Assembly (NCBI RefSeq): GCF_000473265.1
Contig: NZ_KI421511.1
Span: forward strand, 4,611,219 to 4,675,218
DNA length: 64,000 nucleotides
DNA from: Amycolatopsis thermoflava N1165
GTDB lineage: Bacteria; Actinomycetota; Actinomycetes; Mycobacteriales; Pseudonocardiaceae
Direction of reading: 5' to 3'
Each line of letters begins with the position of its first letter. Within the stretch, counting starts at the first letter, position 1. This document shows positions 1 through 64,000 of the stretch, in pieces. Under the pieces are notes generated by a model that was not told the DNA's origin, did no database searches, and saw nothing but the letters and a program-made list of their open reading frames with translations. The translations under genes and the position numbers were made by a program.

Positions 1-291
1 GTCCGATCGCCATCCCAGAACCTCGTCGTCGTCGGGCGGCGGCTGGCTGTCGCGGGCGAGACGGACCGCGCTCGCGTAGCTCATCCCGTCCGCGTCACGC
101 CAGAGATGAAGGTGATCGACGAACCGGCCGCGGCGAACGCGCGCACGAACCATGCCGCTGCTGTCAACGGCCTCGAAGTGGAAACCCGCCTGCTCGGCCC
201 GTGTCACGACAGCAGCCACCAACAGTGCTTCGCCGACGGCAGCCGGCTCCTGCGGGGCCTGCCCTCCAGTCGTCCCCAGCGGCCTGTCCAT
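1..291 (-). CDS. Partial hypothetical protein, cut by the window edge
   Basis: An open frame starts at ATG 291 and runs off the left edge without a stop, giving at least 97 residues. A GGAG stretch lies just upstream of the ATG. The visible part has a Pro/Gly-rich start, then a mixed alpha/beta region with motifs such as GFHFEAVDSSG and RFVDHLHLWRDADG, and an acidic PPPDDDE segment. I do not recognise a family. It is divergent from the HTH regulator at 500, so about 200 bp of shared promoter region separates them. The frame is the only long one on this strand with balanced composition; the two overlapping plus-strand frames look like shadows. Confidence 0.5.
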   Translation of the reverse strand, partial: MDRPLGTTGGQAPQEPAAVGEALLVAAVVTRAEQAGFHFEAVDSSGMVRARVRRGRFVDHLHLWRDADGMSYASAVRLARDSQPPPDDDEVLGWRSD

Positions 292-447
292 CCTGCTCCC
301 CAGTTCTGGTCCTCGACGTCGGCTTCGTCGCCAGCCAGCCGACCTCGACACCTAGCTTGAGACCTTTTCCAGCGATCCGGGACGCCAGACAACCGGGCAG
401 CTCGGGGAATGCAGGGGAATGTCGGGGCAGATCCACACCCGCTTGCC

Positions 448-476
448 GTGACGTGGCGCTGTCGCCTCGTTACACT
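448..476 (+). promoter_or_regulatory. Candidate promoter of the accessory operon
   Basis: GTGACG (448-453) and TACACT (471-476) are separated by 17 bp and lie 24 bp upstream of the GTG start at 500. The -10 fits the actinobacterial TANNNT pattern; the -35 is only a moderate match to TTGACG. This is a pattern call without transcript evidence. Confidence 0.35.
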
Positions 477-499
477 GCGCGTGACCTGGAGGGGACACG

Positions 500-1912
500 G
501 TGACCGAGCCCAATCGCCTGCTACGCGCCGCGCGCGAAAGGCTGCCCTCGTCGACCGCGCCCGGCGAGCACGCAACCCGTGCCGAGGTCGCTGAACAGGT
601 CAACCGGTGGTTGTGGGAGACCACTGGACAGCGGCACGACCTCGACGCGCATTACCTCGCGAAACTGGAGCGGGGTGTCGCCCGCTGGCCGAACCCCGCC
701 TACCGATCCGGCCTCCGCCATGTGCTCGGCGCCAGTGACGACGCCGCACTCGGCTTTCGCCCTCCCCGTCGAAGGACTACCGAGCCGCCCGGCCCTGATG
801 CGGCACCGCCACAGCCCAGCGCTCCCTGCTGGGACGCCGACGCCGTACTCGACCAGGCCGCAGCCATCACCAGCGATGACCTGACGCCGTCGACACGTCG
901 AATCGCGCTGCTCACCGGCCTTGCCCTCGCCGTCGAGTTGCAGCCGTTCCTCTGGCCAGCGACGGCCGTCGGTGCAGGGCACGGGGCCGCGTTCACCCCA
1001 CCCGAGTTGGAGGCAGCAGAACGTCTCGTCGCCTCGCTCCGATCCTGGCGCTCGGCTCCGGGTGTCCTAGCGCGTTCAGCAGTGGTCGCGCAGCTCAACA
1101 GCCATGTTCATCGACTCAGAGCCGCGCCTCAAGGCACGCCCGATACAGCGCGAGCGTTCCGGATCGGAGCGGAGCTCGCCGACATCGCCGCCACGATGGC
1201 GTGGGACGCAAGCGAACATGGCGGCGCCCAGCAGTACTTCGTGCTCGCCGCCCAGCTGGCTCACGCCGGCGGCGACGACGCACTGGCAGCCGTCGAGCTG
1301 GCCTCGCTCGCGCGACAGTGCTTCGACCTGAAACGTCCCCGCGATGGACTCGAAATCGTGCAGCTCGCGCAGTACGGCACCCGCCGCACGGCCACTCCGC
1401 GCCTCCGGGCCGTACTCGCTACGCGGGAGGCATGGGCTTATGCCCAGCAGGGTGACGACAGGGCCTTCGACCGGGCCGTCGGCCTCGCCGAGGACTTCCA
1501 CAGCGAAGGTTCCCGCGACGAGGACGCACGCACGCCCACCGCCCGCAGCCTCGACCAGGCCGAACTCGCGGGCGTGATTGGCGCCCGCTACCGCGATCTC
1601 GCACGCTACGACCCCAAGCATGCCCGAACCGCCCAGACCTACATCACGCGCGCGCTGGAGCTGCGCCATCCCAGCCGGCTCCGCAATCGCGCATTCGACC
1701 TGATCGGCCTCGCCCGCGCCCACCTCATCAGCCGCGAGCCCGACCACGCGGCCGACCTGATCGTGCAGGCAGTGCCGTTAGCCGGTCCCTGGGCCACCGG
1801 ACGGGTTGGCGTGAAGCTGCAGGACTTCCGCGGCGAAGCGACCCCTTTCGCTAAGGTGCCCGCGGTGCGTGATGCCATCGAAGCCATCAACGCGCTCACC
1901 CCCGCAGACTGA
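500..1912 (+). CDS. HTH-type regulator with helical repeat-like C-terminus
   Basis: A 470-residue protein starting at GTG 500 with GGAGGGG five bases upstream. Residues 1-75 have the helical pattern of an XRE-like HTH domain (AEVAEQVNRWLWE, then YLAKLERG). This is followed by a Pro-rich linker (90-110) and an alpha-helical C-terminal half rich in Ala/Arg/Leu with tetratricopeptide-like helix pairs (LAAQLAHAGGDDALAAVELA and later). This architecture is typical of stand-alone actinobacterial regulators that sense a ligand or partner through the helical part. It is first in a tight four-gene run with a SLOG-fold protein 20 bp downstream, so it probably controls or works with that gene. The target is unknown. 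Confidence 0.75.
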   Translation: MTEPNRLLRAARERLPSSTAPGEHATRAEVAEQVNRWLWETTGQRHDLDAHYLAKLERGVARWPNPAYRSGLRHVLGASDDAALGFRPPRRRTTEPPGPDAAPPQPSAPCWDADAVLDQAAAITSDDLTPSTRRIALLTGLALAVELQPFLWPATAVGAGHGAAFTPPELEAAERLVASLRSWRSAPGVLARSAVVAQLNSHVHRLRAAPQGTPDTARAFRIGAELADIAATMAWDASEHGGAQQYFVLAAQLAHAGGDDALAAVELASLARQCFDLKRPRDGLEIVQLAQYGTRRTATPRLRAVLATREAWAYAQQGDDRAFDRAVGLAEDFHSEGSRDEDARTPTARSLDQAELAGVIGARYRDLARYDPKHARTAQTYITRALELRHPSRLRNRAFDLIGLARAHLISREPDHAADLIVQAVPLAGPWATGRVGVKLQDFRGEATPFAKVPAVRDAIEAINALTPAD

Positions 1913-1932
1913 CCACAGGAAGGCCAACTCCG

Positions 1933-2415
1933 TTGCCGCGAATCGGGATCACCGGGCATTCGAACCTGACCGCCGAGTCCGTGCCTGCGGTCGCAGAGGG
2001 CATCCGCGCCGCGCTCGCTGGCCACGACCGTGACGGGCTGATCGGTGTCACCTGCCTCGGCCGCGGCGCCGACCAGGTCTTCGCCCGCGTCGTGCTCGAA
2101 CTCGGTGGCGCAGTCGAGGTGGTCCTGCCCGCGTCCGACTACCGGGAGCGCAAAGTCAAGCCGGACAACGCCGCGGAGTTCGACGAACTGCTCGGTCAAG
2201 CCAAGACCGTGCACACCATGCCCTTCGACACGTCGAACCGCGAGGCGTACATGGCAGCCAGCGAGCACCTGCTCGACAACGTCGACACCATGATCGCCGT
2301 CTGGGACGGCGGCCCCTCCGGCGGCCACGGCGGCACAGCCGACGTCGTCGACGCCGCACGCAACCGCGGCGTGCCCGTCACCGTCGTCTGGCCGGAAGGC
2401 GCCCACCGAGAATGA
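1933..2415 (+). CDS. SLOG-fold (Rossmannoid) nucleotide-sensing protein
   Basis: 160 residues. The start is TTG 1933, supported by AGGAAGG nine bases upstream (1917-1923). The chain reads as a compact Rossmann-like domain: an early IGITGHSNL strand-loop, GVTCLGRGADQVFA, a central VVLPASDYRE, and a C-terminal IAVWDGGP...GGTADVV loop followed by GVPVTVVWP. That glycine pattern is typical of the SLOG superfamily (relatives of LOG/DprA/MoCo-carrier proteins), which bind nucleotides or nucleotide-derived signals. Family members occur as sensors or effectors in conflict systems, but no toxin partner is visible here. It lies 20 bp after the HTH regulator, so the pair may be a sensor/regulator module; that role is inference. 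Confidence 0.7.
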   Translation: MPRIGITGHSNLTAESVPAVAEGIRAALAGHDRDGLIGVTCLGRGADQVFARVVLELGGAVEVVLPASDYRERKVKPDNAAEFDELLGQAKTVHTMPFDTSNREAYMAASEHLLDNVDTMIAVWDGGPSGGHGGTADVVDAARNRGVPVTVVWPEGAHRE

Positions 2416-2457
2416 TAGGTCCGCGCGCAGTGCACGACTCGCGAAGGAGATCAAGCC

Positions 2458-2832
2458 GTGACCCCCGTCGAAGCCCGCCGTGCCCTCCAGAACGCCGCCG
2501 GCTGGTTCAAGAGCACGTACAGCGGCGCCAACGGCGGCTGCGTCGAGGTCACCCTGACCATCCCCGGCACAGTGGGCTTGCGCGACAGCAAACTGGGCAA
2601 GCGCAGCCCGATCGTCGTCTTTGACGTCATCCAGTGGTGCAGTTTGCTCGTCGAGGTGAGCACCGACCGCCTGACCAACACCAACGGCGCTGCAATCGTC
2701 ATCGCTTCGCCTGAGCAGTGGGAGGTCCGTCCTGCGGACGGCAGCACCGAAGCGTTGCGGTTCAACGGCACCGAGTGGCACGCCTTCCGCAATGGTGTTC
2801 GCGCTGGCCAGTTCGGGGTGCAAGGAGAGTGA
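2458..2832 (+). CDS. DUF397-type protein, extended form
   Basis: 124 residues from GTG 2458, with GAAGGAGA eight bases upstream. The N-terminal half has the DUF397 signature (WFKSTYSGANGGCVEV, then VGLRDSK). The C-terminal half ends with the family's closing motif (WHAFRNGVRAGQF). Usual DUF397 proteins are 55-80 residues with these halves adjacent; here about 50 residues (VVFDVIQWCSLLVEV and following) separate them, so it is an expanded or partly duplicated version. DUF397 proteins are usually small partners of HTH regulators in streptomycetes and relatives, which fits the gene at 500. The molecular role is not established. Confidence 0.8.
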   Translation: MTPVEARRALQNAAGWFKSTYSGANGGCVEVTLTIPGTVGLRDSKLGKRSPIVVFDVIQWCSLLVEVSTDRLTNTNGAAIVIASPEQWEVRPADGSTEALRFNGTEWHAFRNGVRAGQFGVQGE

Positions 2833-3416
2833 ACGAGGCCGAGTACGAGGCGGCCGGCCTGGTCGAGACCTGGGCCGAGGCCACACTACGGCAGCTGCAG
2901 CGCTATCGCGCGGCGTGGGAGCGCCAGCGCACGGCGTGGAAGCAGTTCGATCTCGGCGTGGATGGTGCACCGGACCAGGAGACGCGTTCCCGCCTGTTTC
3001 GCGAGCTGTGGTCGGAAAGCCACATGCTCGTTTGGGCCGCTCACCAGCTCGAGCTCTGGCTCGCACGCTGGGCCAAGGAGCGCGGCGAGCAGCCTCCGCC
3101 GGTCGATGAGTACTTGAAGGTCATCCGCAATGTCCTCGAGCACCTCAACGAGGCCGAGTTCCGACACGGCAGGGCCGTGCCAGGTCGCGAAGCGGAGGAC
3201 CCAGCCAAGCTTGGAAAATGGAACAAGCCGAAGTGGAGCGGGCTGATCAAGCTACCTGGCATGTACCTGTCGACGGCGATCACGGATGACGGCCAGCTGT
3301 TCGACCTGTTGCAGCCGGAACGCCTTGAACAGATGGCCTCAGCCGCCCTCAGCAGGATCAACAGTGAACAGCTCGACCGGGCCGGCGACCACTGGTTCGA
3401 TCTGCGGGAGGAGTAG
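2829..3416 (+). CDS. Hypothetical protein, coupled to the DUF397 gene
   Basis: 195 residues if started at GTG 2829, which overlaps the DUF397 stop as GTGA; the frame is open further upstream but that part is antisense-like Arg-rich sequence. AAGGAG sits unusually close (2822-2827), so initiation probably depends on translational coupling. The protein is helical and rich in Trp, Glu and Arg (ETWAEATLRQLQRYRAAWE; AAHQLELWLARWAKERG). It resembles small cytoplasmic helical-bundle proteins of conflict or HEPN-like modules, but no catalytic motif such as RxxxxH in the right place is clear. Function unknown. Last gene of the run, followed by a strong hairpin. Confidence 0.6.
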   Translation: MNEAEYEAAGLVETWAEATLRQLQRYRAAWERQRTAWKQFDLGVDGAPDQETRSRLFRELWSESHMLVWAAHQLELWLARWAKERGEQPPPVDEYLKVIRNVLEHLNEAEFRHGRAVPGREAEDPAKLGKWNKPKWSGLIKLPGMYLSTAITDDGQLFDLLQPERLEQMASAALSRINSEQLDRAGDHWFDLREE

Positions 3417-3454
3417 AAACTGCCTCCCGGGTATGACTGGGCGCAAGGTTGACC

Positions 3455-3486
3455 AGGGGGCCCAGGCGCCGCTGACTGGGCCCTCC
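3455..3486. terminator. Bidirectional hairpin between convergent genes
   Basis: AGGGGGCCCAG (3455-3465) pairs with CTGGGCCCTCC (3476-3486) around a 10-nt loop. It lies between the stop codons of the convergent genes ending at 3416 and 3493. There is no strong T-run, as is common in high-GC genomes. Confidence 0.55.
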
Positions 3487-3492
3487 CGGTTG

Positions 3493-4644
3493 TTAACCGA
3501 CAGAAGCCCGGGAAGCAATCCCCGTGCTGACCTCGTGCGTGCGCTCAAGAGCGGCGCGGGTTGTGCGCTCGAGAGCGGCTCGAGTTTTCCGCATGGAGCG
3601 CTGCGCCGACCTGACCTGCAGTGAAGCGATGACTACGGCGGTTAGGCTGGTTACCATCGCTACCGTAGTCACCAAAGCAGGGGCGCCTCCTTCTGAAGGC
3701 GTGTCAACCTGAATCATCGTGGAGATCCCGAAAGACAGGCCGAGCAGAAGTAGTACCGCCGACAGCACCATGAGAACCCATGGCTTCCACATCCGGACCA
3801 GGCTCCGCAGCGGATAGTCGATCAAGGCGCGCGCGGGTGGGTTCTTCTTTCGCAGCAGTTGACGTGCGATTTGTCGGGGGGTCCGGTCGACCCACGCTTC
3901 CGGCACTGCCGGCCCGGTAGGCTCGGCTGGCGGCTCCGCCTGTACTGGAGATCCCTCGCCGACCAGCTCCGCTGGCTCCTTGGTGGTTTCGGTCGCCGCC
4001 GCCTCGGCCAGCTTCCATCGGAGGTCATTCCACAGCTCCAGGATCGCGCGCTGCTGCACACCGTCGAGGCGGCAAGCAGTCAGAAAGGCGTGGATCTGCT
4101 CAGGTTTTGTCGGTAATGCTGTGCGCTTCTCATCGATGAGCTTGTAGCACTGCGACCTAGGGATCTCCGATTGGGCCGCGATCTGCCCGGCTGTCATCTC
4201 GGCAGCAAGCATCACCTTTCGCAGCAGACTCGCGAACTCGCCGGGATTCGAGGCCTGCAGCTCCTCGGCATGAAGCCGGAGACCCCGGCGACGGCTCCCC
4301 GCCGATGGCGAGTACCGGACGCCGACGTCGATGTCGTCGTTACGAATTGGCTGCACGGAGGTGGTTCGCCGCAGCGACCCAGAAGGAAGGCCATCGCGAT
4401 TCACCGGGAGTTTGTGATGCTTGGCGTACTGCCGAGCCGCAGTGATGAGCTCGGGGAGCTGCGACGGCGGGATGTCCGGGTACAGGTCGGCCAGGTCTGA
4501 AAGGACCTTGGTTTGGTTGGCGGCGGAATCCCGCAAGAGGTAGTCGATCAGCGCTACAGAGTCGAAGCTGAGTCGGTGACCGATGCCGTACTGGCCGACT
4601 GGTCCCTCCGGGCGCCGCACCCGGTCATCTGGTCCCGCCGTCAT
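3493..4644 (-). CDS. Membrane-anchored HTH protein
   Basis: 383 residues from ATG 4644, which overlaps the upstream gene's stop as ATGA; the longer open frame upstream is Arg-rich shadow sequence. A helical N-terminal region (about 25-85) is followed by an HTH-like stretch (MTAGQIAAQSEIPRSQCYKL) and an acidic linker (EPAELVGEG...PAEPTGP). Two hydrophobic membrane segments follow near the C-terminus (WVLMVLSAVLLLLGLSFGI; a second around VTTVAMVTSLTAVVIASL), then a tail with a repeated ALERTTRAALERT motif. A DNA-binding domain tethered to the membrane suggests envelope signal sensing. I do not recognise a named family. Confidence 0.65.
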   Translation of the reverse strand: MTAGPDDRVRRPEGPVGQYGIGHRLSFDSVALIDYLLRDSAANQTKVLSDLADLYPDIPPSQLPELITAARQYAKHHKLPVNRDGLPSGSLRRTTSVQPIRNDDIDVGVRYSPSAGSRRRGLRLHAEELQASNPGEFASLLRKVMLAAEMTAGQIAAQSEIPRSQCYKLIDEKRTALPTKPEQIHAFLTACRLDGVQQRAILELWNDLRWKLAEAAATETTKEPAELVGEGSPVQAEPPAEPTGPAVPEAWVDRTPRQIARQLLRKKNPPARALIDYPLRSLVRMWKPWVLMVLSAVLLLLGLSFGISTMIQVDTPSEGGAPALVTTVAMVTSLTAVVIASLQVRSAQRSMRKTRAALERTTRAALERTHEVSTGIASRASVG

Positions 4645-4952
4645 GCAATCTCTCCTGGCGTCGAGACCGTCGCGGCGAGCCGCCGCAGCATCTCCAGCGC
4701 TGACACGCGGGGGGCGCGGCCGACAGTCGAGGCAATCGTTACGGCAGCACCGGTCACCGTGACCGCCACCAGAGGGCTGGCGCCTCGTGCGAGCAGCCAG
4801 CCGGTGAATGCGAACACGACCACGATCACGATGACTTGGGTGGCGGTGACACCGGTGCGGCCGGGATTCGGGCTGTCGCCGGCGACCTCTGCGCACGGCG
4901 GGTTGTGCGAGGACAATTCCCCTCCTGGGTAGGGGTCATGCCGCCCGGTCAT
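4641..4952 (-). CDS. Small two-helix membrane protein
   Basis: 103 residues from ATG 4952, or 91 residues from TTG 4916, which has AGGAGGGG immediately upstream and may be the true start. Two transmembrane segments are evident (TQVIVIVVVFAFTGWLLARG and PLVAVTVTGAAVTIASTV). The stop overlaps the start of the membrane-anchored HTH gene (ATGA), so the two are translationally coupled and probably act together in the membrane. The function is unknown. Confidence 0.6.
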   Translation of the reverse strand: MTGRHDPYPGGELSSHNPPCAEVAGDSPNPGRTGVTATQVIVIVVVFAFTGWLLARGASPLVAVTVTGAAVTIASTVGRAPRVSALEMLRRLAATVSTPGEIA

Positions 4953-5864
4953 CGTGCCCGGGCGGCGCTGGGGTGGCGCAGTCGGAGATTTCGGATCTCA
5001 CGGTGCAGCCGGGCGGCAACCCGGAACAAAGCACGCGCTCCCCCCGACATGCACGCGACGCCGGGGGGACGGAAGTAAGTTTGGCATGAAGGACCGCCAA
5101 AACCCCGCCGCCCGACGTGTCGATGGCTGAAACAGCGTCTCTGGACCGTCCACTGGCACCCGGTGTCAGTGTCTCCTGGTGTCTCCTGAGCCACCCGACT
5201 GTGAAGATAACGGCGCGATTACGCCCCTGTTGACAGGGGGGTAGCCAGCCATTTCCCCAGGTAGATCCTGTCTACTCTGTCTCAACCACTATGCGAGCAG
5301 GGCTGGCGAGCCGTACTGTTTAGTACACCGGTCGCGGACGTTCCGACTCACGACCGGAACCCTGGGCACGCTGTTGGCGCAGTCGGAGTTTCAGGGCAGT
5401 GACGCGTCGCCGCGGCAACGGCGATCGTCAGACCACGAGGCCCCGAAGGTAACCCTTCGGGGCCTCTCTCATATTGCTGGCGGCGCCCATGTCCTCCGGC
5501 CACCCACCAATGGGTGCTGGACACCCGCCAGCGCCCGCCAGTTGCCCGTCCGCCCACGTGAACACGGCCGCTAGCGCCCGCCGGTCACCCGCTCACCAGG
5601 GCCGCACATGAAGTTGCCCGCCGACGGCCCCAACCCGGCGGGACCTTGAGCCCGCCGCCAGCTGGAAGAGCCGAGTTCTCCAGCTCACCTCCGGTCGTGC
5701 ACGTGCATTTGCGCGTGCACCTGACAGTAGTGGTCAACTCGCGGAGGGCGGAACTAGCCGCGCTTCGTCGGCGCTGGGCGGCCTCCACTGGTCGGCGAAC
5801 GGGTGAACGGCGTTCGGCCGGACCGATCAGTCGGCTGTTTTACCAGCGCCGTCTCGCGGTGGAA
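4953..5864. other. Gene-poor accessory stretch
   Basis: About 900 bp without a convincing gene. It holds the promoter region of the minus-strand pair, a direct repeat of TGGCGCAGTCGGAG (4974-4987 and 5375-5388), small inverted repeats (CCCCTG/CAGGGG at 5224-5239; GTGCACG/CGTGCAC at 5697-5720) and the strong hairpin listed separately. Open frames here have shadow-like Arg/Pro/Ala composition. The stretch looks like degraded intergenic or former mobile DNA. Confidence 0.5.
5437..5466 (+). terminator. Perfect 13-bp terminator-like hairpin with no obvious gene
   Basis: GAGGCCCCGAAGG (5437-5449) pairs with CCTTCGGGGCCTC (5454-5466) with a 4-nt loop. It is followed by TCTCAT on the plus strand. 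No convincing gene ends next to it, so it may mark the end of a lost gene or of an unannotated small RNA. Confidence 0.5.
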
Positions 5865-6285
5865 TCACGCTCCGCGCCGGGCAAGCGCTTCGATGGAGAT
5901 CCTGGTGTAGATGGCCAGGGCCGGAGGTTGGTGCGCCCGGACAGGGCCCGGAGCATGGCGGTACTGGCGCCGTCCTCGGCGGCGTGGGTGAGTGCGCTGT
6001 CGCCGGAGCTGGTGCCCGGTCGGGCCTGTCCAGCGCGGGTAGGTCCAGCGCCTGCACCTCCTCGCTCCGAGCCGCGCTCTTGTAGAGCAGCCGCTTGTGC
6101 AGTCGCAGGCCCTGCCGGCCCAGGAGCGCGACCAGCACGCTGAACAGGAAGCCGGGGGACGGCGAGCACGAGCGCGGCCGGCGGCGGCACCCCGCGCCCC
6201 AGCGACAGCCCGCCCAGGGCGGCAGCGCGTGCAGCAGCCACAACGCCACCAAATCGACGACGGCGAGCAGCGCTTTGGACGCCAT
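5865..6285 (-). pseudogene. Frameshifted relic ending in a tyrosine-recombinase-like tail
   Basis: Starting at ATG 6285, a sensible hydrophobic N-terminus (MASKALLAVVDLVALWLLHA) continues only by switching frame at least twice (LSLGRGVPPPAALVLAV, then GFLFSVLVALLGRQGLRLHK). Around 5865-6010 two further frames join to read SALTHAAEDGASTAMLRALS, GRTNLR and LAIYTRISIEALARR before the stop at 5865. That tail matches the box II region of phage-type tyrosine integrases (ALTH..., LSGHTS..., then the Tyr in IYTR). The box II His appears as Arg. The two halves may be unrelated relics. Several frameshifts mean no functional product. Assignment rests on motif memory only. Confidence 0.45.
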
Positions 6286-6571
6286 ATGGGTATCAACCCC
6301 CGGCAAACCAGCCATCAGCGGTTCGGAACATGGTCGCCGACCAGCGCAGAACCCATGGCCGCCGGATCGCCGTGTCACAGCGTCGGTGGCTTGGACAGGT
6401 CGAGAAGTCTTGATGCGGCGCAGCCCCGAGCACGCTCACACGCCGATCCGAGAGTAGCCGGAACCCATCATCTGGAAGAAACTCGGGAAGACCACCCATA
6501 CGGATGAAGGCCAGGGACATTCTCTTCTGACCCCATTTGCCGCGAAACCGGCCGCTGCCCCAGTTTTGCCC

Positions 6572-6591
6572 CAGTTACTGAACAGTAACTG
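6572..6591. repeat. Perfect 9-bp palindrome, possible operator or att-arm site
   Basis: CAGTTACTG and CAGTAACTG are separated by AA. Just upstream TGCCCCAGTT occurs twice. It sits between the integrase-like relic and tRNA-Ala, in AT-richer DNA than the surroundings. It could be a former excisionase, arm or operator site, but this is inference. Confidence 0.35.
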
Positions 6592-6633
6592 AAGGGGAGC
6601 CTTCAATAGACGAATGTTTGGCCTTACGAAAAA

Positions 6634-6669
6634 ATCGCCCGACCTGCGATTAGAAGCGGGTCGGGCGAT
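6634..6669 (-). terminator. Intrinsic terminator of tRNA-Ala
   Basis: On the minus strand, ATCGCCCGACC and GGTCGGGCGAT form an 11-bp stem followed by a six-T run (complement of 6629-6634). It starts 12 bp downstream of the tRNA 3' end. Confidence 0.85.
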
Positions 6670-6680
6670 CTTAAGGACGG

Positions 6681-6753
6681 TGGAGCTAAGGGGACTCGAA
6701 CCCCTGACCCCCACACTGCCAGTGTGGTGCGCTACCAGCTGCGCCATAGCCCC
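6681..6753 (-). tRNA. tRNA-Ala (anticodon GGC)
   Basis: A full cloverleaf reads on the minus strand. The acceptor GGGGCTA pairs with TAGCTCC, giving the G3-U70 wobble pair that is the alanine identity element. The anticodon loop CTGGCAG sits within CCACA/TGTGG, and the T-arm contains GGTTCGAGTCC. The discriminator is A at 6681 and CCA is not encoded. Its 3' side faces the accessory region with the integrase-like relic, so it is a plausible insertion site. Confidence 0.95.
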
Positions 6754-6816
6754 GGAGCGAAGTTGTACTCCGCATCTCGTCTGCGACTACTTTACATGAC
6801 ACCGGGATGGCCGTTG

Positions 6817-6851
6817 CGCGGGGGGTCGGTCATGCGGGACCGCCCCCCGCG
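6817..6851 (-). terminator. GC-rich hairpin after the DsbA-like gene
   Basis: CGCGGGGGG on the left and CCCCCCGCG on the right flank a short loop with extra paired bases inside. It lies just beyond the stop codon at 6857 of the minus-strand gene. Confidence 0.5.
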
Positions 6852-6856
6852 GCGAC

Positions 6857-7636
6857 TCATCCGGCCTGGTTGACCAGGTTCGTCAGCCAGCCGTCCTGCG
6901 TCCAGTTGATGACCTGGCCGTTGTGCATGACCGTGGGGGTGCCCTGGAAGTTCGGGTCCTTCGACACCTCGGTCAGCGCGTCGTCGAGCTGCTGGTTGTA
7001 GGTGCCGCCGTTCACGCACGTCGCGAACTCGGGCGCGGCGATGCCCAGGTCCTGGCCCAGTTTGATCAGCTGGGCCTTGTCGTAGCCACGCTTGCCCTCC
7101 TCCGGCTGGGAGGCGAACAGGCTGTCGTGGAAGGGCGTGAACTTCCCCTGGTCCGCGGCGCACAGGGAGGCGTTCGCCGAGTCCAGCGAGTAGCCCGCCG
7201 GGTCCGACCGGTTGTTCAGCAGCGGGATCATGTGGTACGTGACCTGCACGTTCCCGGCCTTGATCTGGTCCTCGATCTGCGTGCCGTACTTCTGCTGGAG
7301 CTGTGCGCAGTAGGGGCACAGGAAGTCGGCCCAGATGTCGAGCTTGACCTTGGCGTCGGCCTTGCCCGAGACGACCGTGGCGCCCTGGCGCTCGTCCGCG
7401 GTGTCCAGCGCCGCCGACGCCGTCTGGGGGGTGATGGTCGTGCCCTCGGTCTCGTTCTTCGACGCGTTCGTCCAGATCACCCCGCCGATGACCACCGCGG
7501 CCAGCACCACCACCGCGACCACCGACACGATCGTCTTCCGGCTGGGGCCGCCACCACCGCGGGCCTGGGTCACCGCCTTGGCCGCCGCGGACTGCTGCTG
7601 GCGGCGCTTGCGCGCGGACCGTTCCGCTCCACCCAC
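6857..7636 (-). CDS. DsbA-family membrane-anchored thiol oxidoreductase
   Basis: 259 residues from GTG 7636. A basic, Gln-rich cytoplasmic N-terminus is followed by one membrane segment (about 35-56) and an extracytoplasmic thioredoxin fold of the DsbA type. The CPYC active site is at residues 107-110 (ADFLCPYC) and the cis-Pro loop is GTPTVMHNG near the end. Such proteins form or isomerise disulfides in exported actinobacterial proteins. It is five bases downstream of a MauE/DoxX-like membrane protein, and the two very likely form a redox operon in which the membrane protein recycles the oxidoreductase. A second Cys pair (about C179 and C203) is also family-like. Confidence 0.9.
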   Translation of the reverse strand: MGGAERSARKRRQQQSAAAKAVTQARGGGGPSRKTIVSVVAVVVLAAVVIGGVIWTNASKNETEGTTITPQTASAALDTADERQGATVVSGKADAKVKLDIWADFLCPYCAQLQQKYGTQIEDQIKAGNVQVTYHMIPLLNNRSDPAGYSLDSANASLCAADQGKFTPFHDSLFASQPEEGKRGYDKAQLIKLGQDLGIAAPEFATCVNGGTYNQQLDDALTEVSKDPNFQGTPTVMHNGQVINWTQDGWLTNLVNQAG

Positions 7637-7641
7637 GTTCT

Positions 7642-8148
7642 TCAGATCCTCTCTTTTTCCAGCTCGGCCTGCGGCGCGCCGCCGCGGAGCCAGCCGTCCA
7701 GCGCGAACCGGCTCGCCGGGCGCACGACCAGCCAGCAGGCCAGGACCAGGAAGCCCACGTCACGGGCGATCTCCTGGGGGTACCGGGTCTGCCCCGCCGT
7801 CACCTCGCCACCGCCGCCGAAACAACCGCAGTCGATGGTCAGGCCCCGCGCCCACGACTGGGCCACCCCGGCGATGAACACCAGCAGCAGCACGGCCGAA
7901 GCGACGGCCACCCAGCGCGTGGCGAGCCCGAGCAGCAAGAAGGCGCCCAGGACCAGCTCCAGCAGCGGCAGCGCGGTCGCCACCGGGTGCAGCAGCGCGT
8001 CGGGCAGGACGTCGTAGGCCTTGACGGCCAGGTACGTCTGCCCGGAATCGCTGATCTTGGCGATCCCGGAGACCAGCCACACCGCGGCCAGGCCGAGCCG
8101 CACGAGGGTGCCGACGGCGTCGAGCACGGAGGGGGACGGGCGGAACAC
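7642..8148 (-). CDS. MauE/DoxX-family redox membrane protein
   Basis: 168 residues from GTG 8148, with four hydrophobic segments (about 15-32, 55-75, 78-98, 130-148) and the signature DCGCFGG at 106-112. MauE-like proteins carry a Cys pair in the membrane or periplasmic loop and are thought to relay electrons to or from thioredoxin-fold partners, which matches the DsbA-like gene five bases downstream. A TAGCCT box lies 8-13 bp upstream of the start and no clear Shine-Dalgarno is visible, so a leaderless transcript is possible. It is divergent from hrpB across 119 bp. Confidence 0.85.
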   Translation of the reverse strand: MFRPSPSVLDAVGTLVRLGLAAVWLVSGIAKISDSGQTYLAVKAYDVLPDALLHPVATALPLLELVLGAFLLLGLATRWVAVASAVLLLVFIAGVAQSWARGLTIDCGCFGGGGEVTAGQTRYPQEIARDVGFLVLACWLVVRPASRFALDGWLRGGAPQAELEKERI

Positions 8149-8267
8149 GGACCCAGGCTAGCGGCCTGCCCTGAGAAACCTGTGAGTTCCGGGGCCGGCG
8201 AGCGAATCCCATACGTCCGGGTGACCGGGGACTCAGCCACCGCCCACCGTCTACGGTTGCTCACGCC

Positions 8268-10631
8268 ATGAACCTGCCCGATCTCCCTGTCCGCGCGGTC
8301 CTCGGCGAACTCGCCGCCGCGCTGTCCGGCCACGGCACCGCGGTGCTGGTCGCACCGCCCGGGACCGGCAAGACGACGCTCGTCCCGCTGGACCTGATGA
8401 CCCGGACGGACGGCCGCGTCGTGGTGGCCGAGCCGCGCCGCCTCGCCGCGCGCGCGGCGGCCGCCCGGATGGCCGCGCTGCTCGGCGAACCGGTGGGCGA
8501 GACCGTCGGCTACGCCGTGCGCGGTGACCGGAAGGTGTCGAAGCGCACGCGCGTCGAGGTGGTCACCTCCGGCCTGCTGGTCCGGCGGGTGCAGAACGAC
8601 CCGGAACTGCCCGGTGTGGCGACCGTGCTGCTCGACGAGTGCCACGAGCGGCACCTGGACGCCGACCTGCTGCTCGCCCTCCTGCTGGACGTCCGTGCCG
8701 GGCTGCGGGACGACCTGCGCCTTCTCGCGACGTCGGCCACCGTCGCCTCCGGGCGGCTCGCGGACCTGCTCGGCGGGGCGCCGGTGGTGACCGCGCAGGC
8801 GCGCACGTACCCGGTCGAGACGACCTACGTCCCGCCCGCCCGCGGCGAGCGGATCGAGGCGTGCGTCGCCCGGGCGGTGGGCAGGGCGCTCGCCGACGGC
8901 GACGGCGACGTGCTGGCGTTCCTGCCCGGGGTGGGCGAGATCGCGCGGGTCAGCGGGATGCTCGACCTCCCGGGCGTGGACGTGCTGCCGCTGCACGGCC
9001 GGCTCGCGCCCGGCAGGCAGGACGCGGCGCTGCGTCCCGGCGACCGCCGCCGCGTGGTGCTGGCGACGGCGGTGGCCGAGTCGAGCCTGACCGTGCCGGG
9101 TGTGCGGGCGGTCGTCGACTCCGGGCAGGCGCGCGTGCCCCGGGTGGACCACCGACGCGGCCTGCCCGGCCTGGCGACCGTCCGGGTGTCGGCGGCCGTG
9201 GCCGAGCAGCGGGCTGGCCGAGCCGGTCGGGAGGCGCCCGGCCGGGCGTACCGCTGCTGGCCGCAGCACGAGCAGGCCGGCCTGCCCGCCTACCCCGAAC
9301 CGGAGATCCGCACCGCCGAGCTGGCCCGGCTCGCGCTGGAGCTGGCCTGCTGGTCGACGCCCGACGGCGCGGGGCTGTCCTGGTGGGATCCGCCACCGGA
9401 CGGGCCGCTCGCCGCCGGCCAGGACCTGCTCCGCACGCTCGGTGCCCTGGACGGCGACACCGTCACCGAACGCGGCCGGCGCATGGCCGAGCTGGGCCTG
9501 CACCCACGCCTCGCCCGCGCGTTGCTCGACGGGGCCGCCCAGGTCGGCGCCCGGTGCGCAGCCGAGGTGGTGGCGCTGATGGACGCCGGTGGCACGCTCA
9601 CCGACGTCGAGGCCGAGCTACGCCGCCTGCGCGAGGACCGCGGATCACGCTGGCACACCGAGGTCCGGCGCCTGGAGCGGCTGGTGCCCGGCGTCCCGGC
9701 CGCGCCCGACCCGGCGCTGGTCGTCGCGCTCGCCCACCCGGAGCGGCTCGCCCGGCGGCGGGGGCCGGATTCGCCGGTCTACCTGATGGCCGGTGGCACC
9801 GCCGCCGAGCTGCCGGCCGGCGGTGGGCTTGGTGACGCGGAATGGCTCGCCGTTGCCGAGGCGACGCGTGACCCCGGCCGCGCGCACGGCGTCATCCGGC
9901 TCGCGGCGCGCGCGGACGAAGAGCTCGCGGTGCGGGCCGCCCCGAACCTGGTGACCGAACACGACGACGTGTCCTGGAACGGCGACGTGGTGGCGCGGCG
10001 GGTCCGGCGGCTGGGCGCGATCGTCCTGCGTGAGCGGCCGCTGCGGGACCCGGACCCCGCTCTCGTGCGCGAGGCCCTGCTGACCGGCCTCCGCGACGGG
10101 AACGTCCTGACGTGGCCGGCCGAGGCCGAGCGCCTGCGGGCGCGGATCGCCTTCCTGCACGACGTCCTCGGCGACCCGTGGCCGGCCGTGGACGACGCCG
10201 CGCTGTTGTCCAGAGTGGACGAGTGGCTGGAGCCGGAGCTGTCCCGTGCTCGCCGTCGCGCCGACCTCGCCCGGATCGACACCGCCTCGGCGTTGCGCCG
10301 TCTGCTGCCCTGGCCGGAGGCCGGGCGGCTGGACGAGCTGGCGCCGGACCGGATCGAGGTGCCCTCCGGGGCGCGGTTGCGGCTCGACTACTCGACCGGA
10401 CGGCCGGTGCTCGCGGTGAAGCTGCAGCTCGCGTTCGGGTGGCGGGAAACCCCGAAGGTCGCAGACGGGCGCGTGCCGGTGGTGCTGCACCTGCTCTCCC
10501 CCGCCGGCCGGCCCGCCGCTGTCACCGGCGATCTGGAGTCGTTCTGGGCGAACGGCTATCCGGCTGTGCGGGCGGAGCTGCGCGGGCGCTACCCCAAACA
10601 CGCCTGGCCGGCGGATCCTCAGGCGCCGTAG
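8268..10631 (+). CDS. hrpB: ATP-dependent RNA helicase HrpB
   Basis: 787 residues from ATG 8268. Superfamily 2 DEAH-type motifs are clear: Walker A PGTGKTT at 31-37, DECH at 123-126, SAT-type motif (LLATSATV) at about 150, and the motif VI region QRAGRAGR near 318. The C-terminal HrpB-specific domain extends to the end (DYSTGRPVLAVKLQ...FGWRETPKV). Length fits the family (about 800). HrpB is a DExH helicase of uncertain cellular substrate. Its 3' end overlaps the convergent gene at 10619 by 13 bases, so the two mRNAs have complementary ends. Confidence 0.95.
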   Translation: MNLPDLPVRAVLGELAAALSGHGTAVLVAPPGTGKTTLVPLDLMTRTDGRVVVAEPRRLAARAAAARMAALLGEPVGETVGYAVRGDRKVSKRTRVEVVTSGLLVRRVQNDPELPGVATVLLDECHERHLDADLLLALLLDVRAGLRDDLRLLATSATVASGRLADLLGGAPVVTAQARTYPVETTYVPPARGERIEACVARAVGRALADGDGDVLAFLPGVGEIARVSGMLDLPGVDVLPLHGRLAPGRQDAALRPGDRRRVVLATAVAESSLTVPGVRAVVDSGQARVPRVDHRRGLPGLATVRVSAAVAEQRAGRAGREAPGRAYRCWPQHEQAGLPAYPEPEIRTAELARLALELACWSTPDGAGLSWWDPPPDGPLAAGQDLLRTLGALDGDTVTERGRRMAELGLHPRLARALLDGAAQVGARCAAEVVALMDAGGTLTDVEAELRRLREDRGSRWHTEVRRLERLVPGVPAAPDPALVVALAHPERLARRRGPDSPVYLMAGGTAAELPAGGGLGDAEWLAVAEATRDPGRAHGVIRLAARADEELAVRAAPNLVTEHDDVSWNGDVVARRVRRLGAIVLRERPLRDPDPALVREALLTGLRDGNVLTWPAEAERLRARIAFLHDVLGDPWPAVDDAALLSRVDEWLEPELSRARRRADLARIDTASALRRLLPWPEAGRLDELAPDRIEVPSGARLRLDYSTGRPVLAVKLQLAFGWRETPKVADGRVPVVLHLLSPAGRPAAVTGDLESFWANGYPAVRAELRGRYPKHAWPADPQAP

Positions 10632-11407
10632 GACCGCTCCGGCCGGGCAGGCAGGTCGCGCTCGAGCTCCTCGTCCTCCCCCTCGTGCAGGCCGAGCACC
10701 ACCGCCTGCCGGATCTGCTCGCGGTTCTCCCGCACGACGTGGGCGAAGAACGCTTCCGTCCGCGGGTCGATCAGCACCTCGAGCATGACCCGCATCGTGG
10801 TGTCCACAAGGGACTGGAGGATCTCGTCGTGGAACGGGAGCCGGGACAGCCTGCCGGCCTGCGGGTCGTCCTTGATCTTCTCGGTGATGATGGCCCGCAA
10901 CGTCTCCCGGTTCTCGCCCAGTGACCTGGCCAGGTTTTCCGGGTAGTTGCCGGTCTCGATGACCTTGACCACCTCGTCGAGCACCGCGATGGTGATCGGC
11001 TTCTTGATGGCCAGCACGATCGGCCGGGACATGCGCTCGACCAGCCGCTGGGTGAACAGTTCGCCGAACGCGCGGTCGGCCGTGCGCGCCAGCCGCACGA
11101 TCACGATCACGATCCGCAGCAGGCGGAAGCTGCGCAACGCGGGGTGCGCGATCGGGATCATGCCGAGGATCTCGTACCAGTTGCGCAGCGGAAAGCGCTT
11201 GTCCCACCCGGCGCGCGACCACCGCCAGAGGAACTCGATCAGGAACACCCCGCAGATCGAGGTGTCGATGACGAAGATTCGGTGCGCCGTCTCGGGCGAG
11301 TGCGGGAAGAACGTGACGTAGACGACCAGGCCGACCGAGACGACGGCCAGCGCCAGCATCGCCACGTCGAGCGGGCTCACCCTGCGCCGGGAAATCATGG
11401 GGCGCAT
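10619..11407 (-). CDS. Voltage-sensor-like ion transporter-family protein without a pore
   Basis: 262 residues from ATG 11407 (MISRRRV at 11395 is an alternative). Four N-terminal segments resemble S1-S4 of voltage-gated channels: S1 about 14-34; S2 about 45-61 (DTSICGVFLIEFLWRW); S3 about 76-88 (NWYEILGMIPI); S4 about 91-108 with Arg at 92, 95, 98, 105 and 108. After S4 the expected S5-pore-S6 and selectivity filter are absent. Instead there is an amphipathic, charged cytoplasmic region (about 115-262). It would be annotated as an ion transporter or potassium channel, but no permeation path is visible, so a voltage-sensor-only role is possible. Confidence 0.75.
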   Translation of the reverse strand: MRPMISRRRVSPLDVAMLALAVVSVGLVVYVTFFPHSPETAHRIFVIDTSICGVFLIEFLWRWSRAGWDKRFPLRNWYEILGMIPIAHPALRSFRLLRIVIVIVRLARTADRAFGELFTQRLVERMSRPIVLAIKKPITIAVLDEVVKVIETGNYPENLARSLGENRETLRAIITEKIKDDPQAGRLSRLPFHDEILQSLVDTTMRVMLEVLIDPRTEAFFAHVVRENREQIRQAVVLGLHEGEDEELERDLPARPERSYGA

Positions 11408-11487
11408 TCTGCCCTGCCGAAAGTGCAGGGGCGTGGGTGCCCTTCGGCCGATGCGTCCCGGCGTGTCGGGTTCCTACCGTCGACCCC

Positions 11488-12336
11488 ATGATCACGGTAG
11501 GCGCGCTGACGAAGCGCTTCGGCGGGAGAACCGCCGTCGACCAGCTCACCTTCGCGGTGCGGCCGGGCAAGGTGACCGGGTTCCTCGGCCCGAACGGCGC
11601 AGGCAAGTCGACCACGATGCGCATGGTGCTGGGGCTGGACCGCCCGACCTCCGGCGAGGCACTCGTGGACGGCAAGCGGTACGGGGACCTGCGGTGGCCA
11701 CTGCGCACGGTGGGCGCGCTGCTGGACGCCAAGGCACTCCACCCGGGCCGCTCGGCGGCCAAGCACTTGCTGGCGATGGCGCGCAGCAACGACATCCCGG
11801 ACCGCCGCGTCGAGGAGGTGCTGGCCACCGTCGGGTTGTCGGACGTCGCGGGGAAGCGGGCCGGCCAGTTCTCGCTCGGCATGGGGCAGCGGCTCGGCAT
11901 CGCCGGGGCGCTGCTCGGTGACCCCGGAGTGCTGCTGTTCGACGAACCGGTGAACGGTCTCGACCCGGACGGGGTCCGCTGGGTGCGGCAGCTGATGCGC
12001 TCGCTCGCCGCGGAGGGCCGCACGATCCTGGTCTCCAGCCACCTGATGAGCGAGATGCAACTGACCGCCGACCACCTCCTCGTCATCGGCAAGGGACGCC
12101 TGCTGGCCGACGCGCCGCTGGGTGAGCTGCTCGCCGATGGCTCGGTGGTGCGGGCGCGGTGCGCGGAACCGGCGGGCCGTGCGCGCCTGGCCGCCCAGTT
12201 GCCCGGCGCGCGGGTCGAGGGCGACTCCGTGCTCGTGACCGGCGCGACCGTGGAGTCGATCGGCGACCTAGCCTTCGAGCTGGGCGTCCGGCTGCACGGG
12301 TTGAGCGAGGAACGGGCGTCACTGGAGCAGGCGTAA
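11488..12336 (+). CDS. ABC transporter ATP-binding protein, C-terminally cut by an in-frame stop
   Basis: 282 residues from ATG 11488. Walker A GPNGAGKST is at 34-42, the signature region is FSLGMGQRLGIAGALL, and Walker B is VLLFDEPVNGLDP. The fold matches the drug/bacteriocin-exporter ATPases paired with ABC-2 permeases. The protein ends ...ERASLEQA and TAA; the next in-frame codons read MELTADAVEYGA. In relatives these are continuous as LEEAFMELT..., so the TAA sits where a Phe codon is expected. The permease gene follows at 12399. The protein should still hydrolyse ATP, because all core motifs precede the stop. Confidence 0.9.
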   Translation: MITVGALTKRFGGRTAVDQLTFAVRPGKVTGFLGPNGAGKSTTMRMVLGLDRPTSGEALVDGKRYGDLRWPLRTVGALLDAKALHPGRSAAKHLLAMARSNDIPDRRVEEVLATVGLSDVAGKRAGQFSLGMGQRLGIAGALLGDPGVLLFDEPVNGLDPDGVRWVRQLMRSLAAEGRTILVSSHLMSEMQLTADHLLVIGKGRLLADAPLGELLADGSVVRARCAEPAGRARLAAQLPGARVEGDSVLVTGATVESIGDLAFELGVRLHGLSEERASLEQA

Positions 12337-12402
12337 ATGGAACTGACCGCGGACGCGGTCGAGTACGGCGCGGACTCCGCGCGGAAGGCTGGTGTGCGAT
12401 GA
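12337..12402 (+). other. Detached C-terminal codons of the ABC ATPase
   Basis: Immediately after the TAA at 12334-12336, an in-frame ATG begins a 21-codon stretch (MELTADAVEYGADSARKAG...) whose stop TGA overlaps the ATG of the permease (ATGA). Sequence and frame are those of the normal ATPase C-terminus. It may be untranslated, reached by readthrough, or restarted at the TAAATG junction. If translated it would couple ATPase and permease synthesis. Confidence 0.6.
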
Positions 12403-13157
12403 CGACGACCGCGGCGATCCGCTCGGAGTGGGTCAAGTTCTGGTCCGTGCGCTCGACGTTCTGGGGCCTGGCCGGAGCGGTGGTGCTGATGCTGGTGTTC
12501 GTGCTGCCGTCGGCCACTTCCGTTGCCTACAACCGCGGCACCCAGGAGTCCGCGCCGGATCTGGTGGCGGGCGGGAGCTTCTACCTCGCCGAATTCGCGG
12601 TGATCGCGCTGGCCAGCCTGTTCATCGCGGGCGAGTACGCGACGGGCAGCATTCGCGGGACGTTGCAGTGGGTGCCCGTCCGGAGCCGGTTCCTGGCCGC
12701 GAAGGGCGCGGTGCTGGCTCCGGTGTTGTTCGTGCTCGGCGTGGTGGCCGCGGCGGTGGCGATCGCGGTGGCGACGCCGTTGATGGACGGCTTCGGGCGT
12801 GCCGCGTCGACCAGCGAGATCATCCAGGCGTGCGTGGCCAACGGGGCTTTCTTCGCGCTCACCGGTTTGCTCAGCCTCGGGATCGGGACGGCACTGCGCA
12901 GCGTGGCGGGCAGCATCACGGTGGCGTTCCTGGTGATGCTGATGACCGCGATGGTGGCCGGTTCGCTGGGACTCGGGGTCGTGAACTTCATGCCCGGTGT
13001 CGCGGGCGCTGCCGCGCTCGTGCCGTCCGGGCAGCCGAACCCGGTCTCCGGGCTGGTCCCGCCGTACCCGTCGTGGGCCGGGCTGCTGATCCTCGCCGCG
13101 TGGGCGGCCGCCGCGCTCGCCGCGGGGCACGAGGTGCTGCGGCGCCGGGATGCCTGA
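12399..13157 (+). CDS. ABC-2 type transporter permease
   Basis: 252 residues from ATG 12399 with GGAAGG about ten bases upstream; the longer upstream frame is shadow sequence. The N-terminus is cytoplasmic (MTTTAAIRSEWVKFWSVRST) and about six hydrophobic segments follow: FWGLAGAVVLMLVFVLP, a segment around FAVIALASLFI, then VLAPVLFVLGVVAAAVAIAV, FFALTGLLSLGIG, the VAFLVMLMTAMVAG region and LLILAAWAAAALAAG. This is the membrane half of the exporter with the ATPase just upstream. The substrate cannot be told. It ends two bases before the convergent response regulator gene. Confidence 0.85.
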   Translation: MTTTAAIRSEWVKFWSVRSTFWGLAGAVVLMLVFVLPSATSVAYNRGTQESAPDLVAGGSFYLAEFAVIALASLFIAGEYATGSIRGTLQWVPVRSRFLAAKGAVLAPVLFVLGVVAAAVAIAVATPLMDGFGRAASTSEIIQACVANGAFFALTGLLSLGIGTALRSVAGSITVAFLVMLMTAMVAGSLGLGVVNFMPGVAGAAALVPSGQPNPVSGLVPPYPSWAGLLILAAWAAAALAAGHEVLRRRDA

Positions 13158-13159
13158 AC

Positions 13160-13810
13160 TCATGTGACCAGCCCCGCTTCGTAGGCGATGATCGCCGCCT
13201 GGACCCGGTTGCGGACGTCGAGCCTGGCGAGGATCGTGCTGACGTAGGCCTTCACGGTGCCCTCGACCACGAACAGCCGCTCGGCGATGTCCGCATTGGA
13301 CAGTCCGGCGCCGACGAGGGCGAGCACCTCGCGCTCGCGTGCGGTCAGGACGGTGATGCGGTCCCGGGCCACCGCGGCCCGGGACATGCGGTCGCCGGAC
13401 AGCTGGGCGATCACCCGCTGCGCGACCTTGGGTGACAGGAAGGCCGCACCGTCGGCGACGGCGCGGACTCCGGCGAGCAGTTCGCGGGGATCGCCGGACT
13501 TCAGCAGGAACCCGCTGGCGCCACCGGCGAGGGCGCGCTCGATGTAGGCGTCCTCGCCGAAGGTGGTCAGCATGATGACGCCGGTGCCGGGCAGCAGGCC
13601 GCGGATCTCCTCGGCCGCGGCGAGGCCGTCGAGGCGGGGCATGCGGATGTCGACGAGCGCTACGTCCGGGCGGGTGCGCCGGGCCTGCTCGACGGCCTCC
13701 CGGCCGTCCCCCGCCTCGGCGACGACCTCGATGTCGTCGTCCGCGGACAGGATGGCGGCGACGCCGGCCCTGATCATGGCCTCGTCGTCGGCCAGCAGCA
13801 CACGGATCAC
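13160..13810 (-). CDS. NarL/LuxR-family response regulator
   Basis: 216 residues. The receiver domain has the acidic pair DD at 8-9, phospho-acceptor D54 (VDIRMP) and the conserved Thr in MLTTFGE and Lys in FLLKSGDP. A LuxR-type HTH occupies about 150-205 (LTAREREVLALVGAGLSNAD). Its start overlaps the end of the histidine kinase gene by four bases, so it is the cognate partner. It probably regulates nearby genes; the convergent ABC exporter is a candidate target, by analogy with drug-export operons. Confidence 0.95.
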   Translation of the reverse strand: MIRVLLADDEAMIRAGVAAILSADDDIEVVAEAGDGREAVEQARRTRPDVALVDIRMPRLDGLAAAEEIRGLLPGTGVIMLTTFGEDAYIERALAGGASGFLLKSGDPRELLAGVRAVADGAAFLSPKVAQRVIAQLSGDRMSRAAVARDRITVLTAREREVLALVGAGLSNADIAERLFVVEGTVKAYVSTILARLDVRNRVQAAIIAYEAGLVT

Positions 13811-15486
13811 GTCGGAACCTCTCCTCGGTCACTGTCGTCGGTCAGGAGTTCTTTGCTCACGAGCCGGTCGCCCGCGAAGCAGAGCCGGTAGGCGTCCAGC
13901 CGGAGTTGGGTGATGCTGCGGCCGGTGCCGTAGTACTCGCACGTCAGGCCCGGCGGCGCGGGCGCACTGACGTGCGGGCCGCGTTGCCGTTGCGGTAGGA
14001 CAGCAGCGATCTCGGCGCGGACCTGGCCGGGGCGCAGCTGCTCGTAGTCGGCGGGGTCCAGCACGGAGGTCTGCCACTCGTACAGGTAGACCGTGCCCAC
14101 CACGCCGAGCAGGCCGGCCATGATCGACGGCGGCACGATCAACGCGGCGAGCAGCCGCCGGCGCACCTCGCGCCGGGCCTGGACGTGCCGGCGGGCGGAC
14201 TCGGACTGCACGGGCTGGACGGGCGCGGGCGCGGAGGCGTGCGGGAGCCGGGCCACCACCTCGAACCCGCCGTCGAGCGGTCCGGCCCGGAGGGTGCCGC
14301 CGAGCAACCGGACGCGCTCCCGCAACCCTTCGAGCCCCTGGCGCCCGGAAACGGTGCCCGGCAACGGCCCGGCGGGCGGGGGCCCGTTGCACACCCGGAC
14401 GACGGTTTCCTGATGTGCGCGGGAGATGGTGACGGCGACCCGCGCCCCGGGGGCGTGCTTGGTCACGTTGGTGAGCGCCTCCTGGACCACGCGGTACGCG
14501 GCTCGTTCGACCATCGGTGGTTCCGCGCTCGGTTCGTCCGAAGAGGACGATGCACTGGGAGCCGGTGATGGGATATCCGTGCCCGGAACCGCGCCGCCGC
14601 CCGAAGTGGCATCGGCTTGCGGCGGGGCGACCGCTCGCGATAGAGCAGCCTGCGTTGGGGTGCCGGCGCTTTCCCCGGCAACCACCGGCTCTTCCGAAAA
14701 CTCGATGTCCAGTCCGGACGCCCGTGCGCGCTCGACCAGTGCCGGCACACCTCCCTGCAGTGGGTCGACCGGTGGGGCGTCTTCGCGCAGCAGGCCGATG
14801 ATCTCGCGCAGCCGCTCGGTGGCCGCGGCGGCGCTTTCGCGCAGTGCCTTGGCTTCCGCGTTCCCCGACATCTCCAGTGCGGCCGCGCGCAGGGCGATCA
14901 GGCTCAGTTCGTGGCCCAGCGAGTCGTGCATGTCGCTGGCGATGCGCGCCCGCTCGCGCAGCCGGGCCTCCTCCGCGACGATCCGTTGCCGCAGCTCAAG
15001 TTCCTCCGCACGCTGCCACCCGGAGCGCACCAGGTCGTCCCGCGTGCGGATGTACCGGCCGAGCTGCCACGGCAGCACCGCGGCGAACAGCATCACCCCG
15101 ATCACCGCGCCCCAGTCGGCCATGGCGTGCCGTCCGATCGCGAGCGACAGCGGGACGCCGATGCCCCCGACCGTCAGGAACGTCACCAGCGCGGGGCGCA
15201 CCGACTCCATCCGCCGCCCGGCCAGGCAGGCGAACGGCACCATGAGCAGCACCGGCCACACCGGAACCCGCCCGCCGAAGCTGAACATCATGGCGAGACT
15301 CGACGCCACCGCGGCGGTCAGCGACAGCCACGGGCTGCGCCGGGTGGTGGCGACCGCGACCACGATCGCCACCATCCCGCCGATCAGCTCCCACGGCTGG
15401 GCGTTGCGCCTGCTCTCGTACAGCAGCAAGGCGACGACCGGCGCCCCGGCGAGCACCTCCGCTGTTCTTCCCCAGAATCTCCCCAC
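13807..15486 (-). CDS. Sensor histidine kinase with an extra C-terminal membrane domain
   Basis: 559 residues from GTG 15486; no clear Shine-Dalgarno, so the start is uncertain. Residues 12-145 have several membrane segments. HisKA_3 has the phospho-accepting H187 in ASDMHDSLGH. A low-complexity Pro/Ser/Ala insert (272-324) precedes the HATPase N-box (QEALTNVTKHA, 335-345), and the G-box region is GRQGLEGLRERV. Unusually, a further membrane segment (446-470) follows the kinase, then an approximately 75-residue extracytoplasmic domain with Cys516 and Cys536. Its opening (DYEQLRPGQVRAEIAAVLP) resembles the BamE/SmpA/OmlA fold. It partners the NarL regulator downstream. Confidence 0.9.
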   Translation of the reverse strand: MGRFWGRTAEVLAGAPVVALLLYESRRNAQPWELIGGMVAIVVAVATTRRSPWLSLTAAVASSLAMMFSFGGRVPVWPVLLMVPFACLAGRRMESVRPALVTFLTVGGIGVPLSLAIGRHAMADWGAVIGVMLFAAVLPWQLGRYIRTRDDLVRSGWQRAEELELRQRIVAEEARLRERARIASDMHDSLGHELSLIALRAAALEMSGNAEAKALRESAAAATERLREIIGLLREDAPPVDPLQGGVPALVERARASGLDIEFSEEPVVAGESAGTPTQAALSRAVAPPQADATSGGGAVPGTDIPSPAPSASSSSDEPSAEPPMVERAAYRVVQEALTNVTKHAPGARVAVTISRAHQETVVRVCNGPPPAGPLPGTVSGRQGLEGLRERVRLLGGTLRAGPLDGGFEVVARLPHASAPAPVQPVQSESARRHVQARREVRRRLLAALIVPPSIMAGLLGVVGTVYLYEWQTSVLDPADYEQLRPGQVRAEIAAVLPQRQRGPHVSAPAPPGLTCEYYGTGRSITQLRLDAYRLCFAGDRLVSKELLTDDSDRGEVPT

Positions 15487-15528
15487 GGGAGGGAACGGTA
15501 CCGACCAAGGTGGAGGGACGGTATCTAT

Positions 15529-16251
15529 CTAAAGACAGGTTTTCGTCGTCACCCGGATGAATTCCAGGACCTGCGGCCAGGAGATCGCGAACGCCTCGGC
15601 GTTGACCGGCTCCCCGTGCCGCGTCTTGTTGGCGAAGCCGTGCTCGGCGGCCGGGTACACGTGGATCAGGCTCGGGCCGGTGTCCCGCGCCTGCAACGCC
15701 GACTGCAGCTCGTCGAAGCGCGAGCGCGGGACCAGTTCGTCGGCCGTCGGGTACATGGTCATCACCGGCGCCGTGATCAGCCCGGCGTGGGCGACCGCGT
15801 CCATCGTGTGGTTCGGCGGCGTCTCCCCCGGCACCGTCGGGTGGTAGGCCACGACGTTCGCCACGCGGTGATCCTTGCCACCCAGGATCAGGGCGAACCG
15901 CCCGCCGAGGCACCACCCGATGACGCCCGCCTTGACGCAGCCCAGCTCGCCGAGGAGGTGGTCCAGCAGCTGCGTCTGCTCGTCCAGCGCGACCGCGTCG
16001 TCGAGTTCGGGCATCTTCGCCAGCAGGTCAGGAATCGACGTGTCGTCGCTGCTCGGGCCGTGGAACGGGTCCCACACCAGCGCGGTGACCCCGATCGCGG
16101 CGATCGCCTCGGCCCACTCGCGCAACTGCTCGCCGATGCCGGTGACCATCGGCAACAGCAGCATCCCGGACTCGCTGCCGCCGGCAGGCCGCGCGAGGTA
16201 GGCGTTGAGGCCGTTGACGGTGAGCCGTGACGTTTCGATGTCCTGTGTCAT
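15529..16251 (-). CDS. Dienelactone hydrolase family protein
   Basis: 240 residues from ATG 16251. An alpha/beta-hydrolase with the DLH nucleophile elbow GWCLGG (Cys114), acid in PTADELV and His in AEHGF. The Cys nucleophile separates it from ordinary serine esterases. The family hydrolyses dienelactones and other small lactones or esters; the actual substrate is unknown. It is divergent from the small gene at 16267 with only 15 bp between starts, so the two promoters overlap the opposing coding sequences. Confidence 0.88.
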   Translation of the reverse strand: MTQDIETSRLTVNGLNAYLARPAGGSESGMLLLPMVTGIGEQLREWAEAIAAIGVTALVWDPFHGPSSDDTSIPDLLAKMPELDDAVALDEQTQLLDHLLGELGCVKAGVIGWCLGGRFALILGGKDHRVANVVAYHPTVPGETPPNHTMDAVAHAGLITAPVMTMYPTADELVPRSRFDELQSALQARDTGPSLIHVYPAAEHGFANKTRHGEPVNAEAFAISWPQVLEFIRVTTKTCL

Positions 16252-16266
16252 GCCGCGACATTAGGC

Positions 16267-16488
16267 ATGATGATCGGCATGGCCGAACGCACCCTGGCCG
16301 AGCAGCTCGGCGCCGAACCGCCCGCGGGCGTCGCCGCACTGGACCCGGCCCACCAGCAGGACCTCGCCGACGCCGTGCGCGCCGCCCGGCGCCGCCAAGC
16401 GGCGGCGCTGGCCAAGGCGGGCAACGACGCGCTGAAGTTCGTGCCCGCCCTGCTGCGGCCCGCCGTCCGGAAGGCCGTCGGCCTGTGA
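16267..16488 (+). CDS. Small hypothetical protein
   Basis: 73 residues from ATG 16267; internal ATGs at 16270 and 16279 (MAERTLAEQLG) are equally possible starts. The sequence is Ala/Arg-rich and helical, ending FVPALLRPAVRKAVGL. It overlaps the next gene as GTGA, so the two are translationally coupled. No recognised domain. Confidence 0.6.
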   Translation: MMIGMAERTLAEQLGAEPPAGVAALDPAHQQDLADAVRAARRRQAAALAKAGNDALKFVPALLRPAVRKAVGL

Positions 16489-17090
16489 CGCCCCAGGAAG
16501 CGGAGATCCGCAAGCTCGCCCGCGTGCTCGGAGTCGGTGCGGAACGCCTCGGCTACCTCGCCGATGTGCCGGTCGAGGACCTCCGTGAGCTGCGGGAACG
16601 CGCGACGACGGTGCTGTTCGACGCGCACCTGGGCGTGCTGGAGCGGATGGCAGGCGCGAGCAAGCTGCTGCCCATCCCGGTGCTGGCCAAGATGGCCGAG
16701 CGGGTGTTCGGGCCGCTGCTCGCCGCGCGCATCGCGGGGCTGGTGGAACCCTCCCGCGGAGCGGAGATCGCCGGGCGGCTGTCCCCGGCTTTCCTCGCCG
16801 ACGTGGCCGCCGAGCTGGACCCGCGGCGGGCGCACGGGATCATCGCGAAGCTGCCCGCGGGGGTGGTCGTGGCGGTCGCGCGCGAGCTGAGCAGGCGGCG
16901 GGACTGGATCACCATCGCCCGGTTCGTCGACCACCTGCCGGACGCGACGATCGTGATCAGCCTGGAGTTCGTCCCGGACGCCGCGCTGCCCGAGGTCGCC
17001 GCGCTGCTCGACGACCCGGCCAGGATCACCAAGGTGCGCGACCTGCTGCCGCCGGAGCGGCTGGCCGCGCTGCCGGACCACCTGCGCTGA
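16485..17090 (+). CDS. Hypothetical protein with MgtE-N-like helical repeats
   Basis: 201 residues from GTG 16485, which overlaps the preceding stop; the longer upstream frame is shadow sequence. Repeated helix pairs (ARIAGLVEPSRGAEIAGRLS; then LDPRRAHGIIAKLP; VVAVARELSRRRDW; ARFVDHLPDATIVI) resemble the cytosolic N-domain superhelix of MgtE-type magnesium transporters, but no membrane or CBS domain follows. It is probably a soluble scaffold or regulatory protein that works with the coupled 73-residue protein. The function is unknown. Confidence 0.65.
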   Translation: MTPQEAEIRKLARVLGVGAERLGYLADVPVEDLRELRERATTVLFDAHLGVLERMAGASKLLPIPVLAKMAERVFGPLLAARIAGLVEPSRGAEIAGRLSPAFLADVAAELDPRRAHGIIAKLPAGVVVAVARELSRRRDWITIARFVDHLPDATIVISLEFVPDAALPEVAALLDDPARITKVRDLLPPERLAALPDHLR

Positions 17091-17134
17091 CCGTTCCCAT
17101 TCGTCCAAGCCGGCGGCCCTCCGCGGGCGCGACC

Positions 17135-17500
17135 ATGGACGGCATGATCCAGCGGATAGTGCCTTACCTCACCACCACGGACCCCGCCCCGGTGCGGGAC
17201 TTCTACGTCGGCGTCCTCGGCCTCGAGGTGGCCATGGAGGACCCGGTGCTCAACCTGCGCTCGCCCGGCAACCCGGCCGCGCAGATCATCGTCCAGCGGC
17301 CCGGGTCGCCCGAACCGCGCTTCGGCGTCGACGTGGGAACTCCGGACGCCGTCGACGCGGCCCACGCCGAAGCCGTCGCCCGGGGCCTGCGCGTCGTCTA
17401 CCCGCTCACCGACGAGGCGTGGGGTGTGCGGCGCTTCTTCGTCGCCGATCCGAGCGGCTCAGTGGTGAACGTGCTCGCTCACGCCGCGACGATGAGGTAG
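17135..17500 (+). CDS. VOC-fold (glyoxalase/bleomycin-resistance type) protein
   Basis: 121 residues, starting at ATG 17135 or the second Met at 17144 (MIQRIVPYL). It has the paired beta-alpha-beta-beta-beta modules of vicinal oxygen chelate proteins: VPYLTTTDPAPVRDFYVGVLG opens the first, and VRRFFVADPSGSVVNVL closes the second. The usual metal-binding His/Glu positions are poorly conserved, so the protein may bind a ligand rather than catalyse. Its end overlaps the convergent small membrane gene by 22 bases. Confidence 0.85.
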   Translation: MDGMIQRIVPYLTTTDPAPVRDFYVGVLGLEVAMEDPVLNLRSPGNPAAQIIVQRPGSPEPRFGVDVGTPDAVDAAHAEAVARGLRVVYPLTDEAWGVRRFFVADPSGSVVNVLAHAATMR

Positions 17501-17703
17501 ATGCCGTAGAGCACGACGGCCGCGCACGCGGCGAAGCACACGCCCGCCGTCACCGCCCCCGCCGTGCCGCTCGCGCCCGTCTCCCTGGCGTCGGCGCGGG
17601 CGGCGACACCGCGGACGCCGACCGCGAACAGCCCGGTCACCACGGCCACCGCCGCCAGTGCCGTCACGAACACGCTGCCGAGCGCAGCCCAGTCGATGTG
17701 CAC
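17479..17703 (-). CDS. Small membrane protein beside the phosphate transporter
   Basis: 74 residues from GTG 17703 with GAGGAGG six bases upstream, a clear start call. Two transmembrane helices are visible (LGSVFVTALAAVAVVTGLFA and AGVCFAACAAVVLYGIYLI). It begins 12 bp after the stop of the Pit transporter, so it is probably co-transcribed. Similar small proteins often follow pit genes in actinobacteria and may be accessory subunits; that role is inference. Confidence 0.75.
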   Translation of the reverse strand: MHIDWAALGSVFVTALAAVAVVTGLFAVGVRGVAARADARETGASGTAGAVTAGVCFAACAAVVLYGIYLIVAA

Positions 17704-17714
17704 GGAAAGCCTCC

Positions 17715-18869
17715 TCAGACCGCCACGGGAACGGCTTGCTCGGGCTCGGCCACGGACTGCGGCGTCACCGGGTTGCGCCGCGACCACAGCCAGATGCCGA
17801 GCGCCGCGGCGACCAGCACCAGGCCGACGACCACGGTGCCGACGGTGCCCATGGTCGCGACTTTCGCCGCGACCGCGCCGACCGCGGCCGCGGCGGGCAG
17901 GGTCAGCAGCCACGCCAGCGCCATCCGGCCCGCGACGCTCCAGCGCACCTCGGCCAGCCGTCGTCCGACCCCGGAGCCGATGATGCCGCCCGAGCAGACG
18001 TGGGTGGTGGACAGCGCGAACCCGAGGTGCGAGGACGCCAGGATCGTGGCGGCCGCGCTGGTCTCGGCGGCGAACCCCTGAGGTGTCTCCACGTCGGTGA
18101 TCTTGCGGCCCATCGTGTGGATGATCCGCCAGCCGCCCATGTAGGTGCCCAGCGCGATCGCCAGCCCGGCGCTGAGCACGACCCACAGCGGCGGCCCGGA
18201 CCCGGCGGCCAGCGCGCCGGAGGAGATCAGCGTGAGAGTGATGACCCCCATCGTCTTCTGCGCGTCGTTCGTGCCGTGCGCGAGTGAGACCAGCGACGCC
18301 GACAGCACCTGCGCGCGCTTGAACGACTTGCTCACCACGTCCTGCCGCACCTTCGCGGTGATCCGGTAGACGAGGTAGGTGCCGACGATCGCGACCAGAC
18401 CGGCCACCAGCGGCGAGGCCACCGCGGGGATCAGGACCTTCTGCACGACCTGCGCGAAGTGCACCGCGTCGGCCCCGGAGGCGACCCAGGTGGCGCCGAT
18501 CAGGCCGCCGAACAGGGCGTGTGAGGAGCTGGACGGCAGGCCGACCAGCCAGGTCACCAGGTTCCACAGGATCGCGCCGACGAGTCCGGCGAAGACGACC
18601 ACGGGGGTGACCTTCGCGTCGTCGACGATGCCGCCGGAGATGGTTCTGGCGACCTCGACCGACAGGAACGCGCCGATCAGGTTGAGGATGGCGGAGATCG
18701 TGACCGCGACCTTGGGTTTCAAGGCGCCGGTCGCGATGGAGGTGGCCATGGCGTTGGCGGTGTCGTGGAAACCGTTGGTGAAGTCGAAGGCCAATGCGGC
18801 GACGATGACCACCAGGACGATCAGCGAGAGGTCCACACCTCCCACGGTACCTTTCGGGTGAACGATCAC
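17715..18869 (-). CDS. pit: Low-affinity inorganic phosphate transporter (Pit family)
   Basis: 384 residues from GTG 18869; GTG 18836 (VDLSLIVLVVIVA...) is an alternative that would give 373 residues and matches the usual family N-terminus. The PiT signature appears twice in inverted halves: FDFTNGFHDTANAMATSIAT near the start and SLAHGTNDAQKTMGVIT in the middle. There are about ten membrane helices. The protein couples uptake of phosphate with a divalent metal to the proton gradient. A candidate PHO box lies directly upstream. A small membrane gene follows 12 bp downstream. Confidence 0.92.
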   Translation of the reverse strand: MIVHPKGTVGGVDLSLIVLVVIVAALAFDFTNGFHDTANAMATSIATGALKPKVAVTISAILNLIGAFLSVEVARTISGGIVDDAKVTPVVVFAGLVGAILWNLVTWLVGLPSSSSHALFGGLIGATWVASGADAVHFAQVVQKVLIPAVASPLVAGLVAIVGTYLVYRITAKVRQDVVSKSFKRAQVLSASLVSLAHGTNDAQKTMGVITLTLISSGALAAGSGPPLWVVLSAGLAIALGTYMGGWRIIHTMGRKITDVETPQGFAAETSAAATILASSHLGFALSTTHVCSGGIIGSGVGRRLAEVRWSVAGRMALAWLLTLPAAAAVGAVAAKVATMGTVGTVVVGLVLVAAALGIWLWSRRNPVTPQSVAEPEQAVPVAV

Positions 18870-18876
18870 CCACCTC

Positions 18877-18898
18877 GGCCGACGAACTCGCGGTGAAC
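18877..18898 (-). promoter_or_regulatory. Candidate PHO box for PhoP
   Basis: Read on the minus strand, two 11-nt direct units GTTCACCGCGA and GTTCGTCGGCC lie just upstream of the pit start. The PhoP operator of streptomycetes is a tandem of 11-nt units beginning GTTCACC. The first unit is an exact core match and the second is weaker. The location before a phosphate transporter supports the call; binding is untested. Confidence 0.4.
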
Positions 18899-18920
18899 CG
18901 TGACCTCGGAGTGATTTGCC

Positions 18921-20066
18921 TTACGCCACACGGGAACCGCGTCGCCAGACCCGCCAGGTCAGGGGCACGCCGGGCCGGTAGGCGAGGTGCGTCCGGGACG
19001 GCGCGTCGAGCACATGCAGGTCGGCTCGCGCGCCCGGCCGGAGCACGCCGACGTCGGTGCGGCGGAGGGCCCGCGCCCCGCCGAGAGTCGCCGCACGCAC
19101 CGCCTCTTCCACGGACAGGCCCATCTGCAGGACGGCCGTCGCCACGCAGAAGCCCATCGACGTGGTGTACGAACTGCCCGGATTCGCGTTGGTGGCCAGT
19201 GCCACCGTGGCTCCCGCGTCGAGCAGCCTGCGGGCGGGCGCGAGCGGTTGGCGGGTGGACAGGTCGCAGGCGGGCAACAGGGTCGCGACGGTGTCCGACG
19301 ACGCGAGGGCCTCGACATCCGAGTCGGACAAATGGGAGCAATGGTCGACACTGGCCGCGCCCATCCGGACCGCGAGCCGCACCCCCGGCCCGGCGCCGAG
19401 CTGGTTGCCGTGCACCCGCAGACCGAGGCCGCGCCGCGCGGCGGCGCGCAGGACCCGCTCCGACTGGACCTCGTCGAACGCGCCCGTCTCGCAGAACACG
19501 TCCGCCCAGCGCACCGACCCCGCCACGGCGTCCAGCATCTCCCCGCAGACAAGATCCACATAGGACTCCGCGTCCGCGCCGGGCGGCACCAGGTGGGCGC
19601 CGAGGAAGGTGACCTCGTCGGCGACCGCGGCGGCGATGCGGGCGGCGCGGACCTCGTCGGCCACGGTCAGCCCGTAGCCGGTCTTGGTCTCCAGGCAGGT
19701 CGTGCCCTGGCGCACGGCCTCGGACACGTGCCGCCGCAGGTTGGCGGTCAGTTCCGTGTCGGTGGCCGCGCGGGTCGCGTCCACCGTGACCGCGATGCCG
19801 CCCGCGGAGTACGGCTGACCGGCCATCCTGGCCTCGAACTCGGCGGTGCGGTCGCCGGCGAACACGAGGTGCGTGTGGCTGTCGACCCAGCCGGGCAGCG
19901 CGGCGCGGCCCTCGACGTCGATCCGCTCGTCGGCGTCCGGGGCGGCCGCGGCGGGGCCGACCCAGGCGATGGCGGGGCCGTCGAAGACGATCGCGGCGCT
20001 GGTGAGCGTGCCGAGTTCGTCGTCGTTCGTGGTCAGCTCGCCGATGCCGGTGATCAGGACTGCCAC
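18921..20066 (-). CDS. hutI: Imidazolonepropionase HutI
   Basis: 381 residues from GTG 20066, with GGAGG ten bases upstream; a longer upstream frame is shadow. Amidohydrolase-fold motifs: [12 protein letters not shown] (metal His pair), [20 protein letters not shown] and ATNANPGSS (Asn-Pro-Gly loop of HutI). It hydrolyses 4-imidazolone-5-propionate to N-formimidoyl-L-glutamate, step three of histidine breakdown. The start overlaps the 3' end of hutF by 13 bases. It is the last gene of the coupled hut operon. Confidence 0.95.
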
Positions 20067-21331
20067 AGCGCCGTCACCTCCTGAGCCAGCACCGCCGCCG
20101 GGCGGTCGACCAGCTGGTGCGCCCGGTCCCGCACGATCCACCGGCCGCCGACCAGGACGTCCGTCACATCAGCAGCCGATGCGGCGAACACGGCGCCCGA
20201 CGGCTCGGTTCCCGCCGTGCGGACCGAGTCCAGCGCGACGACGACCAGGTCGGCGGGCTCCCCCGCGGCCAGCCGTCCACCGTCGCGTCCGATCGCGGCG
20301 TGACGGGTGCCCGCGGCTACCAGTTCGGCAGCGCCGAAGCGCCCGCGCTCCTCCGACGCGAGCCGTTCGTGCAGTTCGAGCGCGCGCAGCTCCTCGAACG
20401 GGTCGATCACGGCCTGGCTGTCGCTGCCGAGGCTCAGCCGGACGCCCGCATCCGCCAAACGACGTGCCTCGCCGATGCCGTCGCCGAGGTCGCGTTCCGT
20501 GGTCGGGCAGAAGCAGACCTGCGACAGCAGTCCGATGTCCGTGTCCGTCAGGTGGGTGCCGTGCACCGCGACGGTGTGCGGGCCCAGGACGCCGGCGCGA
20601 TCGAGCAGTTCGGCCGGGGTGCAGCCGTGGTGTACGAGGCAGTCCTCGTTCTCGGCGCGTTGTTCGGACAAGTGGACGTGCAACGGGCCGTCCCAGTCGG
20701 CGAAGAACGGCAGCTGCTCGTCCGGGACCGCCCGTACGGAGTGCACGGCCGCCCCGACCAGCGCCGCATCCGGTTTCAGGGCGGCCACGCGCGCGGCCCA
20801 GCCGTCCACGTCCCCGTCGCCGAACCGCAGTTGCACGCCGGACAACTCGCGCCCGAAGCCGCCGGTGAGGTAGCAGGCGTCCAGCAGGGTGAGCCGGATG
20901 CCCGCGTCCTCGGCCGCCTGGACCAGGGCGTGGCCCATCGCGTTCGGGTCGGCGTAGCGCCGCCCGCCCGGCGCATGGTGGAGGTAGTGGAACTCGCCCA
21001 CCGCCGTGTACCCGGCGAGCGCCATCTCGGCGTAGACGGCCCGCGCGAGCCGGTGGTAGGAGTCCGGGTCGAGCCGCTCGGCCAGCGCGTACATCCGCTC
21101 GCGCCAGGTCCAGAACGTGCCGCGCCCGTGGTGCGTCCGGCCACGCAGAGCCCGGTGGAACGCGTGCGAGTGCCCGTTGGCGAAACCGGGCAGCACGAGC
21201 CCGGGCAGTGTGCGTCCCTCGCGTGGCGCGCCGGGGGTGACTTCGGTGAAGACGCCGTCGGTGATCTGCAAGCGCACCGCGGATGCGACGCCGTCCGGCA
21301 GCCACGCATGCTCGGCCCACAAGGTCGTCAT
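20054..21331 (-). CDS. hutF: Formimidoylglutamate deiminase HutF
   Basis: 425 residues from ATG 21331, overlapping the upstream stop as ATGA. An amidohydrolase with [17 protein letters not shown] (metal ligands), [14 protein letters not shown] (family-specific), VHGTHLT and [11 protein letters not shown]. It deiminates N-formimidoyl-L-glutamate to N-formyl-L-glutamate plus ammonia, so this organism uses the five-step HutF pathway rather than direct hydrolysis by HutE. That pathway then needs an N-formylglutamate deformylase; no canonical hutG is present in the operon, but an M20-type hydrolase is. Confidence 0.95.
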
Positions 21332-22488
21332 GTCGACAACGCCTCCAGCACCCGGGTGAGCGCGACCACGCCCTCCTCGACGTCGGCGTCCTCGGCGAAC
21401 TCCTCCGGCGCGTGGCTGATCCCAGTCGGGTTGCGCACGTAGAGCATCGCGGTCGGCGCGTGCGCGGCCAGGATCGCGGCGTCGTGCCCGGCACCGGTGG
21501 GCAACTCGGGAGCGTTCAGCAGGCCGGTCAGGCGGCCGCGCAGCGCGGCGTCGAACGTGACTGTGCCGCCGTAGGACTCTTCGGTGACGGTGACCGCGCA
21601 CCCTTCCGCGGCCGCGGCCCGCTGTGCCGCCTCGGTCAGCTCGGCCACCACGTCGCGGCTGTTGCCGCGGGCGTCCAGCCACAGGTCCACGGTGGACGGG
21701 ATGACGTTCGTCCCGCCCGGGCGCGGCACGAGCCGGCCCACTGTGGCCCGTGCGTCCATTGTGGATGCGATTTTACGGGCCGCCAGCACGGTTTCCGCGG
21801 CAGGCAACATCGGGTCCCGGCGATCGCGCAAAATTGTCGTACCCGCGTGGTTCCCTTGCCCGGTGAACGAGAACCGCCACCGCCCGTGCTCCAGGACCGT
21901 ACTGCCGACGCCCACCGGCACGTCCAGCCCCCGCCCCTGCTCGACGTGCAGTTCGACGAACGTGCCGATGCGGCCGAGGGCAACGTCGTCGCGCCCCAAG
22001 TGCCGCGGATCCACACCCGCCTCCGCGGCTGCCTCGGCGAGCGTCGTCCCGTCCGGATCGCGCAGAGCCCGCGCCCGGTCCGGGTCGAGGGCGCCGGTCA
22101 GCAGCCGTGAGCCGAGGCAGGGCACGCCGAACCGGCCGCCCTCCTCCTCGGCGAAGACGACCACCGCGAACGGCTTCGTGGGGCGGAAACCGTTGTCCTG
22201 CAACCGGGAGACGGCCGCCAGCGCGCTGACCACGCCGAGCGGTCCGTCGAAGGCGCCGCCGCCGGGCACCGAGTCGAGGTGGCTGCCGGTCACCAGCGCG
22301 TCCGGCCCCGGCGCGCCCCACCACGCCCACAGGTTCCCGTTCCGGTCGGTCTCGACGTCCAGCCCGCGCCGCCCGGCCTCCTCCCGGAACCACTCGCGCA
22401 TCTCGGTCTCGGCGCGGTCGAACCCGTGGCGCGCGTATCCGCCGCCGGGGGCACGGCCGACATCGGCGAGATCGTCGAGCAGGCTCAC
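21328..22488 (-). CDS. M20-family amidohydrolase (allantoate/carbamoyl-amino-acid type) in the hut operon
   Basis: 386 residues from GTG 22488, overlapping the hutU stop as GTGA, with GGGAGG four bases upstream. Binuclear-metal motifs are intact: [36 protein letters not shown] and the final ISHAPEEF. It belongs to the allantoate amidohydrolase / N-carbamoyl-L-amino-acid hydrolase group. Its place between hutU and hutF, with no hutG, suggests it may deformylate N-formyl-L-glutamate, the missing last step. Routine annotation would call it allantoate amidohydrolase, but no purine-catabolism gene is nearby. The substrate is inference. Confidence 0.85.
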
Positions 22489-24137
22489 GCCTCCTCCCGC
22501 ATCGGCACGCGCACGCCACGGTCCCGCGCCACCTCGGCCGCACGCTCGTACCCGGCGTCGACATGCCGGATCACGCCCATGCCGGGGTCGTTGGTCAGCA
22601 CCCGTTCGATCTTCTGCGCGGCCAGCGGCGTGCCGTCGGCCACGCACACCTGACCCGCGTGGATCGAGCGGCCCATGCCGACGCCCCCGCCGTGGTGCAG
22701 CGACACCCAGCTGGCGCCGGAGGCGGTGTTGACCAGCGCGTTGAGCAGTGGCCAGTCGGCGATGGCGTCCGAGCCGTCGGCCATCGCCTCGGTCTCGCGG
22801 TACGGGGAGGCCACGCTGCCGGCGTCGAGGTGGTCGCGGCCGATCACCACCGGCGCGCTCAGCTCACCGGAAGACACCATCTCGTTGAACCGCAGCCCGG
22901 CGAGGTGCCGTTCGCCGTAGCCGAGCCAGCAGATGCGTGCCGGAAGCCCTTGATACGCCACGCGTTCGCCGGCCAGCCGGATCCATCGGGTGAGGGTCTC
23001 GTTGTCCCCGAACAGGTCGAGGACGGCGCGGTCGGTCGCGGCGATGTCCGCCGGGTCGCCGGAGAGCGCGGCCCAACGGAACGGTCCCTTGCCCTCGCAG
23101 AACAACGGACGGATGTAGGCGGGCACGAAACCCGGGTAGTCGAAGGCCCGCTCACAGCCGCCGAGTTTCGCCTCACCACGTAAGGAGTTGCCGTAGTCGA
23201 ACACTTCAGCACCGGCGTCCAGGAAACCGAGCATCGCGCCCACGTGCTCGGCCATCGACTCGCGCGAGCGGTCGGTGAACTCGTCGGGCTTCGCGGACGC
23301 GTAGTCGTGCCAGTCGGCGACGTCGACGCCGATCGGCAGGTAGGCGAGCGGGTCGTGTGCGGAGGTCTGGTCGGTCACGATGTCCGCCTCGAGCCCGCGG
23401 CGCAGCAGCTCGGGCAGCACCTCGGCGGCGTTGCCGATCACGCCGACCGACACGGCCTCGCCGGCCTTCTTCGCCTCGGCGACCCGGCGCACGGCGGCGT
23501 CCACATCGGACGCGAGTTCGTCGAGGTACCGGGTCTCGAGGCGACGGTGGGCTCGGGCGGCGTCGCATTCGACGACGAGCGCGGTGCCACCGTTCATGGT
23601 GATCGCGAGCGGTTGCGCGCCACCCATGCCGCCCAGCCCGGCGGTCACCGTGAGCGTGCCCCGCAGCGTGCCGCCGAACCGCTTCTCCGCCACGGCGGCG
23701 AACGTTTCGTAGGTGCCCTGCAGGATGCCCTGCGTGCCGATGTAGATCCAGGACCCGGCGGTCATCTGCCCGTACATCGTCAGGCCGAGCTTCTCCAGCC
23801 GACGGAACTCGGGCCAGGTCGCCCAGTCCCCGACCAGGTTCGAGTTCGCGATCAGCACGCGGGGGGCCCACTCGTGCGTGCGGAACACGCCCACCGGCTT
23901 GCCGGACTGCACCAGCAGGGTCTCGTCCTGCTCGAGCCCGGTGAGGCAGCGGGTGATCGCGTCGAAGCTCGCCCAGTCGCGGGCGGCCTTGCCGGTGCCG
24001 CCGTAGACGACCAGGTCCTGCGGGCGCTCGGCGACCTCGGGGTCGAGGTTGTTGTGCAGCATCCGCATCGCGGCTTCGGTCTGCCAGTTCTTGGCCGTCA
24101 GCGTGGTCCCGCGGGCGGCCCGGACGGCGCGGCTCAT
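22485..24137 (-). CDS. hutU: Urocanate hydratase HutU
   Basis: 550 residues from ATG 24137, overlapping hutH's stop as ATGA. It has the full urocanase sequence: [13 protein letters not shown] near the N-terminus, the NAD-binding region [15 protein letters not shown], the catalytic-Cys region [15 protein letters not shown], and [19 protein letters not shown] near the end. It converts urocanate to imidazolonepropionate with tightly bound NAD. Length is typical (about 550). Confidence 0.97.
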
Positions 24138-25645
24138 GCTTCCTCCAGTGCGGTGAGGGCGGCTCCCGAACGGACGAGTTCCTCGGCGGCCGCGATTTCC
24201 GGGGCGAGGTGGCGGTCCGGTCCCGGCGGTGCGACGCGTTCCCGGAGCAGGTCGCGCACCGCGGCGGTGACCGGGGCGGGGCGCAGGGGTGCGCGGAAGT
24301 CGAGCGCGCGGGCGGCGGTCAGCAGTTCGATCGCCAGCACCGAGGTCAGCCCGTCGACCGCGCGGCGCAGCTTCCGGGCCGCGGCCCAGCCCATCGAGAC
24401 GTGGTCCTCCTGCATGGCGCTGCTGGGGATCGAGTCGACCGACGCCGGGACGGCCAGCCGCTTCAGCTCGCTGACGATCGCGGCCTGCGTGTACTGGGCG
24501 ATCATGTGGCCGGAGTCGACGCCCGGGTCGTCGGCGAGGAACGCGGGCAGACCGTGCGAGCGGGACACGTCGAGCATCCGGTCGGTGCGGCGCTCGGCGA
24601 TGCTCGCGACATCGGCGACCGGGATGGCGAGGAAGTCCAGCACGTAGGCCAGTGGCGCGCCGTGGAAGTTTCCGTTCGACTCGACCCGGCCGTCGGCGAG
24701 GACGACCGGGTTGTCGATGGCGGCGGCGAGTTCCCGGTCGGCGACCAGCTCGGCGTGCGCGACGGTGTCCCGGGCCGCGCCGTGCACCTGGGGCGCGCAG
24801 CGCAGCGAGTAGGCGTCCTGCACCCGGGTGCACTCCGGTCCGCGATGGCTGGCGACGATCTTCGAATCCGCGAGCGCGGCGAACATCCGGCGCGCGGAGC
24901 GGGCCTGCCCGGGGTGCGGGCGCAGCTCCTGCAGGTCGGCCGCGAACGCCCGGTCGGTGCCGAGGAGGGCCTCGACGCTCATCGCGGCCGTTAGGTCGGC
25001 GGTGTCGAGCAGGCGGTTCAGGTCGTCCAGGGCGAGGACGAGCATGCCGAGCATCCCGTCGGTGCCGTTGGTGAGGGCCAGTCCCTCCTTCTCGGCGAGG
25101 GTCACCGGCGCGATCCCGGCCTCGGCGAGGGCCTGCGCGGCGGGACGGCCGTCGAGCACCTCGCCCTCGCCCATCATCGCCAGCGCGACGGCCGCGAGCG
25201 GCGCGAGGTCGCCCGAGCAGCCGAGCGAGCCGTATTCGTGGACGACCGGGACGATGCCCGCGTTGAGCATGGCGGCCAGCGCGTCCGCGGTCGCCGGGCG
25301 GACACCGGTGTGCCCGGAGGCGAGAGTGCGCAGGCGCAAGAGCATCAGGGCGCGCACGACCTCCGCCTCGACGGCGGGACCGGTGCCGGCGGCGTGCGAG
25401 CGGATCAGGGAGCGCTGCAGTGCGGTGCGGCGGTCGGGCGGGATGTGCCGGATCGCGAGTGCGCCGAAGCCGGTGGAGATGCCGTAGGTCGGCTGGTCGG
25501 CGTCGGCGAGGGCGTCGATGTGGCGGCGGGTCTCGCCGAGCGTCTTGCGGACCTCGTCGGCGAGCTCGACCGTGGCGCCGTGCCGCGCGACGGCGACGAC
25601 CTGCTGCCGGTCGAGTGGCCCGGAGTCCAACCGCACTGTGCTCAT
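24134..25645 (-). CDS. hutH: Histidine ammonia-lyase HutH
   Basis: 503 residues from ATG 25645. Tyr54 lies in TYGISTGFG (catalytic loop). The MIO prosthetic group would form from residues 143-145 in [13 protein letters not shown], here Cys-Ser-Gly rather than the common Ala-Ser-Gly; Cys at this position is allowed by the published family pattern. Later family motifs ([12 protein letters not shown]-type region, QEDHVSMGW) are present. It deaminates L-histidine to urocanate. First gene of the minus-strand hut operon, and divergent from an IclR regulator across 72 bp. Confidence 0.97.
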
Positions 25646-25698
25646 GTCGTCATTGCACTCCGCCGCGGGGGCGGCCGGTGGTCCCCGCGGGGTGGTTG

Positions 25699-25716
25699 TG
25701 TCTGGTATCCCAGACA
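25699..25716. promoter_or_regulatory. Palindromic operator between hutH and the IclR gene
   Basis: TGTCTGG and CCAGACA form perfect 7-bp arms around TATC. The site ends one base before the ATG of the IclR regulator (25718) and lies 54 bp upstream of hutH. This length and arm spacing fit IclR-family dimer sites, so it is the likely shared operator, giving autorepression and hut control. Confidence 0.65.
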
Positions 25717-25717
25717 G

Positions 25718-26494
25718 ATGACGGATGTCCCCGCTCTGCGCCGTGGTCTGGCGGTGTTGCGGGTGCTGGCGGCGCGGCCGGGGCCGATCTCGGCCGCCGC
25801 GATCGCGCGTGAGCTGGACCTGCCGCGGTCGACGACATACCACCTCCTGGCGGAGCTGGAGGCTGCGGGTTTCGTGGTGCACCTGGCGGCCGAGCGCCGG
25901 TACGGGCTGGGGATCGCCGCGTTCGAGCTGGGTTCGGCGTACTTGCGGCACGATCCGCTGGAGCGGCTGGCGGCGCCGTTGTTGCGGAAGCTGGCCGACC
26001 GGGTGGGGCACACCGCGCAGCTGGGGGTACTGCACGGCAACGAGTTGCTGTACCTGCTGAAGGAGCGCCCGTCGGCGCCGGAGACGCTGGTGACCGACGT
26101 GGGTGTCCGGTTGCCCGCGCACCTGCCGGCGAGCGGCCAGGTGTTGCTGGCCTACCTGCCGCACGCGCACGTCCGGGCGCTGTATCCGCGCTCGTTCGTC
26201 ACGCGCACCGGCCGGGGCCCGACGTCGCCTGCCGAACTGCGGCAGGCGCTGGCCGCGGTGCGATCACGCGGCTGGGCGGTGGAAGACGGCCAGGTGACCG
26301 CCGATTTCGCCTCGGTGGCGCACGCGGTCTTCGACCACAACGGGCGCCCGCTGGCGTCGGTGGCGGTGACGTTCCGCCACGTGTGCGAATCCGGATGCAC
26401 GCGAACCTGGCCCGACCTGGCGCAGGCAGCCGCCACGACAGCAGCCGCACTGACACGCCAGGTAGGCGGCAAACCCCCGCCCCGCAAACCCTGA
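25718..26494 (+). CDS. IclR-family regulator of histidine utilisation
   Basis: 258 residues from ATG 25718. The N-terminal winged HTH (about 1-62) contains RGLAVLRVLAARPGPISAAA and ELDLPRSTTYHLLAELEAAG. The C-terminal IclR effector domain follows (GHTAQLGVLHGNELLYL; HLPASGQVLLAYLP; VAVTFRH). It is divergent from hutH and separated by a 72-bp region with a perfect palindrome. It most likely represses hut and responds to a pathway intermediate such as urocanate; the inducer is inferred. Confidence 0.93.
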   Translation: MTDVPALRRGLAVLRVLAARPGPISAAAIARELDLPRSTTYHLLAELEAAGFVVHLAAERRYGLGIAAFELGSAYLRHDPLERLAAPLLRKLADRVGHTAQLGVLHGNELLYLLKERPSAPETLVTDVGVRLPAHLPASGQVLLAYLPHAHVRALYPRSFVTRTGRGPTSPAELRQALAAVRSRGWAVEDGQVTADFASVAHAVFDHNGRPLASVAVTFRHVCESGCTRTWPDLAQAAATTAAALTRQVGGKPPPRKP

Positions 26495-26611
26495 CACCGC
26501 ACTCGACAGCAGACCCAATTCCCCGCGCAGCGAAGCGCCCTGGCGAAGCCAGCAGCGAAGCGCCAGCAGCACCACCCGCAACCCACCCACCCGACGCAAC
26601 CAGCGGCAGAC

Positions 26612-26666
26612 GGGGGTCCAGGGGGCGAAGCCCTCCTGGCGGGGGTCTGGGGGTTCGACCCCCAGA
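26612..26666. repeat. Double-hairpin intergenic repeat, copy 1
   Basis: Two adjacent stem-loops: CCAGGGGGCGAAGCCCTCCTGG-type arms, then TCTGGGGGT/ACCCCCAGA with a TCG loop. Related copies lie at about 37632-37685 and 37802-37858. The loop region GGTTCGACCC resembles a tRNA T-arm. This copy lies next to the tmRNA terminator. Similar elements are common in actinomycete intergenic DNA. Confidence 0.6.
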
Positions 26667-26675
26667 GAAAACGAC

Positions 26676-26722
26676 GAAGGCCGAGGCCTGCGAGCGTTCT
26701 CCGCGAGCAGACCTCGGCCTTC
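26676..26722 (-). terminator. Terminator of tmRNA
   Basis: On the minus strand GAAGGCCGAGG and CCTCGGCCTTC anchor a stem of about 15 bp (one mismatch, a 15-nt loop), followed by GTCGTTTTCTC. It begins eight bases after the tmRNA 3' end. Confidence 0.8.
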
Positions 26723-26729
26723 GGCCGAG

Positions 26730-27099
26730 TGGAGGTGCCGGGAATTGAACCCGGGTCCTCTGGCGCCTTGCCTAGGCTTCTCCGTGCGCAGTTCGCTGTG
26801 CCTCTACTCGGCCCCACCGGTCACGCGAACAAGCCGGTGTGACGGGCCCAGCCGCTGTGGTTTTCCCTTCCGGTCCCCGCGGCCGGGTCCGGAAGGTGAG
26901 CCTCCTAGCTGATGCCGGCTACCGGGACGGAGGCGCTCCCGGGCCGACAGACTCGCACTCGCTCAGGCGGCGAGGGCGAAGTCGCGCTGACTATTAGTCT
27001 TGGCGCTTATTTGGTTACGACGACGCTTAACGGTGGTCTCTCGCCTGCACCGGCACGCTTCCCTTGACTCAACGTCCAGAGTCGAAACCGTTCACCCCC
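26730..27099 (-). ncRNA. ssrA: Transfer-messenger RNA (tmRNA)
   Basis: The minus strand starts GGGGGTGAACGGTTTCGAC at 27099 and ends with a tRNA-like T-arm and acceptor (GGGTTCAATTCCCGGCACCTCCA). The 5' GGGGGTG pairs with 3' CACCTCC. The reading frame for the tag lies at 26963-27004 and encodes AKTNSQRDFALAA before TGA, ending in the LAA degron typical of SsrA tags. CCA is not encoded. The partner smpB lies 6.2 kb away on the same strand. It rescues stalled ribosomes by trans-translation. Confidence 0.95.
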
Positions 27100-27254
27100 T
27101 TGATGGTGTTCCGTTACCAGCATAACGCCTCCGGCAACCGGGTTTGTTCCGCACCGGTGGGGTTGTCCCTACCTCGGTGACGCCCGCGCGCCCCATGGTT
27201 CACCAGCGGGAACCTCGCGATGCTGGTCCCGTGTTGCAGAGAGAGGAACGGATC

Positions 27255-27938
27255 ATGGGGCCGACGTATTCCGCGCTGGACGGCACGCGGCCGCGCCCTC
27301 CGGTGCTCGGTTCGCTCGGGTACCTGCTGTGCAACCTGCCACTGGGGGTGGCGGGGTTCGCGCTGATGGTGACCTTGTTCACGGCGGGTCTGGGCACCGC
27401 GATCGTGTGGGTGGGGCTGCCGGTGCTGGCCGCGGGGGTGCTGATCGCCCGTGCGGCCGGCCGCTTCGAGCGCGCCAGGGTGCACCGGATGCTGGGCGCC
27501 TACATCCCGACGCCCTACAAGCCGCTGCCGGAGTTCGGCCTGCAGGCCCGCTGGCGTGCGCGGCTGACCGACGGCGCGACCTGGCGGGACGTCCTCTACC
27601 TGGTTCTGCTGCTGCCGCTGGGGATCGCCGAGTTCACGATCGTGGTGAGTTTGTGGTCGGTCGGGCTGGCCGCGACGACCCTGCCGTTCTACTGCACCTA
27701 CCTGCCTGGTGGCGCCTACTTCTTCCCGGCCTTCGACGAACGCTGGATCGTGGTGGATTCGCCGGTCGACGCGCTGCCGTGGGCGGCGCTGGGGTTGATC
27801 GTCCTGGCCTGCGCGATCGCGCTGACCCGCGGCATGGGCACGGCTCACGCGTTGTTCGCCCGCGCCATGCTCGGTCCGGGGCCGCGTGCCCGCAGGCTCG
27901 TCGAATCGGACACCGACCGCCGTGGTGCGGTGGCATGA
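27255..27938 (+). CDS. Stand-alone putative sensor-domain membrane protein
   Basis: 227 residues from ATG 27255, preceded by GAGAGAGGA. Four hydrophobic segments (LPLGVAGFALMVTLFTAGLG; VWVGLPVLAAGVLIA; VLYLVLLLPLGIAEFTIVVS; LPWAALGLIVLACAIAL) are arranged as in the 'Sensor' domain usually fused to actinobacterial histidine kinases. It has the same internal layout (TWRDVLYL... matching TWRDLAYL...) as the N-terminus of the kinase whose gene overlaps its stop (ATGA). It probably arose by duplication of that domain and may heterodimerise with the kinase. Confidence 0.8.
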   Translation: MGPTYSALDGTRPRPPVLGSLGYLLCNLPLGVAGFALMVTLFTAGLGTAIVWVGLPVLAAGVLIARAAGRFERARVHRMLGAYIPTPYKPLPEFGLQARWRARLTDGATWRDVLYLVLLLPLGIAEFTIVVSLWSVGLAATTLPFYCTYLPGGAYFFPAFDERWIVVDSPVDALPWAALGLIVLACAIALTRGMGTAHALFARAMLGPGPRARRLVESDTDRRGAVA

Positions 27939-29077
27939 TGAGCGCCGTGGCCGGTGAGCACGGGCCGATCGAGCAGCCGCGTCCGGGGGCCGCGAAGTCG
28001 ATCGCATACATGATCTCCTCCTTCGCCTTGCGCCTGGTCCAGTTCGTGCTGGTCGTGACGCTCAGCCTGGTCGGGATCGCGACGACGGTGATCTGGATCG
28101 GGATCCCGATCCTGTTGTGGACCACGAGCATGGTGCGCGGGTTCGGCGACCTGGAGCGCCGCTGGGTGCGCCGGATGCTGGGCACACCCCTGCCGCCAGC
28201 CGACCGCGTACCGGTCGAGGGCGGGGTGCTGCGCCGGTGGCGGATGCGCCTGGTGGACAGCACGACGTGGCGGGACCTCGCGTACCTGCTGGTCGCGTTC
28301 CCGCTGAGCGTGGTCGAGTTCGCGGTCGGCATCGCGTCGATCGTGCTGGTGCCGATGGCGATCTGGGTCGCGCCGTGGATCGGCTGGGTGCACGGCTCGC
28401 TGGCCATCGCGCTGCTGGGCCCGAACCGCGCGGAGCGGCTGCGCGTCAAGGCGCAGCAGCTGCAGGCGTCGCGGGCGCGCGGGGTGGACGCCGCCGAGGC
28501 CGAGCGCCGCCGGATCGAGCGGGACCTGCACGACGGCGCGCAGCAGCGGCTGGTCGCGGTGGCGCTGAACCTGGGCCGGGTCAAGAACAAGCTGGACAAG
28601 GAACCGGACGCGGTCCGCGCGCTGATCGAGGAGGCGCACACCGACGCCAAGCTCGCGGTGTCGGAGCTGCGGGACCTCGCGCGCGGCATCTACCCGGCGG
28701 TGCTGGGCGACCGCGGCCTCGACGCGGCGTTGTCCGCGCTGGCAGCGAAGACGCCGATCCCGGTGGAGGTCGCGGTCGACATCGAGCCGCGCCCGCCGGC
28801 CGCCGTGGAGACCACCGCGTACTTCATCGCCGGCGAGACGCTCACCAACGTCGCCAAGCATTCCGGCGCGACGGAAGCGCAGGTCAAGGCGTGGCGCACG
28901 GACGACAAGGTGATCATCGAGATCACCGACAACGGGCACGGCGGCGCGGAGGTGCGTCCCGGCGGCGGGCTGGCCGGGCTGGCCGACCGGGCCGCCACCA
29001 TCGACGGCGTGATGACGGTGGTGAGCCCCGAGGGCGGCCCGACGGTGGTGCGAGCCGACCTGCCGTGTACCTGGTGA
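27935..29077 (+). CDS. Sensor histidine kinase with N-terminal Sensor domain
   Basis: 380 residues from ATG 27935, overlapping the previous stop. Residues 20-165 form the membrane Sensor domain. HisKA_3 carries H199 in ERDLHDGAQQRLV, and the HATPase has the N-box ETLTNVAKHSGA and a G-box DNGHGGAEVRPGGGLAGL. It probably phosphorylates the NarL regulator encoded 54 bp downstream. The signal is unknown; the duplicated Sensor protein encoded just upstream is the likely co-sensor. Confidence 0.92.
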   Translation: MMSAVAGEHGPIEQPRPGAAKSIAYMISSFALRLVQFVLVVTLSLVGIATTVIWIGIPILLWTTSMVRGFGDLERRWVRRMLGTPLPPADRVPVEGGVLRRWRMRLVDSTTWRDLAYLLVAFPLSVVEFAVGIASIVLVPMAIWVAPWIGWVHGSLAIALLGPNRAERLRVKAQQLQASRARGVDAAEAERRRIERDLHDGAQQRLVAVALNLGRVKNKLDKEPDAVRALIEEAHTDAKLAVSELRDLARGIYPAVLGDRGLDAALSALAAKTPIPVEVAVDIEPRPPAAVETTAYFIAGETLTNVAKHSGATEAQVKAWRTDDKVIIEITDNGHGGAEVRPGGGLAGLADRAATIDGVMTVVSPEGGPTVVRADLPCTW

Positions 29078-29084
29078 CCCGGTT

Positions 29085-29113
29085 CGTGAGTGAATAGGGC
29101 GAATTCACTCACG
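29085..29113. repeat. Perfect 11-bp inverted repeat between kinase and regulator genes
   Basis: CGTGAGTGAAT (29085-29095) and ATTCACTCACG (29103-29113) with a 7-nt loop. No T-run follows, so it is a weak terminator candidate. It could attenuate read-through, act as an operator, or be one copy of a dispersed palindrome. Confidence 0.55.
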
Positions 29114-29130
29114 GACTGGGGGTTGGCGGA

Positions 29131-29775
29131 ATGCGTGTGGTGATCGCCGAGGACGCGGTCCTGCTGCGGGCCGGGGTCGAGCGGTTGCTCGCCGACGAGG
29201 GCATCGAGACGGTCGCCGCGGTCGACCGGGGCGACGAGCTGGTCGGCGCGGTCACCGAGCACCGGCCGGACCTGGCGATCGTCGACGTCCGGATGCCGCC
29301 GACGTTCACCGACGAAGGCTTGCGCGCCGCGCTGGCCGCGCGTGAGGCGGTGCCGGGCCTGCCGGTGCTGGTGCTTTCGCAGTACGTCGAGGAGAGCTAC
29401 GCGGTCGAGCTGCTGTCCGGCGGGGCAGGCGGCGTCGGCTACCTGCTGAAGGAACGCGTGGCCGACGTGGCCGACTTCCTCGACGCGGTCCGCCGTGTCG
29501 CACGGGGCGGCACGGCCATCGATCCGGAGGTGATCGCGCAGGTCATGGCTCGGGGACGGAAGAACCCGCTGGACGCGCTGACCGCGCGGGAGTCCGAGGT
29601 GCTCGGGCTGATGGCGCAGGGCCTGTCCAACTCGGCCATCGCGGCGGCGCTGGTCGTCTCGCACGGCGCCGTGGAGAAGCACATCGGCAACATCTTCGCC
29701 AAGCTCGGGCTGGAGGCCAGCGCGGAGGAGCACCGCCGGGTCCGCGCGGTGCTCACCTACCTCGGCCGCCCCTAG
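29131..29775 (+). CDS. NarL/LuxR-family response regulator
   Basis: 214 residues from ATG 29131. The receiver has ED at 7-8, phospho-acceptor D52 (IVDVRMPP) and Lys in YLLKERVADV. The LuxR HTH lies near 145-205 (LTARESEVLGLMAQGLSNSA; VEKHIGNIFAKLGL). It belongs with the kinase upstream. The last codons overlap the convergent cupin gene by four bases. Confidence 0.95.
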   Translation: MRVVIAEDAVLLRAGVERLLADEGIETVAAVDRGDELVGAVTEHRPDLAIVDVRMPPTFTDEGLRAALAAREAVPGLPVLVLSQYVEESYAVELLSGGAGGVGYLLKERVADVADFLDAVRRVARGGTAIDPEVIAQVMARGRKNPLDALTARESEVLGLMAQGLSNSAIAAALVVSHGAVEKHIGNIFAKLGLEASAEEHRRVRAVLTYLGRP

Positions 29776-30143
29776 CGGGTCCAGGGCGGCACGATCGTGG
29801 TGCCGCCCACCGTGCCGACCATCCCGGCCAATGTGCACACCGTGGCCAGCGCCGGTTCCGCGCCGGGGTTGTCCAACCGGAACAGGGTGTCCGGCGGCAC
29901 GATCATCGCGTCGCCGGGGGCGAGCCGGTGCACCTCGCCGCCGAGCGTCAGTTCGAGCACCCCGGACTGCAGCACGAACACCTCCTCCCGGCTCACCGAG
30001 TGCTCCTCGCCGGTCAGCCCCGGCTCGAGCTCGAGCAGCCAGACGGCCAGCTCGGCGGACCCACGGCTGGGCACGGCCAGCGGGCGGAACACCGCACCGC
30101 CGCGCTCGAACCGGGGCGCCTCCGCCAACGTCGCGACAGGCAT
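29772..30143 (-). CDS. Cupin-domain protein
   Basis: 123 residues from ATG 30143. A single small beta-barrel cupin: GLTGEEHSVSREEVFVLQSG is motif 1 with the metal-type His/Glu pattern, and APGDAMIVPPDTLFRLDNPG is motif 2. It is divergent from a MarR regulator across an operator-rich 79-bp region, so it is almost certainly a MarR target. The substrate is unknown; small cupins of this kind often bind or oxidise small aromatics, or remodel signals. Confidence 0.85.
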   Translation of the reverse strand: MPVATLAEAPRFERGGAVFRPLAVPSRGSAELAVWLLELEPGLTGEEHSVSREEVFVLQSGVLELTLGGEVHRLAPGDAMIVPPDTLFRLDNPGAEPALATVCTLAGMVGTVGGTTIVPPWTR

Positions 30144-30160
30144 TTTCCGACCTCCAAGTA

Positions 30161-30221
30161 GTCAAGCAGCTTTACCAGTTTTAAGGTAAAGCAGCTTGAC
30201 CATCTAGTCAAGGAGCTTGAC
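30161..30221. promoter_or_regulatory. Three MarR-type operator boxes
   Basis: Three 15-bp quasi-palindromes: GTCAAGCAGCTTTAC (30161-30175), GTAAAGCAGCTTGAC (30186-30200) and GTCAAGGAGCTTGAC (30207-30221). Centres are 25 and 21 bp apart. The third contains the AGGAG ribosome-binding site of the MarR gene and ends one base before its ATG. The arrangement fits cooperative autorepression and control of the divergent cupin gene. Confidence 0.7.
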
Positions 30222-30222
30222 C

Positions 30223-30678
30223 ATGACCGCTGGCGACCTGCCGGGACTGCTCGCGCTGACCTTCCGCGCGCTGATGGACGAGATCCACGAGCACCTCGCC
30301 GCGGAGGGGTTCGACGACGTCCGCCCGGCACACGGCTTCGTGTTCCACTTCCTGTCGCACCGCCCCGCCACAGCCGTCGAGCTCGGCGAGCACCTCGGCA
30401 TCACCAAGCAGGCCGCCGTGCAGCTCGTCGACGAGCTGATCACCCGCGGGTACGTCGAACGCCGCCCGCACCCGACCGACCGGCGCAGCAGGCTGGTCGT
30501 CCTGACGCCGCGCGGCCGCCAGTGCATCGACCGGGTGGTGGCGCACTCGCGAGCGGCCGAGGACCGGTGGGCGCACCTGATCGGCGCCGATGATTTCGCC
30601 CGGATGCACCAAGGGTTGTCGGCGTTCGCGGACGATATGGCGCGACACCGGAGGGTCACCGTCCGTCCGGTGTGGTGA
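30223..30678 (+). CDS. MarR-family regulator
   Basis: 151 residues from ATG 30223 with AGGAG seven bases upstream (the TTG at 30217 lies too close to that site). Winged HTH: ATAVELGEHLGITKQAAVQL as recognition region and the wing VERRPHPTDRRSRLVVLT with the family's conserved Asp-Arg-Arg. It probably represses itself and the divergent cupin through the three boxes between them. Confidence 0.92.
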   Translation: MTAGDLPGLLALTFRALMDEIHEHLAAEGFDDVRPAHGFVFHFLSHRPATAVELGEHLGITKQAAVQLVDELITRGYVERRPHPTDRRSRLVVLTPRGRQCIDRVVAHSRAAEDRWAHLIGADDFARMHQGLSAFADDMARHRRVTVRPVW

Positions 30679-30772
30679 ATCGCTCCTCACCCGTTCTGAC
30701 GGCGGCGCCCGGTCCGCCGCTCACCTACCATGGGCGGACGTTGACATCGTTTCCCCGCACGAGGAGGGCCCC

Positions 30773-30991
30773 ATGACCGAAGAGAACGTCCGGTTCTTCG
30801 GTGGCCCACTCGACGGCCGGGTCCAGACGCTCGACGACCCGGTGAGCGGCACGGTCATGCGGCACGTCCACCTGCACGAGGGCCCCAAGATCGAGACCTT
30901 CTACCAGCTCGGGTTCTCCCCGGAGGCCGGCTGGGAGTACCGGCTCTGCGGCCTGCCCGCCTCCGAGGTCGACGAGGCTCGCGAGCTGTAG
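30773..30991 (+). CDS. Small hypothetical protein
   Basis: 72 residues from ATG 30773, with GAGGAGGG five bases upstream; the longer upstream frame is shadow. The sequence starts MTEENVRFFGGPLDGRVQTL and contains HVHLHEGPKIETFYQLGF. The FFGGPLDG start recurs in small actinobacterial proteins of unknown function that may form a beta-rich fold. No membrane segment or motif. Confidence 0.7.
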   Translation: MTEENVRFFGGPLDGRVQTLDDPVSGTVMRHVHLHEGPKIETFYQLGFSPEAGWEYRLCGLPASEVDEAREL

Positions 30992-31088
30992 GTAGGGCGG
31001 ACCCCACCACGGTCCTGCACCTGTCCCCCGCCCGAAGACGGCGGTCTGCCCGGCTGTGCCCGGAACCCGTTCCGACCAGGCTGAACGC

Positions 31089-32372
31089 ATGCGAACAAGC
31101 CTGCGGCAGGCCCCGGCGGGAGCCCGCGACACCTTCCTCGACGTGGTCCGCGCGACCGCGATCCTCGCCGTCATCGGGCAGCACTGGCTGATGCCCGTGC
31201 TCAGCTACGACCACGGCCGTCTCGCGACCGGCAACGCACTGACCACCCCCGGCTGGTGGGCGCTGACCTGGCTGTCCCAGGTCATGCCGATGGTCTTCTT
31301 CGCCGGTGGCGCCGCCAACCTGATGTCGCTGCGCCGCGCCGCGTCCACGCGCGACTGGCTGTCCACGCGGCTCAAGCGCCTGCTGGTCCCGGTCCTGCCG
31401 CTGTTCGCGGTGTGGCTCCTGGCGCCGGACCTGCTGCGCGACCTCGGCGCTCCGGAGCAGCCGGTGCAGATCGCCGGCGCGATCGCCGGGCAGTTGCTGT
31501 GGTTCCTCGCCGTCTACCTGATCACCGTCGCCGCGACGCCGCTCATGCTGGCCGCGCACCGCCGCTGGGGTCTGCGCGTGCCGCTGGTGCTCACCGGGCT
31601 CGCGGTGATCGTCGACTTCGGACGGTTCGAGGTGTTCGGCCCGCTCGGTTACGCCAACGCAGTGTTCGTCTGGCTCGCCGTGCACCAGCTCGGCTTCTCC
31701 TATGCCGAGGGCAGGCTCGGCACGCTGAGCCGTCGTGGCGCGGCCGCGCTGGCCGTGGCCGGGTTCGGGGTCACCGCGCTGGCCGTCGCGTTCGGTCCGT
31801 ACCCGGCGAGCATGATCGGCATGCCGGGCGCGCCGGTGTCCAACATGAGCCCGCCGACCGCGGTGCTGATGAGCCTCGCCGTCGGGCAGGCCGGGTTCTG
31901 GCTGGCGCTCAAGCCCACGCTGGCCACGCTCGCCGAGCGCCCCGCCGTCGCCGCCGTGCTGCGCTGGAGCGGACCGCGGTTCATGAGCATGTACCTGTGG
32001 CACATGCCGGCGCTGGTCGTCGTCGCCGGCGTCGCGGTGCTCGGCTTCGGTTACGCGACACCGGAACCCGGCAGCGCGGACTGGTTCGCCGTCGCCCCGC
32101 TGTGGGTCGGTGCGGCCGCGGTCGTGCTGGCCGGTCTGCTGAAGGCGTTCGGGCGCTTCGAAACCCGGCCCAGCCCGGCCGGCGCCGTCCCGGCCGGACA
32201 GCTCGCCGCGGCTGCCGTGCTGGCGTCCGCCGGACTGCTCGGCCTGGCCGCGAAGGGGTTCACCACGCCGCTGGAAGCCGGGATGCTCGCCGGTCCCGTG
32301 CCGTGGGTGGCGCTGGTGGTGACGGGGCTGCTGCTGGCGGCGAAGCCGGTGCGGGTCGCCGTCAGAGGTTGA
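31089..32372 (+). CDS. Acyltransferase 3-family integral membrane protein
   Basis: 427 residues from ATG 31089. About ten or more membrane helices. The catalytic-type opening RDTFLDVVRATAILAVIGQHW carries the conserved Arg and His of acyltransferase-3 (OafA-like) proteins, and the YLWHMPAL motif late in the chain is also typical. Such proteins transfer acyl groups to surface polysaccharides, lipids or antibiotics. The target is unknown. Its 3' end overlaps the convergent amidohydrolase gene by 11 bases. Confidence 0.85.
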   Translation: MRTSLRQAPAGARDTFLDVVRATAILAVIGQHWLMPVLSYDHGRLATGNALTTPGWWALTWLSQVMPMVFFAGGAANLMSLRRAASTRDWLSTRLKRLLVPVLPLFAVWLLAPDLLRDLGAPEQPVQIAGAIAGQLLWFLAVYLITVAATPLMLAAHRRWGLRVPLVLTGLAVIVDFGRFEVFGPLGYANAVFVWLAVHQLGFSYAEGRLGTLSRRGAAALAVAGFGVTALAVAFGPYPASMIGMPGAPVSNMSPPTAVLMSLAVGQAGFWLALKPTLATLAERPAVAAVLRWSGPRFMSMYLWHMPALVVVAGVAVLGFGYATPEPGSADWFAVAPLWVGAAAVVLAGLLKAFGRFETRPSPAGAVPAGQLAAAAVLASAGLLGLAAKGFTTPLEAGMLAGPVPWVALVVTGLLLAAKPVRVAVRG

Positions 32373-33252
32373 GCAGCTTCGCCGGGGTGTCGTGCAGGAC
32401 GGCCCGCAGGAAGTCGTCCCCGAGGCGGTCGTCGGCAGCCCAGCCGGCGACCGCCCGCAGCTGCGTGGCGTAGGAGTAGGGGATGTTCGGGAAGTCGGTG
32501 CCGAGCACGATCCGGTCGGCGATGTCCGCGAGCCGGCTCGTCCAGTCCGGCGGCAGCGGCATCAGCGCCTCGGTGAACGGGACGCCGACCATCGTGGTGT
32601 CCAGGTGGACGCGCGGGTACCGCTCGACCAGCGCGAGCGCCTCGGCGTACTCGGGCATCCCCGCGTGCGCGAGCACCGCTGTCAGCCGCGGGTGCCGGGC
32701 GAGCACCTCACCGAACACGTCGAGCCCTGTGTGCGGGCCGCGCTCAGGCCCGTGCCCGGCGTGCACGACGACGGGCACCCCGGCTTCGGCGAGCGCGCCC
32801 CACGCGGGGTCGAGCAGCTCGTCCCGCGGGTCGTACGCGCCGACCTGGACGTGCGCCTTGAAGCAGCGGGCGCCGGCCTGCAGCGCTTCGACGACGTAGG
32901 TGGCCGCCGACGGTTCCGGGTAGAGCGTCGCGGTGGGCACCGCGGCCGGGACGCGTTCGGCGAACTCGCGCAGCCACCCGTTGAGCCACTCGGCCATGCC
33001 GGGCTTGTGCGGGTAGGCCAGCGGCGCGTACCGCAGCACCCCGAACGATTCGAGCAGCGCGACCCGCTCGTCCTCGGCCACCCGGTACTGGATGGGCCAC
33101 TCGTAGCCGGTGCGCTCACCGATCCGGTCGAAGTAGGCCCAGACCTTGACCAGCATCCGTTCCGGCAGGAAGTGCAGGTGCAGGTCGACGAGACCGTCCA
33201 GGCCGAGACCGCGCACCCACTCCCGGATGTCCTCGTCGCGCTCCGGCCCCAC
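32362..33252 (-). CDS. Amidohydrolase (TIM-barrel, ACMSD-like group)
   Basis: 296 residues from GTG 33252. Metal motifs of amidohydrolase_2 proteins: VDLHLHFLPERML (HxH), Lys in CFKAHVQVGAYD, VVVHAGHGPE, and a final Asp in LGTDFPNIPY. The group includes decarboxylases and hydrolases of small carboxylates; the reaction cannot be assigned from sequence alone. The start abuts the smpB stop directly (33253), so it is probably co-transcribed downstream of smpB. Confidence 0.85.
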   Translation of the reverse strand: MGPERDEDIREWVRGLGLDGLVDLHLHFLPERMLVKVWAYFDRIGERTGYEWPIQYRVAEDERVALLESFGVLRYAPLAYPHKPGMAEWLNGWLREFAERVPAAVPTATLYPEPSAATYVVEALQAGARCFKAHVQVGAYDPRDELLDPAWGALAEAGVPVVVHAGHGPERGPHTGLDVFGEVLARHPRLTAVLAHAGMPEYAEALALVERYPRVHLDTTMVGVPFTEALMPLPPDWTSRLADIADRIVLGTDFPNIPYSYATQLRAVAGWAADDRLGDDFLRAVLHDTPAKLLNL

Positions 33253-33729
33253 CTAGCGGCGGCCCTTCAACGCCCTGCCCACGGCGCGGCTGATCTCGCG
33301 CTGGGCGTCGCGCTTGGCCAGGTCCTGGCGCTTGTCGTAGGCCTTCTTGCCCTTGGCCAGCGCGAGCTCGACCTTGACCTTGCCGTCCTTGAAGTACATG
33401 GACAGCGGGACGAGCGAGAGCCCGCCCTCCTTGGTCTTGCCGATCAGCTTCTCGATCTCGCCGCGGTGCAGCAGCAGCTTCCGCTTGCGCCGCGACTCGT
33501 GGTTGGTCCACGTGCCGTGCTCGTACTCGGGGATGTGGAGGTTGCGCAGCCACACCTCACCGTCGTCGACCGTGGCGAACGCGTCGACCAGCGAGGCGCG
33601 GCCGGCGCGCAGGCTCTTCACCTCGGTGCCCACCAGCGCGATCCCGGCCTCATAGGTGTCCAGCACCGCGTAGTCGTGCCGCGCGCGGCGGTTCGACGCG
33701 ATCACCTTGGAGCCTCGTTCTTTGGGCAT
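33253..33729 (-). CDS. smpB: SsrA-binding protein SmpB
   Basis: 158 residues from ATG 33729. It has the SmpB core: [37 protein letters not shown], the central [16 protein letters not shown], and the basic tail ([20 protein letters not shown]) that enters the ribosomal decoding centre. It delivers tmRNA to stalled ribosomes; ssrA is at 26730-27099. Downstream of ftsX in the conserved actinobacterial prfB-ftsE-ftsX-smpB order. Confidence 0.97.
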
Positions 33730-33769
33730 AGTTCCAGGTTATCCCACACGTCCCGGGCGGAGCACGGCG

Positions 33770-34666
33770 TTAATGCCGCACGTAGAGCCGCAGCGTCAGG
33801 TACCCGGTGGTGGCCGAGATGATGATCGACGCGAGCAGCAGCCACGGCGCCACCACGATCACGTCGAGCACCTGGATGTTGGGGATGATGCCGCCGGTGA
33901 CGGACAGGATGCGGTCGATGAACGCGAACTTCGCCGCGATCAGGCCGCCGACCGCGATCGCCCAGCCGATGACGCCGGTGACCACCGCTTCCAGGAGGAA
34001 CGGCAGCTGCGTGTACCAGCGGGTGGCGCCGACGAGCCGCATGATGCCGACCTCGGTGCGCCGCGTGAACGCTGAGATCTGCACCGTGTTGGAGATCAGC
34101 AGCAGGGCGGCGAGGGCTTGGATGAGCGCGATGACGAAGGTGCCGTCGCGGACGCCGCCGAGCACGCCGAAGAACCGGTCGAGGAACTGCTTCTGGTCGT
34201 CGACGCGGGAGACGCCGGGCCGGGTGCCGTACTCCTGGGTGATGACGTCGCTGCGGCTCGGGTCCTTGAGCTTGACCTGCAGCGAGGCGGGCAGCGCCTC
34301 GGGGCGGGCGGACTGGACCAGGATCGGGTTGTCCTGGAAGAGCTTCTTGAACCGCTCGTAGGCCTGGTCGCGGTTCTCGAACACGACGGAGTCGACGGCC
34401 GGGTTGCTGTTCAGGTCGGCCAGCAGTCCGCGGCACGGGTCCTGGGTGCAGGTCTTGTCGTTGGCGCTGACGTCCTGGGTCAGGTAGAGCGAGACCTCGA
34501 CGTCGGCCATGTAGTTGACCTGCATCTTGTCGATGGTCCGCACGATCAGCAGGCCGCCGCCGAGCATGCCGAGCGAGATGGCCGTGGTGATGATCATCGC
34601 GATGGTCATCGTGATGTTGCGGCGCAGGCCGGTGAAGACCTCGCTGAACACGAAACTGGCACGCAT
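33770..34666 (-). CDS. ftsX: Cell-division permease-like protein FtsX
   Basis: 298 residues from ATG 34666. One N-terminal membrane helix (TMTIAMIITTAISLGMLGGG), an extracytoplasmic domain with two Cys (about 93-99, CTQDPC), then three C-terminal helices (TFVIALIQALAALLLISNTV; the VVTGVIGWAIAVGG region; the VIVVAPWLLLASIIIS region). With FtsE it forms a non-transporting ABC complex that activates a peptidoglycan hydrolase at the septum, RipC in mycobacteria. Confidence 0.96.
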   Translation of the reverse strand: MRASFVFSEVFTGLRRNITMTIAMIITTAISLGMLGGGLLIVRTIDKMQVNYMADVEVSLYLTQDVSANDKTCTQDPCRGLLADLNSNPAVDSVVFENRDQAYERFKKLFQDNPILVQSARPEALPASLQVKLKDPSRSDVITQEYGTRPGVSRVDDQKQFLDRFFGVLGGVRDGTFVIALIQALAALLLISNTVQISAFTRRTEVGIMRLVGATRWYTQLPFLLEAVVTGVIGWAIAVGGLIAAKFAFIDRILSVTGGIIPNIQVLDVIVVAPWLLLASIIISATTGYLTLRLYVRH

Positions 34667-34713
34667 CGGGGGGTGGTTCCTCAGGTCGGGGGCAGGCGGG
34701 GGTTCGGGGTGAC

Positions 34714-35403
34714 TTATCGGCCGACGCCGTACACGCCCCGGGCGTCGTCGCGGATCACCTTGCCGAGCTGGAGCTCGACGACCCGGCGCCGCATGGAGTC
34801 CACGATGGAGTGGTCGTGGGTGGCCATCAGGACGGTGGTGCCGGTGCGGTTGATCCGTTCCAGCAGCAGCATGATGTCCTGGCTGGTGTCGGGGTCGAGG
34901 TTCCCGGTGGGCTCGTCGGCCAGCAGCACGAGCGGCCGGTTCACGAACGCGCGGGCGATCGCCACCCGCTGCTGTTCACCACCGGAGAGCTCGTGGGGCA
35001 TGCGGTCGGCCTTCCCTTCCAGCCCGACCAGCTCGAGGACCTCCGGCACCACCTTCTTGATGGTGTGCTTCGGCTTGCCGATGACCTCGAGCGCGAACGC
35101 CACGTTCTCCGCGACGGTCTTGTTGCCGAGCAGGCGGAAGTCCTGGAAGACGCACCCGATGGTCTGCCGCAGGCGGGGGACCCTGCGGCGGGCCATCTTG
35201 GCCACGTCGAAGTTGGACACGAAGACCCGGCCCTTGGTGGGGACCTCCTCGCGCAGGAGGAGGCGCAGGAACGTCGACTTGCCGGACCCGGAGGGCCCGA
35301 TCAGGAAGACGAACTCGCCCTTGTCCACGTCGACCGACACGTTCTCGAGTGCGGGACGCGTCGACGTCTTGTAGACCTTGGAGACACTGTCGAGCCGAAT
35401 CAC
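34714..35403 (-). CDS. ftsE: Cell-division ATP-binding protein FtsE
   Basis: 229 residues from GTG 35403 ([12 protein letters not shown]), matching the usual family start; TTG 35412 would add three residues. Walker [10 protein letters not shown] at 36-44, Q-loop FQDFRLL, signature ELSGGEQQR, Walker [13 protein letters not shown] and His in ATHDHS. It drives FtsX conformational changes for septal hydrolase activation. It is 47 bp upstream of ftsX in the same operon. Confidence 0.96.
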
Positions 35404-35467
35404 GGTGGGCAATCCTACCCATGGGCGTCGTTAAGCCCGGGTTGGCCTATTGCCTCCGGCGCGGCGG

Positions 35468-36571
35468 TTACGCAGCGTTGGCCTGCTTGCGCCAGCGGAT
35501 ACCGGCCTCCAGGAAGTCGTCGATCTCCCCGTCGAGCACCGAGCTGGGGTTACCCACCTCGTGCTCGGTGCGGAGGTCCTTGACCATCTGGTACGGGTGC
35601 AGAACGTAGTTGCGCATCTGGTTGCCCCAGCTGCTGCCGGAGTCCTTGAGCGCGTCCAGCTCGGCGCGTTCCTCCTCCTTCTTCTTGAGGAGGAGTTTGG
35701 CCTGGAGGACCTTGAGCGCGGCGGCCTTGTTCTGCAGCTGCGACTTCTCGTTCTGGCAGGAGACGACGATGCCGGTGGGCAGGTGGGTGATGCGCACCGC
35801 GGAGTCGGTGGTGTTGACGCTCTGCCCGCCAGGGCCGGAGGAGCGGAACACGTCGACCCGGATGTCCTTCTCCGGGATCTCGACGTGGTCGACCTCCTCG
35901 ACCTCGGGCAGCACCTCGACGTGGGCGAACGACGTCTGGCGGCGGCCCTGGTTGTCGAACGGGGAGATCCGGACGAGCCGGTGGGTGCCCTGTTCGACGG
36001 AGAGGGTGCCGTAGATGTAGGGGGCCGCGACCTTGAAGGTGGCCGACTTGATGCCGGCCTCTTCGGCGTAGGAGATGTCGTAGACGTCGGTCGGGTAGCC
36101 GTGGCGCTCGGCCCAGCGCAGGTACATGCGCAGGAGCATCTCGGCCCAGTCGGCCGCGTCGACGCCGCCGGCTTCCGCGCGGATGGTGACCACCGCGTTG
36201 CGGTCGTCGTACTCGCCGGAGAGCAGAGTGCGGACCTCGAGGGCGTCCACTTCCTTCGCGAGGCGGGTCAGCTCGCCTTCGGCCTCGGCCTTGCTGGCGT
36301 TGTCGCCCTCGGCCTCGGCGAGCTCGTGGAGCACCTCGAGGTCGTCGAGCCGCTGGCGCAGGTCGGTGACCCGGCGCAGCTCGGCCTGCCGGTGGGACAG
36401 CTGACTGGTGACCTTCTGCGCGGCCTCCGGGTCGTCCCACAGGTTGGGGTTGGACGCCTGCTCTTCCAGGTCAGCCACCTGTGCGCGCAGGGCGTCGAGG
36501 TCCATGACGGACTCGACCTGCGTCAGCTTGCCGGCGAGGTCCTTCAGGTCGGCTGCGAAGTCACCACTCAC
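35468..36571 (-). CDS. prfB: Peptide chain release factor 2
   Basis: 367 residues from GTG 36571; TTG 36580 (adding three residues) is the other option. The stop-codon recognition tripeptide SPF lies in [15 protein letters not shown] and the catalytic GGQ in [14 protein letters not shown]. It is one continuous frame with no internal UGA near residue 25, so the programmed frameshift seen in many bacteria is absent, as is usual in actinobacteria. It releases peptides at UGA and UAA. Heads the prfB-ftsE-ftsX-smpB cluster. Confidence 0.96.
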
Positions 36572-36639
36572 AACCTTCAAGGTTACGGCACGGGGCGCGG
36601 CCGGTTACGGGAACCGGCCGCTTGGGGCCCCGTGGCCGC

Positions 36640-37140
36640 TCAGGCGTCCGGGATCGCGTCGATCAGCTTCAGCGCCGCGCGGGCGTGCGCCTGGCCGAAC
36701 TCGGCGATGGCCTTGCTGTAGGGGTCGCCTGCTGCCTTGACGGCCGCCCTCGCCTCGTCCAGGTCCTCCTGGTAGCTGGCCCTGGCCGTCTCGATGAGGC
36801 CGGCGCGCTGCTTCGCGGTGAGCGAGGCGGCGTGCACGAGGCGCAGGATCAGGGGGCTGCGGAGGTGGTCGGGGCCGGCGTCGGAGGTCAGCCAGGCCTT
36901 GAAGGCCTTCTTCCCGGCGGCGGTGATCACGTACTGCTGGCTGGAGCGCGGGCCTTGCTTGCCGAGCCGGACGAGCCCTTCCTTGGCGAGGGCGGGCAGC
37001 TCACGGTAGACCTGGCTGCGGGTGACGCTGAAGAACGTCCCGAACCGCTCCTCCGCCGCCGCAACCAGCTGCCCCCCGGTGGCCGGGCCGTCCTGGAGCA
37101 GGCCGAGCAATGCCGCTGCTGTTGCATTGAGTTCAGACAC
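36640..37140 (-). CDS. PadR-family regulator
   Basis: 166 residues from GTG 37140 (VSELNATAAALLGLLQDGPA); the upstream extension is shadow and no strong Shine-Dalgarno is visible. Winged HTH in the first 85 residues (SVTRSQVYRELPALAKEGLV; wing QGPRSSQQYVITAAGKKA), then a helical dimerisation tail of the Vir/PadR type 2 class. Two TGTCCACA copies 22 bp apart upstream may be its own operator. The target is unknown. Confidence 0.88.
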   Translation of the reverse strand: MSELNATAAALLGLLQDGPATGGQLVAAAEERFGTFFSVTRSQVYRELPALAKEGLVRLGKQGPRSSQQYVITAAGKKAFKAWLTSDAGPDHLRSPLILRLVHAASLTAKQRAGLIETARASYQEDLDEARAAVKAAGDPYSKAIAEFGQAHARAALKLIDAIPDA

Positions 37141-37169
37141 CCCTACAAGGTGCCACTTTTCCGCCGATC

Positions 37170-37199
37170 TGTCCACAGTGGTCACGGTCAATGTCCACA
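37170..37199. promoter_or_regulatory. Paired TGTCCACA sites upstream of the PadR gene
   Basis: TGTCCACA at 37170-37177 and 37192-37199, 22 bp apart (two helical turns), so both face the same side of the DNA. They lie 30-60 bp upstream of the PadR start. They also resemble DnaA boxes with one changed base. A regulator site is plausible but untested. Confidence 0.35.
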
Positions 37200-37252
37200 A
37201 AGGTCATTACCTTCCCCCGTCCGGCCCAATCGGGGGTGCCCCAAGCGCACGA

Positions 37253-37284
37253 AAAAGGCCCGGTCCGTGAAGACCGGGCCTTTT
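37253..37284 (-). terminator. Terminator of initiator tRNA copy 1
   Basis: On the minus strand AAAGGCCCGGTC and GACCGGGCCTTT form a 12-bp stem with a 6-nt loop, followed by TTTCGT. It starts directly after the tRNA 3' end. Confidence 0.85.
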
Positions 37285-37287
37285 CCC

Positions 37288-37364
37288 TGGTAGCGGGGAC
37301 AGGATTTGAACCTGCGACCTCTGGGTTATGAGCCCAGCGAGCTACCGAGCTGCTCCACCCCGCG
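37288..37364 (-). tRNA. Initiator tRNA-fMet (CAT), copy 1, with encoded CCA
   Basis: Minus strand CGCGGGGTGGAGCAG... with anticodon loop CTCATAA flanked by three G-C pairs (GGG/CCC), the initiator hallmark. Position 1 C faces T72, so the first acceptor pair is mismatched as required for formylation. The T-arm has GGTTCAAATCC. CCA is encoded at 37290-37288. A near-identical copy lies 625 bp away. Confidence 0.95.
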
Positions 37365-37915
37365 CTGTAAGTCCCACTATACACACCTCACCCTGGCCCC
37401 CAAACTGACCCCCCAGACGCTCCCGAGTGGACATCACCCCGCGCCCCGACACCGCATGACGCGAGGCACTCACGCCTGCCCAACGCCTGGAGTCAGCCCC
37501 CAGCAACTCCGAGTGGCCCCCACACCAACCGAGCCCCTCAGCACCGATGGCCCACCCCCCATGCCCCAGCGCCGCCAGGCGCCAAGGCCCGCCCCCACCC
37601 ACCCGCACGTCCCCACCGATCCAGCACCGCACGGGGATGCAGGGGCGCCCCCTGCCGGGGCCTAGGGGTTCGACCCCCACAGACAACGAAGACCGCTCAA
37701 CAGCCCCGTTCACGCCCTGACACGCACACCGGCCCCAGCGCCGCCAGGCGCGAAGGGCCACCCCGCACCCAACGCAAGATCACCACGTCACTAGCACCGC
37801 ACGGGGGTGCAGGGGGCTCGCCCCCTGCCGGGGGCCTGGGGGTTCGACCCCCAGAGACAACGAAGAGAGGCCCCCGATCCGCGCTTTCCGCGGATACAGG
37901 GGCCCCTGCCTCTCG
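37365..37915. repeat. Gene-free DNA with a tandem repeat of about 170 bp
   Basis: Between the two initiator tRNAs. CCCCAGCGCCGCCAGGCGC occurs at 37564 and 37733, and GCACCGCACGGGG at 37624 and 37794, so a unit of about 170 bp is present twice with drift. Each unit ends in a copy of the double-hairpin repeat (about 37632-37685 and 37802-37858). No coding frame here is convincing. Confidence 0.65.
37864..37914 (-). terminator. Hairpin after initiator tRNA copy 2
   Basis: On the minus strand GAGAGGC and GCCTCTC close an imperfect long stem with an inner ATCCGCG/CGCGGAT stem, followed by TTCGTTGTC. It begins one base after the tRNA 3' end. Confidence 0.65.
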
Positions 37916-37989
37916 TAGCGGGGACAGGATTTGAACCTGCGACCTCTGGGTTATGAGCCCAGCGAGCTACCGAGCTGCTCCACCCCGCG
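37916..37989 (-). tRNA. Initiator tRNA-fMet (CAT), copy 2, without encoded CCA
   Basis: The 74-nt body is the same as copy 1 in acceptor, anticodon stem (GGG/CCC) and T-arm. The bases after the discriminator are CGA rather than CCA, so CCA must be added by the nucleotidyltransferase. The flanks differ from copy 1. Confidence 0.95.
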
Positions 37990-38070
37990 TTGTGAGGATG
38001 AGTTTACGCCTTAGTTGCGGGGGTGTGCACACCGGGTGCCGGAAGCAGTTCCGGCACCCGGTGTGGTGCG

Positions 38071-41058
38071 TCATCCGCCCGGCTGGGGTGGCGCCGAGGT
38101 CGTCTGGGCGGCCTTGGCGTTCTCGTAGGCGCGGGCGGCGGCGTCGAGCGCGGCGAGCGCCTCGCCCTGTGCGGCGAAGTTGCCGCTCTGCTGGGCTTGC
38201 CGGAGCCGTTCGAGCGCCGACTGGATGTCGGCGACGGCCTGGTCGAGGGCGGGGCTGCTGCCGGTGCCGCCGGTGGCGGGCGGGGTCGTCGGCGTGGTGG
38301 ACGGTGTCGGCGTGGTGGTCGGTTGTTGCTGGGTCGGCGAGGTCGCCGCCTGGCCGGCCTGGTCACCGAAGACCTGTTTGAGCGCGTCGGCGAGGGTGGA
38401 GGCGAACCCGACCTTGGATCCGTAGGACACCAGCACGCGGGCGAGCTGCGGGTAGCTGTTCTGGTTGCGTTGCTGGATGTAGACGGGTTCGACGTAGAGG
38501 AATCCGCCGCCGACGGGCAGGGTGATCAGGTTGCCGAAGATCACCGTGACGCTCTGGTTGCTGAACAGGGTGCGTTCCTGGGCGAACCGGGAGTCGCTCT
38601 GGAACCTGTTCTGGACCTGGACGGGGCCGTCGACCTGGCTGTTGCCCGCCGCGGTGGTGGGTAGCCGCAGGACCTTGATGGCGCCGTAGTCGTTCGGGTC
38701 GGAGGACACTGTCATCCAGGCCGCGAGGTACTGCCGTTGCAGGGCGGTGAGCGGGCTGGTCAGCTGGAACGTCGTGCCGCTCTGCCCCGGCGCCTGCGCC
38801 AGCACGTAGTAGCCGGGCTGGTTGGCCAGGCCGGAGGCGTCCAGGTTGGTGCCGCCCTCCTGGGTCGGGTCCTGTGGCACGTTCCAGAAGGTGTTGGTCG
38901 TGTAGAACTCCTGCGGGTCGGTGACGTGGTACTTCGTCAGGAGTTCGCGCTGGACCTTGAACAGGTCCTCGGGGTACCGGAAGTGCGACCGCAGCTCGGG
39001 GCTGATCTCGGTGCCCGGCTTGACCAGGCCCGGGAAGACCTGCTCCCACGCCTTGAGGACCGGGTCCTTTTCGTCGACCGAGTAGAGGGTGACGGTGCCG
39101 TTGAACGCGTCGACGGTCGCCTTGACCGAGTTGCGGATGTAGTTGATGTTGTTGTTGGCCTGGCGGGCGACGCCGGCGAGGGTGTCCTCGGTGGCGGCGC
39201 CGAGCGGGGTCTGCTGGGAGTACGGGTAGTTGTTCAGCGTGGTGTAGCCGTCGACGATCCAGACGATCTTGCCGTCGACCACCGCGGGGTACGGGTCGCC
39301 GTCGACGGTGAGCCACGGCGCGACCTTGCTGACGCGCTGGCGCGGGTCGCGGTTGTACATGATCTTCGAGCCGTCGCTGATGGCGTCGGAGAAGAGGATG
39401 TTGCGCTCGCCGTACTTGGCCGCGAAGGCGAGGCGGTTGAACCAGTTGCCGAGGTTCACGCCGCCGGTGCCGTCGTAGCGGTAGTTGCTGCTGCTCGCGC
39501 TGTCGTACTCGCCGGGTGCGCGGCCTTCCTGGCCGCCGACGATGGCGTAGTCGTTGGTGAGCTCGCCGTAGTAGATCCGCGGCTCGGTGACCGAGATGCC
39601 GGGCGCGGTGGGGTTGGCCGGGTTGATGCCGGCGCCGGTCGGATTCTGCGTGTCGCTGGTGACCGCGATCGGGTAACCGCCGTCGCTGTTGGCGTTGCTC
39701 ACGGCACGGTCGATCGTGTTGGCCGGTGCCGCCACGAACCCGTTCCCGTGCGTGTAGACCATGTGCTTGTTGATCCAGTTGGTCTGGTTGCCGGTGAGGT
39801 TGGCGGTGTTGATCTCACGGGCGGCGACCACGTAGTCCTGCAGCTTGCCGTCGATCTCGTAGCGGTCGATGTCGAGCTTCTGCGGGAAGCCGTAGAAGTT
39901 CTCCCGGCCGACCCGCTGGGTGAAGGTGGGCGCCAGCACGTTCGGGTCGAGCAGGCGAATGTTGGGCACGGTCGTGACGTCCGCGCTGATGTCCGACGCG
40001 GTGGCCTGCCCGGTGCCGGTGTAGTCCTCGTACTGGACGTTGTTGAGCCCGAACGCGGACTTCGTCGCGTCCATGTTGCGACTGATGGAAAGCGCTTCCT
40101 TCTGGTTGGCGTTCGGCTTGACCGAGAACTGCTCGAGGATCGCCGGCCAGGCGACGCCGACCAGCACACCGGACAGGATCAGCAGCACCAGCGCGATCGC
40201 GGGCAGCTGGATGTTGCGCAGGAACGCACCCGCGAAGAACGCGACAGCGCAGATCGCGGAGATGCACAGCAGGATCAGCTTCGCGGGCAGCACCGCGTTC
40301 AGGTCCGTGTAGGTGGCGCCGTAGAACAGCGGGGCGTTGCGGTCGGAGAACAGCAGGTTGTAGCGGTCGAAGTAGTACTCGACGGCCTTCAGCAGCACGA
40401 ACAGGCCGGCGGTGACGGCGAGCTGGACGCGGGCCGAGCCGGCGAGCTGGCCGCCGCGGCCGGCGAGCCGGATGCCGCCGAACAGGTACTGCGCGATGAG
40501 CGCGCCGATGAACGAGATCGTCACCGCGACGAACAGCCAGCCGAGCAGCCACTGGTAGAAGGGCAGCGTGAAGGCGTAGAAGCCGATGTCGTTGCCGAAC
40601 TCGGGGTCGGTCTGGCCGAAGCTCGTGCCGTGCAGGAACAGCTGGATGCGCTGCCAGTCGCCCTCGCCGGTCGCGCCCGCGATGAGGCCGGTGACCAGCG
40701 GGATGCCGATGCCGAACAGCCGGATGCGGCCGACCACGGCCGAGCGGTAGCGGGCCAGCGGGTCGTCGGCGCCGGAGACCGGGACGAACACCGGCCGCGT
40801 GCGGTAGGCGATCCACAGGCTGAGCGCGAGCGAGCCGCCGACCAGCAGCCCGATCGCGAAGAACAACACGATGCGGGTGACGACCATGGTGTTGAAGACC
40901 TGGCGGGCGTCCACCTCGCCGAACCACAGCCAGTCGACATAGGTGTCCAACAGGCGCGCGCCGAGTAGCAGCGCCAGGACGATCACCGCGGCGATGATCA
41001 GCAGTACCCGGCTGCGACGGGACAGCTTCGGCAGGCTCACTGGGGGCCGACTGGCCAC
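38071..41058 (-). CDS. UPF0182-family large membrane protein
   Basis: 995 residues from ATG 41058. Seven or so membrane segments occupy about 15-330 (VLLIIAAVIVLALLLGARLL first), followed by a large extracytoplasmic region with family motifs (YIRNSVKATVDAFNGTVTLY; HFRYPEDLFKVQRELL; GGGFLYVEPVYIQ) and a Thr/Pro-rich low-complexity stretch near 925-945 before a helical tail. Length matches M. tuberculosis Rv3193c. It is conserved in actinobacteria and its function is unknown. The next gene upstream on this strand is the PDZ-Lon protein, as in mycobacteria. Confidence 0.93.
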   Translation of the reverse strand: MASRPPVSLPKLSRRSRVLLIIAAVIVLALLLGARLLDTYVDWLWFGEVDARQVFNTMVVTRIVLFFAIGLLVGGSLALSLWIAYRTRPVFVPVSGADDPLARYRSAVVGRIRLFGIGIPLVTGLIAGATGEGDWQRIQLFLHGTSFGQTDPEFGNDIGFYAFTLPFYQWLLGWLFVAVTISFIGALIAQYLFGGIRLAGRGGQLAGSARVQLAVTAGLFVLLKAVEYYFDRYNLLFSDRNAPLFYGATYTDLNAVLPAKLILLCISAICAVAFFAGAFLRNIQLPAIALVLLILSGVLVGVAWPAILEQFSVKPNANQKEALSISRNMDATKSAFGLNNVQYEDYTGTGQATASDISADVTTVPNIRLLDPNVLAPTFTQRVGRENFYGFPQKLDIDRYEIDGKLQDYVVAAREINTANLTGNQTNWINKHMVYTHGNGFVAAPANTIDRAVSNANSDGGYPIAVTSDTQNPTGAGINPANPTAPGISVTEPRIYYGELTNDYAIVGGQEGRAPGEYDSASSSNYRYDGTGGVNLGNWFNRLAFAAKYGERNILFSDAISDGSKIMYNRDPRQRVSKVAPWLTVDGDPYPAVVDGKIVWIVDGYTTLNNYPYSQQTPLGAATEDTLAGVARQANNNINYIRNSVKATVDAFNGTVTLYSVDEKDPVLKAWEQVFPGLVKPGTEISPELRSHFRYPEDLFKVQRELLTKYHVTDPQEFYTTNTFWNVPQDPTQEGGTNLDASGLANQPGYYVLAQAPGQSGTTFQLTSPLTALQRQYLAAWMTVSSDPNDYGAIKVLRLPTTAAGNSQVDGPVQVQNRFQSDSRFAQERTLFSNQSVTVIFGNLITLPVGGGFLYVEPVYIQQRNQNSYPQLARVLVSYGSKVGFASTLADALKQVFGDQAGQAATSPTQQQPTTTPTPSTTPTTPPATGGTGSSPALDQAVADIQSALERLRQAQQSGNFAAQGEALAALDAAARAYENAKAAQTTSAPPQPGG

Positions 41059-41204
41059 TGCGCACGCTCCTGATGTCTTGGTCCGCTGGCGGGGCGACCC
41101 GTAATGCAGGACACCCCTGAACCCCTAACTGTAGGAGGGCCGCCGCGGGTTCCCCGACCGGCCCGAATCGGACACGTCCGGCAGGCACCTGACACGATGA
41201 GGAG

Positions 41205-41753
41205 ATGGCATCGGAAGTCAACCCCGCCACCGGTCCGGCCATCGCGGCGCTGGCCCGTGAGGTCGAGGAGTTCGTGGCCGCCGCCGGGTGGGACCAGCCT
41301 CCTCAGCTGTTCGCGCTGGTCCCGACCGCGTCGCTGCTGCGCGAGCAGCCCGAGCTGGCCGGGCAGCTCGACCCGTCGAGCGCGCTGACCCCGGTGGCGC
41401 AGGAGCCGCTGCCCGAGGGTGACCTGGCGGAGGCGCTGGGGCGGATCGCGTGGCCGGAGGCCGTGCTCGGCTGCGCGCTGGCCCAGGAGATCATCGTGCT
41501 GCCGCCGAGCGCCGAGTCGGAGCTGTCCGGGTCCGGCGACGCGGAGCGGCTGCGGCAGGCCGCGGCGGACCACCCCGACCGGACGGAGGCGCGCCTGGTG
41601 GCGGCCGTGCTGCGGGACGGCCCGGGCGCCTGCGTCATGCGGCTGCGGGGCTACACCAAGGCGGAGGACGCCGAGCCCGCCGACGAGATCGTCGAGCACC
41701 CCGACCTGGCGCCGAACCTGCTGGACGCACTTCGCGCCACGCTGGCCCCCTGA
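41205..41753 (+). CDS. PPA1309-family protein
   Basis: 182 residues from ATG 41205. A conserved actinobacterial protein with the opening ALAREVEEFVAAAGWDQPPQ, the core LGRIAWPEAVLGCALAQEII, and ending GPGACVMRLRGYT...EIVEHPDLAPNLL. No catalytic motif is known for the family. It is divergent from the UPF0182 gene and convergent with the PDZ-Lon gene. Confidence 0.85.
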   Translation: MASEVNPATGPAIAALAREVEEFVAAAGWDQPPQLFALVPTASLLREQPELAGQLDPSSALTPVAQEPLPEGDLAEALGRIAWPEAVLGCALAQEIIVLPPSAESELSGSGDAERLRQAAADHPDRTEARLVAAVLRDGPGACVMRLRGYTKAEDAEPADEIVEHPDLAPNLLDALRATLAP

Positions 41754-41877
41754 CCTCAGGGGCACGCTCAGCCGGTGCCAGGGCCTACGAGCCACTGCTC
41801 TCGCATCGGGTTGCCGGGCTAGGGGCTGTCCGGTCTCACAAAACTCGGCACGGCGGCCGCCACGCCGCGGTGCCGGG

Positions 41878-43023
41878 TCAGCAGGACGGCGTGGGCTGCC
41901 CCGCCTTGAGCGCGTCCAGCGCCGAGAGCGCACTGTCCAGGTCGGACACCTTGACCAGCTTCAGCCCGTCCGGCGCCGCGGCGGAGGCCTCCGCGCAGTT
42001 GGCCTCCGGCGTGAGGAACACGGTGGCGCCGGCCTCGCGCGCGGCGACGACCTTGAACGAGATCCCGCCGATCGCGCCGACCTGTCCCTTCTCGGTGATC
42101 TCCCCCGTGCCGGCGACGTGCTCACCCGCCACCATCTCGCCCGGGGTGAGCCGGTCGACGATCGCCAGCGCGAACATCAGGCCGGCCGAGGGGCCGCCGA
42201 CGTCCTGCAGCGAGATCTTCACGTCGAAGGGCACGTCGGCCCGGTCGATGGGCTGCAGGCCCATGAACCCCTGCTTCTTGGACGGGTCCGGGTTCGCGGC
42301 GAGCGTGATCTGCTCGGTGCGGGGCGGCTCGGTGCCGTGCTGGAACGTGATCGGCACGGTCTGGCCTGGGGTGGTGTCGGCGAGCGCCGCGGTGACGTCG
42401 TCCTCGTTGGTGATGGCGCGGCCGTTGACCGACAGCAGCCGGTCGCCCGCCGCGAGCACCCGGCTGGCCGGGGTGTTGTCGACGATCGTCTGGGCGAGCA
42501 CCTTGACCGGGAAGCCGAGGTGGCGCAGGGCGGCGACCTCGGCGTTGCTCTGCGAGTCCTGGAACTGCTGGACGTTCTCCTGCTGGACCTGCTCGTCGCT
42601 CTCGCCGGGGCGGAAGTACTCCTCGCGCGGCGCGAGCGCGTACCGGCCGCTGACCCACAGCCCGAGCGCGCCGAACAGGCTGATCTCGTCGTTGAGCGAG
42701 ACCGTGGTCATCCGCAGCTCGCCCGCGGTCGGGTAGGTCTGCTGCCCGTCGATCTCGACCACCGGGACGCCGTTGACCTGGCCGAGCGTGTCGTAGGTCG
42801 GGCCGGGGCCGATCGCCACGTAGGGCACCTGGACGAACGCGCCGATGAGCCCGAACGCCACGATGAGGACACCGCTGGTCACGACGGTCCAGCCGCGCCT
42901 CGTCATGCGGGCGCGCTCGCGGGGCCGCGTCGCGCGGTGCCCGTTGCGGGCCTGGTCGCCGTCGTCGGGCTTGGTGCCGGTCGCGGCGCCGGGAGCAGTG
43001 CTTTCGTCGCGGGACTCGCTCAC
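41878..43023 (-). CDS. PDZ-domain Lon-like membrane protease (YlbL type)
   Basis: 381 residues from GTG 43023 (VSESRDES); a start at MTRRGW is also possible. A charged N-terminus, one membrane helix (WTVVTSGVLIVAFGLIGAFV), a PDZ domain (about 160-240; VLAAGDRLLSVNGRAI), then a Lon S16 domain with catalytic Ser in VGGPSAGLMFAL and Lys in GGISFKVVAAREAG. The orthologue position corresponds to Rv3194c. Such proteases act outside the membrane on unknown substrates, linked to division quality control in Bacillus. Confidence 0.92.
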   Translation of the reverse strand: MSESRDESTAPGAATGTKPDDGDQARNGHRATRPRERARMTRRGWTVVTSGVLIVAFGLIGAFVQVPYVAIGPGPTYDTLGQVNGVPVVEIDGQQTYPTAGELRMTTVSLNDEISLFGALGLWVSGRYALAPREEYFRPGESDEQVQQENVQQFQDSQSNAEVAALRHLGFPVKVLAQTIVDNTPASRVLAAGDRLLSVNGRAITNEDDVTAALADTTPGQTVPITFQHGTEPPRTEQITLAANPDPSKKQGFMGLQPIDRADVPFDVKISLQDVGGPSAGLMFALAIVDRLTPGEMVAGEHVAGTGEITEKGQVGAIGGISFKVVAAREAGATVFLTPEANCAEASAAAPDGLKLVKVSDLDSALSALDALKAGQPTPSC

Positions 43024-43139
43024 GGCCCACAGCGTACGGTGACCGGCCCGCACGCTCGATCACCAGGCCTTGATCGCGCCGAGCGAAATCGGACACCTCT
43101 GGCGGGGTCACGGCTGCTCCGGCCGCGTACGGTGGAGCT

Positions 43140-44471
43140 ATGAGCAATCTCCCGTTCGGCTTCGGGCCCCCGGATCCCGACAAGCCCGGTGACAACGGGC
43201 CGTCGGAGGGCGGCCAGCAGCCCGGCGCCGACGCGTTCAACCAGCTCGGCCAGATGCTGAGCCAGCTCGGGCAGATGCTGAGCCAGGCCGGCAGTTCGTC
43301 GGGCCCGGTGAACTACGACCTCGCAAAACAAATCGCACTGCAGAAGCTCAGCGGGAGCACAGGCGGCACGATCGGTTTCGCCTCGAGCGGCGACGCCGAC
43401 AGCGCCGTGCGCGACGCCGGGCACCTCGCGGAGCTGTGGCTCGACGCCGCGACGATCCTCCCCGCGGGCGCGTCGGTGACCGCGGCGTGGTCCCCGCGCG
43501 ACTGGGTGCAGAAGACGCTGCCGACATGGCAGCGCCTGTGCGACCCGGTGGCCCAGCAGGTGTCGGGCGCGTGGGTGGAGGCGCTCCCCGCCGAGGCAAA
43601 GCAGGCCGCCGGGCCGCTGCTGTCGATGGTCGGCCAGATGGGCGGCATGGCGTTCGGCTCGCAGCTGGGCAACGCGCTCGCGCAGCTCGCGTCGGAGGTG
43701 CTCACCTCGACCGAGGTGGGTCTGCCGCTGGGGCCGGAGGGGACGTCGGCGCTGCTGCCCGCGAACATCGAGAAGTTCACCGAGGGGCTGGAGCTGCCGA
43801 GCAGCGAGGTCCTGGTGTTCCTGGCCGCGCGAGAGGCCGCGCACCAGCGCCTGTTCTCGCACGTGCCGTGGCTGCGGCAGCGCCTGCTGGCGACGGTCGA
43901 GGAGTTCGCGCACGGCATCAAGGTCGACACCTCCGCGCTGGAGCAGCTGGCCGGCCAGGTGGACCCGTCGAACCCGGCGAGCATCGAGGAGGCGTTGTCC
44001 TCGGGGCTGCTGGAGCCCCAGACGACGCCCGAGCAGCAGGCGGCGCTGAACCGGTTGGAGACGCTGCTCGCCCTGGTGGAGGGCTGGGTGGACGTGGTGG
44101 TCGCCGACGCGGTCGGCGACAGGCTCCCCGGGGCCGACGCCCTGCGCGAGACGCTGCGCCGCCGCCGCGCGACGGGCGGCCCGGCCGAGCAGACGTTCGC
44201 GACGCTGGTCGGGCTCGAACTGAGGCCCCGCCGGATGCGTGCGGCGTCCGCGCTGTGGAAGCTCGTGGGCGACCGGCACGGCGCCGAGAAGCGGGACGGC
44301 CTGTGGTCGCACCCGGACCTGATGCCGTCGGCGGAGGACCTGGACGACCCGCTGGAGTTCGCCGAGCGCCTGGGCAAGCCGGGCGAGCTGGACGACCCGA
44401 TGGCCGAGCTGGAGCGCACCAAGCCGGAGGACAAGCAAGACCCCGGCAAGGGCGACGAGCCCGGCAACTGA
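43140..44471 (+). CDS. Zincin-like putative metalloprotease (F420-associated family)
   Basis: 443 residues from ATG 43140. A Gly/Pro-rich start with a repeated LGQMLSQ motif, then the family region with VFLAAREAAHQRLFSHVPWL, where the His-containing helix substitutes for a classical HExxH. An acidic, Lys-rich tail follows (EDKQDPGKGDEPGN). The family is found where coenzyme F420 is made, but catalytic activity is unproven. Orthologue position matches Rv3195. Divergent from the PDZ-Lon gene. Confidence 0.88.
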   Translation: MSNLPFGFGPPDPDKPGDNGPSEGGQQPGADAFNQLGQMLSQLGQMLSQAGSSSGPVNYDLAKQIALQKLSGSTGGTIGFASSGDADSAVRDAGHLAELWLDAATILPAGASVTAAWSPRDWVQKTLPTWQRLCDPVAQQVSGAWVEALPAEAKQAAGPLLSMVGQMGGMAFGSQLGNALAQLASEVLTSTEVGLPLGPEGTSALLPANIEKFTEGLELPSSEVLVFLAAREAAHQRLFSHVPWLRQRLLATVEEFAHGIKVDTSALEQLAGQVDPSNPASIEEALSSGLLEPQTTPEQQAALNRLETLLALVEGWVDVVVADAVGDRLPGADALRETLRRRRATGGPAEQTFATLVGLELRPRRMRAASALWKLVGDRHGAEKRDGLWSHPDLMPSAEDLDDPLEFAERLGKPGELDDPMAELERTKPEDKQDPGKGDEPGN

Positions 44472-44579
44472 CCCCAGGTCGCACAAGCGAAGCTCGGCTG
44501 GGGCGGACGGCAAGTGCCGCCCCAGCCGAGCGCGACCCGCTGCGCCCCTCGCAAGGCGCGTTCAGGGGTTGGCTTTGAG

Positions 44580-45260
44580 AGGCCCCGCGACCAGCCGCGC
44601 TGCTCTAAGCCCAGGCTTTCGATAGCCCCGGCAACGGCCCGCTGCCATCGGCCCTACAGCCCGGCGACCAGCAACGCCGCCCTCAGCCCTGCATCTGGAT
44701 GAGCCCGGCCACCGGCGGCGCCGTGCACAGCCGTCGATCCCAGCAACCCGGCCAACACCAACACCGCCCTCAGCCGGCATCCCGGCAAGCCCCGGCCACC
44801 GGCGGCCGCGCACAGCCGTCGATCCCAGCAAGCCCCGTCACAGGCCCCACCGCCCTCAGCCGGCATCCCGGCAACCCAGCCGATAGCAAACACCGCCCTC
44901 AGCCACGCATTCCGGGTAAGCCCCGCCCACCGGTCCCGCCACCCTCAGCCCTGGATCTCGGTAAGCCCGGCAACGGCCCCGCCGCCCTCAACCCTGGCCC
45001 CGGCAAGCCCGGCAACGGCCCCGCCGCCCTTAACCCTTCATCCCGGCATCCCCGCATCCCGGCATCCCGACCAACAGCAACATCGCGGTCAACTGTGGCT
45101 CCCGGCAAGCCCGGCCACCGACCCGCCAGCCTTCAACCCTGCATCCCCGCAGACCGGCCAACGGCCCCGCCAGCCTCGGCCGTGCATCTCGACAGCCCAG
45201 CCAGCGGCCAGGCCGCCCTCAGCCCTGCACCCGGCAGTCCCGGCCAACAGCAGCGATGCC
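44580..45260. repeat. Degenerate tandem repeat (minisatellite), unit about 43 bp
   Basis: The core CCGCCCTCAGCCCTGCATC recurs with drift at about 44678, 44765, 44852, 44891, 44940, 44984, 45025, 45128, 45170 and 45208; spacings are 38-49, with two near 87 and one near 103. Between cores lies CCCGGCAAGCCCGGCAACGG-like sequence. The open frames across it simply translate the repeat. The whole interval 44472-45421 has no supported gene. Confidence 0.7.
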
Positions 45261-45378
45261 GTCCCCGACAGAGGACCCGGGGCCACCCCGCCCGCGGCGA
45301 TCCGAGTAGCGCCGCCCGCTCAACGCCGCACCCGGCATCGCTGGCCACCTGGTAAGGCCGCTGTTCCCACCCCTCAAC

Positions 45379-45414
45379 AGCTCGGGGCCCCGCCAGGTTG
45401 CGGGGCCCCGAGCT
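45379..45414 (-). terminator. Perfect 15-bp hairpin after the YgjP-like gene
   Basis: AGCTCGGGGCCCCGC (45379-45393) pairs with GCGGGGCCCCGAGCT (45400-45414) around a 6-nt loop. It lies seven bases beyond the stop at 45422. No T-run. Confidence 0.75.
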
Positions 45415-45421
45415 GCGTTCC

Positions 45422-46015
45422 TCAGTCGTCGTCCAGCTCGCTGATCCCCCAGCCGGCCGCCGCGGACAGGCCCTCGAGGTAGCCGATCGCCCGCTCCGTC
45501 TTCGGGTAGCGCCGGACCAGCTCCCAGAACTCGGCGTTGTGCGCCGCCACCCGCAGGTGCGCCAGCTCGTGCACCAGCACGTAGTCCAGCACCCACGCGG
45601 GCACGTTCTGCAACCTGTCACTCACCCGGATCGTCCGGTCGGCCGGTGTGCACGATGCCCACCTGGTGCGCATCGGCGGGACCCAGCGGACGCTCGCCGG
45701 CAACGCCTGCCGGTCGAGGTATCGCGCTGACAGCTGCGCGCACCGCGCGAGCAGCGCGGCATCCGACTCGCGTGCCGGAGACGCCCGCTTTGTCTCCGTG
45801 CGCTGGAGCTTGCGCTCCATCTCGGCCACCCAGTGTTTTTCCTCGGCTCGGCTCATGCTCGCCGGGATGAGCACCACGAGGGTGTCGCCGTCCCGGTACG
45901 CGCTGACCGTCCGCCTTCGTCGTGCACTGCGCCGTACTTCGACCTTGAGCTGCGGGTTCGATGACTGCCCGGTGTTGTCCCGGTTCCTCAAAGAGGGCAC
46001 CCGTGCGTTCGCCAC
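45422..46015 (-). CDS. YgjP-like M48-type metallopeptidase
   Basis: 197 residues from GTG 46015. The zinc motif HELAH is at 149-153 (YVLVHELAHLRVAAHNAEFW), and the family's RTRWASCTPADRTIRVS precedes it, as in YgjP/SprT-like minigluzincins. The basic N-terminus (VEVRRSARRRRTVSAY) is typical. The substrate is unknown. It is divergent from the cyclodehydratase-like gene across a 142-bp region that carries two inverted DnaA-type boxes. Confidence 0.88.
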   Translation of the reverse strand: MANARVPSLRNRDNTGQSSNPQLKVEVRRSARRRRTVSAYRDGDTLVVLIPASMSRAEEKHWVAEMERKLQRTETKRASPARESDAALLARCAQLSARYLDRQALPASVRWVPPMRTRWASCTPADRTIRVSDRLQNVPAWVLDYVLVHELAHLRVAAHNAEFWELVRRYPKTERAIGYLEGLSAAAGWGISELDDD

Positions 46016-46071
46016 CCGTCCACGGTAAAGCCAGGGGCCGACAAGTCGGGAGAGCCGACTTCGAGAAGGCC

Positions 46072-46109
46072 CGAGTTATCCACATGATGGCCCACCTGTG
46101 GATAACTCG
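46072..46109. promoter_or_regulatory. Perfect inverted pair of DnaA-type boxes
   Basis: CGAGTTATCCACA (46072-46084) and TGTGGATAACTCG (46097-46109) are perfect 13-bp inverted arms around 12 bp. Each contains TTATCCACA, the high-affinity DnaA box. They lie 57 bp from the minus-strand start (46015) and 49 bp from the plus-strand start (46158). A DnaA-responsive or other dimeric-regulator site is plausible. Confidence 0.55.
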
Positions 46110-46157
46110 CGATCTTGGTTAGCGGATTCTTAGCCACCTTCCGTCACCCTGTGCTCC

Positions 46158-47270
46158 ATGACGGACACCAGCACAAATCAGCACACGGTCTTCCTGCCCG
46201 AACGTCCCTGGCTGCGGCCGGGCCTCGAAGTCTTCGACCGCGGTCCGGGCGAGGTCCAGATCGGTCTCGACCCCAGGCACGCCATGGTGGCCAAGGACCT
46301 GCCACCCGACCTGGTGGACGCTCTGCACCGCCTCGACGGCAGTCTCCGGCTGGAGAGCCTGCTCGCGCTCGCCAAGAGCGAACACGTCGAAATCCTCCGC
46401 GACATCGTCGCGAACCTGACCCGGCTCGGACTGGTCGAGGAGGCGTGGCCGCCGTCCGCCTACAACCGCGCCGCCAGCGAGGCCGCCCTGTGGTCCCTGT
46501 CGACCGGGCACCGCCACGGCGAGACCGTCGCCCGACGACGCCACAGCGCCGTCGTGCTGTTCGGGTCGGGGCGGCTGACGGTCGCCATCGCGGTGCTGCT
46601 CGCCACGGCGGGAGTGGGACAGGTGTGTGTCGAGGCCGCCGGCAATGTCACCGAGCACGACACCGGCAGCGGCTACACCGACGCCGACATCGGCCGGTCG
46701 CGGTCCGCCGCGGCGGCTGACGCCGTCCGACGGGCGAACCCCGCGACCGTGACGCGCCGCCTCCGCGACGGGCGGCTTCCGGAGCTAGTCGTACTCGCCG
46801 ACGCCATCGTTCCGGCGCCCGAGCTGGTCCGGCAGCTGATGCACGAGCGGGTGCCGCACCTGGCGGTGCGCGTGCGGGAAGGCATCGGGATCGTGGGCCC
46901 GCTCGTCGAACCCGGGCGGAGCAGCTGCCTGGCGTGCGCGGACCTCACCCGCCGCTCGATGGACGACCGCTGGCCCACGGTCGCGGGACAGCTCGCCGGG
47001 CGCACCCAGAAGGCCGACCTCACAACGGTCCAGGCGACCGCCGCCCTGGCGACCGGCCAGGTGCTCCGGGATCTCGGACCGGCCGACGGGGTGCCGCCCG
47101 GCTGGAACACGACAATGGAGATCGACCCCTACGACTGCACGGTCTACCACCGCCCGTGGCCGCCGAACCCGGCCTGCACCTGCGGGGCTCGCCCGGAACC
47201 GCTGGTCAGCAACGTGCTCGCGCCGATGGCTGCGGAGGACATGGTCGACAAGGCACAATCGCAGGAGTGA
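46158..47270 (+). CDS. Cyclodehydratase/ThiF-like protein, orphan
   Basis: 370 residues from ATG 46158. The N-terminal part reads as a leader-binding winged-HTH-like region (GLEVFDRGPGEVQIGLDPRH; LVDALHRLDGSLRLESLLAL). The middle has a ThiF/E1-like Rossmann strand (VVLFGSGRLTVAIAVLLATA). Cys pairs that could bind zinc are CLAC (about 257) and CTC (about 345). Similar 'bacteriocin cyclodehydratase' proteins normally work with a YcaO enzyme on thiazole/oxazole peptides, but no YcaO or precursor is visible. Orthologue position matches Rv3196. It overlaps the ABC1 kinase gene as GTGA. Confidence 0.75.
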   Translation: MTDTSTNQHTVFLPERPWLRPGLEVFDRGPGEVQIGLDPRHAMVAKDLPPDLVDALHRLDGSLRLESLLALAKSEHVEILRDIVANLTRLGLVEEAWPPSAYNRAASEAALWSLSTGHRHGETVARRRHSAVVLFGSGRLTVAIAVLLATAGVGQVCVEAAGNVTEHDTGSGYTDADIGRSRSAAAADAVRRANPATVTRRLRDGRLPELVVLADAIVPAPELVRQLMHERVPHLAVRVREGIGIVGPLVEPGRSSCLACADLTRRSMDDRWPTVAGQLAGRTQKADLTTVQATAALATGQVLRDLGPADGVPPGWNTTMEIDPYDCTVYHRPWPPNPACTCGARPEPLVSNVLAPMAAEDMVDKAQSQE

Positions 47271-48613
47271 CCGACTTTCCCGAAGAGACCGACGACCGTG
47301 CCGATCCCGGGATTCCCCGCCGCACCGCCGCCCGCGCCGCGAAGCTCGCGAGCCTGCCGCTCGGAATCGCGGGGCGGGCGGTCGGCGGCTGGGGGCGGCG
47401 CCTGACCGGTCAGAGCGCCGAAGAAGTCAACGCGAACCTGTCGGCGAAGGCTGCCGAGCAGCTGTTCGAGGTGCTCGGCACGCTCAAGGGCGGCGCGATG
47501 AAGTTCGGGCAGACCTTGAGCGTCTTCGAGGCGGCCGTGCCCGACGAGCTGGCCGCCCCGTACCGGGACGCACTGACCCGCCTGCAGGCCGCCGCGCCGC
47601 CGATGCCGGTCCGCCAAACCCGGCGCGTCCTGGCCGAACAGCTGGGCCGGTCGTGGGAGACGCGGTTCCGTGAGTTCGACGACGCCCCCACCGCGTCGGC
47701 AAGCATCGGTCAGGTGCACCGCGGGGTGTGGCACGACGGTCGCGAGGTGGCGGTCAAGGTCCAGTACCCGGGCGCCGACGAGGCACTGCGCAGCGACCTG
47801 CGGCAGCTGCAGCGGTTCAGCAGGCTCTTCCAGGCGCTCCTGCCGGGCACCGAGGTCAAGCCACTGCTTGCCGAACTGTCCGCGCGGATGGACGAGGAGC
47901 TGGACTACCGCGGCGAGGCCGACAGCCAGCGCGAGTTCGCGAAGGCCTTCGACGGCGACGACAAGGTCCTGGTGCCGAAGGTTGTCGCGAGCGCGCCCAA
48001 GGTGCTCGTGACCGAGTGGGTCACCGGCACCCCCCTCGCCAAGATCATCGCCGGCGCGGACGCCGAGACTCGCAACCACGTCGGCGCGCTCCTGGCCGAG
48101 TTCCACTTCTCGTCACCGGCCCGGGCGAAGCTACTGCATTCCGACCCGCATCCCGGCAACTTCATGTTGCTGGACGACGGCCGTCTCGCCGTGATCGACT
48201 TCGGCGCGGTGGCCCGCCTACCGCACGGCATTCCCCGCCAGCTGGGCGAGATGACACGTCTGGCCCTCGATCACCGCTCCATCGAGCTCATGGAGTTGTT
48301 GCGCTCCTCCGGCTTCATCCGGCCTGGCACAGAACTCAGCGCTGACGACGTGCTTGCTTACCTTGCCCCGTTCACCGAGCCCCTCGCCAACGAGCGCTTC
48401 CATTTCACGCGCCGCTGGATGCAACGCCAAGCGATGCGGGTCAGCGACACCCGTGGCCGCGACTTCCGCACCGGCCGGTCACTGAACCTCCCGCCGGAGT
48501 ACCTGCTGATCCACCGCGTGACGGCAGGTTCGACGGGGATCCTGTGCCAGCTCGACGCGGAGATCCCAGCACGAGCGATCGTGGAACGCTGGCAGCCCGG
48601 CTTCGCCGACTGA
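47267..48613 (+). CDS. ABC1/UbiB-family atypical kinase
   Basis: 448 residues from GTG 47267, overlapping the previous stop. The KxGQ motif of the family is at 79-82 (GGAMKFGQTLS). Kinase-like elements follow: ASIGQVHRGVW with VAVKVQYPG, LLHSDPHPGNFML and LAVIDFGAVARL. UbiB/AarF relatives usually assist isoprenoid-lipid metabolism as ATPases. The mycobacterial counterpart Rv3197 lies beside whiB7 and is induced with it, with a reported macrolide-resistance role. Here whiB7 is 3.2 kb downstream on the other strand. Confidence 0.93.
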   Translation: MTDFPEETDDRADPGIPRRTAARAAKLASLPLGIAGRAVGGWGRRLTGQSAEEVNANLSAKAAEQLFEVLGTLKGGAMKFGQTLSVFEAAVPDELAAPYRDALTRLQAAAPPMPVRQTRRVLAEQLGRSWETRFREFDDAPTASASIGQVHRGVWHDGREVAVKVQYPGADEALRSDLRQLQRFSRLFQALLPGTEVKPLLAELSARMDEELDYRGEADSQREFAKAFDGDDKVLVPKVVASAPKVLVTEWVTGTPLAKIIAGADAETRNHVGALLAEFHFSSPARAKLLHSDPHPGNFMLLDDGRLAVIDFGAVARLPHGIPRQLGEMTRLALDHRSIELMELLRSSGFIRPGTELSADDVLAYLAPFTEPLANERFHFTRRWMQRQAMRVSDTRGRDFRTGRSLNLPPEYLLIHRVTAGSTGILCQLDAEIPARAIVERWQPGFAD

Positions 48614-48645
48614 GCAACACCTCCCTTTCGTCATTTCCATCAGGT

Positions 48646-48680
48646 CGTCAGGGGCGACGCTCTCGCGCGAGCCCCTGACG
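48646..48680 (+). terminator. Terminator after the ABC1 kinase gene
   Basis: CGTCAGGGGC (48646-48655) pairs with GCCCCTGACG (48671-48680) around a 15-nt loop, 33 bp after the stop codon. No T-run. Confidence 0.6.
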
Positions 48681-49153
48681 GCCCGGAGTCCGGTGCCCCG
48701 TTCATGGCACTGAGCCCGCTGTTCTGGCCATCCTCACAAACACGCGCCCTTTCCCGGCCGGCTTCTTGCCTCGCGCAAGGTATGCCCGGCAATTGGTTCA
48801 GTCCGCATCAGCATCTGCAATCCGGCCCGTTGCATCCCTGCCCCGTCTTCGCAACACATCGCTTTGCCTGGCGCCACCTCCTCGTCGTCATATCCCCGCC
48901 CAGTGGGCACAGGATGCGCGAATCTTCCACCGCCACGCGGACCGAGCTTCCGCGCTGGCCTTCGTCCTGCCTGTCCCGCCGCAACACCCACCATGCCGCA
49001 ACTTCTGCCGCCGCGGGTTCCGCGGGCCGTCAGGAGCCCCAGTTATCCACAATTCCGACCGGAACCGCACGAGATGACCAGTCGCACCACCGAGTTGTCC
49101 ACAGTTCCCCGTCACGTCTTCCCCTGCCTCATTTCCAGCGCAACGCTGGTCCC
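48681..49153. other. Intergenic region with two DnaA-type boxes
   Basis: About 470 bp without a supported gene. TTATCCACA occurs at 49043-49051 and TTGTCCACA at 49095-49103, both in plus orientation and 52 bp apart, shortly before the gene at 49154. The rest is Pro/Arg-rich in all frames with no good start. The in-frame extension of the downstream gene across this stretch is not supported. Confidence 0.45.
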
Positions 49154-50095
49154 ATGACCGAAACCATCAGCGCAACACCAGCGTGTGACTCGACTCCAGG
49201 CGAGGACGTCACCACCAGCATGCGCTTGCGCCGAGCGGGCCTGAGCCAGCACGTCATCTCGTCCCGGTGCCGTCCGGGCGGACCGTGGCGACGGCTCCTG
49301 CCGGGCGTGATCCTGTTGAGCAATCGAGAACCCAGCCGGGACCAACAGCTTCGCGCAGCGATCTACCACGCCGGCCCGGATGCGGTGATCAGCGGCACGG
49401 ATGCGTTGCAGGCTCAAGGCATTCCGCTGTCTCCGTCCCGGCGCGTCCACGTCCTGATCCCGATCGGACGTCGGATCGCGTCGCACGAATTCACCTGGCT
49501 GGACCGCACGTCCCGCGTGCCCGAGCCGGTCGTCGTGGACGGGCTACCGTTCGCTCCGCCCGCCCGCGCCACCGTCGATCTCGCCAGGCACGAGACCGAT
49601 CCGGACAGGCTCCGGCGCCTGCTCACGCTGCCGGTCTACTACGGCCTGTGCAGCGCCGAACAGTTGCGTGACGAAGTCGACGCCGGCAACCAACGCGGAA
49701 CAGCAGCGGTCCGCCAGACCCTGCGCAGTCTGGGTTCGCTCCGCGACACCTACCAGCAGGGCGTGGCGCGGGAACTGCTCGGCGGTGTCCCGGTGCCGCC
49801 GCCGGTCTGGAACGTGACCATCTGCGACTCGGCCGGACGCCGGCTCGGCGTGGTCGACGCCTGGTGGGACGAAGTCGCCTTGGGTTGGATCCTCGATCCC
49901 GCACCCACCTGCTCCGACCGTCCGGCGACGAGCCACCTTCCGCTCACCGGCGCCGGAGTCGTGCTGGTCCACACCACCCCGAGCCGTCTTCGCGGTGACG
50001 CGATGGCAGTGGCGCGGGAACTCACGAGCGCGTTCGCCGCGGCAGCTCGCCGCAGGCGGCCGAGGGTTCAGGCGCTGAAGGAGGTGGCGGCATGA
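49154..50095 (+). CDS. AbiEi-type antitoxin-like regulator (orphan)
   Basis: 313 residues from ATG 49154. The N-terminal part has the pattern of AbiEi_4 wing-helix proteins (MRLRRAGLSQHVISSRCRPG, then WRRLLPGVILLS, then YHAGPDAVISGTDALQAQGI). The C-terminal half resembles the restriction-like fold that often follows it (VDAWWDEVALGWILDP region) but lacks a clear catalytic triad. AbiEi proteins are the antitoxin/repressor of type IV abortive-infection systems; no AbiEii nucleotidyltransferase is next to it. In actinobacteria such orphans are common and of unknown function. Confidence 0.7.
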   Translation: MTETISATPACDSTPGEDVTTSMRLRRAGLSQHVISSRCRPGGPWRRLLPGVILLSNREPSRDQQLRAAIYHAGPDAVISGTDALQAQGIPLSPSRRVHVLIPIGRRIASHEFTWLDRTSRVPEPVVVDGLPFAPPARATVDLARHETDPDRLRRLLTLPVYYGLCSAEQLRDEVDAGNQRGTAAVRQTLRSLGSLRDTYQQGVARELLGGVPVPPPVWNVTICDSAGRRLGVVDAWWDEVALGWILDPAPTCSDRPATSHLPLTGAGVVLVHTTPSRLRGDAMAVARELTSAFAAAARRRRPRVQALKEVAA

Positions 50096-50102
50096 CGAGC
50101 AG

Positions 50103-50282
50103 TCACCAGTATTCGGGTGGGAGCTTTCCCTCGATGTCACGGACGTGCTCACGAGCGCACCGGGGACACAGCCAGTGCAGAGCACCGCCCTCGCGTTCGC
50201 TGACCCAAGCCAGCGTTGCCAGCGGGTCCTCGTCCGGCTTCCGTTCAATGCCGCAGCGAGAACAGGCAACCTGCTCGGTCAT
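50103..50282 (-). CDS. Small zinc-ribbon protein
   Basis: 59 residues from ATG 50282, overlapping the methyltransferase stop as ATGA. Two CxxC knuckles (CSRCGIERK and WLCPRCAREH) 30 residues apart form a probable zinc ribbon; the protein ends LPPEYW. A partner or regulator of the methyltransferase is possible. The longer upstream frame is shadow. Confidence 0.7.
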   Translation of the reverse strand: MTEQVACSRCGIERKPDEDPLATLAWVSEREGGALHWLCPRCAREHVRDIEGKLPPEYW

Positions 50283-51352
50283 CGGTGCGATCCGAAGTGG
50301 ACTGTCTGCGTTCCGAGCACGTAGATGTCCTCGCGGCTGCCCAGGTACTCGGCATCCGCTGGATCGAGGAGGCGGCGCAGGACGTCCCGATCTTCCTGCG
50401 TCAACAGCTCGTCGCCGTCCGATGCGAGCCAGGTGATGTGCTCGATCACGTAGTTGCGAACGACCTGGCTGGGTGGCGCAGGCAAGTCGACAAGACAACT
50501 GAAAGAGCCGACTTGCCCCAGCCCGGCTTTGACGAGGGCTGTGTACCAGCCATAGGGCATCCGGACCGAGCCCGGCATGCCGGCACGCATTTCTCCGAAC
50601 GAGTGATCGCGGGCTGCCAGTAGACGGCGCTCCAACCCGGGTTCGCCGACGCCCAGATCCCAGGGGAGGCAGTACGTCGGTGGGCTCCCCTCGGCCAGGG
50701 CTAGCGTTCCGCCCGACTTGAGAGCAGTGACCAGGCCGTCAACTCCGTCTTGCTGATCAGGGAGGTGATGCACCATCGAAGCGGCCCAGACCAGGTCCGC
50801 GGGCTGGACGAGTTGAGCGAGGTCCACCGACGCGACGTCGGCTCGGATGCTCTCGATCGAGACCTGCCCGGCGAACGCGGCGTTGGAAACAGCCTCGGGT
50901 CCGGGGTGGGCGCGGCCTACCGTCGCAGCCACAGCGCTCCCTGCCAACTCGGCTCGCGCCTGCTCGAGTTCGACCTGTTGCTGTACAGCTGGGGGCTCGC
51001 CTCGGGTCGCAGCCTCAGGGCTTTCCAGGTCCGCCCGAGCGATGCGTTCCGCGTTCACCCGCACGATGGCTGCCCTGGCAGCAGCCTCGGCCGCCTCGAG
51101 CAGCTCCGGAACGGCGTCGACGAGAACGAGCGTGCCGCCGCCGCGGCGGGCCAACTCGGCCGCGAAAGCTGCGCTCATCCCGCCGGCTCCACTACCTGCG
51201 TCGACGATCACCGGCTGCACGCCGAGGCGGCCGACCAGGCTGGCGGCGATTCTCGCGTGGGTCGCTGCATGAAGTTCATCGGCGCGGCGCAACGCCGGTA
51301 TCCGCTCGGCCCAGTCGATGTGATCGTGCGTGTGTGCGGCCATACCGGTCAT
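50279..51352 (-). CDS. Class I SAM-dependent methyltransferase
   Basis: 357 residues from ATG 51352, or from the second Met 9 bp on. Motif I VIVDAGSGAGGMS is near 48-60 and the acidic motif VLVDAVPELLEAA follows. Between the acidic motif and the motif II-like strand (RADVASVDL) lies an unusual insert of about 70-80 residues rich in Ala/Glu (ARADLESPEAATRGEPPAVQ...). Motif post-I/III are ADLVWAASMVHHLPD and LKSGGTLALAEGSPP. The substrate is unknown. A coupled zinc-ribbon gene follows. Confidence 0.85.
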   Translation of the reverse strand: MTGMAAHTHDHIDWAERIPALRRADELHAATHARIAASLVGRLGVQPVIVDAGSGAGGMSAAFAAELARRGGGTLVLVDAVPELLEAAEAAARAAIVRVNAERIARADLESPEAATRGEPPAVQQQVELEQARAELAGSAVAATVGRAHPGPEAVSNAAFAGQVSIESIRADVASVDLAQLVQPADLVWAASMVHHLPDQQDGVDGLVTALKSGGTLALAEGSPPTYCLPWDLGVGEPGLERRLLAARDHSFGEMRAGMPGSVRMPYGWYTALVKAGLGQVGSFSCLVDLPAPPSQVVRNYVIEHITWLASDGDELLTQEDRDVLRRLLDPADAEYLGSREDIYVLGTQTVHFGSHR

Positions 51353-51500
51353 TCAACACCGGCGTTCGGTCGCTCGCCGCCGTTTCGAGTGCGCTCCGAG
51401 GTCATCGACGCGGAGTGTGGAGCGCGTGCAGTGGCGACTGGATGCGGCGAACCTCCAGCCGCCACTGGGCGATCACTGAAATGGATGCCCAACGGCGTCC

Positions 51501-51543
51501 GGCCCGGTGGTGTTCGAGAGCCTTCCTCGAACACCACCGGGCC
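51501..51543. terminator. Perfect 18-bp hairpin
   Basis: GGCCCGGTGGTGTTCGAG (51501-51518) and CTCGAACACCACCGGGCC (51526-51543) around a 7-nt loop. It lies 50 bp beyond the last gene of the whiB7 operon and is probably its terminator; it also faces the divergent methyltransferase promoter. No T-run. Confidence 0.7.
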
Positions 51544-51592
51544 CAGGAGCCGATGGGCGTGACGAACCGCTACGAGCGGAGTCAGCGATCGG

Positions 51593-51847
51593 CTAGGCGC
51601 GGTAGCGACCTGCGCGGCGGGAAGCCCAGCGGGCCACCCGGTCCCACCGGCGGGCGGCGCGTGCATTGGTGCGCACCGATCGCGGGCGGACGTCGTCGTG
51701 CAGGTCCTGTATTCGTGCTCTGGCCAGTTCTTCGTTGAGCAACATTCGGGTGATCTCCTTGGTCATGGGCGCGACCCCGGCGCGGGGACGCGGCGTGCTC
51801 GGATGCTTCGTCCACGACACGGGAACGAAGGGGGCTTCAGTACTCAT
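51593..51847 (-). CDS. Small basic protein coupled to whiB7
   Basis: 84 residues from ATG 51847, overlapping the whiB7 stop as ATGA; the internal ATG 51766 (MTKEITRMLLNEELARARIQ) may be the true start, giving 57 residues. The C-terminus is strongly basic (ARRWDRVARWASRRAGRYRA), suggesting nucleic-acid or ribosome binding. Similar short proteins occur elsewhere in actinobacteria without a known role. Co-translation with whiB7 suggests a part in the antibiotic response. Confidence 0.65.
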   Translation of the reverse strand: MSTEAPFVPVSWTKHPSTPRPRAGVAPMTKEITRMLLNEELARARIQDLHDDVRPRSVRTNARAARRWDRVARWASRRAGRYRA

Positions 51848-52245
51848 GCGGCTGCACTCTGCTGGTCAGTGCGGTTGCGGCGCTCGATGCGCTTCTCCGC
51901 TACGGGCGTTTCCACCGGGTTCTTGCGAGGACGGCCCCGCGGCCGCTTGCGCGCGACCACGGCACCGCGCTCGAAGATCTCGCCTCCCCAGACCCCCCAG
52001 GGCTCCCGCCGGGCGAGCGCGCCGGACAGGCACGCACTCCGGATCGGGCAGTCGGCGCACCGGCTCTTGGCCAGCTCCAGATCCGCCGGTGACTCCGCGA
52101 ACCACAGGTCGGCGTCGCCGGACCTGCAGGGCAGGTCGGCGTCCGGCGAGGCCACGGCATCGAAAAGCTCACCGATTCCGGATCCCGGAAGGGCGAGTTC
52201 GTCGGGTAACGCCTTCTCTGACGCGAAGGCGATTGCCGATGACAT
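51844..52245 (-). CDS. whiB7: WhiB7 iron-sulfur redox-sensing regulator of antibiotic resistance
   Basis: 133 residues from ATG 52245 with AAAGGAG nine bases upstream. The four Fe-S cysteines are C40, C63, C66 and C72 (CADCPIRSAC). The beta-turn motif GVWGG is at 84-88, and the C-terminal AT-hook RGRPRK at 103-108 distinguishes WhiB7 from other WhiB proteins. WhiB7 binds the main sigma factor and A-rich DNA next to -35 boxes to turn on intrinsic resistance genes. The position between an ABC1 kinase gene and uvrD2 matches mycobacteria. Its leader has an upstream ORF and a terminator. Confidence 0.95.
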   Translation of the reverse strand: MSSAIAFASEKALPDELALPGSGIGELFDAVASPDADLPCRSGDADLWFAESPADLELAKSRCADCPIRSACLSGALARREPWGVWGGEIFERGAVVARKRPRGRPRKNPVETPVAEKRIERRNRTDQQSAAA

Positions 52246-52293
52246 TCCCGTTCTCCTTTGTGTAGTAACGGTTTTTCGGTTGTGAGGTGGTAC

Positions 52294-52341
52294 AAAAACA
52301 CGAGGGCCGCGGATCCGAAACTCGGTTCCGCGGCCCTCGTG
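52294..52341 (-). terminator. Intrinsic terminator (attenuator) in the whiB7 leader
   Basis: Minus strand CACGAGGGCCGCGGA (52341-52327) and TCCGCGGCCCTCGTG (52313-52299) form a perfect 15-bp stem, 13-nt loop, followed by TTTTTGTA. It lies upstream of whiB7, between the upstream ORF stop (22 bp away) and the whiB7 start (49 bp further on). In this position it must be overridden for whiB7 expression. Confidence 0.9.
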
Positions 52342-52363
52342 AGCCTGTCTCCCTGACGGGGGG

Positions 52364-52600
52364 TCAGAGTCTGAGCTCCGGAGGAGCCAGCGGAACGTGG
52401 AGTCGGGTCTGCTTGTCGGTCGGGACGTACGCCGGCTTGACGGCGGACACACCGGTCCCGTCGAAGCGGTCACGCAGCCGGGCGAGGATCGGCAGAGCGA
52501 CGCCGGCAGTGCCGACGCCCCAGCCATTCGCGCAAGCCATCGCCGAACGGGCGAAGGGCAGAGCGATGCCAGGCTGCGTGACCGTGGTCGAAATGTTCAC
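52364..52600 (-). CDS. whiB7 leader peptide (upstream ORF), 78 residues
   Basis: Starts at GTG 52600 with AGGAGGT eight bases upstream, the strongest ribosome-binding site in this part of the window. It begins MNISTTVTQPGIALPFARSA and contains ACANGWGVGTAGVALP, then FDGTGVSAVKPAYVPTDK and a Pro/Leu-rich end (HVPLAPPELRL). The last codons precede the terminator hairpin by 22 nt. Ribosome slowing here would alter leader folding. Known whiB7 leaders have such an ORF; this one is long. It is not a shadow: there is no gene on the other strand. Confidence 0.85.
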   Translation of the reverse strand: MNISTTVTQPGIALPFARSAMACANGWGVGTAGVALPILARLRDRFDGTGVSAVKPAYVPTDKQTRLHVPLAPPELRL

Positions 52601-52683
52601 GTCCCAGCACCTCCTCTCGTCCTTCGCTCATCGCCGGCGGGCGACGGGCGTTCGCTTCGCGGGCGCTCTTCACCCGCTCATGC

Positions 52684-52722
52684 AGGCTATTGCCCCTGCC
52701 CGAGGCGGGGCAACTCATTTTT
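52684..52722 (-). promoter_or_regulatory. whiB7 promoter with A-rich WhiB7-binding element
   Basis: Minus strand order: AAAAATGAG (52722-52714), -35 TTGCCC (52713-52708), 18-bp spacer, -10 TAGCCT (52689-52684). An A/T-rich tract immediately upstream of the -35 is the recognition feature of WhiB7-dependent promoters, so autoregulation is expected. The predicted transcript would start about 75 bp before the upstream ORF. Confidence 0.75.
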
Positions 52723-52739
52723 CGCAGAACTTTCCCGGA

Positions 52740-53407
52740 CGACGAAGATCGTCCCTGAGCAGCGGTTCCGCCGCGCGAAGCGGCCCTTCTACGCGGTCAA
52801 GCGTGCGTGGCCCCGCGAGCTCGCCGCACCGCCGATGATCACGGTGACGAATGCAGCACGCAGCGCGGTCGTTCCGGCGAGCCAGGTTAGCCAGTTCCGG
52901 GGTGAGCGCGCGAGGTCTTTGCACGCCACAGGATGCTGACCGAGCTCGCGGCTGGGCGGGCCAGGGTTCCGGGCGAGTCGCCACTTCTGGCTGGCTGCCC
53001 GGTGGGACGGCCGCTTCTACCCGGCCGCTTGCCGAGGGCACGATCACGGGGGTAGTTGCGGTCCGCGACCGCTGCGAATCCAGCCAGGCCGGCAATGGTC
53101 GCCCAGCGGGTGGTAGAGCAGACCGGCCACCCGGCATGCAGCCGGTCAGTAGTGGCCGCCTCGGTAAGCAACGAGCCAGAAGCGGCCCCTCGATAGGCGG
53201 ATGGCCAGGAGCAGCCGCCTGGGTAGACAGTGGGGCGGGCGAGAGCGGTCGCCCTCGCGAGCGACCGGGCAGGAACGGTCACTCCACCCGCGGCGGCCAG
53301 GAACGGCCGCCGACCTCACGTCCGACCAGAACAGCCGGCTGCCGAACAACGGGGCAGGAACAGCCATCCCACCAAACGACCGATCAGGAACGGCCGCTCA
53401 TCGGACA
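52740..53407. other. Gene-free region upstream of the whiB7 promoter
   Basis: No supported gene. From about 53130 it contains increasingly repeat-like sequence (GGAACGGCC, GGAACAGCC cores at irregular spacing) that grades into the 26-bp tandem array. Mycobacteria have a small glutaredoxin gene near uvrD2; nothing similar is seen here. Confidence 0.45.
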
Positions 53408-53697
53408 ACCGAGAATCAGCCACCCACCGGGGAACCGAGAACCACCCACCCCCTGGACCACTGAGAAACAGCCACCACCGGGCGACCGAGAAACACCTAC
53501 CCACCGGGGAACCGAGAAGCGGCCGCCGGCCGGGCAACCGAGAAACAGCCACCCACCGGGCCACTAAGAAACAGCCACCCAGTGGGCCACCGAGAAACAG
53601 CCACTCACCAGACAGCCGAGAACCGGCCGACGACCGGGGATCCGAGAACCACCCACCCACTGGACACCGAGAACCGGCCACCCACCGGAACAACCGC
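53408..53697. repeat. 26-bp tandem repeat array abutting uvrD2
   Basis: The core CCGAGAAACAGCCACCCACC recurs with GAGAA (or a one-base variant) at 53411, 53437, 53463, 53488, 53514, 53540, 53566, 53592, 53618, 53644 and 53669, that is, every 25-26 bp. The array stops exactly at the uvrD2 stop codon (53698). Units vary by substitution and there are no spacers. Confidence 0.9.
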
Positions 53698-55773
53698 TCA
53701 GATGTGCTCTCGGAGGAGGGACAGGACCTCGTCGCCGAAGCGTTGCACCTTTGTCGGGCCGATGCCGGATATCGCGACCAGCCCGCGCTGGTCGTCGGGG
53801 CGTTGTTCGGCTATTGCGACCAGCGTGGCGTCCGTGAAGACGACGAACGGCGGCACCTTCAGTTCGCGCGCACGCTCGGCTCGCCACTCCTTCAGCCGCG
53901 TCAGCAGGCCCTCGTCGAGGTCGCTCGGGCAGCGGGCGCAGCGTCCCAGCTTCACCTCGAGCGTGTTCGCCAGCTGTTCGCCGCACATGCGGCAGCTCGG
54001 CTTCGTCCTTGTGGTCGCCGCGCGGCGGGGCACCCGCGCCGTCGGGTGTTCCTCCGGGATCAGGCCGTACAGGAACCGGCTGCGGCGGCGGTGCCGTCGC
54101 CCGCCGGGGTGCCGCGACAGCGACCACGACAACCACAGGTGCTCCCGCGCGCGGGTGACCCCCACGTAGAAGAGCCTGCGCTCCTCCTCGATCGCCGCCT
54201 CGTCGCCGTCGGCGCGCTGGATCGGCATCGTGCCCTCGGCGAGCCCCACCAGGAACACCGCGTCCCACTCCAGGCCCTTCGCCGCGTGCAACGACGCCAG
54301 GGTCACCCCCTCGACCGTCGGCGGGTGCTGCGCCGCCGCGCGCTGCTCCAGCTCCGCGACGTACCGGCCCATCGACGCGCCCTCCACCGACGCCGCCAGC
54401 TCCTCGGCCAGCTCCACCAGCGCCAGCAGCGCGTCCCACCGCTCCTTCGCCGCCCCGCCCGACGGCGGCTGCTCCGTCAAACCGACCCGGGCCAGCACCG
54501 CACGGACCACCGTCACCAGGTCACCCGGAGGCGGATCCGCCGCGGCCGTGCGCAGCGAGACCATCGCCTGCCGGATCTCCCGCCGCTCGAAGAACCGCTC
54601 GCCGCCGCGCACCAGGTACGGGATCTCCAGGTCCGTCAGCGCCTGCTCGTACACCTCCGACTGTGCGTTGACCCGGTACAGGATCGCGATCTCGCTCGCA
54701 GGCACCCCAGCGTCCAGCAGCTGCCGCACCCGCCCGGCGACCGCGCCGGCCTCCGTCGGCTCGTCGTCGAACTCCGCGAACCGCGGCTGCGGGCCGTCCG
54801 GGCGCTGCCCGATCAGCTTCAGCCGCGACCCCGCCGGCCGCCCCCGCGCGGCGCCGATCACCTTGTTCGCCAGCTCGACCACCTGCGGCGTGGACCGGTA
54901 GTCCCGCTCCAGCCGCACCACCGTCGCTTCCGGGAACCGCCGCGTGAAGTCCAGCAGCGGCCGCGGCGACGCCCCGCCGAACGAATAGATGGTCTGGTTC
55001 GCGTCGCCGACCACCGTGATGTCGTCGCGGCCGCCCAGCCACGCGTCGAGCAGCCGCTGCTGCAACGGGGTGACGTCCTGGTACTCGTCGACGACGAAGC
55101 ACCGGTACCGGTCGCGGAACTCGCGGGCGACGTCCGCGTTGTCCTCCAGCGCGGCCGTCGTGTGCAGCAGGAGGTCGTCGAAGTCGAGCATCCGCGCCGC
55201 GTTCTTGACCTCTTCGTACTTGCGGTACACCTCGGCCACCTGTGCGGCCTGCATCGGCGTGTCCCGCTGCAGCCGCGCGGCCTGCGCCGGGTAGTCCTCC
55301 GGGCTGATCAGCGACGCCTTCGCCCACTCGATCTCGCTCGCGATGTCCCGCAGGATCTCCGTGTCGGTGCTGACCCGCGAGCGCTGCGCCGCCTGGGCGA
55401 CCAGCCGCAGCTTGCCGTCGAGCAGGTCCCACATCCGGTCGCCCACCACGCGCGGCCAGAAGTACCGCAGCTGCCGCCGCGCCGCCGCGTGGAACGTCAG
55501 CGCCTGGGCGCCGTCGACCCCCAGCGCGCGCAGCCGCGTCCGCATCTCCCCCGCCGCGCGCGCGGTGAACGTGACCGCGAGCACCTGACCTGCGGAAACG
55601 TGCCCGGACGCGATCAGGTGCGCGATGCGGTGGGTGATGGTGCGCGTCTTGCCGGTGCCCGCGCCGGCCAGGACGCAGACCGGCCCGCGCGGGGCTGCCG
55701 CGGCGGCACGCTGCTCGGGGTCCAGCCCGTCCAACAGGCCCGTCGGGGACTTGGTCACAGGTGCGCTAGCCAC
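53698..55773 (-). CDS. uvrD2: ATP-dependent DNA helicase UvrD2
   Basis: 691 residues from GTG 55773. Superfamily 1A motifs: Walker A AGAGTGKT at 36-43, [10 protein letters not shown] (motif II), [15 protein letters not shown] (motif III), and [17 protein letters not shown]. After the helicase core, a tetracysteine cluster ([10 protein letters not shown]...CARCPSD) and a C-terminal HRDC domain ([20 protein letters not shown]) mark UvrD2, which needs the Cys cluster for unwinding and the HRDC for DNA binding in mycobacteria. It lies next to whiB7 as in M. tuberculosis. A 26-bp tandem array begins right after its stop. Confidence 0.95.
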
Positions 55774-55838
55774 CCCGGCATCCTCGCAGAGGGGACCGAC
55801 AGGATCGCGTCGCCCTGCCCGGCCGTATCCTGGTTCAT

Positions 55839-56570
55839 ATGGCGGGAAAGCAGGACAAAGTGGCTGCCAAGCAGGCCAAGCGGGAACGACGCGCCGCGAG
55901 CAAGGCCCGGCGCGGTCAGATCTGGGAAGCGTTCAAGATGCAGCGCCGGGAGGACAAGGCGCTCCTCCCGTGGATGCTCGCCGCGTTCCTGGTCGTGGCC
56001 GGCGTCTTCGTCGTGGTCGGGCTGCTGCTCGGCATGCTGTGGGTCCTGTTGCCGCTGGGCATCGTCCTCGGCGTGCTCGCCGCAGTGATCATCTTCGGTC
56101 GCCGGGTGCAGCGCACGGTGTTCGCGAAGGCCGAGGGCCAGCCGGGAGCCGCGGGCTGGGCGCTGGACAACCTGCGCGGCCGCTGGAAGGTCACCCAGAC
56201 GGTGGCCGCGACCACGCAGCTCGACGCCGTGCACCGCGTGCTGGGTGGCCCGGGTGTCGTGCTGGTCGGTGAGGGCGCCCCGCACCGCGTGCGGAACCTG
56301 CTCTCGCAGGAGAAGAAGCGCGTGGCCCGCCTGGTCGGCGACACCCCGATCTACGAGGTCGTGGTCGGCAACGAGGAGGGCCAGGTCCCGCTGCGCCGCC
56401 TGTCGAGCCACATGATGAAGCTGCCGCGCAACCTCCGCCCGGCGCAGGTCGACGCGCTGGAGGCGAAGCTCGCCGCGCTCGGCAACCGCGGTGGCGCCGC
56501 GATGCCGAAGGGCCCGATGCCGCAGGGCGCGAAGATGCGCAGCGTGCAGCGCGTCATCAAGCGCCGCTGA
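55839..56570 (+). CDS. DUF4191-family membrane protein
   Basis: 243 residues from ATG 55839. A highly basic cytoplasmic start ([20 protein letters not shown]), two membrane helices ([20 protein letters not shown] and [20 protein letters not shown]), then a soluble domain with [20 protein letters not shown]. The counterpart of Rv2219, next to the RDD and glnA genes. The function is unknown. A perfect terminator follows. Confidence 0.9.
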
Positions 56571-56586
56571 CCCCGTACCCGAAGAG

Positions 56587-56618
56587 AAGGCCCCGACCAG
56601 GCAGGTCGGGGCCTTTTT
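56587..56618 (+). terminator. Intrinsic terminator after the DUF4191 gene
   Basis: AAGGCCCCGACC and GGTCGGGGCC(TT) form a stem of about 12 bp with a 5-nt loop and a five-T run (56614-56618). It also lies just before the convergent RDD stop. Confidence 0.9.
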
Positions 56619-56623
56619 CGGCC

Positions 56624-57097
56624 TCAGCGCATCCGGATGACGACGGTCCCGGTGAGGCGGTCGAGCCAGCTGCGGCCGTCGGCGTTGCGGATCGCGGCCG
56701 GAATGATCACGAACGTGAGCGCGGCGCGGACGATCGCCCTTGGGACCCCGACCATCCCGGCGCCGTCCAGGCGGGCGACGCGGATGCCGGTCACGAACAT
56801 GCCCGGGGTGAACCCGAAGAACGAGACCGGGACGACCGTGATGATCGCCCACACGGCGACAGCCCACAGGTTGTAGGACTGCATCGCGGCGGTGTCCTGC
56901 AGGTCGGGGCGCACGAAGAGGGAGGTCAGCAGGGACGCGGCGACCAGGTCGACGACCAGGCCGAGCAGGCGCGCGCCGCCACCGGCCACGGCGCCGACCC
57001 CCTGCTCGGGAAGGCCGAGGCGTTCCCCTCGCCAGCGCGGGGGCTCCTCGGCGCCGAGCCGAGGTGCGGACAACCACTCACCGGTCCATCTCGCCAC
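56624..57097 (-). CDS. RDD-family membrane protein
   Basis: 157 residues from GTG 57097 (VARWTGEWLSAPRLG); the upstream frame is shadow. Three membrane segments and the RDD elements: GGARLLGLVVDLVAASLL (first Arg/Asp region), VVPVSFFGFTPGMFVTGIRV and the final RNADGRSWLDRLTGTVVI. Corresponds to Rv2219A. Small RDD proteins may transport ions or act as chaperones; function here unknown. Divergent from glnA, so the GlnR box upstream may affect both. Confidence 0.88.
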   Translation of the reverse strand: MARWTGEWLSAPRLGAEEPPRWRGERLGLPEQGVGAVAGGGARLLGLVVDLVAASLLTSLFVRPDLQDTAAMQSYNLWAVAVWAIITVVPVSFFGFTPGMFVTGIRVARLDGAGMVGVPRAIVRAALTFVIIPAAIRNADGRSWLDRLTGTVVIRMR

Positions 57098-57165
57098 CCG
57101 ACCAGGGTATGCCGGTGGCGTGCGCCACGTCCGCCCTGGTCTGCTGGGGGGTATCGCCCAACCCG

Positions 57166-57203
57166 TTAACCTCCGCGAAACATACGGGTGACGGTCGGGC
57201 AAC
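57166..57203 (+). promoter_or_regulatory. GlnR box upstream of glnA
   Basis: Four 5-bp elements with exact 6-bp gaps: TTAAC (57166), GAAAC (57177), GTGAC (57188) and GCAAC (57199). This matches the a1-b1-a2-b2 pattern GTNAC-n6-GAAAC-n6-GTNAC-n6-GAAAC of the GlnR operator in Streptomyces and Amycolatopsis, with one change each in the first and last elements. It is 68 bp upstream of the glnA start, so glnA is expected to be nitrogen-regulated by GlnR. Confidence 0.8.
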
Positions 57204-57270
57204 ACCGCGCTCTTAGCGTGAGCCGAAGAGAGTACTGCCCCCGGCAATGCGTATGAAGGAGTTACAGAGG

Positions 57271-58695
57271 GTGTCCACTACTCCAGACGATATCCAGCGT
57301 CTCATCGCAGATGAGGACGTGCAGTTCGTTGACGTCAGGTTCTGTGATCTGCCGGGTGTGATGCAGCACTTCACCGTCCCTGCGAAGGCGTTCGACGCGG
57401 ACGCGTTCGAAGAGGGCCTGGCCTTCGACGGCTCCTCGGTGCGCGGCTTCCAGTCGATCCACGAGTCCGACATGCTGCTGCTGCCCGACCCGGAGACCGC
57501 GCGGATCGACCCGTTCCGCAAGGAGAAGACCCTCTCCATCAACTTCTTCGTGCACGACCCGTTCACCCGTGAGGCGTACAGCCGGGACCCGCGCAACATC
57601 GCGCGCAAGGCCGAGCAGTACATCGCCGAGTCCGGCGTCGCCGACACCGTGTTCTTCGGCCCGGAGGCCGAGTTCTACGTGTTCGACTCGGTGCGCTTCG
57701 ACTCGCGCGAGAACGGCTCCTTCCACGAGATCGACTCGGTCGAGGGCTGGTGGAACACCGGCCGCGACGAAGAGGGCGGCAACCGCGGTTACAAGACCCG
57801 CTTCAAGGGCGGCTACTTCCCCGTCCCGCCGGTCGACCACTTCGCCGACCTGCGTGACGAGATCAGCCAGAAGCTGATCAACTCCGGCTTCACCCTCGAG
57901 CGCGCGCACCACGAGGTGGGCACCGCGGGCCAGGCCGAGATCAACTACAAGTTCAACACGCTGCTGCACGCTGCGGACGACCTGCAGCTGTTCAAGTACA
58001 TCGTGAAGAACACCGCGTGGAACGCCGGCAAGACCGCGACCTTCATGCCGAAGCCGCTGTTCGGTGACAACGGTTCGGGCATGCACTGCCACCAGTCGCT
58101 GTGGAAGGACGGCCAGCCGCTGTTCTACGACGAGTCCGGTTACGCCGGCCTGTCGGACATGGCGCGCCACTACATCGGCGGCATCCTGGCCCACGCCCCG
58201 TCGCTGCTGGCCTTCACCAACCCGACGGTGAACTCCTACCACCGCCTGGTGCCGGGCTTCGAGGCGCCGGTCAGCCTGGTGTACTCGCAGCGCAACCGCT
58301 CGGCGTGCGTCCGGATCCCGATCACCGGGTCCAACGCCAAGGCCAAGCGCATCGAGTTCCGGTGCCCGGACTCGTCCGGCAACCCGTACCTCGCGTTCGC
58401 CGCGATGATGATGGCCGGCCTGGACGGCATCAAGAACAAGATCGAGCCGCCGGAGCCGATCGACAAGGACCTGTACGAGCTTCCGCCGGAGGAGGCCAAG
58501 GACGTCAAGCAGGTCCCGGCGACCCTCGACGAGGTGCTGAACAACCTCGAGGCCGACCACGACTTCCTCACCGAGGGCGGCGTGTTCACCCCCGACGTCA
58601 TCGAGACGTGGATCTCGCTCAAGCGCGAGACCGAGATCGACCCGCTGCGGCTGCGTCCGCACCCGTACGAGTTCGCGCTGTACTACGACGTGTGA
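57271..58695 (+). CDS. glnA: Glutamine synthetase type I
   Basis: 474 residues from GTG 57271 ([12 protein letters not shown]) with AAGGAG nine bases upstream; the ATG at 57247 lies before that site. The type-I set is complete: [11 protein letters not shown] and FDGSSVRGF near the N-terminus, ATP/Glu-binding [29 protein letters not shown], the [12 protein letters not shown] loop, and the adenylylation site Tyr in [10 protein letters not shown]. It makes glutamine from glutamate and ammonia. GlnE, encoded 1.1 kb downstream, adenylylates that Tyr. GlnA1 orthologue (Rv2220 position). Confidence 0.98.
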
Positions 58696-58723
58696 TCCGT
58701 ACTGGGTAGAAACACCCTGAGCG

Positions 58724-58773
58724 CGCCGGCGGCGAGGAGCGGAAAACGCCCTCGCCGTCGGCGTTCTTTATTT
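58724..58773 (+). terminator. Terminator of glnA
   Basis: CGCCGGCGGCGAGG (58724-58737) pairs with CCTCGCCGTCGGCG (58750-58763) with one mismatch, followed by TTCTTTATTT. Confidence 0.85.
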
Positions 58774-59320
58774 CCGTGGCCGGTATCCCTGCTTGGCCAG
58801 CTGGATCTGCCCGTACACGCGCGCGCAGCTCGGCGTTCGGCGTGGACCGGGTCGACAGCTGGTCCCGTTCGTCGGGCAGGTCGACCGGCACGTCTTCGAG
58901 CACGACGGTGGGCCGGTTGGACAGCACCAGCACCCGGCGGCCGAGGTAGATCGCCTCGTCGATGTCGTGCGTGACGAACAGGATGGTCACGCCGAGCCGA
59001 GTTCGGCGCGGGTCTGCGCGTCAACCGCGGCGAACGGCTCGTCCATCAACGCGAGCGCAGGACCGGGACGCTGCCGACGATCACGCCGACGGCGATGTCC
59101 GGGAACGCCAGTTGTTACTGAAGCCGAACTGGAACCGCCCGCTCATCACACCGGGCACGATCGCCACGCCGCCCTGGGCGGTCTCCAGGCTCACGTCGAG
59201 GTGCTGCTCCTTGAAGAAGCAGCGGCGGGGGAACCGGTGCATGGGGACTCCTCAGGCGGCACCTCTGGGCGGCAGGGAACGCCAGGAGTCCGAGCACCAC
59301 TAAGACGCCGGCCACGCGGT
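58768..59320 (-). pseudogene. Relic of a NitT/TauT-type ABC transporter operon
   Basis: Minus-strand fragments in order. A substrate-binding protein piece at about 59230-59110 (FFKEQHLDVSLETAQGG, then VPGVMSGRFQFGFSN) resembles NMT1/SsuA-like proteins. An ATPase piece then runs from about 59075: LMDEPFAAVDAQTRAEL, a frame break with about 30 nt lost, TILFVTHDIDEAIYLGRRV, and after a one-base shift RVYGQIQLAKQGYRPRK and TAA at 58770-58768, the usual tail of SsuB/TauB proteins. No permease survives intact. The shape implies several internal deletions, leaving no functional gene. Confidence 0.7.
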
Positions 59321-59333
59321 GAAGGAGGTTGGG

Positions 59334-59759
59334 CTACTCGGCGCCGAGGACCGACAGGTCGACCCCGGCGCGCTCGAAGCGTCCGCGCGGGTCCTCGACC
59401 AGCTTGCGGCGCTCGAGGTCCATCAGCCCGAGGGTGCTGGTGATCTCCGCGGACAGCGTGCCGTCGGCCTTGAGGATGTTGTTGGTCATCCGGAACGTCT
59501 TGCCGGTGCCGAACTTCGCCTCGCACGTCGCGTAGACGGTTTCGCCGCCGCGGATCTCGCGGCGGAAGACGATGTGCGACTCCAGCAGCACGGGCGACAC
59601 GTTCTCCTCACGCAGCTTGCCGCCGCCGGCGAGCTCCATCGCCTCGATGCGCGCGACCTCGCCGTAGGAGTGGTACACCGCGTGGTTGAGGTGGCCGAGC
59701 GTGTCCAGCTCGTAGTGCCTGACCTTGATCTCCACCCGGAACGGTTCGCGCTCAGTCAC
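59334..59759 (-). CDS. Acyl-CoA thioesterase, hotdog fold (4HBT)
   Basis: 141 residues from GTG 59759 (VTEREPFRVEIKVRHYE); the upstream frame is shadow. Hotdog features: RHYELDTLGHLNHAVYHSY, the 4-hydroxybenzoyl-CoA thioesterase-type opening, and REIRGGETVYATCEAKFGTG. The Asp of the classical active site in this helix appears as D18/H22 context. It hydrolyses an unknown acyl-CoA. It lies between the ABC relic and glnE on the same strand as glnE. Confidence 0.85.
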   Translation of the reverse strand: MTEREPFRVEIKVRHYELDTLGHLNHAVYHSYGEVARIEAMELAGGGKLREENVSPVLLESHIVFRREIRGGETVYATCEAKFGTGKTFRMTNNILKADGTLSAEITSTLGLMDLERRKLVEDPRGRFERAGVDLSVLGAE

Positions 59760-59811
59760 GGATCCACTGTAAAGCGAGACCGAGCCGCCGCGGGCTGGGA
59801 CGTTCGCCACG

Positions 59812-62790
59812 TCAGGCCTCGTAGAAAAGCCTCTCGACGACGGCGTGCGCCCGCCGGGTGGTGCGGCGGTAGGAGTCGAGGAACTCGCCCGGGTCGTCGT
59901 CGGCGCCCTGCCCAAGGATGCGCGCGACCGCGGCAAGGTCGCGGCCCGAGCTGGGCACCTGGTCGACGGCCTTGCCGCGGACCAGCATCGCGGCGTTGCG
60001 CACCCGGGTCGCGAGCAGCCAGGCCTCGGTGAGCGACGCGGTGTCCTCCGGCTCGGCCAGGCCCGCCTCGGCCAGCGCGGCGAGCGCTCGTGGGGTCGAC
60101 GTGGTCCGCAGGTCCGGAACCTCGAACGCGTGCCGCAACTGGAAGAGCTGCACCGTCCACTCGACGTCGGCCAGCCCGCCCCGGCCCAGCTTGGTGTGCA
60201 GGGTCGGATCGGCTCCGCGCGGCATCCGCTCGGTGTCCACCCGCGCCTTCATCCGCCGCACCTCACGGGCGCGGGACGCGTCCAGCCCGCCGTCCGGGTA
60301 ACGGATCGGGTCGATCATCTCGATGAACCGCTCCCCCAGCTCCGCGTCACCGGCGACGAACCGGGCGCGCAGCAGCGCCTGCGTCTCCCAGACCTCGCCC
60401 CAGCGCGCGTAGTACGCCCGGTACGAGTCGAGCGTGCGCACCAGCGGACCGCCGCGCCCCTCCGGCCGCAGGTCGGCGTCCACCTGCAGGGGCGGGTCCG
60501 CGCTCGGGGCGCCGAGCATCTTGCGCACCGTCTCGGCGACCGAGGACGCGTAGCGCACCGCGTCGCCGTCGGACACGCCCTCGGCGGGCTCGCAGACGAA
60601 GAGGACGTCGGCGTCCGAGCCGTAGCCCAGCTCGGCGCCACCCAGCCGGCCCATGCCGATCACGGCGATCTTCGCCGCCTCACCACCCAGTTCAGCACAG
60701 CGCTTGCGGATCGCCGCCGACAATGCGCTCTGCAACACGGCGACCCACACCGAGGACAGCGCCTCGCACACCTCACGCACGTCCAACAGGCCGAGCAGAT
60801 CGGCCGCGGCGACGCGCAGGACCTCGTGGCGCCGCAAGGACCGCGCCGCCGCCACCGCCGCGTTGAGCCCGGGCTGCCGGCGCACCGTCGCCCGCAGCGA
60901 CTTCGCCACCTCGGCGGGCGTCCGGCCGGTCAGCCGCGCGGGGTCGCCGAGCAGTTGCAGGACCTCGGGCGCGCGCACCAGCAGGTCCGGCACCAGCTTC
61001 GACGTGCCGAGCAGCGACGCGAGCCGTTCGACGACCGCACCCTCGTCCCGCAGCACCCGCAGGTACCACGGGGTGTCCTCCAGCGCCTCGGACACCTTCC
61101 GATACGCGAGCAGCCCGCCGTCCGGGTCCGGGGTGTCGGCGAGCAGGTCGAGCAGGACGGGGAGCAGCGCCTTCTGGATGGCGGCCCGGCGGGAAACCCC
61201 GGAGGTGAGTGCGCGGATGTGCTGCAGCGCGCCGTCGGGCGCCGCGTAACCGAGAGCCGCGAGGCGTTGCGCGGCCTGCTTCGTGGTGAGACGAAGGTCC
61301 TCAGTGGACACACTGGCCACGGACTGCAGCAGCGGGCGGTAGAACAGCTTTTCGTGGAGCCGGCGGATCCGCTGGTTGTGGCGGCGGAACTCGACGAGCA
61401 GGATCTCGCCCTCGCCGCGGGCCATCTCGGGGCGGATGCCGATCGCCCGGCCGAGCACGCGTAGCTCGTCCGAGTCGTTGAAGTCCGGGAACAGGTGGGT
61501 GCGGCGCAGGCGGCGCAACTGCAGCCGGTGCTCGACCGTCCGCAGGAACTCGTACGACATCTCCAGCTCGGCCGCGTCACTGCGGCCGACGTACCCACCC
61601 GAGCCGAGCGCCGTCAGGGCCTCGACGGTGGACGGCGATCGCAGGTTCGGATCGGCCCGGCCGTGGACGAGCTGGAGCAGCTGGACCGCGAACTCGACGT
61701 CCCGCAGGCCACCGCGGCCGAGCTTCAGCTCACGCTCGGCGAGCTCGGACGGCACGTGTCCCTCGACCCGCCTGCGCATCTGCTGGACGTCGGCGACGAA
61801 GTTCTCCCGCTCGGCGGCCGACCACACCATGGAGGTGACCATCTCGGCGTACTGGTTGCCGAGGTCGGCGTCCCCGGCGACCGGGCGGGCCTTGAGGAGG
61901 GCCTGGAACTCCCAGGTGCGCGCCCACTTCGCGTAGTAGGCGGTGTGGCCCTCGAGGGTGCGGACGAGGGCCCCCTGTTTGCCCTCGGGGCGGAGAGCCG
62001 CGTCGACCTCGAAGCACGCCTTGCCGACGATGCGCATCATCGTGCTGGCGAGACGGGTGGCGAGCTGCAGGTCGCCCTCGCCGACGAAGATGACGTCGAC
62101 GTCGCTGACGTAGTTGAGTTCGCGGCCGCCGCACTTGCCCATGGCGATGACCGCCAGGCGGGTGTCGCCGAGTCCCTTGGGCGCCTGCTCTGCCTGCGCG
62201 ATTTCGAGACCGGTGACGAGCGCCGCTTCGGCGAGGAGTGTGAGCTGCTGGGCGACCTCCGCGTAGCGGGGCCGGTCGAGCTTGCCCTCGACGAGGTGCC
62301 CGAGGTCGGTGCCGGCGATTTCGAGTAGCAGGCCGCGGTAGGCGGTGCGCAGCGCGTTCTCCGCTGGGGCGCCTGTGCGGATCTCGCCGTCCTCCCGGAC
62401 GGCGTCGAGCATGGTTTCGGCGTAGCAGTCGGCGTCGGTGCACTTGTCGGCGGCGAGGCGGGTCCATTCGCCGGGGTGGCCGACGAGGAAGTCACCGAGC
62501 GCGCTCGATGTGCCGAGGACGCCGACCAGCCGGCCGCGCAGCGTGGGGTTGTCGCGCAGGGCGGCGGTCAGGGCGGGCCAGCCCTGCTCGTCGGTCTCGC
62601 GGATGCGGTCGAGACTGCGCAAGGCCAGGTCGGGATCGGCGCTGCGGGACAGGGCGACGAGGATGTCCAGCGCTTCCGGGGCGGGCCCGGTGTCGGTCCA
62701 CCAGCCGGCGGCGCGGAGGTGCTCCTCGGCACGGTCGTCGGTGAAGCCGTAGCGCGCAGGGGATCCAGCCCCTCGTGACTGCTCTGCCAT
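59812..62790 (-). CDS. glnE: Bifunctional glutamine synthetase adenylyltransferase/deadenylylase
   Basis: 992 residues from ATG 62790, the normal length for GlnE. Two nucleotidyltransferase domains are visible, each with its metal motif: GKCGGRELNYVSDVDVIF in the N-terminal deadenylylase half and GRLGGAELGYGSDADVLF in the C-terminal adenylylase half. It attaches and removes AMP at the glnA Tyr according to nitrogen state. Corresponds to Rv2221c, next to glnA as in mycobacteria. Confidence 0.97.
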   Translation of the reverse strand: MAEQSRGAGSPARYGFTDDRAEEHLRAAGWWTDTGPAPEALDILVALSRSADPDLALRSLDRIRETDEQGWPALTAALRDNPTLRGRLVGVLGTSSALGDFLVGHPGEWTRLAADKCTDADCYAETMLDAVREDGEIRTGAPAENALRTAYRGLLLEIAGTDLGHLVEGKLDRPRYAEVAQQLTLLAEAALVTGLEIAQAEQAPKGLGDTRLAVIAMGKCGGRELNYVSDVDVIFVGEGDLQLATRLASTMMRIVGKACFEVDAALRPEGKQGALVRTLEGHTAYYAKWARTWEFQALLKARPVAGDADLGNQYAEMVTSMVWSAAERENFVADVQQMRRRVEGHVPSELAERELKLGRGGLRDVEFAVQLLQLVHGRADPNLRSPSTVEALTALGSGGYVGRSDAAELEMSYEFLRTVEHRLQLRRLRRTHLFPDFNDSDELRVLGRAIGIRPEMARGEGEILLVEFRRHNQRIRRLHEKLFYRPLLQSVASVSTEDLRLTTKQAAQRLAALGYAAPDGALQHIRALTSGVSRRAAIQKALLPVLLDLLADTPDPDGGLLAYRKVSEALEDTPWYLRVLRDEGAVVERLASLLGTSKLVPDLLVRAPEVLQLLGDPARLTGRTPAEVAKSLRATVRRQPGLNAAVAAARSLRRHEVLRVAAADLLGLLDVREVCEALSSVWVAVLQSALSAAIRKRCAELGGEAAKIAVIGMGRLGGAELGYGSDADVLFVCEPAEGVSDGDAVRYASSVAETVRKMLGAPSADPPLQVDADLRPEGRGGPLVRTLDSYRAYYARWGEVWETQALLRARFVAGDAELGERFIEMIDPIRYPDGGLDASRAREVRRMKARVDTERMPRGADPTLHTKLGRGGLADVEWTVQLFQLRHAFEVPDLRTTSTPRALAALAEAGLAEPEDTASLTEAWLLATRVRNAAMLVRGKAVDQVPSSGRDLAAVARILGQGADDDPGEFLDSYRRTTRRAHAVVERLFYEA

Positions 62791-62829
62791 CAGGGTCCAC
62801 CGTAACCGTGCCGGGCTGGTCGTTGTCGA

Positions 62830-63573
62830 TCAAGTGAGCGGAAGGGACGCCGGCGGGGCGCTCTCGAGGGCACCTTCAGCCAGCCGGACGAACCTGGTGG
62901 CAAACGGCTGCCAGGCCTCGGCGATGTCGGCGTGGTTGCGATCGAGAGTTTCGGTGTCGAACGCGCTCGCGGGGCGGGTCGCCGCCATCTGGGGCGCCTC
63001 GTCGGCCCAGGCCTGCACGACCTGGGTGGTGGTCTCGATGTGGAACTGGATGCCGTAGGCGCAGCGGTGCAGCCGGAAGGCCTGGTTGGGGTACTTGGGA
63101 GCGGATGCGAGCAGAACGGCGCCACGGGGCAGCTGGGTGATGACGTCCTCGTGGAAGTGCATGACGTCCTGCATGAGCGGGAGGTCGGCGAAGAGGGGAT
63201 CGGTCCAGGCTGCGTCCTTCTTGGCGACGAGCGCTGCCCCCACCTCTGGTCCGGACTCGCCCGGCTCGACGCGCCCACCGGTGGCGACAGCGAGGAGCTG
63301 AGCGCCGAGACAGATCGCGAGCGTCGGCAGGCTCGTGCGGGCCGCGGTCGCGAGGAACGCCCGGACGTCGGCGAGCCAGGGGTGCTTGGTGTCGTCTTCG
63401 GCGTTCATTCCGCCGCCGAGGCAGACGAGGCCCTGGTACCCGTCGAGGGTGCCGGGGAGCGGGTCCTCGGGCAGGCGCCGGAGGTCGAGTTCCGCGCCGG
63501 CCGCGGTGAGCCAGTCGCCGAGGGGCCCGATCGGATCGGACGGGTCGGGCTGCAGGACCAGGAGGCGCGTCAT
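62830..63573 (-). CDS. Type 1 glutamine amidotransferase
   Basis: 247 residues from ATG 63573 (MTRLLVLQPDPSDPIGP); the upstream frame adds only shadow residues. Class I GATase triad: nucleophile Cys88 in AICLGAQLLA, His in YGIQFHIETT, and a following Glu. It stands alone, like GuaA-domain-only proteins used in peptide or amine metabolism. Placed downstream of the rRNA operon terminator and upstream of glnE; a link to glutamine metabolism is suggestive only. Confidence 0.88.
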   Translation of the reverse strand: MTRLLVLQPDPSDPIGPLGDWLTAAGAELDLRRLPEDPLPGTLDGYQGLVCLGGGMNAEDDTKHPWLADVRAFLATAARTSLPTLAICLGAQLLAVATGGRVEPGESGPEVGAALVAKKDAAWTDPLFADLPLMQDVMHFHEDVITQLPRGAVLLASAPKYPNQAFRLHRCAYGIQFHIETTTQVVQAWADEAPQMAATRPASAFDTETLDRNHADIAEAWQPFATRFVRLAEGALESAPPASLPLT

Positions 63574-63591
63574 GCGTCCAGGATAAGGGCA

Positions 63592-63645
63592 CAAAAACGC
63601 CCAGGGGCTCGGGAGAACGCGATGTTCTCGACCGAGCCCCTGGGC
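63592..63645 (-). terminator. rRNA operon terminator
   Basis: On the minus strand GCCCAGGGGCTCGG and CCGAGCCCCTGGGC form a 14-bp stem with an inner GAGAAC/GTTCTC stem, followed by GTTTTTGTG. It is 17 bp beyond the 5S rRNA. Confidence 0.9.
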
Positions 63646-63662
63646 TTATTTGTGAAGTTGTG

Positions 63663-63780
63663 TTCGGCGGTGTCCTACTCTCCCACACCCGCGGGGGTGC
63701 AGTACCATCGGCGCTGGCAGGCTTAGCTTCCGGGTTCGGAATGGGACCGGGCGTTTCCCTGCCGCCATGACCACCGAAAC
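63663..63780 (-). rRNA. rrf: 5S ribosomal RNA
   Basis: The minus strand reads TTTCGGTGGTCATGGCGGCA at its 5' end, then the loop B/C signature CCGAACCCGGAAGCTAAGCC and ends GTAGGACACCGCCGAAC. Ends are estimated from terminal pairing to within a few bases. Confidence 0.95.
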
Positions 63781-63856
63781 TCTCCGAAACAACACCAGAG
63801 TGTTCCAGACTGGTGTGGTGTTTCAGAGTTGCAGAGCGGATGCGTAGCAGCTTTGT

Positions 63857-64000
63857 GGGCAAGTCCTCGGCCTATTAGTACCAGTCCACTCAAAAACACA
63901 TTACTGTGCGTCCATGTCTGGCCTATCAACCCAATCGTCTCTTGGGGGCCTTAACCCACAAAGGGGTGGGAGACCTCATCTAGGAACAGGCTTCCCGCTT
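63857..64000 (-). rRNA. rrl: 23S ribosomal RNA, 3' end (partial)
   Basis: The minus strand contains the conserved 3'-terminal sequence GAGTGGACTGGTACTAATAG followed by GCCGAGGACTTG. The gene continues off the right edge. The 3' end coordinate is approximate. About 75 bp of spacer separates it from 5S. Confidence 0.95.

Follow-up and report, generated by a model that had tools for sequence, protein, structure and literature searches.

The leader that precedes whiB7 on the minus strand of the window (the whole stretch of DNA that was analysed, 64,000 nucleotides from Amycolatopsis thermoflava N1165) is very probably an attenuator of transcription that ribosomes control, of the type already published for whiB7/wblC. 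Specifically, a WhiB7 gene lies downstream, an upstream open reading frame (uORF) with a Shine-Dalgarno (SD) sequence stands between promoter and terminator, the terminator is Rho-independent, and a computed antiterminator overlaps both the uORF and the terminator. The first-pass annotation had deduced termination by default and drug-induced read-through from the layout; uORF attenuation is indeed the best reading, but induction is not implied by the layout as such, and the antiterminator had been left unnamed. Now that an antiterminator has been identified and has support from covariation, the leader is a clear, ordinary example in Amycolatopsis of a known regulatory kind.

Attenuation of whiB7/wblC mediated by a uORF was reportedly described by Lee, Lee and Roe in 2022 and by Burian and Thompson in 2018. 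As told in an excerpt of PMC10727445, actinobacterial whiB7 typically follows a long leader that contains both a uORF and a terminator, the antiterminator being formed from overlapping sequences of these two. Excerpts of PMC9618640, PMC11550727 and PMC13393426 describe this mechanism as well, with Lee 2022 among their citations. The earlier statement that such attenuation is established in mycobacteria and Streptomyces agrees with these four sources, as well as with Dinan 2014 (PMC4128351, in excerpt), where attenuation at the whiB7 leader is presented as conserved and is shown for M. marinum and M. bovis. With the published systems, as far as these excerpts describe them, the window shares the uORF, the intrinsic terminator, the antiterminator overlapping both, the gene and a probable WhiB7-type promoter, and it may add an example from a new genus.

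Layout and promoter of the leader

The order that had been proposed for the minus strand (promoter, 78-codon uORF with an AGGAGGT SD, stop codon, 22 nt, hairpin with a U5 run, whiB7) is confirmed by the coordinates of the following features, given in the direction of transcription:

52717..52722, minus strand: AAAAAT box (putatively WhiB7/WblC-type), 3 nt before the -35
52684..52713, minus strand: promoter, with -35 TTGCCC at 52713-52708, an 18-nt spacer and -10 TAGCCT at 52689-52684 (sequence and genus conservation)
52609..52615, minus strand: SD of the uORF, AGGAGGT, followed by 8 nt and then GTG 52600
52603..52611, minus strand: 5' arm of the P0 helix, GGUGCUGGG (family covariation; in the window only the last three SD bases are involved)
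52565..52573, minus strand: 3' arm of the P0 helix, CCUGGCAUC, at about uORF codons 10-13 (family covariation)
52364..52600, minus strand: uORF of 78 codons, GTG 52600 to TGA 52366-52364 (translation, position and length comparison)
52325..52396, minus strand: antiterminator hairpin, GUUCCGC 52396-52390 with GCGGAAC 52331-52325, and nested within it GGC/GCC, CCUC/GAGG, GAGCU/GGCUC and P2 (fold and covariation)
52351..52369, minus strand: P2, the stop-codon hairpin CUCUGAC/GUCAGGG, with UGA in its 5' arm (covariation)
52294..52341, minus strand: intrinsic terminator with a 15-bp stem (52341-52327 with 52313-52299), an A.A mismatch (52326/52314), a 4-bp top and T5 at 52298-52294 (sequence and fold)
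51844..52245, minus strand: whiB7, 133 aa, ATG 52245, with a Whib domain, GVWGG and an RGRPRK AT hook (translation and Pfam)

A simple sigma-70 scan of 52200-53000 returned zero promoters, and the promoter call rests instead on conservation, TTG and TANCCTGC being unchanged in 19/19 genus genomes. The box reads GAAAAT in 12 of these genomes and AAAAAT in 7, the window among them; its six bases agree at five positions with the WhiB7/WblC consensus GAAAWY quoted in an excerpt of PMC7157823. An inverted repeat, TTGCCCC...GGGGCAA, spans the -35 and the spacer (52690-52713, minus strand) in 9/19 genus genomes, as counted by eye, and a stretch overlapping it was called a plus-strand terminator by the scan. 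No Rfam family reached its gathering score between 52200 and 52780 (best weak match E 0.028, plus strand).

The terminator folds at -40.1 kcal/mol (z -7.7; 0/200 shuffles equal). It had been described as a perfect 15-bp hairpin with U5; the 15 pairs and the U5 stand, and above them the A.A mismatch is followed by four more pairs and a 3-nt loop.

For comparison, 246 leader loci were collected from genus, family and class genomes and 80 named records, a sample skewed to the window's own family. Some terminator call, low-scoring calls included, was obtained at 243 of them, and 228 of the 243 were distinct. The hairpin start assigned by the script may be off by a few bases (in the window it read the stop-to-hairpin distance as 24 instead of the true 22 nt, 52363-52342). 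Leaders for which the script gave no credible terminator include L135, L136, L144, L146 and L171, the last being one of two whiB7-like genes (with L121) in the class genome G463.

By a rule that asks for 40-150 codons, an SD of at least 4 bases and a stop codon 8-45 nt ahead of the hairpin, 204/228 distinct leaders have a uORF and 24 have none. With an SD of at least 5 bases, 194/228 leaders qualify, against 3/816 control anchors shifted 150-240 nt upstream. Conservation in related genomes had been named beforehand as one of the points on which the reading would stand or fall, and the uORF does recur at the equivalent place in those 204 leaders. Their uORFs have a median length of 81 codons (quartiles 72-91, range 46-147) and end a median of 23 nt before the hairpin (range 12-38); the leader peptide of 78 codons, formerly called long, is typical.

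The antiterminator, the stop-codon hairpin and the proposed switch

Thermodynamic folding, which the first-pass annotation had suggested as a check, yields an antiterminator candidate at 52396-52325 that folds as a single long hairpin (-40.5 kcal/mol, z -3.64; 0/200 shuffles equal) and covaries. Its outer arm GUUCCGC lies 24-30 nt ahead of the stop, in codons of the uORF that specify Val-Pro, and the partner GCGGAAC in the ascending arm of the terminator; these seven bases and their partners are identical in 19/19 genus leaders. When the whole 3' leader is folded, the terminator is the more stable structure (-60.3 kcal/mol, versus -47.7 with the antiterminator forced), so that the antiterminator can win only if it forms first, which its upstream position allows. 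The energies, with the antiterminator at -40.5 early on and the terminator better at full length, fit a kinetic switch.

The two arms change together across genera. Among 110 dereplicated leaders, the 55 with a terminator core CGGAC carry GTCCG at the uORF end in 45 cases and TTCCG in 4, and the 47 with CGGAA carry TTCCG in 24 and GTCCG in 8; exact TTCCG is thus missing in 23 of these 47, and ATCCG occurs in none of the seven CGGAT leaders, four of which have GTCCG (a G.U pair). The pairing score over the 110 leaders is 16.67 with their own partners versus 15.11 with permuted ones (sd 0.24), and neither control window, one earlier in the uORF and one past the terminator, gave an excess (z 0.0 and 0.9). 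In predicted folds, the terminator core pairs with the uORF end in 98/109 dereplicated leaders (median z -2.67). A helix flanking the stop codon behaves likewise (125 leaders, 15.37 for own versus 12.66 for permuted partners, sd 0.27, z 10; control z 0.0); in part of these leaders, the best such helix is an outer one (e.g. CTGGAG/CTCCAG) and not the stop-codon hairpin. One hand-chosen set of weights was used for all helix scoring, and the z values are inflated by relatedness, for which reason the comparisons were repeated on a set holding a single locus for each genus in the family (labels hand-copied): for the antiterminator and for P2, with 39 genera each, 0/1000 permutations reached the observed score.

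Single leaders are less telling. The contiguous antiterminator helix was matched by at most 10 in 200 within-leader shuffles (the 5% level) in 13/158 leaders and by at most 2 in 200 in 2/158, and the window's own helix, taken alone, was matched by 52/200. By these single-leader shuffles the helix is unremarkable, and the case for the antiterminator rests on covariation. When the genome was searched with the antiterminator/arm pair as a pattern, a single further site, L256, came up.

The leaders of M. marinum and M. bovis, as presented in an excerpt of PMC4128351, share with the window a uORF about 10 nt after its SD, a T-tailed stem-loop and attenuation at the uORF 3' end, but the sequences differ: the antiterminators of the Mycobacterium leaders L204 and L232 read GUUCGUGG and GUCCGUG, and leaders of the same order (L139, L140 and L145) have GUCCGUGG with CCACGGAC (also read as GTCCGTGG with CCACGGAC).

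For the dynamics of the switch, namely the order of folding, the ribosome footprints, induction by drugs and autoregulation, we infer the following. Transcription would begin at the WhiB7-type promoter, and ribosomes trailing the polymerase would enter the 78-codon uORF. Those that reach the UGA would cover P2 together with the inside of the antiterminator (a ribosome parked there would leave part of GUUCCGC uncovered), so that the antiterminator would be blocked, the terminator would form and transcription would end ahead of whiB7. Where ribosome drugs or a lack of charged tRNA block or slow translation at an upstream point, GUUCCGC would pair with GCGGAAC before the second arm of the terminator has been made, and with the antiterminator formed the polymerase would continue into whiB7, whose product would then boost its own promoter. 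According to an excerpt of PMC10937400, whiB7 is a notable exception to the reduced elongation seen under linezolid. The uORF would, in this mechanism, act as a meter of completed translation in which the peptide itself plays no part. Such a meter, with a peptide of little importance as the comparison suggests, would account for the response of a single leader to starvation and to many ribosome drugs that are unrelated to each other.

The uORF peptide and rival explanations

A different role for the peptide is assumed by an arrest-peptide attenuator, in which the nascent uORF product, chiefly its Pro/Leu-rich end, would stall a drug-bound ribosome as in erm leaders. Pro-rich codons are plausibly slow, which would suit such a device, and the C-terminal residues are near-constant in the close clade. 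In eight close genomes, however, pN/pS is 0.66 for the uORF (0.65 for its middle), versus 0.11 for WhiB7 from the Cys motif onward (counts summed over all pairs, which are non-independent), and the conserved 3' stretch is static at synonymous sites too: the last 20 codons have pN 0.024 and pS 0.036, compared with 0.095 and 0.146 in the middle. Slow change at both kinds of site is what would be expected of an RNA arm. Elsewhere, the paired base of the antiterminator arm falls in all three reading frames (42/31/25 of 98 leaders), and inspection by eye shows the middle part of the peptide to vary between genera. Conservation of a stalling motif at the amino-acid level, as in erm-type leaders, is therefore not seen in the frame counts or in pN/pS, and an arrest peptide is very unlikely here. 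The first-pass annotation had pointed to the final Pro/Leu-rich codons at the hairpin; these encode the antiterminator arm and, since the peptide evolves loosely and the arm occupies all three frames, they probably reflect RNA structure, as judged from sequence comparison, rather than a stalling peptide. Stalling within the whiB7 uORF is noted in an excerpt of PMC12121999 as not yet tested.

A conserved N-terminal motif (PGHLMSG, PGTALSC) was considered as a peptide signal and set aside. It was read as RNA, since Leu/Met/Val are encoded as xTG in it and its codons are complementary to the SD flank.

Attenuation specific to one amino acid, of the trp/ilv kind, would have codons for that amino acid sense its shortage, and whiB7 does respond to amino-acid starvation (PMC11550727, in excerpt). 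General starvation sensing is compatible with the ribosome-controlled attenuator as well, the translated window uORF holds zero runs of three identical residues, and by eye no such run is common to the genera, all of which makes this kind highly improbable. The ilvB1 leader of M. tuberculosis, which is of that type, also picks antiterminator or terminator by ribosome position, but its uORF is short and, in the excerpt of PMC13236596, carries regulatory codons (LVVI) for the amino acids of the pathway, of which none were seen in the window uORF. Similarly, the attenuators of the ABCF genes are5sc and tiaA share with the proposed switch a drug-sensing uORF ahead of an intrinsic terminator, but as described in an excerpt of PMC12421871 their uORFs have 3-9 codons and are stalled at the start codon, compared with 46-147 codons in the whiB7 leaders analysed here. 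Finally, that the hairpin simply terminates an independent small gene, with uORF and hairpin having no role in whiB7 regulation, would agree with the very strong terminator fold, but is scarcely credible given the antiterminator covariation, the constant order in 204/228 leaders and the mechanism published in relatives.

Terminator mismatch, uORF start and gene neighbourhood

Two further features of the ribosome-controlled attenuator emerge from the comparison. Just above GCC[G/A]CGG, 104/121 dereplicated leaders with both arms readable carry a mismatch, either at the first position or at the second (the latter in 89), four further leaders having no readable second arm. In the window, A52326 is unpaired against A52314 in the terminator and pairs with U52395 in the antiterminator. 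More generally, the base of the ascending arm at this column pairs with its partner in the terminator in 32/105 leaders; among the 89 whose final 42 uORF nucleotides include TCCG, it pairs with its partner in the antiterminator in 70. Mutual information over the 105-leader set is 0.48 bits for the antiterminator versus 0.11 for the terminator. On this comparison of sequences, the mismatch-column base tracks the antiterminator more than the terminator.

The second feature is P0, in which the SD or its flank pairs with codons of about 10-13. Its versions within the family are GGTGGCC/GGCCACC, GGTGCC/GGCACC, GAGGTGACCG with CGGTCACCTC, and GGAGGTGTCGGC with GCCGACATCTCC. Of 77 family leaders selected, 76 were used (L088 was left out as a likely false uORF); own partners score 18.54 versus 15.58 for permuted ones (sd 0.38; 0/400 permutations), with no excess in any of four control windows, and a helix of at least 6 pairs is present in 60/76. 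The excess holds with one locus per genus (36 genera, 18.66 versus 15.89; 0/1000 permutations, control window 945/1000) and in the 48 leaders without the GCAC version (19.33 versus 16.47, sd 0.43). In the GCAC subtype, which includes many Amycolatopsis, there is none (28 leaders, 17.19 versus 16.76, sd 0.48); a single version shared by all would give this result, yet it lends P0 no support. Outside the family (73 leaders), the signal is clear when the partner is sought at +24..+64 (z 7.0), weak at +24..+45 (z 2.8) and gone in the control at +3..+24 (z -1.0). With an unrestricted window, 194 leaders reached p 0.05 in 26% of cases against swapped partners and in 35% against shuffles. RNAalifold found zero pairs in the 76 family leaders, for which a one-base register shift between types may be the cause. 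The window's own P0 has 9 pairs, three of them G.U, and is unremarkable (-18.2, z -1.12; 30/200 shuffles equal).

The TG-TCC that follows P0 is steady. GGC-N8-TG was considered as an RNA polymerase pause site, its match to the pause consensus being only partial. Helices of 11-13 pairs (including G.U) that sequester the SD at the uORF start occur in the class genomes at L155-L159, e.g. GGAGGTGAGTCCG with CGGGCTCACTTCC.

It is possible, though doubtful, that these two features are extra control elements of whiB7, through which the switch would respond to initiation in addition to elongation and would commit at an early stage. P0 would be a gate allowing only brief ribosome loading: the SD or its flank would be caught by codons of about 10-13 (to about 20 outside the family), and a ribosome would have to load before those codons are transcribed. 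Where ribosomes are scarce or blocked, the gate would close, no ribosome arriving late would open the antiterminator, and the decision on whiB7 would be locked. The mismatch, a terminator position unpaired where the antiterminator pairs, would slow the displacement of an antiterminator already formed. Part of the sensing would, if the start gate is true, take place at uORF initiation. Confidence in this reading was lowered slightly because uORF codons 2-16 show no synonymous constraint on the P0 part in the eight close genomes (pS 0.159, no lower than the 0.146 of the middle). The P0 helix and the conserved terminator mismatch may be new; a literature search on whiB7/wblC attenuation, mostly at the level of titles and abstracts, found no mention of a helix at the uORF SD or of a terminator mismatch, and neither appears in the excerpts of the published accounts compared above.

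The WhiB7 protein itself is readily assigned. Pfam Whib matches it at 1.6e-13, the AT hook scores 16.4 bits (under the cut-off of 17.4), and the nearest named loci, from A. thermalba and A. tucumanensis, stand at 98%. WhiB7 was found in 19/19 genus and 190/200 family genomes at E 1e-30, and in 246/296 class genomes at E 1e-18.

Upstream of the leader lies a gene for a UvrD-like helicase with an HRDC domain (55773-53698), and between it and the whiB7 promoter a tandem array of a degenerate 26-bp unit (53402-53696; 11.4 copies, 72% matches). Downstream, an 84-aa ORF (51593-51847, minus strand) has a start that overlaps the whiB7 stop as ATGA. Its product has zero Pfam or NCBIfam matches at E 1; similar small proteins with an EELARARIQ-like motif follow whiB7 at 58/144 loci with enough downstream sequence, 47 of the 58 with the 4-nt overlap (duplicates between named records and genomes kept), and the product is possibly a partner of WhiB7. 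Further downstream of this pair, a SAM-dependent methyltransferase-like protein is encoded at 50279-51352 on the minus strand.
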